64,000 nt of DNA from an uncultured Acidobacteriota bacterium (GTDB taxonomy: Bacteria; Acidobacteriota; Thermoanaerobaculia; UBA5066), in NCBI GenBank assembly GCA_903845115.1, contig CAIMWE010000022.1, positions 1 to 64,000 on the forward strand, written 5' to 3'. Below, one piece after another: positions 1-64,000 of this stretch (position 1 is its first letter; every line of letters starts with the position of its first letter). The translations under genes and the position numbers were made by a program. The notes under the pieces are model-generated. The model saw only the letters and a list, made by a program, of their open reading frames with translations, was not told where the DNA came from and did no database searches.

Positions 1-266
1 GCCCTCGTCCATGGCGCGCTCGGAGAGCGCGGGCCGCGCGGGTTCGAACCCCGTCTCCCGCTCCAATGACACGAACGTGGGTTCGGTTCGAACCCGCGAC
101 ACGGGGGTCCGGGGGCGGAGCCCCTGGAACAAGGGCAGCAAAGCGCGGCCCTCGTCCATGGCGCGCTCGGAGAGCGCGGGCCGCGCGGGTTCGAACCCCG
201 TCTCCCGCTCCAATGACACGAACGTGGGTTCGGTTCGAACCCGCGACACGGGGGTCCGGGGGCGGA
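1..266. repeat. Tandem 147-bp repeat, two copies, with tRNA-3'-end-like segment
   Basis: Bases 1-119 recur identically at 148-266, a period of 147. Each copy contains a T-arm, acceptor strand, T and CCA that read like the 3' end of a tRNA-Gly (38-65 and 185-212), with TTCGAAC as T-loop and CTCCCGC as 3' acceptor strand. Each copy also has a hairpin with stem GGGTTCG and loop GTT (76-98 and 223-245). No matching 5' acceptor GCGGGAG precedes copy two, so it is not a working tRNA. The array may extend upstream of the window, so copy one cannot be judged fully. Confidence 0.8.
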
Positions 267-305
267 ACGCCGGAACGGCGCCCCTGGAGACCGCGGCGCC
301 CGTGC

Positions 306-380
306 TTCGCTTCTCCCGCTTCAATCGCGAGAACGAGGGAGCGGGTGAGACCCCCTTCCGCTTCTCCCATTCCAATCACG
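306..380 (+). repeat. Two degenerate copies of the tRNA-3'-end-like motif
   Basis: Near 311-326 and 361-376 the motif TCTCCCGCTCCAAT of the upstream repeats reappears with substitutions, as TCTCCCGCTTCAAT and TCTCCCATTCCAAT. Both are followed by remnants of the same flank ending in CGA(G)AA. They look like older, decayed copies of the 147-bp unit. The rest of the first 413 bases shows no convincing gene. Confidence 0.5.
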
Positions 381-413
381 AAGGTCCTCAACTCCCGTAA
401 CGGAGATAAGAAC

Positions 414-569
414 ATGCCGAGAGAACTGATCAGCCTGGTCTGCGGGGAATGCAAGCGGAAGAACTACACGACCCTCAAGAACAAGAAGCTCCACCAGGAG
501 AAGCTGGAGACTTCGAAGTTCTGCCGGACGTGCCGGAAGCACACGCCGCACAAGGAAGGGAAAGTCTAG
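414..569 (+). CDS. rpmG: 50S ribosomal protein L33
   Basis: Small protein of the large ribosomal subunit near the E site. The 51-residue product has two CxxC pairs (Cys10/13 and Cys37/40), so this is the zinc-binding C+ form. The ATG at 414 follows the purine stretch GGAGATAAG, a usable ribosome binding site. Longer overlapping frames that start in the repeat region upstream have no such site and are not credible. It lies just before tRNA-Trp, secE and nusG, a conserved bacterial gene order. Confidence 0.93.
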
Positions 570-585
570 AGAAAGTCCGACGCAC

Positions 586-662
<77 letters not shown>

Positions 663-748
663 TTCCAACCGGCCCTTCGGGGCGGGCTGGGCCGGGCGAA
701 GGCGCCCCGGAGCGGCGGGACAGGAAGGGAATCAGAAGAGGCAGGACA

Positions 749-961
749 ATGAGCATCAGCGATCGCTTCACGAATTTCCGGAATTTCCTCTCCGACGTGA
801 AAAAGGAGACGGCGAAGGTGACGTGGCCGGGCCGGGAAGAGGTGTTCGGCACGACCACCGTCGTCATCGTCTACACCGCGCTCGTGGGCCTCTTCCTCTT
901 CATCGTCGACGCCGCCGTCACGCCCCTGGTCAACAAGCTCTTCTCGGCGTTCGGGGGCTGA
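749..961 (+). CDS. secE: Preprotein translocase subunit SecE
   Basis: Small essential subunit of the SecYEG protein-conducting channel in the inner membrane. The 70-residue product has the short single-span form. An amphipathic N-terminal stretch with the family-typical KKETAKVTWPGREEV segment (residues about 20-34) is followed by one hydrophobic membrane helix (about 39-58). The ATG is preceded by AGAGGCAGGAC. It lies 25 bases before nusG and is probably cotranscribed with it. Its partner secY is at 27387 in the same window. Confidence 0.95.
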   Translation: MSISDRFTNFRNFLSDVKKETAKVTWPGREEVFGTTTVVIVYTALVGLFLFIVDAAVTPLVNKLFSAFGG

Positions 962-986
962 GAACGCCCTCCACGCGCAAGGCCCG

Positions 987-1589
987 ATGACCGTGAACGA
1001 ATACGCTTCCGACTCCCCGACCCCCCTGGCCGACCCGTCCGGCGCCGCACAGGCCGCCGCGATGGAGTGGTTCATCGTCCACACCTATTCCGGCTTCGAG
1101 GACCGCGTCGTCCAGGAGCTGACGAACCGGATCAAGGCGCTGGGCATGGAAGCCCACTTCGGCGAGATCCGGGTCCCGAAGGAAACGGTCGTCGAGATGA
1201 AGTCCGGCAAGCGCCGGAACGTGGAGCGGAAGTTCTTCCCTGGCTACGTCCTCGTCCAGATGGAGATGTCGGACGAGACGTGGCACCTCGTCAGGAACAC
1301 GCCGAAGGTCACCGGATTCGTGGGCGGTTCCTCGAAGGCCCCGGTTCCCCTGATGCCCGAGGAGGTGGAGTCGATCCTCCACCACACCGCGGAGTCGAAG
1401 GAGAAGCCGAAGCCCAAGTACGTCTACGACCGCGGTGAGCAGGTCAAGATCACGGACGGCCCGTTCAAGGAGTTCACCGGCGTGGTGGAAGACGTCAACC
1501 TGGAGCGGTCGACGCTCCGTGTCCTCGTCACGATTTTCGGCCGGCCCACGCCGGTCGAGCTGGAGTTCGTCCAGGTTCAGAAGGTCTGA
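987..1589 (+). CDS. nusG: Transcription termination/antitermination factor NusG
   Basis: Binds RNA polymerase, increases processivity and couples it to Rho or the ribosome. An NGN domain begins at the [11 protein letters not shown] segment and a C-terminal KOW domain follows ([18 protein letters not shown]). The ATG at 987 adds about 25 Ala/Pro/Ser-rich residues before the usual NusG start. A second ATG at 1062 would give the family-typical length of 175 residues, but neither start has a strong ribosome binding site. The start is therefore uncertain, while the identity is secure. Confidence 0.95.
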
Positions 1590-1647
1590 TCCGGGGCAAG
1601 CAAGAGAGCCTGCGGGAAGCCTCTAGAAGCGAGAAGCGAGAAACATC

Positions 1648-2073
1648 ATGGCAAAGAAGATCACCGGCTACGTCAAGCTCCAGATCGAGGCGACGAAAGC
1701 GACCCCGGCTCCGCCCGTGGGCACCGCCCTCGGTCCCCAGGGCGTCAACATCATGGACTTCTGCAAGGCCTTCAACGCGAGGACGGCCAAGGACGTCGGG
1801 CTGATCATCCCCGTCGTCGTGACCGTCTACTCGGACCGGTCTTACACCTTCATCACCAAGACCCCTCCGGCCTCCGTCCTCCTGAAGAAGGCGGCGAAGC
1901 TGGAGAAGGGGTCCGGCGTGCCGAACAAGACCAAGGTCGGCAAGGTGACGAAGAAGCAGGTCGAGGATATCGCGAAGCTGAAGATGGTCGACCTGAACGC
2001 CGCCGACCTCGCCGCCGCGGTCAAGACGGTCGAGGGGACGGCCCGTTCCATGGGGATAGAGGTAGCAGGCTGA
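1648..2073 (+). CDS. rplK: 50S ribosomal protein L11
   Basis: Forms the base of the L7/L12 stalk on the large subunit and contacts the GTPase-associated centre of 23S rRNA. The 141-residue product matches the usual length. It shows the proline-rich N-terminal [15 protein letters not shown] motif and the C-terminal rRNA-binding domain. It follows nusG by 58 bases and precedes rplA with a structured spacer of 136 bases. Confidence 0.97.
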
Positions 2074-2101
2074 ACGTCAATCGTGAGCCAGGGGCCTCCC
2101 T

Positions 2102-2153
2102 CGCCGGAACTCTCCCGGCGTGCGGGTCCGCGGTGCCCGGGATGCCTCCCGGG
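2102..2153 (+). other. Two RNA hairpins in the rplK-rplA spacer
   Basis: CGCCGG (2102-2107) pairs with CCGGCG (2115-2120), and CCCGGGA (2136-2142) pairs with TCCCGGG (2147-2153) across a TGCC loop. No T-run follows, so these are not terminators. A role in L1/L11 translational control or mRNA processing is inference only. Confidence 0.5.
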
Positions 2154-2209
2154 GCTTCTCGCCGCGCTCCCTCCGGAGTCTCCTCCGCCCGAGGAGTAGG
2201 GAAGGAAAA

Positions 2210-2920
2210 ATGACGCAAGGGAAGAAATTCAAGGCGGCGGTCGCAAAGGTCGACACGTCCAGGCTCTACGACGTCTCCGAGGCCGTCGGTCTGGTCAAGT
2301 CGGCAGCGTTCGCCAAATTCAACGAGACCGTCGAGATCTCGCTGCGGCTGGGCGTCGACCCGAAGCACGCGGACCAGATGGTTCGCGGCACGGTCGTCCT
2401 TCCGCACGGGACCGGCAGCACGATCCGCGTGGCGGTCGTGGCATCGGGAGAGAAAGTGAAAGAGGCCGAGGAGGCCGGGGCGGACGTCGCCGGCGGCGAC
2501 GACCTCGTGGCGAAGATCCAGGCGGGGTTCCTCGACTTCGAGGCCCTCATCGCCACCCCCGACATGATGAAGTTGCTCGGACGCCTCGGCAAGGTCCTCG
2601 GGCCGCGGGGCCTGATGCCGAACCCGAAGGCTGGCACGGTCACCTTCGACGTCGGCAAGGCCGTCAAGGAGCTGAAGGCCGGCAAGATCGAGTTCCGCGT
2701 CGACAAGACCGCCATCATCCACTGCCCGATCGGCAAGGTCTCCTTCGAGGCCAAGCAGCTCGTCGAGAACACCGAGGCGCTCCTGTCGGCCGTGGCCCGC
2801 GCCAAGCCGGCCGCGGCGAAGGGGAAGTACGTCAAGAGCGTCTTCCTGTCGTCGACGATGGGTCCGGGGGTCCCGGTCGATCCGGCCGTGACCGAGAAGG
2901 CCGCGGGGAGGGCGTCGTGA
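2210..2920 (+). CDS. rplA: 50S ribosomal protein L1
   Basis: Forms the mobile L1 stalk beside the E site, and in many bacteria represses its own operon by binding mRNA. The product has 236 residues, the usual size, with the conserved core [15 protein letters not shown] (about 130-144). The ATG at 2210 follows the Shine-Dalgarno-like GAAGGAAAA. An in-frame extension back to 2120 lacks a signal and would run into the spacer hairpins. The stop overlaps the rplJ start by four bases. Confidence 0.96.
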
Positions 2921-3441
2921 ACCGCGCAGAGAAGACCGAAGCCATCGCCGGAATGGCGGAGGAGCTCGGGAAGGTTCCGCACGCCTTCCTGATCGACTAC
3001 AAGGGGCTCACCGTCCCGGCCGTCACCGAGCTCCGCCGCCAGGTGCGTGCCACCGGCTCCCAGTACCTCGTCGTGAAGAACACGCTGGTGCTGCGGGCCG
3101 TCAAGGACGCTCCGCTCGGAACCCTGTCGTCCCATTTCTCGGGGATGACCGCCGTGGCGTACAGCCGCACCGACATCGTCGCTCTCGCGAAGGTGCTCCA
3201 CACCTTCGGCAAGACCAATCCGAACGTGAAGGTCAAGGCGGCCCTCGTGGACGGAAAGCCCGTCCCGGCGACGTCGCTGGAAGCCCTCGCGTCCCTGCCG
3301 TCGCGCCCCGAGATGATCGGACGGCTCCTGGGCCTGATGCAGTCGCCCGTCCGGCGCCTCGTCACGGTCCTCTCCGCCCCGCACCGCGGCATCGCGGCCA
3401 CGGTGGCGGCCATCGCGAAGAAGAAGGAAGAGGCGGCCTGA
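2917..3441 (+). CDS. rplJ: 50S ribosomal protein L10
   Basis: Anchors L7/L12 dimers to the ribosome; L10-L7/L12 complexes commonly autoregulate their operon. The 174-residue product has the N-terminal rRNA-binding domain ([20 protein letters not shown]) and the C-terminal helix that carries L7/L12. The GTG start overlaps the rplA stop as GTGA, which implies translational coupling. A 111-base structured spacer follows before rplL. Confidence 0.96.
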
Positions 3442-3471
3442 CCCGCCCTTCCGCCGAGACCGAAATAGACC

Positions 3472-3529
3472 GGAACCCTCTGCCCGCAGAGGTTTCCCGG
3501 AAGAACGAAATCGGGCGCCTACGGGCGCC
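3472..3529 (+). other. Two RNA hairpins in the rplJ-rplL spacer
   Basis: The first hairpin spans 3472-3497 with a 12-pair stem that has one mismatch and a very short loop. The second is GGCGCC, loop TACG, GGCGCC (3514-3529), a UNCG-type tetraloop 23 bases before the rplL start. Neither has a T-run. They may adjust the high rplL output relative to rplJ or mark a processing site; this is inference. Confidence 0.6.
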
Positions 3530-3552
3530 GTGAAGAATCGAGGAGATACGAA

Positions 3553-3933
3553 ATGGCCCTTTCCGTCGAACAGTTCGTCACCGAGATCGAGTCGATGTCC
3601 GTTCTCGAGCTCAACACGCTCGTGAAGGCCCTGGAGGAGAAGTTCGGCGTCTCGGCCGCCATGATGGCGGCCCCCGCCGCCTCCGGCGCGGCCGCCCCGG
3701 CCGCCGCCGCCGTCGAGGAGCAGACCGAGTTCACCGTCACCCTCAAGGAAGCCGGCCCGAACAAGATCAACGTCATCAAGGCGGTCCGCGAGGTCAACTC
3801 CTCGCTTGGCCTCAAGGAAGCCAAGGACCTCGTCGAGAACCTGGGCGTCATCAAGGAAGCCATCTCGAAGGACGAGGCGGCCACGATCAAGAAGAAGTTC
3901 GAGGACGCGGGAGCGAAAGTCGAAATCAAGTAG
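3553..3933 (+). CDS. rplL: 50S ribosomal protein L7/L12
   Basis: Multi-copy stalk protein that recruits EF-Tu, EF-G and other translational GTPases. The 126-residue product has the N-terminal dimerisation segment and an Ala/Pro-rich hinge (about 40-58). The C-terminal domain carries the conserved KTEF-like [23 protein letters not shown] and [10 protein letters not shown] motifs. A clear GAGGAG site lies upstream of the ATG. A twin-hairpin region separates it from rpoB. Confidence 0.97.
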
Positions 3934-3950
3934 TCCGAGCTCGACGCCGT

Positions 3951-4007
3951 ACCGGGGAGCGTCAGCGACGCGCTCCCCGGTTTCCCCAGCGGTCCACACC
4001 GCTGGGG
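3951..4007 (+). promoter_or_regulatory. Twin hairpins between rplL and rpoB (attenuator or processing site)
   Basis: ACCGGGGAGCG (3951-3961) pairs perfectly with CGCTCCCCGGT (3971-3981). Immediately after, CCCCAGCGGT (3984-3993) pairs perfectly with ACCGCTGGGG (3998-4007), followed by ATCGTGTCTTTT. In Escherichia coli this spacer holds a partial attenuator and an RNase III site that lower rpoBC expression relative to the ribosomal genes. A similar role here is likely but inferred. Confidence 0.7.
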
Positions 4008-4060
4008 ATCGTGTCTTTTCCGTTCGACCCGCCCGCAACCCTGATTGGAGCTAAAGACCG

Positions 4061-8353
<4,293 letters not shown>

Positions 8354-8371
8354 AGCGAGAAGAGGAGAACC

Positions 8372-12595
<4,224 letters not shown>

Positions 12596-12624
12596 AGGAA
12601 CGAGGGGGAAGGAGCGGGAACGTC

Positions 12625-12653
12625 TTGACAGTTCGCGTTCGAACGAGTATCTT
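12625..12653 (+). promoter_or_regulatory. Sigma-70-type promoter for the str operon
   Basis: A perfect -35 TTGACA (12625-12630) is separated by exactly 17 bases from TATCTT (12648-12653). It lies 30 bases downstream of rpoC and about 100 bases upstream of the rpsL start. This is the best housekeeping promoter match between genes in the ribosomal part of the window, and it probably drives rpsL onward. Confidence 0.75.
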
Positions 12654-12754
12654 CGTCAGGTTGCGCGGGGGCCCTTCCGGAGGCACCGAAGAGGTGTCGA
12701 TCGGTTCGTGTCCCTGCAATCGGTTCTAAGGTCTTAAGGAGTTCGAAAAGTCCC

Positions 12755-13129
<375 letters not shown>

Positions 13130-13173
13130 GGACAGGTCCCCTCCGGACCAGTACGAAGCCGTCAGAAGCTTAG

Positions 13174-13665
<492 letters not shown>

Positions 13666-13677
13666 GACTGCACTCCT

Positions 13678-13703
13678 GGGAACGCCCTAGCGGGCGATTT
13701 CCC
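13678..13703 (+). other. Hairpin just downstream of rpsG; start of a 206-base fusA leader
   Basis: GGGAA-CGCCC (13678-13687) pairs with GGGCG and TTTCCC around a TAGC loop. A T-run does not follow. The remaining leader (13704-13871) contains a CCGGCCGG palindrome and no convincing reading frame. It may be a processing or regulatory RNA element. Confidence 0.45.
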
Positions 13704-13871
13704 GAGGTCATCTCCGGGTCGTAGGAAACCGGCCGGTTCACCGGACAGGTCCAGCGAGATATCCCGGACCACGCCTTCAAGCGTGCGGAACCCAAGGGGA
13801 GGGCGACGGAGAGACTCTCCGGACCCCCCGAACGGTTCGACGGCGCAGACCACCCGGTACGGGAACGCATC

Positions 13872-15947
<2,076 letters not shown>

Positions 15948-15979
15948 GAAAGCGAAAGGACAGGAACAGGGAGGAAACG

Positions 15980-17182
<1,203 letters not shown>

Positions 17183-17201
17183 GCACTCCCGGACAAGGGC
17201 T

Positions 17202-17229
17202 CTCCCCGTCGCCGGAAGGCGGCTGGGAG
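17202..17229 (+). other. Hairpin in the tuf-rpsJ spacer
   Basis: CTCCCC-GTCGCC (17202-17213) pairs with GGCGGC-TGGGAG (17218-17229) across a GGAA tetraloop, with one C-T mismatch. The hairpin lies 30 bases before rpsJ and has no T-run, so termination is unlikely. A leader element for the S10 cluster or a processing site is possible. Confidence 0.5.
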
Positions 17230-17259
17230 GGCTCCCCGGACGAGAAGCGAGAGAAAAGA

Positions 17260-17577
<318 letters not shown>

Positions 17578-17624
17578 CCACCGGACCTGAAAGGGTTAGG
17601 TGAGAACGTGAGAACGGCGGACCA

Positions 17625-18269
17625 ATGATTAACGGCATACTGGGGCGCAAGATCGGCATGACGCAGGTCTTCGAGGCGGACGGCACGGTCGTGCCGGTGA
17701 CCGTCGTCGAGGCCGGCCCTTGCCTCGTCGTTCAGCGCAAAACGAAGGACAACGACGGCTACGACGCGGTTCAGCTCGGGCTGGTGGGAAGAGTCTCTCC
17801 CCGCCAGCTGACGAAGGCCGTGAAGGGCCATTTCGAGAAGGCCGGCGTCCCGCCGGCGCGGACGGTCGGCGAGGTCAAGTGCGACCCGGCCGACACGGTC
17901 GCGCCCGGGGACAAGGTCCTCTGCGACATCTTCGCCGAGTCCGAGCACGTCGACGTCGTCGGCGTCTCTAAGGGGAAGGGGTTCCAGGGGGTCATGAAGC
18001 GCCACCACTTCGCAGGCGGCGCGGCGACGCACGGTTCGATGTTCCACCGGGCCCCCGGCTCGATCGGACCATCGGCATTCCCCTCCCGGGTCTACCCCGG
18101 CACCCGGTCCTCGGGCCGGATGGGGGGGCGCCAGTCGACGATGAAGAACCTCATCGTCGTCCGGGTCGACGCCGAGAACCACCTGCTCTACCTGCGTGGA
18201 GCCGTCCCGGGTGCCCGCAACGCGGTCGTGAAGATCGTGAAGCGTCCGGCCCGCGGGAAGGCGGCGTGA
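17625..18269 (+). CDS. rplC: 50S ribosomal protein L3
   Basis: Large-subunit protein whose long loop reaches the peptidyl transferase centre. The 214-residue product has the [11 protein letters not shown] start and the conserved internal loop with [26 protein letters not shown] and GRMGGR. It lies 47 bases after rpsJ. The stop overlaps a possible GTG of rplD. Confidence 0.97.
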
Positions 18270-18280
18270 GGAGCGGCACG

Positions 18281-18967
18281 ATGACGACTCCGAAGACGAA
18301 GGTCCAGCCGAGGGCGCCGAAGGCCGCCGAGGCCCCGGCCCCGCCCATCACGATCGCCATCCGAAACCTCAAGAACGAGACCGTGGGCGAGGCGTCGCTT
18401 CCGGCCGAGATCTTCGGCGTCTCGTTCCGCCGGCACCCGGTGTGGGAGACGGTCCGGTCGATCCGGGCCGCGGAGCACCGCGGAACGCACAAGACCAAGA
18501 CGCGGGCCGAGGTCTCCGGAACGGGCAAGAAGCCCTTCAAGCAGAAGCACACGGGACGGGCCCGGCAGGGCGGCGGGCGGCCCCCGATCCACCGCCACGG
18601 CGGCACGGTGTTCGGCCCGACCCCCCACGCGTACGACCTGAAGGTCAACGTCCGGACGAAGAAGGCGGCCCTCCGGTGCGTTCTCTCGGAGAAACTCCGG
18701 GAGAACCGTCTCGTCGTCCTCGCGAACCTGGACCTTCCGACCCACAAGACGAAGGATCTCGCGGCCGTGGCGGCCCTCCTGGGCCTCAACGGGAAGGCGC
18801 TTCTCGTCGACCGCCGGGGGAACGAGAACCTCCGTCGCGCGGCGGCGAACCACCCGAAGCTGGTGGCCATCGACGCCAAGGGGATCAACGTCTACGACGC
18901 GCTCAACGCCAAGACGGTGGTCCTGACCGAGGACGCACTCAAGACCGTCACGGAGGTGCTGGGATGA
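18281..18967 (+). CDS. rplD: 50S ribosomal protein L4
   Basis: Lines the peptide exit tunnel; in E. coli it also represses the S10 operon. The ATG at 18281 has GAGGAGC about eight bases upstream and gives 228 residues. A GTG at 18266 overlapping the rplC stop would add five residues. About 20 N-terminal Pro/Ala/Lys-rich residues precede the usual start. The conserved tunnel loop [17 protein letters not shown] and the [17 protein letters not shown] stretch are intact. Confidence 0.95.
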
Positions 18968-19257
18968 AGGCTCCGCAGTCGATCATCCTCCGGCCCCTCG
19001 TGACCGAGAAGACTACGGCCCTCACCCAGGACGCCAACGTCCTGACGTTCGAGGTCGCCCGCGACGCCAACAAGATCGAGATCCGTCGCGCGGTCGAGGT
19101 CCTCTTCTCGGTGAAGGTGACCGGCGTCCGGGTCGCGAAGACGCTCGGGAAGATCAAGAAGGTCGGCCGGTCGATCGGGAAGACGTCCGACGGAAAGAAA
19201 GCCTACGTGAAACTGAAGGCCGGCGAGAAGCTGCCGCCGATCTTCGAGGGGGTCTGA
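18964..19257 (+). CDS. rplW: 50S ribosomal protein L23
   Basis: Exit-tunnel rim protein that serves as docking site for trigger factor and the signal recognition particle. The 97-residue product has the [11 protein letters not shown] start and the [20 protein letters not shown] motif. The ATG overlaps the rplD stop by four bases (ATGA). rplB begins two bases after its stop. Confidence 0.96.
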
Positions 19258-19259
19258 CG

Positions 19260-20087
19260 ATGGCGGTCAAATCCTACAAGCCGACCTCGCCTGGTCTCCG
19301 GCAGCGGACGACGTCCTCCTTCGCCGACGTCACAGCGTCGTCTCCGGAGAAGTCGCTGACGCGCGGAAAGGTCCGGACGGGCGGACGGAACAACACGGGC
19401 CAGCTCACGTCGTGGTGGCGGGGGGGCGGGCACAAGAAGCGGTACCGCGACATCGACTTCAAGCGGGAGAAGTACGGGATCCCGGCGAAGGTGGCCTCGG
19501 TGGAGTACGACCCGAACCGGTCGGCGCGCATCGCCCTCCTCGTCTACGCGGACGGAGAGAAGCGGTACATCATCTCGCCGAACGGCCTCCAGATCGGCCA
19601 GGTCATCGTCTCCGGCCCCACGGCTGACATCGTCACGGGGAACGCTCTGCCCCTGCGGTCGATCCCGGTCGGCACGGTCGTCCACGCGATCGAGTTCAAG
19701 CCCGGCAAGGGCGCCCAGCTCGCCCGTTCGGCAGGGGCCGGCGCGCAGCTGATGGCGAAGGAAGGCGACTACGCCCTCCTCCGCGTCCCGTCCGGAGAGC
19801 TCCGGAAGGTCCTCGTCGACTGCTACGCCACGATCGGCCAGGTCGGCAACCTCGAGCACGAGAACATCTCGATCGGGAAGGCCGGCCGCAATCGTTGGCT
19901 CGGCTGGAAGCCCCACAACCGCGGCGTCGCCATGAACCCGGTGGACCACCCGATGGGCGGCGGCGAGGGAAAGACCTCCGGAGGCCGGCACCCGTGCTCG
20001 CCCTGGGGCTGGAAAACCAAGGGATTCAAGACCCGCAACAACAAGCGGACGCAGGCGTTGATCGTCAAGCGTCGTAACAAGAAGTAG
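19260..20087 (+). CDS. rplB: 50S ribosomal protein L2
   Basis: Core large-subunit protein required for subunit joining and peptidyl transferase assembly. The 275-residue product is of normal size. The conserved C-terminal block with [14 protein letters not shown] and GRHPCSPWG includes the histidine implicated in activity. The start lies two bases after rplW, suggesting coupled translation. Confidence 0.97.
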
Positions 20088-20112
20088 CCGCAGGGAGAGG
20101 AAGAGTAGCTCC

Positions 20113-20436
20113 ATGTCGCGATCGACAAAGAAAGGCCCGTTCGTTGACGGGCACCTGGTCGAGAAGATCACGGCCCTGAACAGCTCGGGCGACAAGCGCG
20201 TGCTGAAGACGTGGTCCCGCCGCTCGACGATCCTCCCCGAAATGGTCGGGCACACGCTGGCGGTTCACAACGGGAAGAAGTTCATCCCGGTCTACATCTC
20301 GGAGAACATGGTCGGGCACAAGCTCGGCGAGTTCTCCCCGACCCGGACCTTCAAGGGCCACTCGGGCAAGAAAGTCGAGAAGGGCTCCACCCCGGGCGGC
20401 GCTCCGGCCGCCCCGGCGGCTGCGGCCTCGAAGTAG
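20113..20436 (+). CDS. rpsS: 30S ribosomal protein S19
   Basis: Small-subunit head protein near the A-site finger. The 107-residue product contains [15 protein letters not shown] and the conserved [17 protein letters not shown] motif. It ends in a short Gly/Ala/Pro-rich tail beyond the usual length of about 93 residues. Spacing is 25 bases after rplB and 9 bases before rplV. Confidence 0.96.
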
Positions 20437-20445
20437 GAGGAGAGC

Positions 20446-21051
20446 ATGGAAGCAGTCGCTCGCCTTCTTCACTACCGCGGCGCGGCCCAGAAGGTCCGCT
20501 TGGTGGCCGACCTGGTCCGCATGAAGCCGGCCGGACGGGCGATCGCCACGCTGAAGGCGACGCGGAAGTCCTGCTCCGCTCCGCTGGCCAAGCTCGTCGA
20601 GTCGGCCATCGCGAACGCGCAGCAAAACGGCTCCGGCGTGGACGCGGACGCCCTCGTGATCGCGAAGATCATGGTGGACGAGGCCGGCCGGAAGCCCCTG
20701 CAGCGGAACAACATGATCCGCTCGGTCTCGAACTACAAGAAGCGGTTCGCGCGTCCGCGCTTCATGAGCGGGCCCCAGGGCCGGATGTGGCTCATCCCTC
20801 GCCCCTTCTGCCACGTGACGGTCGTCGTCTCGGACGACCCGGCGGTCCGCCGCGAGGCGGGGCTCCCGGCCGAGGCGCCCAAGGCGGTCTCGCGCCGGCC
20901 CAAGACGTCCCGGATCGGCGCGGCCGCCGCCGCCGTCGCCGCGGCGGGCTCCCGCCCGGTGAAGGGGAAGAGCGCCGGCGAGAAGGAAAAGAAGTCTCCG
21001 GCCAAGGGGCCGAAGGCCGACAAGTCCGGCAAGACCGGAAAGTCCGAGTAG
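20446..21051 (+). CDS. rplV: 50S ribosomal protein L22 with altered tunnel hairpin and long basic tail
   Basis: L22 spans the large subunit and its beta-hairpin lines the exit tunnel. Residues 1-80 are normal (YRGAAQKVRLVADLVR, VDEAG). The usual hairpin is replaced by a longer, divergent stretch: RKPLQRNNMIRSVSNYKKRF at 82-101, then ARPRFMSGPQGRMWLIPRPF before CHVTVVVSD at 122-130. A tail of about 70 residues rich in Ala, Lys and Ser follows, so the total of 201 compares with about 110 in most bacteria. The identity is firm from sequence and position. AGGAGAG precedes the ATG. Confidence 0.93.
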   Translation: MEAVARLLHYRGAAQKVRLVADLVRMKPAGRAIATLKATRKSCSAPLAKLVESAIANAQQNGSGVDADALVIAKIMVDEAGRKPLQRNNMIRSVSNYKKRFARPRFMSGPQGRMWLIPRPFCHVTVVVSDDPAVRREAGLPAEAPKAVSRRPKTSRIGAAAAAVAAAGSRPVKGKSAGEKEKKSPAKGPKADKSGKTGKSE

Positions 21052-21066
21052 CCCGAGGAGAGAAGA

Positions 21067-21714
21067 ATGGGTCAGAAAGTACATCCCTACGGCTTCCGCA
21101 TCGGCTACAACCGGACCTGGCATTCGCGCTGGTACGCCGAGAAGGACTACCTCAAGCACCTTCACGACGACCTCAAGCTTCGCGCGGAGCTGAAGAAGGA
21201 GCTGGCGAACGCAGCGGTCTCGGAGATCGAGATCGAGCGCGGGAACAAGCTCAAGATCAACATCATGACCGCCCGGCCGGGCGTGATCATCGGAAAGAAG
21301 GGCGCCTCGGTCGACCTGCTGAGGGATCGCCTGCAGAAGAGGCTGGGCAAGGACATCCACGTCAATATCGTGGAGATCCAGCGCCCCGAGACCGACGCGC
21401 AGCTGGTGGCCGAATCGATCGCGATGCAGATCGAGCGCCGGGTGGCGTTCCGGCGTGCGATGAAGAAGGGGATGGAGTCGGCGTTCCGGTTCGGGGCCCA
21501 GGGGATCAAGATCCGCTGCTCCGGCCGCCTGAACGGAGCCGAGATCGCCCGGTCCGAGTGGTACCAAGAGGGGCGCCTGCCGCTCCACACGCTCAAGGCC
21601 GACATCGACTACGGTTTCGCCGAGGCCCGGACGACGTACGGAAAGATCGGCGTGAAGTGCTGGATCTACAAGGGCGATCTGCACCGCGCGAAGTCCCGGC
21701 GGAAGGCGGCATGA
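21067..21714 (+). CDS. rpsC: 30S ribosomal protein S3
   Basis: Small-subunit protein at the mRNA entry channel, with helicase function together with S4 and S5. The 215-residue product starts [23 protein letters not shown]. It has a KH domain with the [13 protein letters not shown] loop and the conserved [20 protein letters not shown] region. GAGGAGAGAAG lies upstream of the ATG. An 86-base GC-rich spacer without features I can name follows. Confidence 0.97.
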
Positions 21715-21800
21715 TGGACCGGGCTGAACCCGGGGCCGGGTTCCCCCGGACCCCCTCCGCGCCCCTGACGATGGGCGGAAGGAACTAAGGAAACAGCACC

Positions 21801-22226
21801 ATGTTGATGCCCGCGAAGGTCAAGTACAGGAAGCAGCAGAAGGGCCGGCGGCGGGGGACCGCCAGCCGGGGCGCCGATCTCTCGTTCGGCGACTACGGCC
21901 TGCAGGCGCTCGAGCCGGGCTGGCTCACCGCGCGGCAGATCGAAGCGAGCCGCGTGGCCATCCAGCGGCACGTCAAGCGCGGCGGAAAGCTCTGGATCAG
22001 GGTGTTTCCCGACAAGCCGATCACGAAGAAGCCCGCGGAGACCCGCATGGGCAAGGGGAAGGGCGCGCCGGAGGCCTGGGTTTGCGTCATCAAGCCGGCC
22101 CGGATGCTCTTCGAGATGGAAGGGATCGACGAGAAGACCGCCCGCGTGGCGTTCCGGCTCGCGGCTGACAAGATCGGGATCAAGACGCGGTTCGTGTCGA
22201 AGACTTTCCTGGAGGCGGTGCGATGA
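21801..22226 (+). CDS. rplP: 50S ribosomal protein L16
   Basis: Organises the A-site finger of 23S rRNA. The 141-residue product has the [19 protein letters not shown] start, [20 protein letters not shown] and the conserved [19 protein letters not shown]. Its stop overlaps the rpmC start as ATGA, so translation of the two is probably coupled. Confidence 0.97.
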
Positions 22227-22606
22227 AGGGCGTGACGAAGATCGGCACGATGGCCGACTGGACCCTCGAGGAGAGGGCGGCGAAGGAGAAGGAGTGGCGT
22301 CAGTCGCTCTTCACTCTCCGCCTCCAGAAGGCGACGGGTCAGCTGGACAACCCGATGAAGATCAAGTCGCTCCGGCGGGACATCGCGCGGATGAAGACGC
22401 TCGAGTCGAGGTCCGCGCCGGTCCCGGCGGGCGCCGCGGCAGGAACTCCCTCGGGCGGCGGGGCTCCGGCAGCCGAGGCGAAGGCGCCGACGGCGGCGGC
22501 GGGCGAGAAGGCGTCGCCCGCGGCCAAGAAGGTCGCGAAGGCGTCCGGCAAGTCGGCTTCGGCGGCGAAGCCCGGGGCGAAGGCCAAGGCGAAGGCGAAG
22601 GCGTAG
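22223..22606 (+). CDS. rpmC: 50S ribosomal protein L29 with long Ala/Lys tail
   Basis: Exit-tunnel rim protein. Residues about 10-65 are a normal L29 core ([20 protein letters not shown] and DIARMKTL). The remaining 60 or so residues are an Ala/Lys/Pro/Gly-rich tail, giving 127 residues against the usual 65-70. The tail ends in repeated Ala-Lys and is probably disordered and RNA-contacting. The ATG overlaps the rplP stop by four bases. Confidence 0.92.
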
Positions 22607-22615
22607 GCCGAGGAG

Positions 22616-22918
22616 ATGAACGTGGAAGACAAAGTGACCCCGGCAGCCCCGCCTGCGGCGGAGCCGAAGCGCGCCCGGAAGACGGGGAAGGTCGTGTCGG
22701 CGAAGATGGAGAAGACGGTCGTGGTCGAGGTGACCCGGACCGTGAAGAACCCGCAGTACGGGCGCTTCCAGAAGAAGTCCGCCAAGTTCCTCGCCGACGA
22801 CCGCGTCCTGGGCGCCAAGCCCGGGGACGTCGTCGAGATCGAGGAGACGAAACCCCTCTCGGCGCGGAAGCGCTGGAGAGTGCGGGCCATCGTCACGGCG
22901 GGACGGCGCGAAGCGTGA
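22616..22918 (+). CDS. rpsQ: 30S ribosomal protein S17
   Basis: Primary 16S rRNA-binding protein of the 30S body. The OB-fold core starts at KTGKVVSAKMEKTVVVEV (about 22-39) and includes NPQYGRFQKKSAKFLADD and the C-terminal PLSARKRWRV. About 20 N-terminal residues rich in Ala and Pro are extra, for a total of 100. GAGGAG lies directly upstream of the ATG. Confidence 0.95.
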   Translation: MNVEDKVTPAAPPAAEPKRARKTGKVVSAKMEKTVVVEVTRTVKNPQYGRFQKKSAKFLADDRVLGAKPGDVVEIEETKPLSARKRWRVRAIVTAGRREA

Positions 22919-22983
22919 CGCGGCGACACTGCAGGATGGAATCGGACGCGAGAGTGAAGAAGGGTACTAGGTAGGAGGACGCC

Positions 22984-23358
22984 GTGATTCAGATGGGGAC
23001 GATCCTCGAGGTCGCCGACAACTCGGGCGCCAGGAGCGTGTGCTGCATCCGCCTGAAGGGCGGGTCGGTCGGGCTCTACGGCCGGCTTGGCGACGTGATC
23101 ACCTGCTCCGTGAGGGAGTCGGCTCCGGACGCGCCGGAGCCGGTGAAGAAGGGGAAGGTCGTGAAAGCCGTCATCGTGCGGACCCGCCGCGAGGAGCGGC
23201 GCCGCGACGGAAGCTACATCCGCTTCGACACGAACGCCGCGGTTCTGATCAACAACGAGAAGGAGCCGATCGGTACCCGAGTGTTCGGGCCGGTCGCCCG
23301 GGAGCTCCGCGAGAAGAAGTTCATGAAGATCATCTCGCTGGCGCCCGAGGTCATCTGA
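22984..23358 (+). CDS. rplN: 50S ribosomal protein L14
   Basis: Large-subunit interface protein that bridges to 16S rRNA and is the docking site for silencing factor RsfS. The 124-residue product has the [17 protein letters not shown] start, [18 protein letters not shown] and the C-terminal [20 protein letters not shown]. The GTG start follows the GTAGGAGG site. Spacing is 65 bases after rpsQ. Confidence 0.97.
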
Positions 23359-23371
23359 CGGAAAGAGCCCG

Positions 23372-23740
23372 ATGAAGAAAAAGAAGGCTGTCTACACTGG
23401 GAAGTCGAGGATCCGCCGGGGTGACGAGGTCGTCGTCACGAGCGGGAGCGACCGGGGAGCGTCCGGGAAGGTGCTCCGGGTCCTCCGGGAGAAGGGGCGG
23501 GTCGTGGTCGAAGGCGTCAACATGATGAAGCGGGCCACGCGCGCGAACCCCCAGAAGAACATCAAGGGCGGCATCGTCGAGAAGGAAGCGCCGATCGCGA
23601 TCTCGAACGTGATGCTGAAGGACCCGAGTACCGGCAAGGCCACCAGGCTCGGCGTGCGGGTCGAAGGCGAGGAGCGAGTCCGTTTCGCGAAGAAGAGCAA
23701 GACGACCGTGTCGACGGTCTCGCGGGCGGCAGGGGAGTAG
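23372..23740 (+). CDS. rplX: 50S ribosomal protein L24
   Basis: Assembly initiator of the large subunit. The 122-residue product has the KOW-type [24 protein letters not shown] segment, [28 protein letters not shown] and the SNVML motif. The C-terminus is slightly longer than typical. Spacing is 13 bases after rplN and 3 bases before rplE. Confidence 0.96.
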
Positions 23741-23743
23741 ACG

Positions 23744-24286
23744 ATGGCTGCAAGGCTCCTGGAGAAGTACAAGAAGGAGATCGTCCCGGTTCTCAGGAAG
23801 GACTTCGGGATCGAGAACCCGATGGCCGTCCCGAAGATCGAGAAGGTCGTCCTCAACATGGGGGTCGGCGAGGCGATCTCGAACGTGAAGCTCGTCGAGG
23901 CCGCGGCCGAGGAGCTGACCCGCATCGCGGGCCAGCGGGCGGTCATCACCCGGGCGAAGAAATCGATCGCGACTTTCAAGCTGCGGGAAGGGATGCCGAT
24001 CGGCTGCCGCGTGACCCTGCGCGGCGACCGGATGTACGAATTCCTCGACCGGCTGCTGAACATCGCCCTGCCCCGGGTCCGCGACTTCCGCGGCGTCGCG
24101 ACGAGGGCGTTCGACGGTCGCGGCAACTACACTCTCGGCATCCGGGACCACCTGATCTTCCCGGAAATCGACCCGACGAAGATCGACAAGTCCAAGGGTC
24201 TCAACGTCACGATCGTCACCACCGCCGGAACGGACGACCGGGCCCGGGTTCTCCTGCGGGAGCTCGGGATGCCGTTCGGACGCTGA
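23744..24286 (+). CDS. rplE: 50S ribosomal protein L5
   Basis: Binds 5S rRNA and contacts the P-site tRNA. The 180-residue product is of typical length, with [15 protein letters not shown], the conserved [25 protein letters not shown] and the C-terminal LRELGMPF. It starts three bases after rplX and is followed by rpsN. Confidence 0.97.
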
Positions 24287-24310
24287 GGCTAGGCAGGAGA
24301 ATCGACAACG

Positions 24311-24496
24311 ATGGCTCGTCGCGCTGCAATCATCAAGGCGAATTCGAAGCTCAAGTACGCCATCCGCGTGCGGAACCGCTGCAAGATTTGCGGCAGGCCG
24401 CGTGCCTTCCTCCGCAAGTTCGGCCTCTGCCGGATTTGCTTCCGCAATCTCTCGCTCGCGGGCTACATCCCGGGCGTGACGAAGGCGTCCTGGTAA
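24311..24496 (+). CDS. rpsN: 30S ribosomal protein S14, zinc-binding type
   Basis: Late-assembly protein of the 30S head. The 61-residue product is the short, zinc-binding form, with Cys24, Cys27, Cys40 and Cys43 in [11 protein letters not shown] and GLCRICFR. It ends in the usual GVTKASW. The TAA stop is part of the strong TAAGGAGG ribosome binding site of rpsH. Confidence 0.97.
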
Positions 24497-24506
24497 GGAG
24501 GTCGAC

Positions 24507-24905
24507 GTGAACACACCCGACCCGGTGTCCGACCTCCTCACCAGAGTCCGGAACGGCCTCCACGCCCGGCACGAGAAAATCGACGTTCCCTCGTCCCGCT
24601 TCAAGGTGGAGCTGGCCCGGATCCTGAAGGACGAGGGTTTCATCAAGAATTTCAAGGTCCTCGACGACCGGGGCGCCGGGCTCCTCCGGCTGTACCTCAA
24701 GTACGACGAGGCGGGCCATCCCGTGATTCACGGGGTCTCGCGCGTGTCGCGCCCGGGCCGCCGGCTCTACCGCGGCAAGGACGAGATTCCCCAGGTCCTC
24801 GGCGGCCTGGGAGTGGCGATCATCTCGACCTCGCAGGGGCTGCTGACCGGCCAGGACGCCAAGCGGCGCGGGGTCGGCGGGGAGATCGTCTGTTCCGTCT
24901 GGTGA
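24507..24905 (+). CDS. rpsH: 30S ribosomal protein S8
   Basis: Central-domain assembly protein; in E. coli it represses the spc operon. The 132-residue product starts with DPVSDLLTRVRNGLHARHEKIDVPSS and ends with STSQGLLTGQDAKRRGVGGEIVCSVW, both typical. The GTG start has an excellent AAGGAGG site seven bases upstream, overlapping the rpsN stop. Confidence 0.97.
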   Translation: MNTPDPVSDLLTRVRNGLHARHEKIDVPSSRFKVELARILKDEGFIKNFKVLDDRGAGLLRLYLKYDEAGHPVIHGVSRVSRPGRRLYRGKDEIPQVLGGLGVAIISTSQGLLTGQDAKRRGVGGEIVCSVW

Positions 24906-24963
24906 GACGGAACGGCGAAGACGGCAGACGGGACGCTGACAGGGCAGGAACAGGGAGATAGAG

Positions 24964-25521
24964 ATGTCGCGAGTTGGAAAGAAGCCGATCCCCGTCCCGA
25001 AGGGGGTGGAGGTGGCGATCGAAGCGGCGTCGGTCCTCGTGAAGGGACCGAAGGGCTCCGTGTCGGCGCCGATCCAAGAGGGAATCACGGTGGCGCTCAA
25101 GGACGGGAAGGTCGAGGTCTCGCGCAAGGGTGAAGAGAAGCGGGACAAGGCATTCCACGGGCTGACGCGCGCCCTGGTGCAGAACGCGGTGATCGGCGTC
25201 ACCGAGGGGTACAAGCGGGAAATCGACCTGGTGGGAATCGGGTACAAGGCCGAGAAGAAGGGCAAGGTCGTCATCTTCTCGTGCGGGTTCTCCCACACGG
25301 TCCCGTTCCCGGAGCCGGAGGGAGTGACGATCAACGTCGCGCCCGACGCGAAGGCGAAGGACATCACGCACATCGTGGTGACCGGCGTGGACAAGCAGAA
25401 GGTCGGCCAGACCGCGACCGTGATCCGCGGGATCAAGCCGCCCGATCCGTACAAGCTGAAGGGTTTCCGCTTCGTCGGCGAGGTCCTGAAGAAGAAGGCC
25501 GGCAAGGCGACGGGCAAGTGA
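24964..25521 (+). CDS. rplF: 50S ribosomal protein L6
   Basis: Binds the sarcin-ricin region of 23S rRNA. The 185-residue product starts MSRVGKKPIPVPKGVEV and shows the C-terminal KQKVGQTATVIRGIKPPDPYKLKGFRF signature. Spacing is 58 bases after rpsH with no feature of note, and 12 bases before rplR. Confidence 0.97.
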   Translation: MSRVGKKPIPVPKGVEVAIEAASVLVKGPKGSVSAPIQEGITVALKDGKVEVSRKGEEKRDKAFHGLTRALVQNAVIGVTEGYKREIDLVGIGYKAEKKGKVVIFSCGFSHTVPFPEPEGVTINVAPDAKAKDITHIVVTGVDKQKVGQTATVIRGIKPPDPYKLKGFRFVGEVLKKKAGKATGK

Positions 25522-25533
25522 GGATGACGTTCC

Positions 25534-25902
25534 ATGGATAAAGCGAAGGTTCGCGTCGAAGCGCGTGTCCGGATCCAGAAGCGGATTCGCCGCAAGGTGT
25601 CCGGCACGGCGGAGCGGCCCCGCCTGGCGGTCAGCCGGTCCCTCCGGTACATCTCCGTGCAGCTCATCGACGACGCGGCGGGCGCCACCCTGGCCCACGC
25701 CTCGTCGCGCGAGGAGTCGGTGAAGGGCGCCAGCAAGAGCGCCTCCGGCAAGGCGGCCGCGGTCGCCGTCGGGGCGCTCATCGCCGAGCGTGCGAAGGAC
25801 AAGGGGATCTCGGCCGTCGTGTTCGACCGGGGCGGGCACCTCTACCACGGCAACGTCAAGGCCCTCGCGGATTCCGCACGCGAGAAGGGGTTGAAGTTTT
25901 GA
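25534..25902 (+). CDS. rplR: 50S ribosomal protein L18
   Basis: Binds 5S rRNA with L5. The 122-residue product has the basic N-terminus ([21 protein letters not shown]), [21 protein letters not shown] and the C-terminal [23 protein letters not shown]. Its TGA stop overlaps the TTG start of rpsE. Confidence 0.97.
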
Positions 25903-26570
25903 GCACCAACATCCCGAACCGTCCCCAGCGTCCCGGTGGCAACCGTCCCGGCGGCAACCGCCCCGGCGGTCCCGGCCGCGGTGGCCCCGGCGGCCCTCAG
26001 CGCCCCGCCGGTGCGCTCGGCGAAGGCCGCGCGGGAGCCGACCTGATCGACCACGTCGTGCACATCAACCGGGTCACGAAGGTCGTCAAGGGCGGCAAGA
26101 ACTTCTCCTTCTCCGCTCTCGTCATCGTCGGTGACGGCAAGGGCCGGGTCGGGTACGGCTCCGGCAAGGCGAAGGAAGTTCCGGTCGCCATCAAGAAGGG
26201 GATCGAGATCGCCAAGAAGACGATGATCTCCGTTCCGCTGAAGGGGACGACGATCCCGCATCCCGTGGTCGGCCACTACGGCGCCGGGCTCGTGATGCTC
26301 AAGCCGGCGTCCGAGGGAACGGGCGTCATCGCCGGGGGCGCGGTCCGGGCGGTCCTCGAGTCCGCCGGCGTCCAGAACATCCTGACGAAGTCGCTCGGCA
26401 CGGCGAACCCCAGCAACGTCGTGAAGGCGACCTTCGACGCCCTGAAGCACCTCTACCTCGAGGAGACGATCGCCCGGGGCCGGGGACGCACGGGCGCCCC
26501 CGCCGCGGAGGCCGCTCCCGCGACTGCTGAGCCGGCCGAGGCGCCGGAAAGCGCGGAGAACAACGGATGA
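25899..26570 (+). CDS. rpsE: 30S ribosomal protein S5 with Gly/Arg/Pro-rich N-terminal tail
   Basis: S5 acts in decoding fidelity and at the mRNA entry channel. The start is TTG, overlapping the rplR stop as TTGA. The first 48 or so residues are a repetitive Asn-Arg-Pro-Gly-Gly tail unlike normal S5. The core begins near [20 protein letters not shown] and includes [18 protein letters not shown] and [17 protein letters not shown] short Ala/Glu-rich C-terminal tail brings the total to 223 residues, against about 165. The tail is in frame, so a later start would only shorten it. Confidence 0.93.
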
Positions 26571-26908
26571 CCGAGAAGATGAGCGACGAGAAGGCCGTGG
26601 CCCCGAAGGCCGCCAGGCCGAAGAAGGCGGCACAGGACGTGGACGCCATGGTCGCGGAAGTCGTCGCCGCCGCGAGGACGGCTCCTGCCAGGCCCGCCAA
26701 GCCCACGCCCGCAGCCGAGCCGAAAGCCGCCACGACGATCCGCATCCGGCAGGTCGGATCCGGCATCTGCACGCCGGTCGACCAGAAGCAGACCTTGAAG
26801 GCCCTCGGGCTCCGCGGCATCCGTCAGGAGGTCGTCCGGCCGGACACGCCCGCCACGCGCGGGATGGTCCGGAAGGTTCGCCACCTCGTGACGGTCGTCG
26901 GCGAGTGA
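26567..26908 (+). CDS. rpmD: 50S ribosomal protein L30 with N-terminal extension
   Basis: L30 is normally about 60 residues. Here the core ([20 protein letters not shown] to [13 protein letters not shown]) occupies residues about 56-113. It is preceded by a 55-residue Ala/Lys/Pro-rich extension. The ATG at 26567 overlaps the rpsE stop by four bases, which supports translation of the extension. Internal starts closer to the core lack good sites. Confidence 0.88.
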
Positions 26909-26925
26909 AAGAGAGGGAGAGCACC

Positions 26926-27390
26926 ATGGCGCACGGACTCAACAACCTCGGTCCCCGCAAGGGATCGACGTCGGTCAAGAAGAGGGTGGGACGGGGACCG
27001 GGATCTGGTCTCGGGAAGACCTCCGGCCGCGGGCATAAGGGACAGAAGTCCCGCTCCGGCTACACCTCCCTCCGCGGGCACGAGGGCGGCCAGATGCCGC
27101 TCCATCGCAGGATCCCCAAGCGCGGGTTCACGAGCCTCTTCCGCAAGGAGTGGATCACGGTCTCCCTCGCCGGTCTCGAACGGTGCTTCGAAGCGGGCGC
27201 GAAGGTGACGGAGGAGTCCCTCCGCGAGGTCGGCCTCGTGAAGGGGACCGGCCACGGCGTGAAGATCCTGGGGACCGGAGAGATCACGAAGGCTCTCGCG
27301 GTGACTGCCGGCAAGTTCACCGAGGGCGCCAAGAAGAAGATCGAGGCGGCCGGAGGCCACTGCGAAATCAGCGAGGTCCTGAAGGCGTGA
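26926..27390 (+). CDS. rplO: 50S ribosomal protein L15
   Basis: Late large-subunit assembly protein. The 154-residue product from the ATG at 26926 has the Gly-rich RNA-binding N-terminus ([24 protein letters not shown]) and the [14 protein letters not shown] motif. GAGAGGGAGAG lies upstream of the ATG. A GTG at 26905 would add seven residues. The stop overlaps the secY start. Confidence 0.96.
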
Positions 27391-28781
27391 ATATCCTCGA
27401 GTCGTTCCGCAACATTTTCGCGATCCCGGACCTCCGGAGGAGAGTTCTCTTCACGTTCGGGCTCCTCGCGATCTACCGCATCGGATCCCACATCCCGACG
27501 CCAGGGCTGAATGCCACGGCGTTCGAGGAGTTCTTCCGGTCGAACGCGGGCGGCCTGCTCGGTTTCCTCGATATCTTCTCCGGCGGCGCGCTCCGCCGGC
27601 TGTCGGTGTTCGCCCTCGGCATCACCCCCTACATCACGGCGTCGATCATCCTGCAGCTCCTCACGGTGGTCTGGCCGTTCCTCGAGAAGCTCTCGAAGGA
27701 AGGCGAGCTCGGGCGCCGGAAGATCACGCAGTACACGCGGTACGGGACGGTCGTCCTCTCGGTCGTCCAGGGGAGCGGCATCGCCCTCTGGCTGTGGTCG
27801 ACCACTGCGCCGAGCGGCCTTCCCCTCGTCCTCCGCGACATCGGGAAGATCCCGTTCGTGATGCTGGCGGTCCTGACTCTGACGACGGGCACCGCCTTCG
27901 TCATGTGGCTCGGCGAGCAGATCACCGAGCGCGGAATCGGGAACGGCATCTCGCTGATCATCTTCGCCGGCATCGTGGCCGGCTTCCCGACTGCGGTCTG
28001 GCAGTCCCTCCAGCAGGTCCAGCGCGGGCAGATGTCGCTGATCGTGATGGCGATCCTGACGACATTCATGGTGGTCGTGGTCGGGGCGATCGTCCTCGTG
28101 GAGAGGGCGCAGCGCCGCATCCCGGTCCAGTACGCCAAACGGGTCGTCGGGCGCCGGGTGTACGGCGGGCAGAACACCTACCTGCCCCTCAGGGTGAACA
28201 CCGGTGGGGTCATCCCGATCATCTTCGCCGTCTCGATCATCCAGTTCCCGCAGTACCTCGCCTCGGCGTTCAAGGCCGACTTCATGAAGAGGATGGCGGA
28301 GCAGCTGGCCGTGGGGCAGCCGCTCTACAACCTCCTCTACGGGGCGGGGATCATCTTCTTCTGCTACTTCTACATCTCGATCATCTTCAACCCGACCGAC
28401 ACCGCGGAGAACATGCGGAAGTACGGCGGGTTCATCCCTGGCATCCGCCCAGGTAAGGCGACGAGCGACTACATCGACACGGTTCTCACCAGGATCACGC
28501 TGATCGGCGCCTGCTACCTCGTGGTCGTGGCGCTGATCCCGGAGTTCCTGATGATGGGGTTCAAGGTCCAGTCGCTCCCGTTCATCGGCCCGTGGCTCGA
28601 CGCCTTCCTGCCGAACTTCATCACGCAGGGGCTCGGGATCACGTTCTACTTCGGAGGGACCTCGACCCTGATCGTGGTCGGCGTCGCGATGGACACCGTC
28701 CAGCAGATCGAATCGCAGCTCGTGATGAGGAACTACGAAGGCTTCCTGAAGAAGGGCCGCATCCGCGGCCGCAGGGCTTAG
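27387..28781 (+). CDS. secY: Preprotein translocase subunit SecY
   Basis: Channel-forming subunit of the Sec translocon, 464 residues with about ten hydrophobic helices. The plug-region sequence [28 protein letters not shown] and the cytoplasmic loop with [14 protein letters not shown] are characteristic. The basic C5 loop ([18 protein letters not shown]) is also typical. The GTG overlaps the rplO stop as GTGA. It is followed by adk after 15 bases. Confidence 0.97.
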
Positions 28782-28796
28782 GCGGAGGTTCGCACG

Positions 28797-29378
28797 ATGG
28801 CGTCCACGATCGTTTTCTTCGGCCCGCCCGGATCCGGCAAGGGCACGCAGGCTTCCCGGCTCGCGGTCTCCCTGGGGATTCCGCAGATCTCGACCGGCGA
28901 CCTGCTCCGCGCGCACGTCAAGGGCGGCACGGAGCTGGGGGCGATCGCGAAACCGATCATGGAGTCCGGGGCGCTGGTCCCGGACGAGCTGGTGACCCGG
29001 ATGCTCAAGCAGCGCCTCGAAGAGCCGGACGCGAAGGGCGGAGCCCTCTTCGACGGCTACCCGCGGACGCTCGCCCAGGCCGAGTCGCTGGACGGGCTGC
29101 TGGCGGAGATGGGGCGGAAAGTGGACGCCGTCCTGTTCATCGACGTCCCCGACGAGCCGATCGTCGAGCGGCTGGTGAAGAGGGCCGAGATCGAGGGGCG
29201 CGCGGACGACACCCCGGACACGATCCGGGAGCGGCTGAGGGTCTACCGGGAAAAGACGGCCCCCCTGGCCGGGCGGTACGCGAAGGCGGGAACGCTCGTC
29301 ACGATCGACGGGAACCGTCCCGTCGACACCGTGGCCGCGGACGTCGCCGCGGCCGTGAGGAGAGCTTCCTCCCGATGA
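28797..29378 (+). CDS. adk: Adenylate kinase, short form
   Basis: Interconverts ATP plus AMP and two ADP. The P-loop is GPPGSGKGTQ (9-18), with STGDLLRAHV in the AMP site and FDGYPRTLAQA in the core. The LID region is short (KRAEIEGRADDTPDTIRERL), with no zinc cysteines, giving 193 residues. The location between secY and map is conserved in many bacteria. The stop overlaps the map start by four bases. Confidence 0.96.
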   Translation: MASTIVFFGPPGSGKGTQASRLAVSLGIPQISTGDLLRAHVKGGTELGAIAKPIMESGALVPDELVTRMLKQRLEEPDAKGGALFDGYPRTLAQAESLDGLLAEMGRKVDAVLFIDVPDEPIVERLVKRAEIEGRADDTPDTIRERLRVYREKTAPLAGRYAKAGTLVTIDGNRPVDTVAADVAAAVRRASSR

Positions 29379-30211
29379 TCACGTGCAAGTCCCGGTCGGA
29401 GCTGCTCCTGATGGAGCGGGCGACGCGCATCGTCCAGGAGGTCCTGGCCGAGTGCGTGGAGGCCGTCCGTCCCGGAGCGACCACCGAGGAAATCGACCGG
29501 ATCGCCGCCGCGGGGATCAAGGCCCGCGGCGGGAAAGCGGCATTCCTCGGCTACCGGGGCTATCCCAGGTCGATCTGCGTGTCGGTCGGAGACGAAGTCG
29601 TCCACGGAATCCCTTCGTCGAAGCGGAAGCTCCGCGAGGGAGAGCTCGTGGGCCTCGACCTGGGGGCGATCGTGGAGGGCTACTACGGCGACGCGGCGAG
29701 GACGGTCGGAGCGGGAAAGGTCGCGCCGGAGCTGGACCAGCTCCTTCGGGTGACGCACGAGGCGCTCGTGGCCGGCGTCGAGGCGGTCCGGGTCGGCGGG
29801 AAGATCGGCGACATCGGGGCGGCGGTCGAGGCGGTGGCGACCAGGCACGGGTACGGCGTCGTCCGGGAGTTCGTGGGCCACGGGATCGGGACCGCCCTGC
29901 ACGAGAAGCCGGAGGTCCCGAACTACGGGCCGGCCGGACGCCGGGAGACGATCCGGGGCGGGATGACGCTCGCGATCGAGCCGATGCTCAACCTGGGAGC
30001 CGCCGACGTCCGGGTCGCCTCGGACGGGTGGACGGTGAGGACCGTGGACGGGAAGGCCTCGTCGCATTTCGAGCATACGGTCGTGGCGACCGCGGAAGGC
30101 CCGGTCGTCCTGGGATTCGGGCGTTATTCTCGGGAGGGAACCGTCCCGGGGGTCCCGGGATTCCACGAGTACCCGGCAGCCGCGTCCGTGCGGTCCGGGG
30201 CCGTGGCCTGA
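29375..30211 (+). CDS. map: Type I methionine aminopeptidase
   Basis: Removes the N-terminal methionine from new proteins. The metal ligands are visible in [17 protein letters not shown] (two Asp), [18 protein letters not shown] (His), AIEPML (Glu) and SSHFEHTVV (Glu). The ATG overlaps the adk stop (ATGA). The product has 278 residues, including a C-terminal tail of about 28 residues beyond the usual end. No N-terminal zinc-finger extension is present. Confidence 0.96.
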
Positions 30212-30242
30212 GGAGAGAGGGCGAAGAGGGCAGAGAAAGCGC

Positions 30243-30461
30243 ATGTCGAAGGAAGATGCCATCGAGGTGACCGCGACGGTCATCGAACCGCTCCCGAACG
30301 CGATGTTCAAGGTGGAGCTGGAGAACAAGCACCAGGTGCTGGCTCACATCTCCGGGAAGATGCGCAAGCACTTCATCCGGATCCTCCCCGGCGACAAGGT
30401 GCTCGTGGAGCTGAGTCCCTACGACCTCAGCCGCGGGCGGATCATCTACAGGTACAAGTGA
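30243..30461 (+). CDS. infA: Translation initiation factor IF-1
   Basis: Small OB-fold factor that occupies the A site during initiation. The 72-residue product shows [41 protein letters not shown] and the C-terminal RIIYRYK, all typical. It lies 31 bases after map and 25 before rpmJ. Confidence 0.97.
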
Positions 30462-30486
30462 AGACCCGAGGCAGGAAGAGAACGCT

Positions 30487-30600
30487 ATGAAAGTCCGCAC
30501 ATCCGTCAAGAAGATCTGTACGAAATGCAAGGTCATCCGCCGGGCGGGCGTTGTCCGCGTCATCTGTGAGAACGCCAAGCACAAGCAGCGTCAGGGCTGA
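30487..30600 (+). CDS. rpmJ: 50S ribosomal protein L36, zinc-binding type
   Basis: The smallest ribosomal protein in the window, at 37 residues. The product begins [19 protein letters not shown] and ends KHKQRQG. Zinc ligands Cys11, Cys14, Cys27 and His32 are all present. GGAAGAGAAC lies upstream of the ATG. The infA-rpmJ-rpsM order is conserved among bacteria. Confidence 0.96.
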
Positions 30601-30634
30601 CGCCCCTTCAAAGAGAGAGATCAGGAGTTAAGGA

Positions 30635-31018
30635 ATGGCCCGTATCGCCGGCGTCGACCTCCCCCCCAACAAGCGCGTGGAAATCGGCTTGACCTACATC
30701 TTCGGGCTGGGCCGAACCAGCGCGAACAAGATCCTGGAGACCGCGAAGGTGGGTCCGAACACCCGGGTCAAGGACCTGTCCGAGGACGAGGTGTCGAGGA
30801 TCCGGAAGACGATCCAGGACGACTTCAAGGTCGAGGGGGACCTTCGAAAGGAAGTCGCCCAGGATATCAAGCGCCTGATGGACATCGGGTGCTACCGTGG
30901 TCTCCGGCATCGGCGCGGCCTGCCGGTCCGCGGACAGCGGACCCACACGAACGCTAGAACCCGGAAGGGTCCCCGGAAGGGCGCCGTTGCCGGCAAGAAG
31001 AAGGCGACGAAGAAGTGA
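30635..31018 (+). CDS. rpsM: 30S ribosomal protein S13
   Basis: Head protein that contacts P-site tRNA and forms inter-subunit bridges. The 127-residue product has [26 protein letters not shown] and the C-terminal [24 protein letters not shown]. It lies 34 bases after rpmJ and opens the alpha gene cluster. Confidence 0.97.
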
Positions 31019-31039
31019 CGACCAGGATGAGGAGCTGAC

Positions 31040-31441
31040 ATGGCGACCGAAGCCGGCAAGCCCAAGAAGAAGGGGCCCAAGAAGGAAAAGAAGAACATCC
31101 CGCACGCTCTCGCGACGGTGCAGGCGTCCTTCAACAACACCATCATCTCCATCACCGACCCGCAGGGGAACGTGCTCGCCTGGTCCTCGGCGGGCCGGAC
31201 CGGTTTCAAGGGCTCCCGGAAGGGGACTCCGTTCGCGGCCCAGCTGGCCGCGGGCAACGCGGCCCAGATCGCCCAGGAGCACGGCGTTCGGAGCGTGGAC
31301 GTGAAGGTGAAGGGGCCGGGCGCCGGGCGCGAGAGCGCGATCCGGGCCCTCGCCGCCGCCGGGATCGGCATCCGCTCGATCCGCGACATCACGCCGATCC
31401 CCCACAACGGCTGCCGCCCGCGCAAGCGCCGCCGCGTCTGA
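31040..31441 (+). CDS. rpsK: 30S ribosomal protein S11
   Basis: Platform protein near the E site. The 133-residue product has a Lys-rich N-terminus followed by [11 protein letters not shown]-like sequence ([16 protein letters not shown]), [15 protein letters not shown] and the C-terminal [16 protein letters not shown] structured 181-base spacer follows before rpsD. Confidence 0.97.
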
Positions 31442-31453
31442 ACTGAAAGATCC

Positions 31454-31542
31454 CTCGGGGAACCCAGCTGCGGGTTCCCCGAGCCCCTCCTCGCCGTTGG
31501 CGACGGGGGTTGGAACCCGACCGGCGCGCCCCGCGCGCCGGT
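31454..31542 (+). promoter_or_regulatory. Three-hairpin RNA leader upstream of rpsD
   Basis: Hairpin one: CTCGGGGAACCC (31454-31465) pairs perfectly with 31472-31483, loop AGCTGC. Hairpin two: TCGCC/GGCGA around 31491-31503, inside a C-rich/G-rich outer pairing. Hairpin three: ACCGGCGCG (31520-31528) pairs with CGCGCCGGT (31534-31542). No T-run follows any of them, so they are not terminators. The remaining leader to 31622 shows no other feature. S4 autoregulates through mRNA leaders in other bacteria, so an S4-responsive element is a reasonable but untested reading. Confidence 0.6.
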
Positions 31543-31622
31543 GTCCGTAAACCGGCTCCCGACTCCGGGCCGGGACGAAGGACGGATCGAAACGACGGAG
31601 TCGAAGGGAAGGGAACGACCTC

Positions 31623-32249
31623 GTGGCCCGTTACCGCCAGTCCGTTTGCCGGCTCTGCCGGCGTGAAGCGATGAAGCTGTTCCTCAAGGGGGATCGCTGC
31701 TTCAGCAACAAGTGTGCGATCGAGCGGAGGAACTTCCCCCCCGGTCAGCACGGTAAGCGCCGTCAGAAGATCCTCGGGTACGGCATCCAGCTCCGTGAGA
31801 AGCAGAAGGTCAAGCGCTTCTACGGCCTCCTCGAAGGCCAGTTCCGCCTGACGTTCGAAAAGGCCGAGCGGATGAGGGGCGTCACCGGCGAGAACCTGCT
31901 GGGGCTCCTCGAGCGGAGGCTCGACAACGTCGTCCACCGGCTCGGGTTCGCCGCCTCGCGGGCGCAGGCGCGCCAGCTGATCCGGCACGGCCACGTCACC
32001 GTGAACGGGCGCAAGGTGAACATTCCCAGCGTGACGGTCGGGCAGGGGACGGTGATCGCCATCAAGGCGAAGAGCCGGCAGAACCCGCTCATCGCCGGCG
32101 CCGTGGAGACCGCCAAGGGACGGGGCGTTCCGTCGTGGCTGGAGCTGACGGCCGGCGAATTCCAGGGCAAGGTCCTCACGCTCCCGAAGCGCGAGGACGT
32201 GGGCCTCGCCGTGAACGAGAAACTGATCGTCGAGCTGTACAGCAAGTAA
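31623..32249 (+). CDS. rpsD: 30S ribosomal protein S4, zinc-binding type
   Basis: Primary assembly protein of the 30S body and, in several bacteria, a translational repressor. The 208-residue product has Cys9, Cys12, Cys26 and Cys31 in the same spacing as the zinc site of Thermus S4. The S4 RNA-binding domain is typical ([31 protein letters not shown]). The start is GTG, with weak purine-rich sequence upstream. The preceding leader is strongly structured. Confidence 0.97.
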
Positions 32250-32298
32250 TTGCGGCCGGAAGGCCCGGAACCATCGAAGCGAACGGAGAACACAGACA

Positions 32299-33270
32299 AT
32301 GTTATGGAAAGGCTTCCAGCGCCCGAACCGGCTCGAGGTCGAAGAAGAGAAGGGTAACTACGGCCGCTTCACCGCTCAGCCGCTGGAGAGGGGCTGGGGC
32401 ACGACGATCGGCAACGCGCTGCGTCGGGTCCTTCTCTCGTCCATCGAGGGGGCGGCGATCACGGCCGTGAAGATCGACGGCGTGGAGCACGAGTTCACCG
32501 CCGTGCCGGGCGTGGTCGAGGACGTGACCGACCTCATCCTGAACCTCAAGTCACTGGCCATCCGGCTCCACGAGGACGGTCCGCGCATGCTGACCCTGGA
32601 CGTGAAGGCCAAGGGGGCCGTCACCGCGGACGCCTTCGAGGACGACGCCCAGATCGAGATCCTGAACCCCGAGTCCCCGATCGCCACCCTCGCGGAAGGG
32701 GGGCGTCTCCGCCTCGAGGCCACGGTCTCGAAGGGCCGGGGCTACAGCCCGGCCGACCGGAACTTCGACCCGGAGGCTCCCATCGGGACGATCCCGATGG
32801 ACTCGGCTCACTCGCCGGTCCGGCGCGTCAACTACCACGTCGAGGCCGCGCGCGTCGGCCAGGCCACCGACTACGACAAGCTCGTCCTGGAGGTCTGGAC
32901 CAACGGCACGATCACGCCGCGCGATGCCGTCGGCGTGGCCGCCGTCCTGCTCCGCGACCACCTGGCCATCTTCGTGAACGTCGAGACCGACGAGGCGACG
33001 GTCGGCGCCGGCTCCGAGCTCCCCCAGAGCGAGCTGGACGCCCTGCTCGACTCGAACGTGGAGGAGATGGAGCTCTCGGTCCGGAGCGCGAACTGCCTCA
33101 AGAACGCCGGTATCCGGACGCTGCGGGAGCTGGTCCAGAAGTCGGAGCGCGAGATGCTCGAGACGAAGAACTTCGGAAGAAAGAGCCTGAACGAGATCAA
33201 GGAAATCCTCCGCGAGAAGGGGCTGGCGTTCGGAATGAACCTGTCGGCCCCGAACGGCGCGGGGCGCTGA
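32299..33270 (+). CDS. rpoA: DNA-directed RNA polymerase subunit alpha
   Basis: Assembly scaffold of RNA polymerase and contact for upstream promoter elements and activators. The 323-residue product has the N-terminal dimerisation domain ([31 protein letters not shown]). The C-terminal helix-hairpin domain is also typical ([25 protein letters not shown] and [14 protein letters not shown]). It lies 49 bases after rpsD and 10 bases before rplQ. Confidence 0.98.
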
Positions 33271-33280
33271 GGAGCCGCCG

Positions 33281-33928
33281 ATGCAACACAACCGTGCAGG
33301 CCGGAAGCTCGGCCGGACGACCTCCCACCGGCGAGCCCTGTTTCGGAACCAGATCGCGTCGCTGATCAAGCACGAGCGGATCAGCACGACCCTTCACAAG
33401 GCGAAAGACCTCCGGCCGCTGATCGAGAAGATGGTCACGCTGGGAAAGCGCGGTGGGCTCCACGCCCGCCGTCTCGCCCTGAAGAGCGTTCCGGAAGCCG
33501 ACGTGATCCACCGGCTCTTCGACGAGATCGCCCCCCGCTTCAAGGAGCGGGCCGGCGGCTACACCCGGATCCTGAAGCTCGGCCGCCGGGCCGGCGACGG
33601 GGCGGAGATGGCGATCATCGAATTCGTCGACTACGATTTCTCCGAGCGTCGCGCCAAGAAGGTCCAGGCGGAAAAGGCGGCCTCCGAGAAGAAGGAGACG
33701 CTCCTCGAGAAGGCCAAGAAGCTCGTGACCGGCAAGGCCGGCGCCGAGAAGGCGGCCGGGGAAGAGGCGGCAAAGGGCGACGAGCCCAAGGCCGAGAAGA
33801 AGGCGAAGGGGGAGAAGGCTCCCAAGGCCCCCAAGGCGCCGAAGGCGCCCAAGGCCCAGCGGCCGGCTTCCGGCGGAAAGAAGGGCCCCACGAAGGGGGG
33901 CACCCCGCGGAAGGTCGGCGGGGGCTGA
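33281..33928 (+). CDS. rplQ: 50S ribosomal protein L17 with long basic C-terminal tail
   Basis: The L17 core is present ([63 protein letters not shown]), ending near residue 125. About 90 further residues are Lys/Ala/Glu/Pro-rich, including repeats of Lys-Ala-Pro. The total is 215, against about 115-130 normally. It is the last gene of the long ribosomal cluster and is followed by a strong terminator. Confidence 0.95.
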
Positions 33929-33967
33929 TCGGCCCGGGACATCCGTCCCTCCATCCACGGAATTTCG

Positions 33968-33993
33968 GGGCCCCGGGAGACCGGGGCCCTTTT
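33968..33993 (+). terminator. Rho-independent terminator after rplQ
   Basis: GGGCCCCGG (33968-33976) pairs perfectly with CCGGGGCCC (33981-33989) across a GAGA tetraloop and is followed by TTTT. It ends the long ribosomal operon just before the convergent response-regulator gene on the minus strand. Confidence 0.88.
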
Positions 33994-33996
33994 CGA

Positions 33997-34398
33997 TCAG
34001 ACGGTCCTGGCGAGAACCTGCTCGATCTCCTGGATCAGGGATCGCGTGGAGAAGGGCTTGGTGATGTAGGCGCTGGCCCCGAGCGCGAGACCCTGCTCCC
34101 GGTCGGACGCCAGGCTGCGGGCGGTGAGCATGATCACGGGGACCGCCGAGGTGGCCGGGTTCTCCTTCAGGATGCGGCAGAGGTCGAGTCCCGTCAGGCC
34201 GCGGGAGAGGGAGACGTCGAGAAGGACGAGGTCGGGGCTCTCCTCGCGAACCAGCCGCAGGGCTTCCTCGCCGCCGTTCGCCTCCAGGGGGATCATCCCG
34301 GAGAGTCGCAGCTTGAAGCTGAGGATCTTGACGATGTAGGGCTCGTCGTCGACGACGAGAACCTTCCGCCCCGCCAGAGAGGAGGCCGCTCCGCCCAC
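33997..34398 (-). CDS. Single-domain response regulator (CheY-like receiver)
   Basis: The 133-residue product is only a receiver domain. The acidic pair is Asp17/Asp18, the phosphoacceptor is Asp61 in VLLDVSL, Thr92 lies in MLTAR and Lys114 in ITKPF. The gamma-turn region (SRGLTGLDLC) is slightly longer than usual. There is no DNA-binding or enzymatic output, so it probably acts by protein contact or phosphotransfer. No histidine kinase lies nearby and the partner is unknown. The start is GTG. It lies downstream of acpS on the same strand, 10 bases away. Confidence 0.88.
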   Translation of the reverse strand: MGGAASSLAGRKVLVVDDEPYIVKILSFKLRLSGMIPLEANGGEEALRLVREESPDLVLLDVSLSRGLTGLDLCRILKENPATSAVPVIMLTARSLASDREQGLALGASAYITKPFSTRSLIQEIEQVLARTV

Positions 34399-34408
34399 GG
34401 CCGGCAGT

Positions 34409-34861
34409 CTACAGGGTTCCCCTGGGCGGCTCCTCCCGGAGGAGGAGAACCACCGCCGCGGCGGTCTGCCGGTCGTGGGTGATCGTGACGTGAGCGGCCC
34501 CGACCGACAGGTGCCGGGCGCGGTCCAGGGCCCGACCGAGAAGGGCGAGCCGGGGGGGGCCGCCCGGCTCGCGGACGACGGCGATCTCGCGGAAGGCGAC
34601 GCCCCGCATTCCGGTTCCCAGCGCCTTCATCGCCGCTTCCTTCGCGGCGAAGAGGCCCGCGACGTGCTCGGCATAGGCGGGCGACGACGGCGCTCGCCGG
34701 ATCTCCCCGGGGAGGAAGAGGCGCGCCGTGAAGCGGGGGCCGTGGCGGGCGAGGGCGTCCTGGATCCTGGAGATCTCGCAGAGGTCGATCCCGATTCCCG
34801 CGACGGCCGTCCCGTGCGGAAAGGCGTCGGGGAGCGCGGCCGGGACGGGCGGGGCGATCAC
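34409..34861 (-). CDS. acpS: Holo-[acyl-carrier-protein] synthase
   Basis: Transfers 4'-phosphopantetheine from CoA to apo-acyl carrier protein. The motifs GIGIDLCEISRI (about 23-34) and LFAAKEAAMKALGTGMRG (about 74-91) carry the metal and CoA residues. The GTG start at 34861 overlaps the stop of the upstream gene as GTGA and gives 150 residues, with about 20 extra N-terminal residues. The longer upstream frame runs through the neighbouring gene and is rejected. Confidence 0.92.
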   Translation of the reverse strand: MIAPPVPAALPDAFPHGTAVAGIGIDLCEISRIQDALARHGPRFTARLFLPGEIRRAPSSPAYAEHVAGLFAAKEAAMKALGTGMRGVAFREIAVVREPGGPPRLALLGRALDRARHLSVGAAHVTITHDRQTAAAVVLLLREEPPRGTL

Positions 34862-35109
34862 CGGTCTTCCTGGCGCCGCCACACTTCGACGTGGCGGATG
34901 GCCGCGAAGAGGTGCAGGAGCCCGATCCCGCTGACGAAGCCGCGAAAGAACGGGGAGTAGAGCAGCGGCTGCACGGCGACGGGGGAACGGGAAGCGACCC
35001 GCTTCTCCCAGAACCGGCTCCACGGGCTCATCACGAGGAAGGCGCCGGCCTCCAGGACGTAGACGAGAAAGAGGACGGTCCCCGCCCTTCCCAGGAAGCG
35101 CCGAAGCAT
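34858..35109 (-). CDS. Small two-helix membrane protein of unknown function
   Basis: I do not recognise the family. The 83-residue product has two hydrophobic segments (about 9-27 and 54-70) separated by a basic, aromatic loop (SPWSRFWEKRVASRSP). A charged C-terminus ends in WRRQEDR. Its stop overlaps the acpS start, so translation of the two is probably coupled, which hints at a role near lipid or envelope metabolism. Confidence 0.65.
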   Translation of the reverse strand: MLRRFLGRAGTVLFLVYVLEAGAFLVMSPWSRFWEKRVASRSPVAVQPLLYSPFFRGFVSGIGLLHLFAAIRHVEVWRRQEDR

Positions 35110-35161
35110 CGCGGCATTCTAAGAGGTTGAAGAGGCGTTCCGGGGACGCTCTTCGGCGGCT

Positions 35162-37120
35162 TCACCGCCCCTTGTGGGAGGGAGCCGGCGGCTGATGGGA
35201 GGGGGCTGGCGCGTGCGACGAGGGCGACGGGCCGGTGTGCGGCGGGGGAGCCGGGGAATGGACCCGCAGCCTGTCGCCCGAAACCGGCGGCCGGGAAGGA
35301 TCGAGCCGTCGCGGGTCGGTAGACGGCTGGACGCCAGGCTCGCGGGGATAGGCGCCGGAGCGGGGCGCCGGCGAGGAACGCCATCCGTCGTCGCTCCTCG
35401 GGAGAGCGCCTCGGCCGGTGTCCGAGGGGCGGATTCCGTCCGCCCGAGCTTCCCTGGAGGCTCCCGGAACGGATTCCCGCCAGGCCGCCGGGGGAGACGT
35501 TGCCTCGCCGCCCGGCGAGCGCCTGTGGATCTCTCCCCTCGGGAGCGACTGGCCCGCGCGCTCTCGCCCCCCGGCCGTCTCCCGAGAGCCGGTCTCCGGG
35601 CGGGTGCCGGGCTCGTGCTGGGCACCGCGGACGGGAGCCGGCCTCGTTCCCTGCGCGACCGTTTCGGCGGAGACGGGCCGGAACGCCGGGTCGCTTCCGG
35701 TCCGCACCCACGCGCGCTTCAGCTCCTCCCGGCCGGCCGGAGAGAGACCCGGATCCCGCCGCAGGATCTCGGTCAGGCCCTGGTTCAGCTCCGGTTCACG
35801 GCCCGCGGAGGCCCTTCCCCCTCCGGGTGACGGACCCGCCTGGCCAGCGGCTCGCCGCACGGTCTCCTGGAGGGCGAGCGCGAGCGTCGGATGGGCCGCG
35901 GGGTCGACGCGGAGGGGGGCGGTGGAGATGACCCCGATCTGGCTCGGCCTGACCGCGAGCCTGTCCCCGCGGACGACCTCCCTGGGGTCGAGCCGGTTCC
36001 CGAATCGGTCGGCGGCGACGAAGCTCCAGGCGCCCCGGTCGATCCGGGAGAGGTCGACCCGCCCCGCGAGGTGGGGATACGCCCCACCCTGCCCGGCGCG
36101 CTCGCGGCCCCAGGGGCTGAAGTGGCCGTAGTAGCCGATCGGGCACCAGCCGACCCAGCCCTGGGAGTAGTTCCAGTAGACCCAGGCCGGCGCGTAGCGC
36201 CTCCCCGGGAACCAGCACCAGCCCAGCGCCGGGTCGAGGTTCCAGGAGCCGAAGTGGAAGGGGAGCCATCCCCACGGCTCGTACGACACCCACGTCTGCC
36301 CGGAGGGGGTCCAGCGCCAGGTGCCGTTCGAATAGGGGAGCCACCCGGCGGCGACGCTCGGGCGCCAGCAGTACGAATCGAGCGTGGAGAGGTAGGTCCA
36401 GGAGCCGTATTCCTCGAAGTCCCCCTGGTCGTAGTCGTAGGCGAACTCGTCGGAGACGTACCGGGGGGCTCCCGACCTGGAGGTCCGCTCGCGGCGTTCC
36501 TCGACGAACCGGCTGAAGCGGTCTCGGGGGGGCGAGGCCGTGTCGACCTCGATCGGATCCTCGCCGGCCACGGTGGCCGACTCTCCGGCCCTCAGGACGG
36601 CGCGGCCGGCCCGGCCCGTCACCTCCGCCCGGCCGGAGAGGACGAAGACCTCGGTTCCCCGCCTGCCGGCGTCGACGCGGATCACCGACCGGTCGGGCAC
36701 GGTGATCGTCGCGTCGTCCGTGTCGATCCGGGGAGAGGACTCCCTCGGGACGGCCGACCTCGTCTCCAGGCTGACGGAGCCCTTCTCCATGTACGCGAGG
36801 TCCCGGTCGTCCTCGGACTCGTACGTCGCGGCCAGCCGGTCCAGCCGCACGGCGGTCCTCCCGTCGATCCGGAGGACGTTGCCGTCGGCCAGGATCAGCT
36901 CGGCCCTGGACGAGCTCCCGGTCTGCAGGCGGTCGCCGGCCATCACCGGCGTGTTGACCCTGGCGGAGGGATCGTCCGAGGCCCTGGAGAGAAGGGTGAC
37001 TTCCGAGCCGACGTAGGAGAGGTACGAATACCCTTCGCGCTGGGCCGCGGCGGGCAAGACCGCGAAAGCCAGGGCGAGCGCGCAGACCAGAAGAGCCGGT
37101 CTCCGGGTGGCGTCGCTCAT
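35162..37120 (-). CDS. Secreted FecR-domain protein with Trp/Tyr-rich domain and Pro/Arg-rich tail
   Basis: The ATG at 37120 has GGAGGT upstream and opens a clear signal peptide (residues 1-26, ending AAAQ). Residues about 31-190 form a FecR-type beta domain (VNTPVMAGDRLQTGSSSRAELILADGN). Residues about 205-320 are a Trp/Tyr/Gly-rich region (GTWRWTPSGQTWVSYEPWGW) of the kind I associate with DUF6600 proteins of Acidobacteria. About 250 residues rich in Pro, Arg, Ser and Gly follow and look disordered. The total is 652 residues. The start at 37162 would place 14 charged residues before the signal peptide. Function is unknown; a cell-surface role is inferred. Confidence 0.82.
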   Translation of the reverse strand: MSDATRRPALLVCALALAFAVLPAAAQREGYSYLSYVGSEVTLLSRASDDPSARVNTPVMAGDRLQTGSSSRAELILADGNVLRIDGRTAVRLDRLAATYESEDDRDLAYMEKGSVSLETRSAVPRESSPRIDTDDATITVPDRSVIRVDAGRRGTEVFVLSGRAEVTGRAGRAVLRAGESATVAGEDPIEVDTASPPRDRFSRFVEERRERTSRSGAPRYVSDEFAYDYDQGDFEEYGSWTYLSTLDSYCWRPSVAAGWLPYSNGTWRWTPSGQTWVSYEPWGWLPFHFGSWNLDPALGWCWFPGRRYAPAWVYWNYSQGWVGWCPIGYYGHFSPWGRERAGQGGAYPHLAGRVDLSRIDRGAWSFVAADRFGNRLDPREVVRGDRLAVRPSQIGVISTAPLRVDPAAHPTLALALQETVRRAAGQAGPSPGGGRASAGREPELNQGLTEILRRDPGLSPAGREELKRAWVRTGSDPAFRPVSAETVAQGTRPAPVRGAQHEPGTRPETGSRETAGGRERAGQSLPRGEIHRRSPGGEATSPPAAWRESVPGASREARADGIRPSDTGRGALPRSDDGWRSSPAPRSGAYPREPGVQPSTDPRRLDPSRPPVSGDRLRVHSPAPPPHTGPSPSSHAPAPSHQPPAPSHKGR

Positions 37121-37221
37121 GGGAACCGACCTCCGGGAACGGTCTTGCGACCTTCGTGCCACGTTCCGCCGTCCGGCCGAGAGGACGCTTGACCCGGATT
37201 CCCCGAAGAGTCACTCTCCCG

Positions 37222-37238
37222 GGATTCCGGCGGAATCC
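37222..37238. promoter_or_regulatory. Inverted repeat between divergent genes (possible operator)
   Basis: GGATTCC and GGAATCC flank a GGC centre in the 180-base space between the FecR-like gene and the divergent cyclic-nucleotide-binding gene. The flanks CCCG and CGGG extend the symmetry imperfectly. It could be an operator or an RNA hairpin. I see no strong promoter pair in this space. Confidence 0.35.
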
Positions 37239-37300
37239 TCCCGGGGTCCCGGGCCGGAATCGATGAGGCGGCTCCCCGCGGAGCCCGAAGGAAGGGTCCG

Positions 37301-37819
37301 TTGACCGACGAGGAAACCGGGAACAGCCGCGAGGGCGGGGATGGCAAGGGGGCGATGACGTCAGAGCTGCTCGGCCTCGCGCCGTTCTTCTCCGAGCTCT
37401 CGCGGGAGGAACTGACCGGTCTGGCGGACGCCACCGGTGTCGCGAGCTACGCGGCGGGTGAAGCCGTCGTCGAGGAGGGGAGTCCGGGGGAGAGTCTGTT
37501 CATCGTCTCGAAGGGGATCCTGACAGTCCGCACGACCGGACCCGAGGGGAACCAGGTGACGGTCGGAAAGCTGACGGCCGGCGATTTCTTCGGCGAGATC
37601 TCGCTTCTTCTGGGCCGTCCCCGGACGGCGACGGTCGTGGCCGAGACCGACGCGATCTGTCTCGAGGTGGGCAAGGGGGCATGGCGTGACCTCCAGCGAG
37701 TCCACCCGAGGCTGAGGGCGGTCCTGGAGGAGTCCCTCCAGGCCAGGGCGGTGAATTCGGCGGAGGTGGTCGTCCAGGACTACCGGCGGCGGAAGGCTGG
37801 CGAGAAGGCAGGATCCTGA
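37301..37819 (+). CDS. Cyclic-nucleotide-binding domain protein without DNA-binding domain
   Basis: The 172-residue product is essentially one cNMP-binding beta-barrel. GEAVVEEGSPGESLFIVSKGILTV starts the barrel and the phosphate-binding cassette reads FFGEISLLLGRPRTATVVA, with the Glu and Arg that contact cyclic nucleotides. No helix-turn-helix follows, so it is not a complete CRP/FNR regulator. The TTG at 37301 has GAAGGAAGG upstream; an ATG at 37355 is an alternative. It overlaps def by one base. Confidence 0.82.
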   Translation: MTDEETGNSREGGDGKGAMTSELLGLAPFFSELSREELTGLADATGVASYAAGEAVVEEGSPGESLFIVSKGILTVRTTGPEGNQVTVGKLTAGDFFGEISLLLGRPRTATVVAETDAICLEVGKGAWRDLQRVHPRLRAVLEESLQARAVNSAEVVVQDYRRRKAGEKAGS

Positions 37820-38331
37820 TGGCGGTCCGCGACATCGTGAAGTACGGGGACCCGCGGCTCGTGGCCCGGAACGAACCGGTGGTCGAGTTCGGCCCGTCGC
37901 TGGATTCCCTGGTCCGGGACCTCCTGGACACCTGCTGGGCGGCTCCCGGGTACGGGCTGGCCGCCCCGCAGATCGGGGTCAACCGGCGCATCGCCGTCGT
38001 CGACCTCTCGGCGGGGAAGGACCCGTCCCAGGTCCTCGTCCTCGTCAACCCCAGGGTGGTCGAGGCGTCCGGTCAGATCCGGGACGAGGAGGGTTGTCTC
38101 TCGTTCCCGGAGATCGTGGAGATCGTCGAGCGTCCCGAGGAGGTCTTCCTCGAGGCGGCCGACCGGAACGGGGAGAACCGGACGATCAGGGCGACGGACC
38201 TCCTCGCCAGGGCTTTCTGCCACGAGGTCGACCACCTCGACTCGAGGCTCTTCATCGACCGGATGTCGACCCTGAAGAAAGGGCTCGTCCTCCGGAGGGT
38301 CCTGAAGAGGCAGAAACGAGGGGCCTGGTAG
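37819..38331 (+). CDS. def: Peptide deformylase
   Basis: Removes the formyl group from N-terminal formylmethionine. All three motifs are present: GYGLAAPQIG, EEGCLSFP (Cys metal ligand) and CHEVDHLDSRLF (HExxH-type metal site). The 170-residue length is normal. The ATG overlaps the upstream stop (TGATG). It works in the same pathway as the map product at 29375. It converges on the next response-regulator gene with only 15 bases between. Confidence 0.96.
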   Translation: MAVRDIVKYGDPRLVARNEPVVEFGPSLDSLVRDLLDTCWAAPGYGLAAPQIGVNRRIAVVDLSAGKDPSQVLVLVNPRVVEASGQIRDEEGCLSFPEIVEIVERPEEVFLEAADRNGENRTIRATDLLARAFCHEVDHLDSRLFIDRMSTLKKGLVLRRVLKRQKRGAW

Positions 38332-38346
38332 CGGGAACCGCCCCGG

Positions 38347-39255
38347 TCAGAGCGGGCGCATGGACCGCAGCTGGTCGATCAGGTCCGCCCGGTGGATCGT
38401 CCGGGCCAGGTGGCCGGCGAGGGCGACGAGATGCTCCAGCTCTCCGGAGAGTCCCGGCGCCGGAACCACTCCCCGCTGGTGGAGGCGCAGAGTCCCGATC
38501 AGCTCGTTTCCCACCCAGAGGGGGGCGGAGGTCAGCTTCCAGTCCAGCGCCTGGTCGCGGTCTCCGGCCATCCTCGGCGCCCGGTCCACCCGCGGGTCCT
38601 CGGAGAGGGCGATGGCGGCGAGATACGACGGCGGGGAGCCGCCTGGCCAGGAGCTGGAGACGATGGTCCAGGTCTCGGGGCGGCCCGGGTAGCGCGTGTG
38701 GAGCGTCACACCGTCCACCTCGAAGAGCGCCGCGATCCGGTCGAGGATCGGGAGGAGGACCGAGGCGCGGCTCACGTCGGTCGCGTTCGCCGGCTCGTCG
38801 AGCCGCTCCGTGATCTCCTGCTCCAGCTCGAGGAACTGGGTGCGGGCGGTCAGCGCGTCCGAGAGGTCCTTGGCCCTGAGGGCATTCTTCACCCGGGCCT
38901 TCAGCTCCCGGGCGGAGAACGGCTTGGTCACATAGTCGTTCGCCAGCGCCTCGAAGCCCCGCAGGAGATCCTCCTCCTCCGTGCGGGCCGTCACGAAGAT
39001 CACCTGCGTCCGGACGGTCTTCGGGTCCGTCTTGATCCGGCGGCAGACCTCGTAGCCGGAGAGGTCGGGCATCTTGACGTCGAGGAGGAGCACGTCCGGC
39101 GGCCGGGCGGCGACCTTTTCGAGGGCTTCCACTCCGTTCGCGGCGCTCTCGAAGTGGCACCCGAGGTCGTCGGCGATGTAGGAGGCGATCTCGCTCTGGT
39201 ACGGGTCGTCGTCCACGAGCAGGATCAGGGGAGGGGTGGAGCGGACAGAAATCAT
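38347..39255 (-). CDS. Response regulator with receiver and C-terminal GAF-like domain
   Basis: The receiver domain covers residues 9-125, with acidic residues at 15-17, phosphoacceptor Asp59 in LLLDVKMPDLSG, Thr89 and Lys111 in VTKPF. A coiled linker follows. Residues about 155-295 look like a GAF-type sensor (ILDRIAALFEVDGVTLHTRY, PLWVGNELIGTLRLHQRG). There is no kinase, cyclase or DNA-binding output, and no partner kinase nearby. Assignment of the C-terminal domain rests on pattern alone. Confidence 0.82.
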   Translation of the reverse strand: MISVRSTPPLILLVDDDPYQSEIASYIADDLGCHFESAANGVEALEKVAARPPDVLLLDVKMPDLSGYEVCRRIKTDPKTVRTQVIFVTARTEEEDLLRGFEALANDYVTKPFSARELKARVKNALRAKDLSDALTARTQFLELEQEITERLDEPANATDVSRASVLLPILDRIAALFEVDGVTLHTRYPGRPETWTIVSSSWPGGSPPSYLAAIALSEDPRVDRAPRMAGDRDQALDWKLTSAPLWVGNELIGTLRLHQRGVVPAPGLSGELEHLVALAGHLARTIHRADLIDQLRSMRPL

Positions 39256-39334
39256 CGTGAGGGACCTTAGTAGGGGCCAGGAGGGGCGTCAAGGAGATTG
39301 ATTCCGCGGGGCGGGACGGCGAGAATCGCCCGCC

Positions 39335-40750
39335 GTGCCGCTCTCCCTTCAGAACACGCTTTCCCGCTCGCTCGAGACCTTCGTGCCGCTGGAGGAAGGC
39401 CGCATCCGCCTGTACACGTGCGGGCCGACCGTCTACAACCGGGTGCACATCGGAAACCTCCGGACGTTCGTCTGGGAGGACGTCATGTGCCGGACGTTCC
39501 GGTGGCTCGGCTACCGGACGACGCAGGTGATGAACCTGACCGACATCGACGACAAGACGATCCGGGGCGCGGTGGCCGAGGGCCTGTCGCTCCGCGAGTT
39601 CACCCAGAAACACGTCGAGACGTTCTTCCTGGACCTCGCGACGCTGGGAGTCGCTCCGGCCGACGTCTACCCGCGGGCGACGGACCACATCGAGGAGATG
39701 GTGGAGATCGTGCGGAAGCTCGAGGAGAGGGGACACACCTACGAGAGCGACGGGTCGGTCTGGTTCCGGATCGCCTCGTTCCCGGCCTACGGGCGCCTCT
39801 CCCGCGTCGACCCGAGCGCGATGAAGCGGGGCGCCCGCGTGGCCGACGACGAGTACGAGAAGGAGGACGTCCGCGACTTCGCGGTGTGGAAGGGGGCGAA
39901 GGAGGGGGAGCCCGACTCGGCGACCTGGACGACTCCGCTCGGCAGGGGACGGCCGGGCTGGCACCTGGAGTGCAGCGCGATGGCGATGAAGTACCTCGGC
40001 GAGACGCTCGACATCCACACCGGCGCCGTCGACAACATCTTTCCCCACCACGAGAACGAGATCGCCCAGAGCGAAGGGGCTACCGGGAAGGCGTTCGTCC
40101 GGACCTGGATGCACGCGGAGCACCTCGTCGTGGACGGGGAGAAGATGTCGAAGTCGAAGGGGAACTTCTTCACGCTTCCCGACCTCCTCGCCCGCGGCGC
40201 GTCCCCGCGGGCCATCCGGTACCTCCTCCTCTCCGTCCCGTACCGTCAGAAGCTGAACTTCACCTTCGACGCCCTGGCCGGAGCCGCCTCGGCCCTCGAG
40301 CGGCTCGAGTCGTTGGACCGGAGGCTCGAGGAGCGGTGCGGGGGCTCGGCCGGGACGGACGCGACGCCGGGCTTCGCCGCCAGGCTGGCCGGCTCTCTCG
40401 CGGGGTTCCGGGCCGGGCTCGAGGACGACCTCAACACCGCCGCCGCGCTCGGCGCCCTCTTCGGGGCGGTGAAGGAGACGAACGCCGACCTCGAGGCCGG
40501 GCGCCTGACCTCCGGGGACGCCGCCGCGGCCCGCGCCTTCCTGCGGCGGGCGGACGAGGTGCTCGGCGTCCTCCCGAAGGAGGAGCGGGCGTCGCTGGAC
40601 GCCGGGATCGAGGGGAAGATCGAGGCGCGGCAGGCCGCGCGCAAGCGGCGGGACTTCGCGGCCGCCGACGCGATCCGGGACGAGCTCCTCGCGGCCGGGA
40701 TCGTCCTGGAGGACACGCCGCAGGGGGTCCGGTGGAAACGAAAGCCTTGA
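39335..40750 (+). CDS. cysS: Cysteinyl-tRNA synthetase
   Basis: Charges tRNA-Cys. The 471-residue class I synthetase has YTCGPTVYNRVHIGNLRTF (HIGH-type motif and zinc Cys), the zinc-site GWHLECSAMAMKYLG, HHENEIAQSE and EKMSKSKGNF (KMSKS). A C-terminal helical anticodon-binding region follows. The start is GTG at 39335. Its stop codon lies inside the -35 element of the promoter for the next operon. Confidence 0.97.
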   Translation: MPLSLQNTLSRSLETFVPLEEGRIRLYTCGPTVYNRVHIGNLRTFVWEDVMCRTFRWLGYRTTQVMNLTDIDDKTIRGAVAEGLSLREFTQKHVETFFLDLATLGVAPADVYPRATDHIEEMVEIVRKLEERGHTYESDGSVWFRIASFPAYGRLSRVDPSAMKRGARVADDEYEKEDVRDFAVWKGAKEGEPDSATWTTPLGRGRPGWHLECSAMAMKYLGETLDIHTGAVDNIFPHHENEIAQSEGATGKAFVRTWMHAEHLVVDGEKMSKSKGNFFTLPDLLARGASPRAIRYLLLSVPYRQKLNFTFDALAGAASALERLESLDRRLEERCGGSAGTDATPGFAARLAGSLAGFRAGLEDDLNTAAALGALFGAVKETNADLEAGRLTSGDAAAARAFLRRADEVLGVLPKEERASLDAGIEGKIEARQAARKRRDFAAADAIRDELLAAGIVLEDTPQGVRWKRKP

Positions 40751-40775
40751 CTTCCGGGGGAAACCGGTTTTCAAT
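40747..40775 (+). promoter_or_regulatory. Promoter of the aro-his-trp operon
   Basis: TTGACT (40747-40752) is separated by 17 bases from TTCAAT (40770-40775). The -35 overlaps the cysS stop codon. The predicted transcription start, about seven bases past the -10, falls at or next to the ATG of the leader peptide at 40783. The leader mRNA is therefore probably leaderless. Confidence 0.68.
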
Positions 40776-40782
40776 CCGGCCG

Positions 40783-40824
40783 ATGTTTTCGGCGTCCCGG
40801 CACTGGCACGCTCACCACGCATAG
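40783..40824 (+). CDS. Histidine/tryptophan leader peptide of the attenuator
   Basis: A 13-codon frame encodes MFSASRHWHAHHA and stops at TAG. Four of thirteen codons are His and one is Trp, clustered at residues 7-12. It sits between a promoter and a strong terminator in front of an operon that makes His and Trp. That is the arrangement of classical ribosome-mediated attenuators such as those of his and trp operons. No Shine-Dalgarno is visible, consistent with a leaderless transcript. Ribosome stalling at scarce His-tRNA or Trp-tRNA is the inferred signal. Confidence 0.8.
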   Translation: MFSASRHWHAHHA

Positions 40825-40826
40825 CT

Positions 40827-40850
40827 CCGGCGGACGCTCGCGCCCGCCGG
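40827..40850 (+). other. Hairpin directly after the leader peptide
   Basis: CCGGCGG (40827-40833) pairs with CCGCCGG (40844-40850) over a ten-base loop. Its left arm starts three bases after the leader stop codon. It could be a pause hairpin or compete with upstream pairings such as GCGTCC (40792-40797) with GGACGC (40832-40837), which brackets the His codons. The exact regulatory pairing cannot be settled by eye. Confidence 0.45.
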
Positions 40851-40857
40851 CCGATAT

Positions 40858-40922
40858 CGGCTCGGAGGGCGGAAGGACGGACCAGGACGATCCCAAGCCC
40901 CCTCCCAGCCGGAGGGGGTTTT
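40858..40922 (+). promoter_or_regulatory. Attenuator: terminator and mutually exclusive antiterminator
   Basis: Terminator: CCCCCTCC (40898-40905) pairs with GGAGGGGG (40911-40918), loop CAGCC, followed by TTTTCGTTTT. Antiterminator: CGGCT-C-GGAGGG (40858-40869) pairs with CCCTCC-C-AGCCG (40900-40911), eleven pairs with one C-C mismatch. It uses the left arm of the terminator, so the two cannot coexist. The right arm of the terminator also holds the GGAGG that would serve as ribosome binding site for aroDE, so the fold may act on translation as well. Confidence 0.82.
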
Positions 40923-40926
40923 CGTT

Positions 40927-42411
40927 TTGGTCCTGACCGCGGAAAAGAGCTCCATCGTCGCCTCGTTCGTCCCGGCCTCGGTCCGGGAGGCGGTCGAGGC
41001 CTCGTCCTCGGTCCCGGCAGGAGCCGGGATCGTGGAGGTGCGGATGGACCGGTTCGGCGAGGCTCCCGACCTTCGGGCAATCCGGCGGGCGTTCGGGGGC
41101 GTGGCGCTGATGGCGACGGCGAGGTCGGTCGCCGAAGGGGGGGCGTTCTCGGGCGGGGCGGAGGAGCGCCGCCGGCTCCTGGGGGGAGCCGTGGACGCGG
41201 GCTTCGACTGGGTCGACGTCGAGTTCCGGTCCGGGCTGGCCCTCCTCTCGGACGTGCCTCCGGAGCGCACCGTCCTCTCCTTCCACGACGTTTCCGGCAT
41301 TCCCGCCGACCTCGCGGGCCTCCTCTCGGCGATGGAGGCGACCCGGGCGGCTCACGTCAAGATCGTGGCCACGGCGAGGGAGTCGGGCGACGCGCTGAAG
41401 CTCCTCGGTCTCCAGCAGGGGAGCCGGAGCGGCCGGCTCAGCTGTTTCGGGATGGGCGAGGCGGGAATCGCGACCCGGGCCCTCGCGCCGTACCTCGGCG
41501 CCCGGCTGGCGTTCGGCGCGCTCCGGGCCGGGGAATCGACCGCTCCGGGCCAGCTCCCGGCCGCCGACCTCCACGACGTCTACGGCGTCTCCCGGCCCCG
41601 GAGAGTCGAGTCGCTCTTCGCGATCTTCGGCGGCGTCGTCTCCCATTCGCTCTCCCCGGCGATCCACAACGCGTGCTTCGAGGCCTACGGGCTCCCCGCG
41701 CTCTACGTCCCCTTCGCCCTGCGATCGCTCCGGGAGGAATTCCGGCCCCTGGTCGCCGCCCTCGACGGTCTCGGCCTCCCCCTCCGGGGCGCCAGCGTCA
41801 CGGTCCCGTTCAAGGAGGAAGCGGCGCGGGAAACGACTCCGGCGGGGACGGGGGCCGTGAACACGCTCCTCCGGGAGGGCGGGGCCTTCTCTTCCGCGAA
41901 TACCGACCGCATCGCCATCGCCTCGTTCCTCCCGCCGCCCCCTCCCGGCGGGAGGGCCCTGGTGCTGGGGGCCGGGGGCACGGCGCGGGCGGCGCTGGAG
42001 GCGCTCCGGTCGACGGGCTGGGCCACGGAGGTGTTCAGCCGGACGGCCGCGAGGGCACGCGTCCTCGCGGCGGAGACCGGCGCGGCCTGCCTCGACGCCC
42101 TCGATCCGTCGGCGCGCCACGACGTCGTCTTCAACGCGACGCCGCTCGGGATGAGGGAGGGCGACCCTCTCCCTTGCCCGGAGGGGATGCTCGGGCCCGG
42201 CGTCCTCCTCATCGACGCCCCCTACCGCCCCGGCGGGACGGAGCTGGCCAGGACCGCCCGCCGGGCCGGAGCGGCCGTCCGCGACGGCTTCGACCTCCTC
42301 CTGGCGCAGGCGGCTCTCCAGGTGGCCCTGTTCACCGGTCGCCGCACGACCGTCGACGAGCTCAGATCCCGGCTGCCGGAGAGGATCCGGCGTCCGTTCG
42401 AGGTGAAGTGA
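40927..42411 (+). CDS. aroDE: Bifunctional 3-dehydroquinate dehydratase (type I)/shikimate dehydrogenase
   Basis: Catalyses two consecutive shikimate-pathway steps. Residues about 8-220 are a type I dehydroquinase with VEVRMDR, LSFHDV (His120) and VKIVATA (Schiff-base Lys145). Residues about 230-490 are shikimate dehydrogenase with GGVVSHSLSPAIHN, SVTVPFKEEA (Lys296), NTD (Asp327) and the NADP loop LGAGGTARAAL. AroD-AroE fusions are known from plants and chlamydiae. The TTG start lies at the end of the attenuator terminator, whose right arm supplies GGAGG. It is first in the operon and supplies precursor for chorismate and tryptophan. Confidence 0.92.
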   Translation: MVLTAEKSSIVASFVPASVREAVEASSSVPAGAGIVEVRMDRFGEAPDLRAIRRAFGGVALMATARSVAEGGAFSGGAEERRRLLGGAVDAGFDWVDVEFRSGLALLSDVPPERTVLSFHDVSGIPADLAGLLSAMEATRAAHVKIVATARESGDALKLLGLQQGSRSGRLSCFGMGEAGIATRALAPYLGARLAFGALRAGESTAPGQLPAADLHDVYGVSRPRRVESLFAIFGGVVSHSLSPAIHNACFEAYGLPALYVPFALRSLREEFRPLVAALDGLGLPLRGASVTVPFKEEAARETTPAGTGAVNTLLREGGAFSSANTDRIAIASFLPPPPPGGRALVLGAGGTARAALEALRSTGWATEVFSRTAARARVLAAETGAACLDALDPSARHDVVFNATPLGMREGDPLPCPEGMLGPGVLLIDAPYRPGGTELARTARRAGAAVRDGFDLLLAQAALQVALFTGRRTTVDELRSRLPERIRRPFEVK

Positions 42412-44058
42412 GTGAGACCAGACCCGAATCTTCCCCGGGGAGTCCAGGCGTTCCTCTTCGAATCGGCGGCCCGGCGCCGCCGTGCGGAGGAGACGGTGGT
42501 CTCCTCCCTCGAGAGGGCGGGGCTCTCCGAGGTGATCCTCCCCGTGCTCGACTTCGCCCGGCCGTACCAGGGGCTGGGAGCGGGCGACTCGCCGCTCTAC
42601 CAGTTCGTCGACCGGCAGGGAGAGCTGCTCGCGCTCCGCGCCGACTTCACCCCGATGGCGGCCCGGGTCCTGGCACCCAGGCTCGGCCAGCTGACCCTGC
42701 CGATCGAGTTCTTCTACCGCGGCGACGTCGTGCGCGACGAGGAGAGCGGTGTCGGGCGCCTGCGGGAGTTCTCGCAGGCCGGGGCCGAGTGCTACGGCGA
42801 CCCGCGGATCGAGGCGGACGAGCGGATGCTGACGCTGCTGATCGCCGCCCTCGCCCTCCCGGCGGACGCCTTCACGGTCAACCTCGGATACGCCGGCCTC
42901 CTCGAGAAGATCCTCTCGGCGGCGGCTCCGTCCCTCACCGCGGGCGAGGGGGCCAGGCTGTCGGCGCTCGTGCAGGCGGCGCGGGAACGGCGCGTGACGG
43001 AGGTGGAGGCGGCCCTCGTCCGTGCCGGGGCCAGGGGGGCGGCGGCGGCGGAGATCGCGGCCGCGCTCCTCTCGGGATTCGACCTCTCGTCGGGACTGTT
43101 CGCCCTTCCTGTCCTCGCGGAGGGAGCCGCGGCGCTCCGCCGCGCGGGCGAGGCCGCGAGAGGGGCCCTGCCCGGCCTCGAGGTCGTCGCGGACCTCGCC
43201 GGGACCCCGGAAGCGCCGTACTACACCGGGCTCACGTTCAGCGCCGTTGCGAGAGGCGTGGCGGCGCCGCTGGCCTCGGGAGGCCGGTACGATCTCCTCC
43301 TCGGACGGTTCGGACGGCCGTGCGCGGCGGTCGGCTTCTCCGTGGGGATCGAGACGCTGGCCGCGGCCCAGGAAGCGGTCGAGGAGGCGCGCCAGGGCGG
43401 AGGCGGCGTCCCGGCGCCGGAAGCGGCCCGTCGCCCCCTCCGGATCGCCTCCGGGAAGGGCCGGCTCCTCTCCCGGGCGCTCGCGGCGCTTCGAGAGGCC
43501 GGGGTCGACTTCGCGGAGCCCGACGGACGCCGGCTCCTCTTTCCCGACCGGTCCGGGAAGTTCGAGCTCCTCCTCCTGAAGGACGACGACGTGCCGACCT
43601 ACGTCGCGCACGGCGGCGCCGACCTCGGCTTCGTCGGGAGCGACCGGGTGGCCGAGTCGGGGGAGAAGGTCTTCACGCCCGTGTCGTTCCCGTTCGGCGC
43701 CTGCCGCCTCGCCCTGATCAAGAAGAAGGGGCGTCCGTTCGCGCCGAACGGCCACCCGGTCGTCGTCGGCACGAAGTACCGCAGGATGGCCCGGAAGTAC
43801 TTCGACGACAGGAGGATCGCGCACGAGATCGTCCCCCTGGCCGGGTCGGTGGAGCTGGCGGCGGCGCTCGGCCTGACCGACGTCGTGGTGGACCTGATCG
43901 AGACCGGCTCGACGATCGCGGCGAACGGCCTCGAGGAGATCGAGACGATCTTCCCGAGCAGCGCCACGATGATCGTGGGCCCCGCGGCGCTCGCCTCGCG
44001 GAGGCCGGAGATCGCGGCTCTCGTCGCGCGGCTCTCCGGGAAGGCGGTGCCGCGGTGA
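42412..44058 (+). CDS. hisZG: Fused ATP phosphoribosyltransferase regulatory and catalytic subunits (HisZ-HisG)
   Basis: First enzyme of histidine synthesis, joining ATP and PRPP. Residues 1-325 resemble HisZ, the HisRS-like regulatory subunit (RADFTPMAARV, FYRGDVVRDEE, ASGGRYDLLLGRFG, AVGFSVGIE). A Gly/Ala-rich linker follows. Residues about 341-548 are a short-form HisG catalytic subunit (LRIASGKGRLL, YVAHGGADLGFVGSDRV, VVDLIETGSTIAANGLEE). Short HisG needs HisZ for activity, and they are normally separate proteins forming a hetero-octamer. Here they are one 548-residue chain with no internal stop. The GTG start directly follows the aroDE stop. Confidence 0.88.
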   Translation: MRPDPNLPRGVQAFLFESAARRRRAEETVVSSLERAGLSEVILPVLDFARPYQGLGAGDSPLYQFVDRQGELLALRADFTPMAARVLAPRLGQLTLPIEFFYRGDVVRDEESGVGRLREFSQAGAECYGDPRIEADERMLTLLIAALALPADAFTVNLGYAGLLEKILSAAAPSLTAGEGARLSALVQAARERRVTEVEAALVRAGARGAAAAEIAAALLSGFDLSSGLFALPVLAEGAAALRRAGEAARGALPGLEVVADLAGTPEAPYYTGLTFSAVARGVAAPLASGGRYDLLLGRFGRPCAAVGFSVGIETLAAAQEAVEEARQGGGGVPAPEAARRPLRIASGKGRLLSRALAALREAGVDFAEPDGRRLLFPDRSGKFELLLLKDDDVPTYVAHGGADLGFVGSDRVAESGEKVFTPVSFPFGACRLALIKKKGRPFAPNGHPVVVGTKYRRMARKYFDDRRIAHEIVPLAGSVELAAALGLTDVVVDLIETGSTIAANGLEEIETIFPSSATMIVGPAALASRRPEIAALVARLSGKAVPR

Positions 44059-45335
44059 TCCGGGTCGTGGACGCCCTCTCCCCGGAAGGGAAGACCGCCC
44101 TTCGCGAGCTGGCCCTCGCGCGGCAGTCGCCCGATTTCGATTCCCTCCGCGAGGCGATGCCGATCGTGGAGAAGGTCCTTTCCGACCGGCGGCCGCCGAG
44201 GGCGCTCCTCGGGTACGTGAAGCAGCTCGACGGCGTGGAGCTGACGGCGAGGTCGCTCGTCGTCGACCCGTGCGCCGGTCCCCCGGTCGCTGCCGACCCC
44301 CGGTTCGTGCAGGCCTTCCGGCTGGCCCGGCGGCGCATCGCCGCCTACCACCGCCGGCAGAGGCCGCGCGGCTTCGCCTTCCGGGACGGCGCCGGCGTCT
44401 CCTTCCGGGAGAGGCCCGTCCCCCACGCGGCGGCCGGCGTCTACGTCCCCGGCGGCCGGGCGTTCTACCCGTCGTCCCTCCTGATGGGGGCCGTCCCCGC
44501 GATCGTGGCGGGAGTTGTGCGGGTGGTCCTCGCGACGCCTCCGCGGGCGTGGGCCGGGAGCGTCGAGCTGCGATGGGCGGCGAGGGAGCTGGGAATCCGC
44601 GAGGTCCTTCTCGCGGGAGGGGCCCACGGGATCGCTGGCCTGGCTTCCCATCTCGGCTGCACCAAGATCGTCGGCCCCGGGAACCGGTGGGTGGCCGCGG
44701 CCAAGCAGCTCGTGTCGTCCGTCGTCTCGATCGACCTCTTCGCGGGTCCGTCCGAGGTCCTGGTGGTCGCGTCGTCGGATGCGGAGCCGGAGCTGGTCGC
44801 CGCCGACCTCCTCGCCCAGGCCGAGCACGACCCGCGGGCGTCGTGCCTCCTCTTCACCGACTCGGCCCGGCTCGCGAAACGGGTGGACGCCGAGATCGTC
44901 GGGCAGATCGCGGACCTCCCGACGGCCGAGACCGCGCGCGCCTCTCTCGCCGCGCTCGGGCTGGCGGTCGTCTTCCCGAACCTCGCGGCGGCCGCGGCGG
45001 CCGCGAGGACGGTCGCCTCGGAGCACCTCCAGCTGCTCGGGAAGAAGGCCGAGAAGTACCGCGAGCCGCTCTCCGAGACGGCCGGAGCGCTCTTCTCCGG
45101 GAGCGCGACGCCGACGGCGTTCGGCGACTACCTGGCGGGACCGAACCACGTTCTGCCGACGGGAGGGGCGGGGCGGAGCTTCTCCGGCCTGTCGACCCGG
45201 GACTTCTACCGGTGGGGCCGGAGCGTGTCGTTCTCCGCTGCTGCCGCGAAGAAGCTCGCCGGGAGCGCGGCGACCCTGGCCCGCTTCGAGGGCCTGGTCG
45301 GACACGCCCGCTCGCTCGAGCGGAGGGGCCGGTGA
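44055..45335 (+). CDS. hisD: Histidinol dehydrogenase
   Basis: Last enzyme of the pathway, a zinc enzyme that oxidises histidinol twice to histidine with NAD. The GTG start overlaps the hisZG stop (GTGA) and gives 426 residues. Characteristic segments are [58 protein letters not shown] (zinc Gln and His), SEHLQL and [10 protein letters not shown]. Confidence 0.95.
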
Positions 45336-46438
45336 GCGCCCGCGGCGAAGGGGAGAAGGGGTCGGTGGCGGGGAAGGGCGCGCTCGCCGCCCGGCCCGAG
45401 ATCCGGGAGTTCCGGGCCTACGCGCTCGCCCCGCCGACCGGCATCGCCGTCCGGGCCAAGCTCGACTTCAACGAGTCGCCGTTCGACGTGCCCGACGAGC
45501 TGAAGGAGATCGTCCTCTCCCGCCTCGCGAGGCGCCGCTGGGCCCACTACCCGGAGTTCGGCGCGCCCCGGCTGACCGAGGCGATCGCCGCGGTTGCGGG
45601 GAGGCGTCCCGAGGAGGTCGTCGTCGGGAACGGCTCGGGCGAGCTCCTGCTCGCCGCCATCACGGTCTTCGCCGGGAACGGCGGCAGGCTCCTCCTGGCC
45701 CCGCCGACCTTCTCCCTCTACCGCCAGCTGGCGGTCCTGGCCGGCGCCTCGCTCGTGGAGGTCCCGCGCGGAGCGCCGGACTTCCCGGTCGACGAGGAGG
45801 GGTTCCTGCGGGCCGCGGAGGTCCCCGGGACGCTGCCGCTCGTCTGCTCGCCGAACAACCCGACCGGGAACGTGACGTCCACGGAGTTCCTGGAGCGGCT
45901 CTCTGCCGCCTCGGGCGTCGTCCTGGCCGACCAGGCGTACGTCGACTTCGCGGAACCGGGCGACGACGCGCGGCCTCTCCTCGACCGGACGGAGAACCTG
46001 ATCGTCTTCCGGACCCTCTCGAAGGCGTTCTCGGCGGCCGGGTTCCGGATCGGGTACGCCCTCGCGCCGGCACCGGTCGCCGCCGAGCTCCGGAAGGCGG
46101 TCCTGCCGTTCAGCGTCGACGCGGCGGCGGAGGAGCTGGCGGTCGCGCTCCTCTCGAACCCGGGCTTCTCGAGGCGGTCGGTCGACACGGTGCGCGAGGG
46201 GAGGGACCGTCTGGCGGCGGATCTCGCCGCGCTCGGCGCCGTCGTGGCGCCCTCCCGGTCGAATTTCCTCTTCTTCACGATTCCCGGCGCCGCGGGCTCC
46301 GAGATCGCCGCGGGCCTGGCGCGGCGCGGAGTCCTCGTCCGCGAGCTCTCCGCGGCGGCCGAGGGGTACCTGAGGGTGACCGTGGGCACCGCCGAGGAGA
46401 ACGGGATCTTCCTGGAAGCCCTGAAGGAGGCACGATGA
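45332..46438 (+). CDS. hisC: Histidinol-phosphate aminotransferase
   Basis: PLP-dependent class I/II aminotransferase converting imidazole acetol phosphate to histidinol phosphate. The 368-residue product shows LDFNESPFDVP, VVVGNGSGELL, CSPNNPTGN, LADQAYVDF and the PLP-lysine motif TLSKAFSAAGFRIGYA. The GTG overlaps the hisD stop, and the first 20 or so residues are Gly/Ala-rich. The stop overlaps hisB. Confidence 0.94.
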   Translation: MSARGEGEKGSVAGKGALAARPEIREFRAYALAPPTGIAVRAKLDFNESPFDVPDELKEIVLSRLARRRWAHYPEFGAPRLTEAIAAVAGRRPEEVVVGNGSGELLLAAITVFAGNGGRLLLAPPTFSLYRQLAVLAGASLVEVPRGAPDFPVDEEGFLRAAEVPGTLPLVCSPNNPTGNVTSTEFLERLSAASGVVLADQAYVDFAEPGDDARPLLDRTENLIVFRTLSKAFSAAGFRIGYALAPAPVAAELRKAVLPFSVDAAAEELAVALLSNPGFSRRSVDTVREGRDRLAADLAALGAVVAPSRSNFLFFTIPGAAGSEIAAGLARRGVLVRELSAAAEGYLRVTVGTAEENGIFLEALKEAR

Positions 46439-47031
46439 GCCGGTCCGCGACGGTCAAGCGGGTGACGAAGGAGACGAACGTGGAGGTGACCGTGGCCGTC
46501 GACGGCAGCGGCGCCTCGTCGGTGGAGACGCCGGTCGGGTTCCTCTCCCACATGCTCGACGCCCTGGCGAAGCACTCCGGGATGGACCTGACCGTCCGGG
46601 CGACGGGCGACGTGGAGATCGACAACCACCACACGGTGGAGGACGTCGGCCTCGCGTTCGGCGAGGCGCTCGACCGCGCCCTCGGCGACCGGGCCGGCAT
46701 CGCGCGGTTCGGCGCCGCCTACGTCCCGCTCGACGAGGCGCTGGCCCGCTCGGTGGTGGACCTCTCGGGGCGGCCCTACATCGTCTTCGAGTCGCCCGTC
46801 GACAAGGAGCTGCTCCTCGTGACGAACGACTTCCCGTTCGCGCTGGTGGAGGAGTTCTGGAAGTCGGCGGCCTTCCGCGGGAAGCTGAACCTCCACGTCG
46901 ACGTCCTCCGCGCGAAGAACGGGCACCACGCGGCCGAGGCGGTCTTCAAGTCGGCGGCGCGCGCGCTCCGGCAGGCGGTCGCGGTCGTCGGGACCGGCGT
47001 CCCGTCGACCAAGGGGAGCCTCACGGCATGA
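46435..47031 (+). CDS. hisB: Imidazoleglycerol-phosphate dehydratase (monofunctional HisB)
   Basis: Dehydrates imidazole glycerol phosphate. The 198-residue product has the manganese-binding motifs GFLSHMLDALAKHSGMDL, DNHHTVEDVG and NGHHAAEAVFK. It lacks the N-terminal phosphatase domain of the E. coli enzyme, so histidinol-phosphate phosphatase must be encoded elsewhere. The ATG overlaps hisC (ATGA) and the stop overlaps hisH. Confidence 0.96.
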   Translation: MSRSATVKRVTKETNVEVTVAVDGSGASSVETPVGFLSHMLDALAKHSGMDLTVRATGDVEIDNHHTVEDVGLAFGEALDRALGDRAGIARFGAAYVPLDEALARSVVDLSGRPYIVFESPVDKELLLVTNDFPFALVEEFWKSAAFRGKLNLHVDVLRAKNGHHAAEAVFKSAARALRQAVAVVGTGVPSTKGSLTA

Positions 47032-47645
47032 GCAAGGTCGTGGTCGTCGACTACGGCGTCGGGAACGTGGCGTCGGTCCGGCGCGGCTTCGAGCGGCTTG
47101 GAGCCGAGGTCCTCCTGACGGGAGATGCCGAGAAGGTCGCCGCCGCCGACCGCGTCGTCCTCCCCGGCGTCGGGGCGTTCGCCCCCGCGATGGAGAGCCT
47201 CGTGAAGAGCGGGCTCGACGCCGCGCTGAAGGCCGCCGCCGCGCGCGGCGGCCGCCTCCTCGGCCTCTGCCTCGGCTACCAGCTGCTCTTCGAGGAGAGC
47301 GAGGAGTTCGGGACGACGAGGGGTCTCGGGCTCCTGAAGGGGCGCGTCGTGGGGTTCCCGGCCGGGACCCGGACGCCGCACGTCGGCTGGAACCGGATCG
47401 TCCCGGCGCCTCGGCCCGAGCCGGCTCTCGTCCTCGCCGGGCTCCCGCCCGAGAGCTGGGTCTACTTCGTCCACTCGTTCCGGCCCGAGGGGGCGGAGGC
47501 CGCGGACGTCGCGGCCACGACCGACTACGGCGGGCCGTTCCCGTCGGTGGCCGAGAAGGGGAACGTCTGGGGCTGCCAGTTCCACCCGGAGAAATCGTCC
47601 GAGACGGGGCGCCAGATCCTCCGGAATTTCCTGGGGGCGGCGTGA
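47028..47645 (+). CDS. hisH: Imidazole glycerol phosphate synthase glutaminase subunit
   Basis: Glutamine amidotransferase that feeds ammonia to HisF. The nucleophile lies in [11 protein letters not shown], and the His-Glu pair in [30 protein letters not shown] is the typical N-terminus, and the 205-residue length is normal. Its partner HisF is the N-terminal domain of the fused protein two genes downstream. Confidence 0.95.
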
Positions 47646-48391
47646 GCGGCCTGAAGCTCTGGCCCTCCCTCGACCTGAAGGAGGGCCGGGTCGTCCGCCT
47701 CCTCCGCGGCGAGCTGGCGAACGTCACCGTCTACGACTCCTCGCCGGCCGCGGTGGCCAGGCGCTTCGCCGAGGAAGGGGCCGACGGGATTCACGTCGTC
47801 GACCTGGACGCGGCGTTCTCCCGCGGCGAGAACGGCGCGGTGATCCTGGAGATCGTCCGGGCGGCAGGCGCGGTCCCGGTCCAGGTGGGGGGCGGCGTCC
47901 GGAGCCTCCGGGCGGTCGAGGCCCTGCTCGCGGCCGGCGTGGCGCGGGTCGTCCTCGGGAGCCTGCCGTTCACCGACCCCGCGGCGTTCCAGGAGATCGC
48001 CGCGAGGCACGCGGCGAGGATCGTCGTGGCCCTCGACTGCAAGGAGGGCCGGCCGTCGATCCGCGGATGGACCGAGGACGCGGGGGCGGGGACGCTGGCC
48101 GACGCCGTTCCGCCGCTCGTCCGGGCGGGGATCGGGGCGCTCCTGGTCACCGACGTGTCGAAGGACGGCGCGATGGAAGGCCCCGGCCGGGCGCTCCTGG
48201 CCGAGGCCCGCCGCTGCTTCTCGGGCGAGGTGATCGCCTCCGGAGGGATCAGGGGCGAGGAGGACCTTCCGGCCGTGGACGAGCTCCTCGCGGGCGGGCC
48301 GCGCGGGGCGATCCTCGGGCGGGCCCTGCACGACGGGAAGACGAGCGTGGCGCGCCTCCGGGCGGTCCTCGCAGACGGAGGTGGCAAGTGA
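47642..48391 (+). CDS. hisA: Phosphoribosylformimino-5-aminoimidazole carboxamide ribotide isomerase
   Basis: TIM-barrel Amadori isomerase. The catalytic acids are in [13 protein letters not shown] (near the start) and VALDCKEG (middle), with the phosphate site VQVGGGVRS. The 249-residue length is normal. A separate TrpF domain exists at 53544, so this is not expected to be a dual PriA enzyme. The GTG overlaps hisH (GTGA). Confidence 0.93.
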
Positions 48392-49806
48392 CGGTGGCGG
48401 TCCGCGTGATCCCCTGCCTCGACATCGCTGGAGGGCGGGTCGTCAAGGGACTCCGATTCGAGAACCTCCGCGACGCCGGCGATCCGGTGGAGGCGGCGGC
48501 GCGGTACGAGCAAGAAGGGGCGGACGAGCTGACGTTCCTGGACATCACGGCCTCCCACGAGGAGCGGGGGACGCTCGTCCACCTCGTCGAGAGGGTCGCG
48601 TCGGTCCTGTCGATCCCGTTCACGGTCGGCGGCGGGGTCCGGAAGGTGGAGGACGCGGGAGCGTTGCTGGCCGCCGGGGCGGACCGGGTGACGGTCAACA
48701 CGGCCGCGCTCGCCGACCCGTCTCTCCTGACCCGGATCGCCGAGCGGTACGGCTCGCAATGCGTCGTCGTGGCGGTCGACGCGAAGAGGGTCGCGGGGAA
48801 CGGCACGACGCTCTTCCGGATCATGTCCCACGGCGGCCGCCGCGCGACCGACCGCGAGCTGGAGCCGTGGGTCGCCGAGGCGACGGCCGCCGGGGCGGGA
48901 GAGATCCTCCTCACGTCGGTCGACGCGGACGGCACCAAGGACGGCTTCGACCTCGAGATGCTGAAGGCGGCCCGGCGAGCCACCTCCGTCCCGATCGTGG
49001 CGTCGGGCGGGGCAGGCCGTCTCCACCACTTCGCCCCTCCCGTGCTCGAGGCCGGGGCCGACGCGGTCCTCGCGGCGTCGGTCTTCCACGACCGGATCTA
49101 CTCGATCGGCGAGGTGAAGAGGGCGCTGGCCGCGGCGGGGGTGCGCGTCCGTCCGGTCCTCGACCCCCTCGCGGCCGCGGCGTTCGACTCCCGCGGCCTC
49201 GTCCCCGTGGTCGTGAGGGACGTCCGCTCGGGGGCGGTGCTGATGCTCGCGTGGGCGAACGCCGAGGCGCTCGAGAAGACCCGGTCCACCGGCTTCAGCC
49301 ACTTCTTCAGCCGGTCGCGGAACGCTCTCTGGCTGAAGGGGGAGACGTCGGGCCACGTCCAGCGGGTCGTCTCGATCTCGCTCGACTGCGACCGCGACGC
49401 CGTCCTCTACGACGTCGTCGCGGACGGGCCCGCCTGCCACACGGGCGCCACGACCTGCTTCGAGGCGCCCGGGGCGCCGGTCGTCGAGCTGGCCGAGGCC
49501 CCGGCCCCACGGACGATCGACCTGGCGCCGCTCTTTGCAATCGTCGCGGAGCGCCTCGCGCAGCCCGAGGAGGGGTCGTACACGAACAAGCTCCTCGAGA
49601 AGGGCGTCGGCCGCATCGCCCAGAAGGTCGGCGAGGAGGGGGTCGAGACGGCGCTGGCCGCCGTGACGGCCGGGGACGACGAGCTGGCGGGGGAGATCGC
49701 CGACCTCCTCTACCACGTGGTCGTCCTGATGGCCGCGCGGGGCCTGGAGCCGGCCCGGGTCGAAGGGAAGCTGGAATCCCGCCGCGGAAAGAGGAGGGAC
49801 AAGTGA
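48388..49806 (+). CDS. hisFIE: Trifunctional HisF-HisI-HisE fusion protein
   Basis: Three histidine enzymes in one 472-residue chain. Residues 1-252 are HisF cyclase ([15 protein letters not shown] with Asp12, VVAVDAKR with Asp131, phosphate loops FTVGGGVR and VASGGAG). Residues about 266-360 are HisI, phosphoribosyl-AMP cyclohydrolase ([20 protein letters not shown], metal residues in LDCDRDAVL and [12 protein letters not shown]). Residues about 382-465 are HisE, the pyrophosphohydrolase ([23 protein letters not shown]). HisI-HisE fusions are common; attachment to HisF is unusual. The frame is open throughout. The GTG overlaps hisA and the stop overlaps trpE. Confidence 0.92.
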
Positions 49807-51173
49807 AGCTGGTGGTCCTGGAACGCCCGGCCGACATGACGACGCCGGTGGCGGTGATGCGGACCCTGCTCGAGGACGAGGCGCCCGCGTTCCTCCTGGA
49901 GTCGGTCGAGCAGGGGGAGCGGATCGCCCGCTGGTCCTTCCTCGGGACGGCCCCGTCGCGCGAGATCTCCGGGAGGGACGGGGACCCGTTCGACCTCCTC
50001 CGCTCGGTCCCGCACGAGGCCCCGTCCCCGGCCGGCGAGGACCTCCCTCCGTTCACCGGCGGCGCGGTCGGCTACCTCGGGTACGACGCCGTCCGCCGCC
50101 TCGAACGGCTTCCGTCGCTCCGGCCCGACCCGGTCGGCCTTCCGGACGCCTGGTTCGGCGTCTTCGACCGGATCATCGCGTTCGACCACGTGAAGCACCG
50201 GCTCCTCTTCCTGGCTCACGCCGAGCCGGGCGGCGAGAAGGCGGCGGCGGAAGGGCTCGAGGAGCTGGCCCGCCGGGTCGACGCGGGAAGGACGCGGCGG
50301 CCCGGCGCGCCAGCGGACACCCGTCTCGCGTGGACCGAGTCGCTCCCGCGCGGGCCGTTCATGGACGCGGTCCGGGAGGCGAAGGAGCACATCCTGGCGG
50401 GCGACATCTTCCAGGTCGTCCTCTCCCGGCGCTGGTCGGCCCCCTACCCGTCCGATCCCTTCCCGCTCTACCGGGCGCTGCGCCGGGTCAGCCCGTCCCC
50501 CTACCAGTACTACATCCGGACGCCGGACGCCGTCCTGCTCGGCGCGTCGCCGGAACGGCTGGTCCGGGCCGAGAACCTCGGCGACCGGATCGTGGTGGAG
50601 ACGGTGCCGCTCGCGGGCACGCGCCTCCGCGGCAAGGACCGGGCCGAGGACCTCGCGCTCGAGGCCGACCTCCTGTCGGACGAGAAGGAGCGGGCCGAGC
50701 ACGTCATGCTCGTCGACCTGGGGCGGAACGACCTGGGCCGCGTCTCGGTGCCCGGATCGGTCGAGGTGAAGGAGTTCTTCTCGGTGGAGCGCTTCTCCCA
50801 CGTGATGCACCTGGCGTCACGGGTCTTCGGGACTCTCTCGCCGGGGAAGGACGCCACCGACGCCCTCGCCGCGACGTTCCCGGCCGGGACTCTCTCCGGT
50901 GCCCCGAAGATCCGGGCGATGGAGATCATCGAGGAGCTCGAGCCGGTCCGGCGCGGGGCCTACGGAGGCGCCATCGGCTACCTCGACTTCGCGGGGAACC
51001 TGGACATGGCGATCGCCATCCGGACGGCGGTGGTGACGGGGGGCGTCCTCCACGTCCAGGCGGGCGCCGGAATCGTGGCCGACTCGGTCCCGGAGAAGGA
51101 AGCCGACGAGTGCGAGAGCAAGGCGCGCGCCCTGATGGGAGCCGTCGAGCGGAGCGGGGAGTACGCAGGATGA
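49803..51173 (+). CDS. trpE: Anthranilate synthase component I
   Basis: Converts chorismate to anthranilate with ammonia from TrpG. The 456-residue product has the tryptophan-binding [19 protein letters not shown] near residue 30. The chorismate-binding core follows ([66 protein letters not shown]). The LLES motif supports TrpE over PabB and implies feedback inhibition by tryptophan. The GTG overlaps the hisFIE stop, physically joining the his and trp blocks. Confidence 0.95.
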
Positions 51174-51733
51174 TCCTCGTCGTCGACAACTACGACTCGT
51201 TCACGTTCAACCTCGTGCAGTACCTCGCGCGCCTCGACCCGGACGTCCAGGTGGTCCGGAACGACGCCGAGACGGCCGCGGCGCTCCTCGCGCGGAAACC
51301 CTCCCGGATCGTCATCTCGCCCGGCCCCGGCCGTCCGGAAGATGCGGGCGTGTCGTGTGAGCTGATCCGGACGAGCGGGACGACGCCGCTCCTGGGCGTC
51401 TGCCTCGGCCACCAGGCGATCGGCCACGTCTTCGGCGGGAAGGTGGTCCGGGCCGAGAAGCCGATGCACGGCAAGACCTCCGAGGTGAGCCACGGCGGCA
51501 CGGGCCTCTTCCGGGGCGTCCCGAACCCGTTCACCGCGACGCGATACCACTCCCTCGTCGTCGATCCCGCTTCGGTCCCCCCGGAGCTGGAGGTGACGGC
51601 CGAGACCGGCGGCGTCGTGATGGCGCTCCGGCACCGCGTCCGTCCGGTCGTGGGCGTGCAGTTCCACCCCGAGTCGATCCTGACCCGGGACGGCGAGACG
51701 ATGCTCCGGAACTTCGTCGAGGGGGTCCTCTGA
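51170..51733 (+). CDS. trpG: Anthranilate synthase glutamine amidotransferase component
   Basis: Supplies ammonia to TrpE. The 187-residue product has [26 protein letters not shown], the nucleophile loop [10 protein letters not shown] and [10 protein letters not shown]. It is not fused to TrpD. The ATG overlaps trpE (ATGA), and the stop overlaps the likely CTG start of trpD. Confidence 0.95.
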
Positions 51734-52773
51734 GCGCGCCGGTCAGCGCCGTCCGGGAAGCGCTTCGGGCGGTGACCCACGGCGGCCGGCTGTCGCGCGA
51801 GCGGTCCCGGACCGCGTTCGAGGCGATCGTGGCCGGCACCGAGCCGGAGGCGGTGGTCGCCGGGCTGCTGTCGGCCCTCGCGGTCCTCGGCGAGTCGGCG
51901 GAGGAGCTGGCCGGAGTCGTCGACGTGCTTTCCGCGCGGGTCTCGGCGCCGCCGGTCGAGCCGGAGCTCGCGGCCCGGGCGATCGACGTCTGCGGTACGG
52001 GGGGCGACGCGCTCGGGACGTTCAACATCTCGACCGCCGCCGCCCTGGTCGTGGCCGGCGCGGGAGTGCCGGTCGCCAAGCACGGCGGCCGGGCGGTCTC
52101 GTCGTCGTGCGGGTCGGCGGACGTCCTGGCCGAGCTGGGGGTGAGGATCGACATGCCGCCCGTCACCGCCGCGAAGGCCCTCCGGGAGGCCGGGATCACG
52201 TTCCTCTTCGCGCCGGTCTACCACGGGGCGATGAAGCTGGTCGCGCCGCTCCGGAAGGAGCTGGGGGTCCGGACGATCTTCAACCTGGCGGGTCCCCTCG
52301 CGAATCCCCTCGGCGTCCGGCGGCAGATCGTGGGGGTCGACCGGCCGACCCGGCTGCCGGCGGTGGCGGGGACCCTCGCGCTGCGCGGCGTGGAGCGGGC
52401 CTTCGTCTTCTCGAACGAGACGGGAGGGGACGAGATCCTCCCGTGCGGGGAGACGATCGTGACCGAGCTGAAGGACGGGGCGCTCGAGACCTTCCGCCTC
52501 ACGGCGTTCGACTTCGGGATGCCGGAGCGGGCCGTGGTCCAGCTGGCTGGCGGGGACGCCCCGACGAACGCGGGGATCCTCCGCGCGATCCTCGGAGGCG
52601 AGGCGGGCCCCGGCCGCGAGACGGTCCTGATGAACGCGGCGGCGGCGCTCGTGGTGGCCGGGGCGGCGGCCTCGTTCAAGGACGGCGTTGGCATGGCCGC
52701 CGCCTCCATCGACGGGGGAGCGGCGGCGCGTGCGCTCGAGACCCTCGTCGCCGTGTCGAAGGACGCCGGATGA
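51730..52773 (+). CDS. trpD: Anthranilate phosphoribosyltransferase
   Basis: Joins anthranilate and PRPP. It shows [46 protein letters not shown] and [12 protein letters not shown]. The first standard start in frame, GTG at 51772, would begin inside the first helix (THGGRLS). Reading back to CTG at 51730 restores the helix ([11 protein letters not shown]) and gives 347 residues. It also makes a CTGA overlap with trpG, matching the other junctions. I therefore place the start at CTG with moderate confidence; the alternative is 51772. Confidence 0.88.
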
Positions 52774-54173
52774 CGGGGACGATCCTGGACCGGATCCTGG
52801 ACGCGAAGCGGCGGCGACTCGGAGACGGGGAGTTCGCGCCGGCGCCGACGGCTCCCGCGCTCGCGCCGGACGGGGCCCGTTTCGAATCGGCGCTCCGGGC
52901 GGCTCCTGCCGTCATCGCGGAGATCAAGCACCGCTCCCCGTCGGCGGGGGAGATCCTCCCCGGGGCGGCGGCCCGGGTCGAGGCCGTCGCGAACGGCTAT
53001 CGGCGGGGCGGGGCCGCGGCGCTGTCGATCGTGATCGAGCAGGACTTCTTCGGCGGCGACCCGGCCTGGCTTCCCCGAGCGAAGGCGGCCTCGGGGCTCC
53101 CGGTCCTGATGAAGGACTTCATCGTGGACGAGAGGCAGGTCGAATTCGCGGCGTCGATCGGAGCCGACGCGATTCTCCTGATCGTTTGCGCCCTCGACCG
53201 GGCCGCGCTCTCCCGTCTCCACCGCCGGGCGCTCGAGCTGGGCCTCGCGGTCCTCGTGGAGGCGCATGACGAGGACGAGGCCCGGAGCGCCGTGGACGCC
53301 GGCGCCCGGATCGTGGGAGTCAACGCCCGGGACCTCCGGACGTTTCGCGTCGACCTCGACCGGATGGCGCGCCTCGGCGAGGCGATGCCGACGGGAGTCG
53401 TCCGGGTCGCCGAGAGCGGGATCGGGGGCGTGGACGACGTGCGGCGGCTCTCCCGTTCCGGCTACGGGGCCTTCCTCGTCGGCGAGTCCCTCCTCCGGAG
53501 CGGCGACGTGGCCAGAGGGGTCCGCCTCCTCCGGGGGAAGGGGACCACGGAAGTGAAGGTCTGCGGCCTCACCCGCGAGGAGGACCTGAAGGCCTGCCGC
53601 GAGCTGGGCGTCGACCACGTCGGTCTCAACTTCTCCCCGCTCTCTCCTCGCCGGCTGTCGACCCGGGACGGAGCGCGGCTCCGGGGCGCCGCGGAAGGGT
53701 TCTCGCGGGTGGTCGCCGTCTTCGCCGGGAATCCGGCGGAGGAGATCGAGGAGATCGTCCGGGCGGTCCGTCCCGACGTCCTCCAGCTGACGGACCCGCC
53801 GGAGGGGGACCTGGCCAGGGAGTGGCCGAAGCCGGTCTGGCAGGTCGTCCACGTGACGGACTCGCTCGCCGTCCCCGGGTGGCCCGGGGAGCGCCTGCTC
53901 TTCGACACGGGGGGCAAGGGGAGTCCGGGGGGAACGGGAGAGACGTTCGACTGGCGGCACTTCCAGGAGCGGAGGCCCTCGCGGCCGTTCGTCCTGGCCG
54001 GGGGGATCCGTCCGGAGAACGCCGCCGAGGCCGTACGTCTGGTCCGCCCTTGGGGGGTGGACGTCGCGTCCGGCGTGGAGTCGGCCCCCGGAATCAAGGA
54101 CCGCGAGAAGATCGGGCGGTTCGTCAGGGAGGTCCGGTCGGTCCCGGACCTCCCGGTTGAGGAGCAGCGATGA
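52770..54173 (+). CDS. trpCF: Bifunctional indole-3-glycerol phosphate synthase/phosphoribosylanthranilate isomerase
   Basis: Two TIM barrels in one 467-residue chain. Residues 1-255 are TrpC ([11 protein letters not shown] with Lys53, [11 protein letters not shown] with Lys115, [20 protein letters not shown]). Residues about 260-460 are TrpF (VKVCGLTRE with Cys265, [40 protein letters not shown]). The order matches the enterobacterial TrpC-TrpF fusion. It starts with ATG overlapping trpD (ATGA). Confidence 0.94.
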
Positions 54174-55378
54174 CCCTTTCGAACGGAAAGACAGGTCCCG
54201 ACGCGCGGGGGCGGTTCGGGGAGTACGGCGGGCGCTACGTGCCGGAGACCCTGATGGCGCCTCTGGAAGAGCTGGACCGGGCGTGGCGGCAGGCCCGGCA
54301 CGACCCGTCCTTCCGGAAGGAGCTGAAGGACCTCCTCGCGAACTACGCCGGGCGGCCGACGCCCGTCACGGTCGCCAGGAGGCTGACCGAGTCTCTCGGG
54401 GGCGCGCAGATCCTCCTGAAGCGCGAGGACCTCCTCCACACGGGGGCCCACAAGATCAACAACGCCCTCGGACAGGTCCTCCTCGCGAAGCGGATGGGGA
54501 AGGAGCGGATCATCGCGGAGACCGGCGCCGGACAGCACGGCGTGGCGACGGCGACCGCGTGCGCCCTCTTCGGCCTGAAGTGCGTCGTCTACATGGGGAG
54601 CGTGGACGTCGCGCGGCAGTCGCCGAACGTCTTCCGGATGAAGCTGCTGGGAGCGGAGGTCGTCCCCGTGGAAGGGGGTTCGAAGACGCTGAAGGACGCG
54701 ATCAACGAGGCGATGCGGGACTGGGTCTCGTCGTTCGCGTCGACGCACTACGTCCTCGGCTCGGTCCTCGGCCCGCACCCGTTCCCCGAGATGGTCCGGA
54801 CGTTCCACTCGGTCATCGGCCAGGAGGCGCTCGCGCAGACGGCGAAGATCCTGCACGGCCGGCCGGACCTCCTCGTCGCCTGCGTGGGGGGCGGGTCCAA
54901 CGCGATCGGCCTCTTCCACGCGTTCCTGAAATACCCGGACGTCGGGATGGTGGGCGTGGAGGCCGGCGGCCGCTCGTTCGCCCCGGGCGAGCACGCGGCC
55001 AGGTTCGGGCCCGGGCGCGTGGGGGTCCTCCACGGGACGAGGACCCTCCTCCTGCAGGACGAAGGGGGACAGGTCCTTCCGACCCACTCGATCTCGGCGG
55101 GGCTCGACTATCCCGCCGTGGGACCCGAGCACGCCTTCCTCGGCGGCGAGGGACGCGTGAAGTACGTGTCGGTGACCGACGGCGACGCGCTCGACGCGTT
55201 CCACCGGCTGGCGGAGCTGGAGGGGATCCTCCCGGCTCTGGAGAGCGCGCACGCGGTGGCGTGGGCGATCCAGGTCGCGCCGGCGCTCGGAAAGGGAAAG
55301 GTCGTCCTGGTGAACCTGTCGGGGCGGGGGGACAAGGACGTTCCCCAGATCGCCGCGATGGAAGGGGTGACGACGTGA
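54170..55378 (+). CDS. trpB: Tryptophan synthase beta chain
   Basis: PLP enzyme joining indole and serine. The 402-residue product has [34 protein letters not shown] (PLP lysine), [35 protein letters not shown] and [18 protein letters not shown]. It is the standard TrpB1 type that partners TrpA. The ATG overlaps trpCF and the stop overlaps trpA. Confidence 0.97.
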
Positions 55379-56184
55379 GGGGGCGGATCGGTTCGGCCTT
55401 TGCCAAGGCGGCGGCGGAGGGCCGCGCCGCCCTCGTGGCCTTCATCGAGGCGGGGGATCCCGACGCGGCGACCTCGGGCCGGATCCTCTCCGCGCTCTTC
55501 GACGCGGGCGCCGACGTCGTGGAGCTCGGCGTGCCGTTCAGCGACCCGATCGCCGACGGAGCGGTGATCCAGCGGGCCAGCGAGCGCGCCCTGGCGGCCG
55601 GCGGCGGTCTCGCCGCCTCGCTCGACCTGGCGGCTTCCTACCGCGCTTCCGGGGGCTCCGGAGCGCTGGTCCTCTTCTCCTATTCCAACCCGATCCTCGC
55701 GATGGGAGAAGCCGAGTTCACCTCCCGGGCGAGCGCCGCCGGCGTCGACGGCGTCCTCGTGACCGACCTGCCTCCGGAGGAGGGACGGCCTTTCGCGGCG
55801 ATCCTCCGGAGCGCCAGGATCGACCCCATCTACCTCCTCGCGCCCAGCTCGCCGAGGGCGAGGATCCGGAAGGCCGCCTCGCTTTCCAGAGGGTTCGTCT
55901 ACCTGGTTTCCCGTGCGGGCGTCACCGGGGCCAGGGCAGAGCTCCCGGGGGACCTCCCGGAGCTGGCCGCCCGCGTGAAGAAGGAGGTCCGGCGTCTCCC
56001 GGTGGCCATCGGCTTCGGGATCTCGACCCCCGGGCAGGTGGCCTCGGCCGCCCGTCTCGCGGACGGCGTCGTCGTCGGGAGCGCGCTCGTCCGCGCGGTG
56101 GAGGTGGCGGCCGCGGCCGGCGAAGACTGCGTGGCCGCCGCCTCGGGGCTCGTCCGCTCGCTCGTGGCGGCCGCGGGGCGCTGA
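55375..56184 (+). CDS. trpA: Tryptophan synthase alpha chain
   Basis: Cleaves indole-3-glycerol phosphate to indole, which is channelled to TrpB. The 269-residue product has [25 protein letters not shown] (catalytic Glu and Asp), [35 protein letters not shown] and the phosphate loop [11 protein letters not shown]. The GTG overlaps trpB (GTGA). It is the last recognisable pathway gene of the operon; no terminator follows before the next frame. Confidence 0.96.
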
Positions 56185-56194
56185 CGGGGCGGCC

Positions 56195-56962
56195 GTGCGG
56201 TCCGACCAGGATCCGGGCCTCGCTCTCCGGATCTCCGAAGCGGACCGCGCCGGCCTCATCGCCCTCGTCCTGGAGTCGGCATCCGCCTTCACCGAGCGCG
56301 AGGCGCTCCGATGCCTTCGCCACCCCTTCTCGTCAGCGCAGGTCGTCGAGGCGATCGCCTCCGTCCGGAGCCTCCGGTCGGCGTCGTCGGTCCGGAAGGC
56401 GATCGCGCTCCACCCGGCCGCGCCCCGCGTCGACGCCCTTCGCTGCCTCGACGACCTCGGGTGGCGGGACCTCCTCGACGTCGGCCGCGAGACCCGGACG
56501 CCCGCTCCGGTGCGGCGGGCGGCGAACCGGAAGGTCGTGGAGAAGCTGCCGCGCCTGAGCAGCGGGGAGCGGATGACCCTCGCCCGGCTGGCCGATCGGG
56601 ACCTCGTCCGTCCTCTTCTCGCCGATCCCGACCGCGGAGTCTTCTCGGCGCTGCTCCGGAACCCGCGGCTGATCCTGGAGGACGTCGTCGCGTTCGCCAG
56701 CACGGGGACGCCGCTGCCGGAGCACCTCGCGCTGCTGGCGGCCGACGCGGTCTGGCGCGACCGCCCCCCTCTCCGCCGGGCCCTCCTCCGATCGGCGCGC
56801 ACGCCGCGGTTCGCCGTCGTGACCCTCCTGCCGCACGCCAGCCGGGAGGAGCTCCGGGATCTGGTGGAGGACCCCTCGGTCGACCGGTTCGTCCGGGCCT
56901 GCGCCTCTCGGCTCCTGGAAGAAGGGGCTCCGGTGATTGACAGGACCCGTTCTGAAGTCTAA
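56195..56962 (+). CDS. Helical-repeat protein of unknown function
   Basis: The 255-residue product has no catalytic motif I recognise. It is built of short helix pairs rich in Ala, Leu and Arg (PAPVRRAANRKVVEKL, RGVFSALLRNPRLILEDVVAFA), resembling HEAT-like repeats. Its last 70 residues resemble the end of the protein at 57928. The GTG start is ten bases after trpA, so it is probably transcribed with the biosynthetic operon. A promoter for the next gene lies in its last 26 bases. Confidence 0.72.
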   Translation: MRSDQDPGLALRISEADRAGLIALVLESASAFTEREALRCLRHPFSSAQVVEAIASVRSLRSASSVRKAIALHPAAPRVDALRCLDDLGWRDLLDVGRETRTPAPVRRAANRKVVEKLPRLSSGERMTLARLADRDLVRPLLADPDRGVFSALLRNPRLILEDVVAFASTGTPLPEHLALLAADAVWRDRPPLRRALLRSARTPRFAVVTLLPHASREELRDLVEDPSVDRFVRACASRLLEEGAPVIDRTRSEV

Positions 56963-56965
56963 AGT
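56937..56965 (+). promoter_or_regulatory. Promoter inside the 3' end of the helical-repeat gene
   Basis: A perfect TTGACA (56937-56942) is followed after 17 bases by TAAAGT (56960-56965). It would start transcription near 56972, just upstream of an AGGAG at 56975-56979, and drive the RodZ-like gene and those behind it. Confidence 0.65.
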
Positions 56966-56981
56966 ATTCAGTTCAGGAGAT

Positions 56982-57920
56982 TTGCAGCTGTCCGCTGAGA
57001 CACCACGGGAGTTCGGGGAAGAACTTCGCCGGGAACGCGAACTGAGAGACGTCAGCCGAGAGCAGCTGGTGGCGGCGGTTCGCCTCTCCATCCGTCAGCT
57101 GGACGCGCTCGAGAGCGGCCGATTCGAGATGCTCCCCGCGAAGGTCTTCTCCCGCGGCTTCGTCCGGGCGATCGCGATCCATCTCGGCCTGGACCCCGAG
57201 CACTACGCCGCGGCGTTCGCGAACGTGTGGGAAGGCTGGGCCGAGACGGAGAGGACGCGGACCTCTTCCGACATGGTCCAGAGCGGGCAGCCCATCCGGC
57301 TCTCGAGACCGCGGCGGGCGTCCTCCATGTCGACGTTCCTCGTCGGGGGGGGGGTCGCCCTCGCGATCGCCCTCGTGACGTTCGGCGCGGTGTTCCTCCG
57401 GAGCCAGGGGGAGAGCCTCCCGCCCCGCCCGTCTTCGCGGTCCCGGGTCGAGCGCGCGACGGTTCCCGGGACCGGCCCTTCCTCCCTGGCGCTTCCGCCG
57501 GCGATCGCCTCGTCCACCGTCGCCCTCCCGGCCTCTCCCGCACCGGCGATCCCCACGGTCCCCGTCCCGGCGACCGTCCCGTCGACGGCGGCGGCGACGA
57601 CGGCGCCTGCGCCGGCACCGGAGCGCGCTCCGGCCGTTCCTGCGGCGGCGGAGGGGCTCGTCCTGACGATGACCTTCCGCGACGATTGCTGGACCGAGGT
57701 GAGCGCGGACGGGCGGCCCGTGGCGGCCGAGCTCTTTCGCAAGGGCGTCGTCAAGGAGTTTTCGGGGAGCCGGAAGTTCGTCGTGACGCTCGGTAACGCC
57801 GGAGCGGTGAGCCTGTTGTTGAACGGTGCTCCGGTGCGTCTCGGCGCCTCGTCGGGCAGGGTTGTGAAGGACCTCGTCCTGGATCAGTCGACGACCCGGT
57901 CGCGCTTGTCCCCGGGCTGA
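56982..57920 (+). CDS. RodZ-like HTH and membrane-anchored protein
   Basis: Bacterial RodZ proteins link MreB to the envelope and shape cells. An N-terminal HTH of the RodZ type is clear (FGEELRRERELRDVSREQLVAAVRLSIRQLDALESGRF, then VFSRGFVRAIAIHLGLDPE). One membrane helix (about 118-138), an Ala/Pro/Thr-rich periplasmic linker and a C-terminal DUF4115-like beta domain (LTMTFRDDCWTEVSADG) follow. The start is uncertain: TTG 56982 or CTG 56988 lie behind AGGAG. TTG 56937 would be inside the -35 of the promoter and is less likely. Whether it acts with MreB or as a regulator is unknown. Confidence 0.82.
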   Translation: MQLSAETPREFGEELRRERELRDVSREQLVAAVRLSIRQLDALESGRFEMLPAKVFSRGFVRAIAIHLGLDPEHYAAAFANVWEGWAETERTRTSSDMVQSGQPIRLSRPRRASSMSTFLVGGGVALAIALVTFGAVFLRSQGESLPPRPSSRSRVERATVPGTGPSSLALPPAIASSTVALPASPAPAIPTVPVPATVPSTAAATTAPAPAPERAPAVPAAAEGLVLTMTFRDDCWTEVSADGRPVAAELFRKGVVKEFSGSRKFVVTLGNAGAVSLLLNGAPVRLGASSGRVVKDLVLDQSTTRSRLSPG

Positions 57921-57927
57921 CCAGACG

Positions 57928-58977
57928 ATGGCCGACACCCCACCGGTCGATCTCCTGACCTCGATCGAGAACCGGACGGCCGACCGGAAGATCCTCGAGT
58001 TCGCCGCGCGGGGCTTCATCCCGCTGGCCCCGTCGGACCTCGTGCGTGCGGTCGCGACGATCATCGAGACCGGGGACGCCGCGCTGAAGGCGATTGCCGA
58101 AGAGACCTTCCGGACGTTCACCGACGACGTCTTCGCCGAGGCGGTGCTCAGCGACGGCGTCCGGGGGGAGCAGCTCGACGCCATCGCCCGGCACACGGAG
58201 GAGCCCCAGGTCCTCGAGACCCTCATCCGCGCTCGGGCGGTCACGGACGAGACCCTGGCGTGGCTCGCGGAGCGCATCCCGCCGAACCTCCAGGACGTCC
58301 TCATCACCAACCAGACGCGCCTCCTGGCGGCGCCGATGATCGTCGAGCGCCTCTTCGAGAACCCGGACCTCTCGAGCGACATCCGCCGCCGGGCGGACGA
58401 GTTCCTCGAGGAGTTCTTCCTGAAGAAGCTCCGCCTCGAGGAGGAGCAGGCAGCGGCAGCCGTCGCCGGTCGCCTCGAGGAGGTGTCGCCCGAGGCCAAG
58501 GAGGAGGAAGAACGGCCGAGCGCGCCCGCCGGGCGGGAGGAAAGCAAGGTCCTCTCGGAGGACGAGAAGAAGAGCCTCTTCTCCCGCGTCTCCCTCCTCA
58601 CCGTCGTCCAGCGGATCCGGCTCGCCTGGAAGGGGACGCGGGAGGAACGCCTCTACCTGGTCCACGACACGAATCGCCTCGTCTCGGCGGCCGTGCTGAA
58701 ATCTCCCAAGACGAACGAAGCGGACGCCGAGCTGATCGCGAACATGAAGAGCGTCAGCGAGGACGTCCTCCGCGGCGTCGCCGCCCGCCGCGAGTGGCTC
58801 AAGAAGTACACGGTCATCCTGGCGCTCGCGAAGAACCCTCGCGCGCCGGTCGCCACGACCATTCCCCTGGTCGCGAGGCTCACGGCCAAGGACCAGAAGG
58901 TCCTTTCGACCGACCGGAACATCCCCGAGGTGGTCCGGGTGACGGCCCGGCGGATGGTTTCGCGCAGAGATGATTAG
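57928..58977 (+). CDS. Helical-repeat protein, paralogue of the 56195 gene
   Basis: The 349-residue product has two alpha-helical repeat regions (about 1-150 and 210-349) joined by a Glu/Ala/Lys-rich, probably coiled-coil, linker (about 155-205). Its C-terminus (LKKYTVILALAKNPRAPVATTIPLVARLT, then IPEVVRVTARRMV) parallels the end of the 56195 product. No enzyme motif is visible. It starts seven bases after the RodZ-like gene and is probably cotranscribed. It may be a scaffold; this is inference. Confidence 0.75.
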   Translation: MADTPPVDLLTSIENRTADRKILEFAARGFIPLAPSDLVRAVATIIETGDAALKAIAEETFRTFTDDVFAEAVLSDGVRGEQLDAIARHTEEPQVLETLIRARAVTDETLAWLAERIPPNLQDVLITNQTRLLAAPMIVERLFENPDLSSDIRRRADEFLEEFFLKKLRLEEEQAAAAVAGRLEEVSPEAKEEEERPSAPAGREESKVLSEDEKKSLFSRVSLLTVVQRIRLAWKGTREERLYLVHDTNRLVSAAVLKSPKTNEADAELIANMKSVSEDVLRGVAARREWLKKYTVILALAKNPRAPVATTIPLVARLTAKDQKVLSTDRNIPEVVRVTARRMVSRRDD

Positions 58978-58996
58978 CCATCCCGGGCCCAGCTCC

Positions 58997-59026
58997 TTGA
59001 ATTCCCTTTTTGTGCCGTGGGAGAAT
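58997..59026 (+). promoter_or_regulatory. Possible promoter upstream of the J-domain gene
   Basis: TTGAAT (58997-59002) and GAGAAT (59021-59026) are 18 bases apart. Transcription would begin near 59033, consistent with the TTG start at 59050 behind GAGGAG. The match is moderate. Confidence 0.4.
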
Positions 59027-59049
59027 CGGCCTGCCAGACAGAGGAGCCA

Positions 59050-59700
59050 TTGAACAACTACTACGATCTGCTCGGGGTCTCCCGTGATGCCACGGAGGCG
59101 GTGATCCGGGACCGGTTCCGGCTGATCGCCCGTGACCTCCACCCTGACAGGTTCCAGGACGTCGAGAAGAAGAAGGTGGCCGAAGCGAGGTTCCAGGTGA
59201 TGACCGAGGCCGTCAACGTCCTGACGAATCCGGCCCGCCGGAAGGCCCACGACTTCGACCTGGACAAGGGAAAAGTCGTGGAGGGCTTCGACCCCCAGGC
59301 CGTCGCACGGGTCTACCTCGCCAAGGGGGTCAAGGCGTACAAGGAAGGCGACTTCGTCCAGGCGGTGCAACACTTCGACCTCTCCGTCCAGCACTGGAAC
59401 AAGGACCCCAAGGCGCTCCACTACCTCGCCCTCGCCTGCCTGAAGGTCCCGGGGCAGGCCCGCAAGGGGGTCGACGCGATCGAGCTGGCGCTCAAGATCG
59501 ACCCCCTCAACGGCCTGTATCACCGGGAGGCAGGGAAGCTCTATCTGCAGGCCGGCCTCAAGTCCAAGGCCGAACGCCATCTGGAGGAGGCTCTGAAGTG
59601 GAATCCCCAGGATTCCGAGGTCAGCCGTCAGCTCGCAGGATTGAAGCCCGATCCGGAGCAGAAGAATATCCTGGGCACTTTTTTCGGGCGCAAGGGATAA
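59050..59700 (+). CDS. J-domain protein with TPR repeats
   Basis: Likely Hsp70 co-chaperone. The N-terminal J domain (residues 1-70) has YYDLLGVSRDATEAVIRDRF and the catalytic HPD (31-33). TPR-like repeats fill the rest (KGVKAYKEGDFVQAVQHFDLSVQHWNKDP, then GLYHREAGKLYLQAGLKSKAERHLEEALKWNP). There is no zinc-finger or client-binding domain of DnaJ. The TTG at 59050 follows GAGGAG; a GTG at 59017 would add 11 residues. It is followed by a phosphatase gene eight bases away. Confidence 0.86.
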   Translation: MNNYYDLLGVSRDATEAVIRDRFRLIARDLHPDRFQDVEKKKVAEARFQVMTEAVNVLTNPARRKAHDFDLDKGKVVEGFDPQAVARVYLAKGVKAYKEGDFVQAVQHFDLSVQHWNKDPKALHYLALACLKVPGQARKGVDAIELALKIDPLNGLYHREAGKLYLQAGLKSKAERHLEEALKWNPQDSEVSRQLAGLKPDPEQKNILGTFFGRKG

Positions 59701-59707
59701 TGCGACC

Positions 59708-60550
59708 GTGACGCTTTCGGCATTCGGGATCACCGACGTCGGCCGGAAGCGGCGACACAACGAGGACGCGTACTTGCTCGACGTGGAGCGGGGCCTTTTC
59801 GTCGTCGCGGACGGCATGGGGGGCCACGCTGCAGGCGAGGTGGCTTCCCGGATCACCGTCGAGTCGATCCAGGAATATCTCGCCCTGCGCGACGACGAGG
59901 GAGAGAACACCTGGCCCTTCGGCTTCAACAACCGGTATTCGATGGAGGGGAACCTCCTCACCACCGCCATCAAGAAGGCCAACGATAGGGTCATCCGGGC
60001 GGTGCACAACCGGCCCGAGCTGAAGGGCATGGGGACCACGGTCGTCGCCGCCCTGTTCGACGCGGAGCGGGCCACCCTCGTCCACGTGGGCGACAGCCGG
60101 TGCTACCTGTTCCGGCAGCACGATCTGCGCCGGCTGACGGACGACCACTCCTGGGTGCAGGAGCAGGTGAACGCCGGGATCCTGACGCCCGAGGAGGCGA
60201 CCTCGCACCCGCTGAAGAACGTGGTGACGAGAGCTCTCGGCGGATCCCCGAACGTCCTGCCGGATCTGATCGAGGTCCGCCTCGAAGCGGGCGACTCCTT
60301 CCTCCTCTGCTCGGACGGGCTGACGGGGATGATGTCGGACGAGGAGATCAGCGCCATCCTCGCGTCGGAAGGATCGGCCGAGTCGCGGGTGAGAGCGCTC
60401 GTGGACCTCGCGAACGACCGGGGAGGCGTCGACAACATCACGGTCCTCCTCGTGGACGTCCTCCCGCGGGCGGCGAGCCTGTCGGCCGTCGACACGGCGC
60501 CGACGCGCGCGGTCCCGATCCTCCCCGACGAACCGCCGGCCGAGAGCTGA
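59708..60550 (+). CDS. PP2C-family serine/threonine phosphatase
   Basis: Metal-dependent protein phosphatase, 280 residues. All PP2C motifs are present: RRHNEDAYLL, VVADGMGGHAAGE, GMGTTVVAALF, HVGDSRCYLFR, LLCSDGLTGMMSDEEI and GGVDNITVLLV. The C-terminal 25 residues are a Pro/Ala-rich tail. Such enzymes usually oppose Hanks-type kinases or act on anti-sigma systems. No kinase lies in the window, so the substrate is unknown. The GTG start is close to the J-domain gene. Confidence 0.92.
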   Translation: MTLSAFGITDVGRKRRHNEDAYLLDVERGLFVVADGMGGHAAGEVASRITVESIQEYLALRDDEGENTWPFGFNNRYSMEGNLLTTAIKKANDRVIRAVHNRPELKGMGTTVVAALFDAERATLVHVGDSRCYLFRQHDLRRLTDDHSWVQEQVNAGILTPEEATSHPLKNVVTRALGGSPNVLPDLIEVRLEAGDSFLLCSDGLTGMMSDEEISAILASEGSAESRVRALVDLANDRGGVDNITVLLVDVLPRAASLSAVDTAPTRAVPILPDEPPAES

Positions 60551-60600
60551 AGCGAACCTGGAGGCTCCGAGATTCGCCGGATCCGCGCGGGGCGTGGTAC

Positions 60601-63024
60601 TTAGCGCCCGTCGGCGAAGAAGGCGCGCGTCGCTCCGGCGACGTCGGTGGCGGCCAGCTCGTCGGGTGAGTCGCCGAACCACTCCTCCGGGAGGAACCGC
60701 CGGTACGGGTTCTGCAGGAACCTCTTGCAGGCCAGGACGATCACGCCGCGGTCCGTCTCGGAGCGAATCACCCGTCCCGCGCTCTGGATGACGCGGGTCA
60801 TGCCGGGGATCACGTACGCGTACTCGAACCCCTTCTCGAAGCGCTCCTGGAAGTAGAGGCGCATCCGTTCCTGCTCGAAGCGGACCTGGGGGAGGGCGGG
60901 GGACACGACGACGACGGCGCTGAGCATCTCGCCCGGGTAGTCGACCCCTTCGGCGAAGGCGCCGCCCGAGACCGCGAAGAGGAGGACCGGAGCCCCCCCG
61001 TCCTTGAGGATCGCGAGCGCCCCCTCCCTCTCCTGCTCCGTCGACCGGTCGGAGGGGCGGACGACGCGCCGTCCCGGCAGGGGGGGGAGGATCCTCCGGA
61101 CGTCGTCGAGGAACCGGTACGAGGGGAAGAGGACGAGGATGTTCCCCGGGCAGGCCCGCGCCACGTCCGCGACGAGCGCCGCGAGCCGGGGCGCGGCCGC
61201 GCCCCGGCTGGACCACTTCGTGTCGATCCTGGGCTCGATCAGGACGAGCCGGTTCTCCCGGGGGAACGGGGACGGGAGCCTCAGGACCTCGGTCCGGTCC
61301 GGGTCGAAGCCGAGGAGGTCCCGGTAAAACTCGGGCGGGGAGAGGGTGGCCGACATCCCGACGACCGCCGAAGCGGCCTTCAGGGTCTCTCCCAGGAGAC
61401 GGGAGGGATCCTTGCAGAGGAGGGCGAGGCGGCCTCCGGCGGCGCCGCGCGCCGCGATCAGGTCGAAGGCCGGGTCCAGGCGTCCGCCGGGAGCCGCGAG
61501 GCCGGCGACGTCGTGGAAGCGGGCGAAGGAGAAGTAGAGCTCCAGGACTGGGTCGTCCGGCACGCGGTCACCGCCGGCCCTGAGCTCCGCGAGGTGGCGG
61601 ACGAGGAGCGAGTCGAGGCCCAGCCGCAGCTCGTCGAGGCGCTCCGCCTCCAGCGGGACCAGCGCCGAGTCGCTCCCTTCGGGGACGGCTCCGGCGCTCT
61701 CGCGGACGAGGGCGCGCACCGACGCCGCCGCGTCGATCGCCTCGGCCGCCGTCGCCGCCGAGGAGGGGCCGATCCGGTCGATCAGGTCGGTCAGCGCCTT
61801 CTCCTCCAGCGCCGGGGAGTAGTAGCCGCGCGCCCGGTCCACGAGGTTGTGGACCTCGTCGACGAGGAGGATGGAGTCGGCCAGCCGTTCGGGGTCGCGG
61901 ATGCCGGAGACGGCCACGACCGGGTCGAACGCGTAGTTGTAGTCGCCCAGCACGATGTCGGCCCGGGTCGCCAGCTCCAGCGAGACCTCGAAGGGGCAGA
62001 CCGTCTCGCGCCGGGCGGCCTCGAAGACGCGGTCCGGCGAGAGGTGCCGGTCCGATTCCAGGAGGTGGCCGATCAGCCCGGAGTCCTCCAGCTTGGCGCC
62101 GTAGTCGGCGGCGTACGGGCAGTGGTCCTCGTGGCAGAGGACGACGTCGTTCGCGCACATCCGCTCCTTCGCCCGGAGGCGGATCGAGCGAAAGGAGTCC
62201 CCCTCGATCGCCTCCAGGGTTCGGCTGAAGATCTCCTGCTGGGTCGTCTTCGCGGTCAGGAGGAAGAGGCGCTTGCCGTGCGCGAGGGAGGCCCGGAGCA
62301 GCGGATAGAGCGCCGCGGCCGTCTTCCCGATCCCGGTGGGGGCCTCCACGAGAAGGTGCTCGCCGCGAACGGCCGCGCGCTCGACGGCGTCGGCCATCGC
62401 GTGCTGTCCGGGCCGCCACGTGCTGAAGGGGAACCGGAGGTGCTTCGCCTCCGCGGCCTTGGCCCCGGCGAGGGCGTGGGCCTGCGTCGCCTCGTCGATC
62501 AAGGCCCGGACCCGCTGCGACAGGTCCTCCAGCACCTTCTCCCGGTCGAACCCGACGTCGTGCAGGCGGGTGTCGCCGCTCTCGATGTCGGCCAGGACGA
62601 GCCGTCCCCGGACCGGCCGGCTCTCCGTCTCCGAGACCGCGAAGAGGTACCAGCGGAGCTGCAGCTGGAAGCGGGCCATCCGCGGCGACCCGGCGAGTCG
62701 AGGGAGCTCCTGGGCGAAATGGAGGGACTTCACCTCGTCGATCACGACCGCGCCGTCCTCGTGCGTGAACCGGCCGTCGATCCGCCCTTCGAGCGTCACG
62801 GAGAACCCGTCGACCGGGAAGGTCACCTTGACTCCGCGCTCCACCTCGTAGCCGGGGGTGGTCGCGAGGGCGTCGGAGAGAACGCGCCGGTGGACGGCCT
62901 GTCCGATCCACTGGCGCTCGCGCGCCTCTCCTCGGTCGAACCCGATCCTCCGGGCGCCGCTCTCGAGGAGGGCGCCCGGCGAGACCGTCACCGTCCGCTT
63001 CTCCAGATCGATCCGCGCCCCCAC
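60601..63024 (-). CDS. DinG/XPD-family iron-sulfur helicase with N-terminal PD-(D/E)XK nuclease domain
   Basis: The 807-residue product joins two domains. Residues about 35-170 look like a Cas4/RecB-type nuclease (GRIDG with Asp83, VVIDEVKS with Glu97 and Lys99, a Gln-rich QLQLRWYLF). Residues about 195-807 are a superfamily 2 helicase of the Rad3/XPD/DinG group: Walker A in EAPTGIGKT (227-235), LLVDEVHN (387-393) and QSAGRVIRSETDRG. Cys290, Cys297, Cys302 and Cys343 fit the 4Fe-4S cluster of this group. A role in DNA repair or R-loop removal is inferred. The start is GTG. It is convergent with the phosphatase gene and divergent from the next gene. Confidence 0.9.
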   Translation of the reverse strand: MGARIDLEKRTVTVSPGALLESGARRIGFDRGEARERQWIGQAVHRRVLSDALATTPGYEVERGVKVTFPVDGFSVTLEGRIDGRFTHEDGAVVIDEVKSLHFAQELPRLAGSPRMARFQLQLRWYLFAVSETESRPVRGRLVLADIESGDTRLHDVGFDREKVLEDLSQRVRALIDEATQAHALAGAKAAEAKHLRFPFSTWRPGQHAMADAVERAAVRGEHLLVEAPTGIGKTAAALYPLLRASLAHGKRLFLLTAKTTQQEIFSRTLEAIEGDSFRSIRLRAKERMCANDVVLCHEDHCPYAADYGAKLEDSGLIGHLLESDRHLSPDRVFEAARRETVCPFEVSLELATRADIVLGDYNYAFDPVVAVSGIRDPERLADSILLVDEVHNLVDRARGYYSPALEEKALTDLIDRIGPSSAATAAEAIDAAASVRALVRESAGAVPEGSDSALVPLEAERLDELRLGLDSLLVRHLAELRAGGDRVPDDPVLELYFSFARFHDVAGLAAPGGRLDPAFDLIAARGAAGGRLALLCKDPSRLLGETLKAASAVVGMSATLSPPEFYRDLLGFDPDRTEVLRLPSPFPRENRLVLIEPRIDTKWSSRGAAAPRLAALVADVARACPGNILVLFPSYRFLDDVRRILPPLPGRRVVRPSDRSTEQEREGALAILKDGGAPVLLFAVSGGAFAEGVDYPGEMLSAVVVVSPALPQVRFEQERMRLYFQERFEKGFEYAYVIPGMTRVIQSAGRVIRSETDRGVIVLACKRFLQNPYRRFLPEEWFGDSPDELAATDVAGATRAFFADGR

Positions 63025-63123
63025 GGCGGGATTGTAGGCGCCGGCCGTTGCCGGGAAGGCGGGAAGGGGCTCGAGCGCGAAGGCCGACCCGGAGGGATTC
63101 GAGGACCCAAGGTCAGGGGCGCG

Positions 63124-63151
63124 TGGACGCGGAGCACTCTCCGGTTACAAT
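63124..63151 (+). promoter_or_regulatory. Possible promoter for the PBP4-like gene
   Basis: TGGACG (63124-63129) and TACAAT (63146-63151) are 16 bases apart. The predicted start of transcription (about 63158) is two bases before the TTG start codon, so the transcript would be almost leaderless. The 135-base space to the divergent helicase gene shows nothing else. Confidence 0.45.
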
Positions 63152-63159
63152 CCCGCAAC

Positions 63160-64000
63160 TTGAAGCCGACCCGAATTCTTCAAACCGTCGTCACCGCCCT
63201 CTCCATCGCCTGGAGTGTGACGGCCGTCACCGCGGCTGCCTCCCCATCGAGGGCCGCCGCCCAGCCGACGCTGCGCGACCGGCTGGTGGCCGCCTCGCGG
63301 CGCGGCGCGGTTCGCTCGGGCGAGTGGGCAGTGGCGGTCCAGCGCATCGGCGACGCGCAGCCGTTGATGTCGGTCCGCCCCGACGCGCCGCTGATCCTCG
63401 CCTCCACGACCAAGGTCTTCACGACGGCGGCGGCCATCGACCGCCTCGGGGCCGACTACAGGTTCCGCACCTCGCTCTACGTGGACGACGACGTCACCCC
63501 CGAGGGGAGGCTCGCCGGCCCGCTCATCGTCCGTGGCGGCGGGGATCCGGCGATCTCCGGGCGCCTCTACGACGACGACCCGCTCGCCGTCTTCCGCCCC
63601 TGGGCCAGCGCGCTGACGCGCCGCGGGATCCGGCGAATCCAGGGTGGGCTGCTGCTCGACGTCTCCTTCTTCGACGACCAGAAGATCCACCGCGATTGGC
63701 CGGCCGAGCAGGAGCAGCGCTGGTACCAGGCCCCCACCGCCGCCCTCTCCTACAACGACAACGTCGTCCTCGTCCGCGCCACGGGCGGCCTGCGCCCGGG
63801 GGCTCCCGCCATCCTCGGCTTCTACCCGGCGGGGCCCCACCTCCTCTCCCTGATCTCGCAGGTCCGGACGATCAGCGGGGGAGGGGCCATGGTCGGGGTC
63901 CGGCGGGCGGCGGGGAGCCGCACCGTGGTGGCGAGCGGGCTCGTGGGCAACCGGAGGACCTGGACCGGAGACGTCACGGTGCCCGACCCTCCGCTCTACT
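63160..64000 (+). CDS. dacB: D-alanyl-D-alanine carboxypeptidase/endopeptidase (PBP4 type), partial at window end
   Basis: Periplasmic peptidoglycan peptidase of the PBP4 family. The frame opens with a signal-peptide-like stretch (residues about 1-35, hydrophobic then ending near SRAAAQ). The catalytic Ser and Lys lie in LASTTKVFTTAAAIDRLG and the second motif in SYNDN. VRGGGDPAISGRLY is typical of the PBP4 fold. The KTG motif is beyond the window, and the gene continues past 64000. The TTG at 63160 is the best start I can find, but without a ribosome binding site it is uncertain. Confidence 0.87.
   Translation, partial: MKPTRILQTVVTALSIAWSVTAVTAAASPSRAAAQPTLRDRLVAASRRGAVRSGEWAVAVQRIGDAQPLMSVRPDAPLILASTTKVFTTAAAIDRLGADYRFRTSLYVDDDVTPEGRLAGPLIVRGGGDPAISGRLYDDDPLAVFRPWASALTRRGIRRIQGGLLLDVSFFDDQKIHRDWPAEQEQRWYQAPTAALSYNDNVVLVRATGGLRPGAPAILGFYPAGPHLLSLISQVRTISGGGAMVGVRRAAGSRTVVASGLVGNRRTWTGDVTVPDPPLY

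Follow-up and report, generated by a model that had tools for sequence, protein, structure and literature searches.

A candidate histidine-and-tryptophan attenuator ahead of an aroDE-his-trp operon in Thermoanaerobaculia

Genes at the locus

The window, a 64,000-nucleotide stretch from an Acidobacteriota genome (class Thermoanaerobaculia) of 5.85 Mb in 305 contigs, carries a tightly packed run of genes of about 15 kb on a single strand (40927–56184, forward). The first gene, aroDE (40927–42411), has a TTG start and encodes a type I dehydroquinase and shikimate dehydrogenase (Pfam PF01487, PF08501). It is followed by a hisZG fusion (42412–44058; PF13393 and PF01634), by hisD, hisC, hisB, hisH, hisA and a hisFIE fusion (44055–49806; Pfam domain search), and by trpE, trpG, trpD, a trpCF fusion, trpB and trpA (49830–56184; trpE start approximate). 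Pfam domains identified trpE and trpCF, and other sequence evidence identified trpG, trpD, trpB and trpA. From gene spacing and the shared strand, we infer that the run is one transcript. A preliminary description of this DNA had proposed an operon that makes both His and Trp, and both gene sets do lie behind aroDE on one strand. The fused genes give the single polypeptides HisZ-HisG, HisF-HisI-HisE (48382–49806) and TrpC-TrpF (52770–54173); the joining of the regulatory subunit HisZ to a short HisG looks unusual.

Promoter-like hexamers TTGACT (40747–40752) and TTCAAT (40770–40775), spaced by 17 bp, precede the run on the same strand, and the first overlaps the cysS stop codon. The frame MFSASRHWHAHHA (40783–40824, forward), 13 codons and a TAG, starts 7 nt past the −10 hexamer. 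It holds four His codons and one Trp codon, with the control codons His-Trp-His-Ala-His-His at 40801–40818. These hexamers, their spacing and the 13-codon frame with its HWHAHH cluster had been described before and were found as described. No Shine-Dalgarno sequence precedes the frame in the window or in family relatives. Because the ATG lies only 7 nt past the −10 hexamer, the frame is probably leaderless, and transcription would begin on the ATG or no more than a few bases away from it. The spacing is similar by eye in family relatives, and other families have longer 5′ stretches.

Conservation in the family

The family set comprises 12 further genomes with a readable upstream region (G001–G011, G013). 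The relatives named in the analysis as a whole are Acidobacteriota, mostly of the class Thermoanaerobaculia, and nearly all are metagenome-assembled genomes. In all 12 family genomes, the leader is kept directly before aroDE, TTGAC(A/T) occupies the same place, and the promoter position and the alternative pairings described below recur; cysS lies upstream wherever the contig extends there. Leaders are 13 or 14 codons long, and the G007 leader starts with GTG. Their N-termini vary (MRRFQVR, MTFAPVL, MANVAQLS, MFLTS) and their C-terminal ends are constant (WHWHHG, WHWHHA, HWHVHHS, WHWHWHHG), with HWHxHH, WHWHH or WHWHWHH in 12/12. Each relative has a hairpin and U-run at the start of aroDE or immediately ahead of it. 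Retention of the His and Trp codons in relatives that keep the operon was a check named in the preliminary description; they are retained in all 12 family members and in the merged his-trp operons of the class.

Leader codons and operon genes across the class

Across the class, leaders were read upstream of operons of three kinds (his, his-trp and aroDE-trp), one leader per genome, and tabulated by hand. Linkage was read from sequence and judged on trpG, trpD, trpCF and trpB matches, with trpE searched separately in frame. Among merged his-trp operons, 35/35 leaders contain Trp together with two or more His codons, counted in the last 14 residues, and 30 of these have two or three Trp codons. 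All 14 leaders of his-only operons have at least two His codons; 10 have no Trp and 4 have a single Trp. This class includes G065 and G067, in which trpE is on a contig without adjoining his genes; G063 and G064 are counted as his operons, with their hisF beside trp elsewhere. Leaders of aroDE-trp operons contain WW or WWW in 6/6 cases, and none has two His codons (at most one). Fisher's test gave about 1e-7 for each leader contrast, with relatedness left in.

Five genomes have split his and aroDE-trp operons, each with a leader: MNLRTSARHHHRHHHLV and MNASLRLWWWPSSE in G023, ..RTHHHHHHVM and MRATSNWWWYC in G026, MSTNFVQQHHHHHI and MNASRTSWWFLRS in G062, ..HTWHHHHHHVM and MNAPRNWWWSRRS in G061, and ..RQHHHLAWHHRP and ..DRYLWWWRSRC in G066. 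At two loci (L062, L076) where aroDE is separate from his-trp, the WW..HHH leader is found ahead of hisZ; the leader therefore accompanies his-trp rather than aroDE. A HisD tree requires five changes between linked and unlinked states. His-only lineages L087, L061 and L069 with L079 are surrounded in the tree by linked relatives, and their leaders lack Trp codons; L061 (VVVHHHPVI) falls beside L090 (WAWRTHHHHAVS) with 99/98 support. The two deepest his-only rows are long branches and were not relied on. In three nested lineages, then, Trp codons were lost where trp became unlinked. Leader codons thus track the genes of the operon, which is strong evidence for what the peptide senses. One exception is G045 (L148), with an HHHH leader without Trp before aroDE-hisD-trpE-trpG. 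The partial operons of G030 (aroDE-hisD-trp; ..RHRDGWRWPVRR) and G029 (aroDE-hisD-hisA-trp; ..TAHGWWNEL) have leaders with both amino acids. These three genomes were excluded from the leader counts.

The same survey bears on a His-only attenuator, in which the Trp codon would be incidental and the trp genes under some other control, such as an internal promoter. The window leader, with four His codons to one Trp, would fit this, as would the single Trp in 4 his-only leaders of the class. It is nevertheless quite unlikely, given that every merged leader has Trp, mostly more than once, that the nested his-only lineages lack it, and that separate trp operons have WWW leaders of their own.

Alternative RNA pairings

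Five segments with alternative pairings follow the frame on the forward strand. Segment A (40828–40836), directly after the leader stop codon, pairs with B (40841–40853) through 40841–40849. All of B can instead pair with C (40858–40871), which otherwise pairs with D (40898–40910) as an antiterminator. D pairs alternatively with E (40911–40918), which with the U-run TTTTCGTTTT (40919–40928) makes an intrinsic terminator. In the window, the antiterminator joins 40859–40868 to 40901–40910 with 9/10 pairs and one C.C mismatch, and the terminator stem joins 40898–40905 to 40911–40918, followed by the U-run. The antiterminator and terminator had been placed correctly to within 1–3 bases in the preliminary description.

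Segments for pair counts were set by hand because a MAFFT whole-spacer alignment misplaced variable loops. Across the family, C:D is paired in 90% of cells with two-sided changes in 5/10 pairs, D:E in 98.7% with two-sided changes in 3/7 pairs, and A:B in 95.6% with two-sided changes in 8/9 pairs (omitting one bulged T in G006). For C:D and D:E, 0/500 shuffles reached the observed percentage paired or covariation score; the shuffles keep relatedness in. C:D dropped to ≤62% in a sliding control. As an example of compensation, the window pairs GGCT with AGCC and most relatives pair GGTCC with GGACC. The covariation that had been suggested as a check is thus present in both terminator and antiterminator for the hand-set segments. 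Beyond the antiterminator already described, the conserved A:B and B:C pairings refine the model with a layer that would couple ribosome position to the antiterminator.

Covariation also weighs on the proposal that the leader acts mainly through translational coupling or as a trans-acting peptide or small RNA, with the hairpins an ordinary cysS terminator and RNA protection. Some leader peptides do act in trans, such as peTrpL of Sinorhizobium meliloti (PMC7298713). This reading is very unlikely: C:D covaries, yet a plain terminator needs no antiterminator; a promoter-like site follows the end of the cysS coding sequence, and about 100 nt separate the leader stop from the terminator; and codon content tracks the amino acids that the following genes make. 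A random short frame that happens to precede a constitutive terminator can practically be dismissed, for although short frames are common in GC-rich DNA, this is the sole one with five of six consecutive codons His or Trp among 785 start-to-stop frames in the window (8–45 codons, both strands; the leader frame has three in-frame starts), and its conservation throughout the family, and in altered forms throughout the class, already refutes the idea. For the reality of the leader, conservation is stronger evidence than rarity of the frame in the window.

Folding and proposed mechanism

When the 14 nt after the stop codon were masked, D:E formed and C:D did not in 13/13 family sequences (B:C with D:E). 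Leaving A available and ending the RNA before E gave A:B and C:D in most family genomes. Even when A is free, the terminator is favoured in full-length equilibrium folds, and a ribosome on the stop codon abolished C:D before E was made in some sequences only. Equilibrium folding as proof of a switch was therefore not decisive, and under the model the choice between terminator and antiterminator must be kinetic. Known attenuators likewise choose kinetically between folds. When a ribosome was modelled as stalled with the Trp codon or the adjacent His codon in its A site, C:D stood at 0.6–0.99 in the family; for stalls on the last His codons, the modelled outcome hinges on the assumed footprint edge. 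A sixth segment, within the leader frame and pairing with A as a classical protector would, was considered and set aside, since the window and the relative nearest to it have such a segment but it is not conserved. Since the protector is not conserved, untranslated leader RNA is predicted to read through.

The aroDE-his-trp operon is very probably controlled by ribosome-mediated transcription attenuation, through a leader peptide of dual specificity. Transcription would start at the leader ATG or within a few bases of it, and a ribosome would load on the leaderless end and translate the 13 codons. When charged tRNA for His or for Trp runs short, the ribosome would stall on the HWHxHH codons and leave A free. 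A:B would then form, C would be available for D as D emerges, and with C:D in place and no terminator, polymerase would read into the operon. If both tRNAs are charged, the ribosome would reach the stop codon and cover A, B:C and D:E would form, and transcription would end before aroDE. Because delay at the Trp codon or the neighbouring His codons would leave A free and C:D likely, the leader would act as an OR gate, with a shortage of either product turning both pathways on.

The model rests on sequence, conservation, covariation of A:B, C:D and D:E, the mutually exclusive pairings, and the agreement of leader codons with genes; start site, translation, stalling and read-through are what we infer from these. 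Features expected of an attenuator are present: a short leader frame rich in the operon's product amino acids, computed mutually exclusive terminator and antiterminator with compensatory change, an intrinsic terminator with a U-run between leader and first gene, and leader codons that change with the operon genes, except in G045. The preliminary reading as a His-plus-Trp attenuator is thereby supported by codons, covariation and gene content, and is modified by the probably leaderless frame and the A:B/B:C layer. A broader form, in which leaderless, default-on, five-segment His-OR-Trp attenuators occur across Thermoanaerobaculia, gain and lose codons in step with pathway genes, and evolve their specificity by codon changes as operons fuse and split, is likely.

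Comparison with known systems

Leader-peptide attenuation is classical. Like the window leader, hisL and trpL of Escherichia coli and Salmonella have a short product-rich frame, mutually exclusive hairpins and an intrinsic terminator before the first gene; unlike it, each serves one amino acid and has a ribosome-binding site, and the protector segment that they have is not conserved in the window family. The E. coli thr and ilvGMEDA leaders carry codons for two or three amino acids, which are related products of one branched pathway, whereas His and Trp are an unrelated pair. The aromatic supraoperon of Bacillus subtilis joins aro, trp and one his-type gene under attenuation control; unlike the window operon, it uses the TRAP protein, which binds tryptophan, and has no leader peptide and no complete his pathway. 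To our knowledge, known leader peptides respond to one amino acid or to a group made by shared enzymes.

Searches with the Rfam His_leader and Trp_leader models gave no match in the window at gathering or relaxed thresholds, and nothing relevant came from Rfam. The candidate switch works like these families but is not a member of them as modelled. The Corynebacterium glutamicum ilvBNC leader MTIIRLVVVTARRLP covers several amino acids, begins its coding frame one nt away from where transcription starts, and belongs to an attenuator with a three-hairpin model (PMC11857589). Its Ile, Val and Leu are made by shared enzymes, whereas the window leader would join two separate pathways. The trpL of S. 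meliloti has a 14-codon leader on an RNA that begins with its ATG (PMC7298713), and differs from the window leader in sensing Trp only, for a separate trpE(G) operon. A search of open-access literature, with most subscription papers outside it, returned nothing relevant on a His-plus-Trp leader, fused his-trp operons, or leaders or attenuators of Thermoanaerobaculia. Attenuation, multi-amino-acid leaders and leaderless leader frames are thus already known, and what appears new is an OR gate fed by two amino acids that are unrelated. A single leader would respond to end products from a pair of unrelated pathways, and the literature found describes no amino-acid attenuator for this class. Its fused, split and partly linked operons are a natural experiment on regulatory rewiring, codon by codon.

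Other observations at related loci

In G042 (L145) and G036 (L150), leaders before aroDE read MNAMGYRTYGHWYWFHTP(G/E)RR, with Tyr and Phe beside His and Trp. Tyr or Phe genes as the cause of these YGHWYWFH leaders were looked for by eye after trpA in G042, and none was recognised. Five loci (L152, L153, L154, L157 and L158, of G019, G030, G027, G021 and G054, respectively) have hisD beside trp genes without other his genes nearby, and aroDE is also present in some; this hisD may have another use, or the remaining his pathway may lie elsewhere. Searches for hisD in G014–G018 (same order, families f2 and f3) gave no match at E 1e-20, and these lineages may lack histidine synthesis. L138 and L139 (G063, G064) have a hisF and trp cluster split from hisZGDCBHA, and a His/Trp leader was not found for that cluster. 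In L067, L080 and L095, short direct repeats (ACGGAGGTCGCACGGAGTGCGAC-like) fall after the attenuator and ahead of the aroDE coding match, and L133 and L159 have similar repeats, GAGTCCTGAGT.
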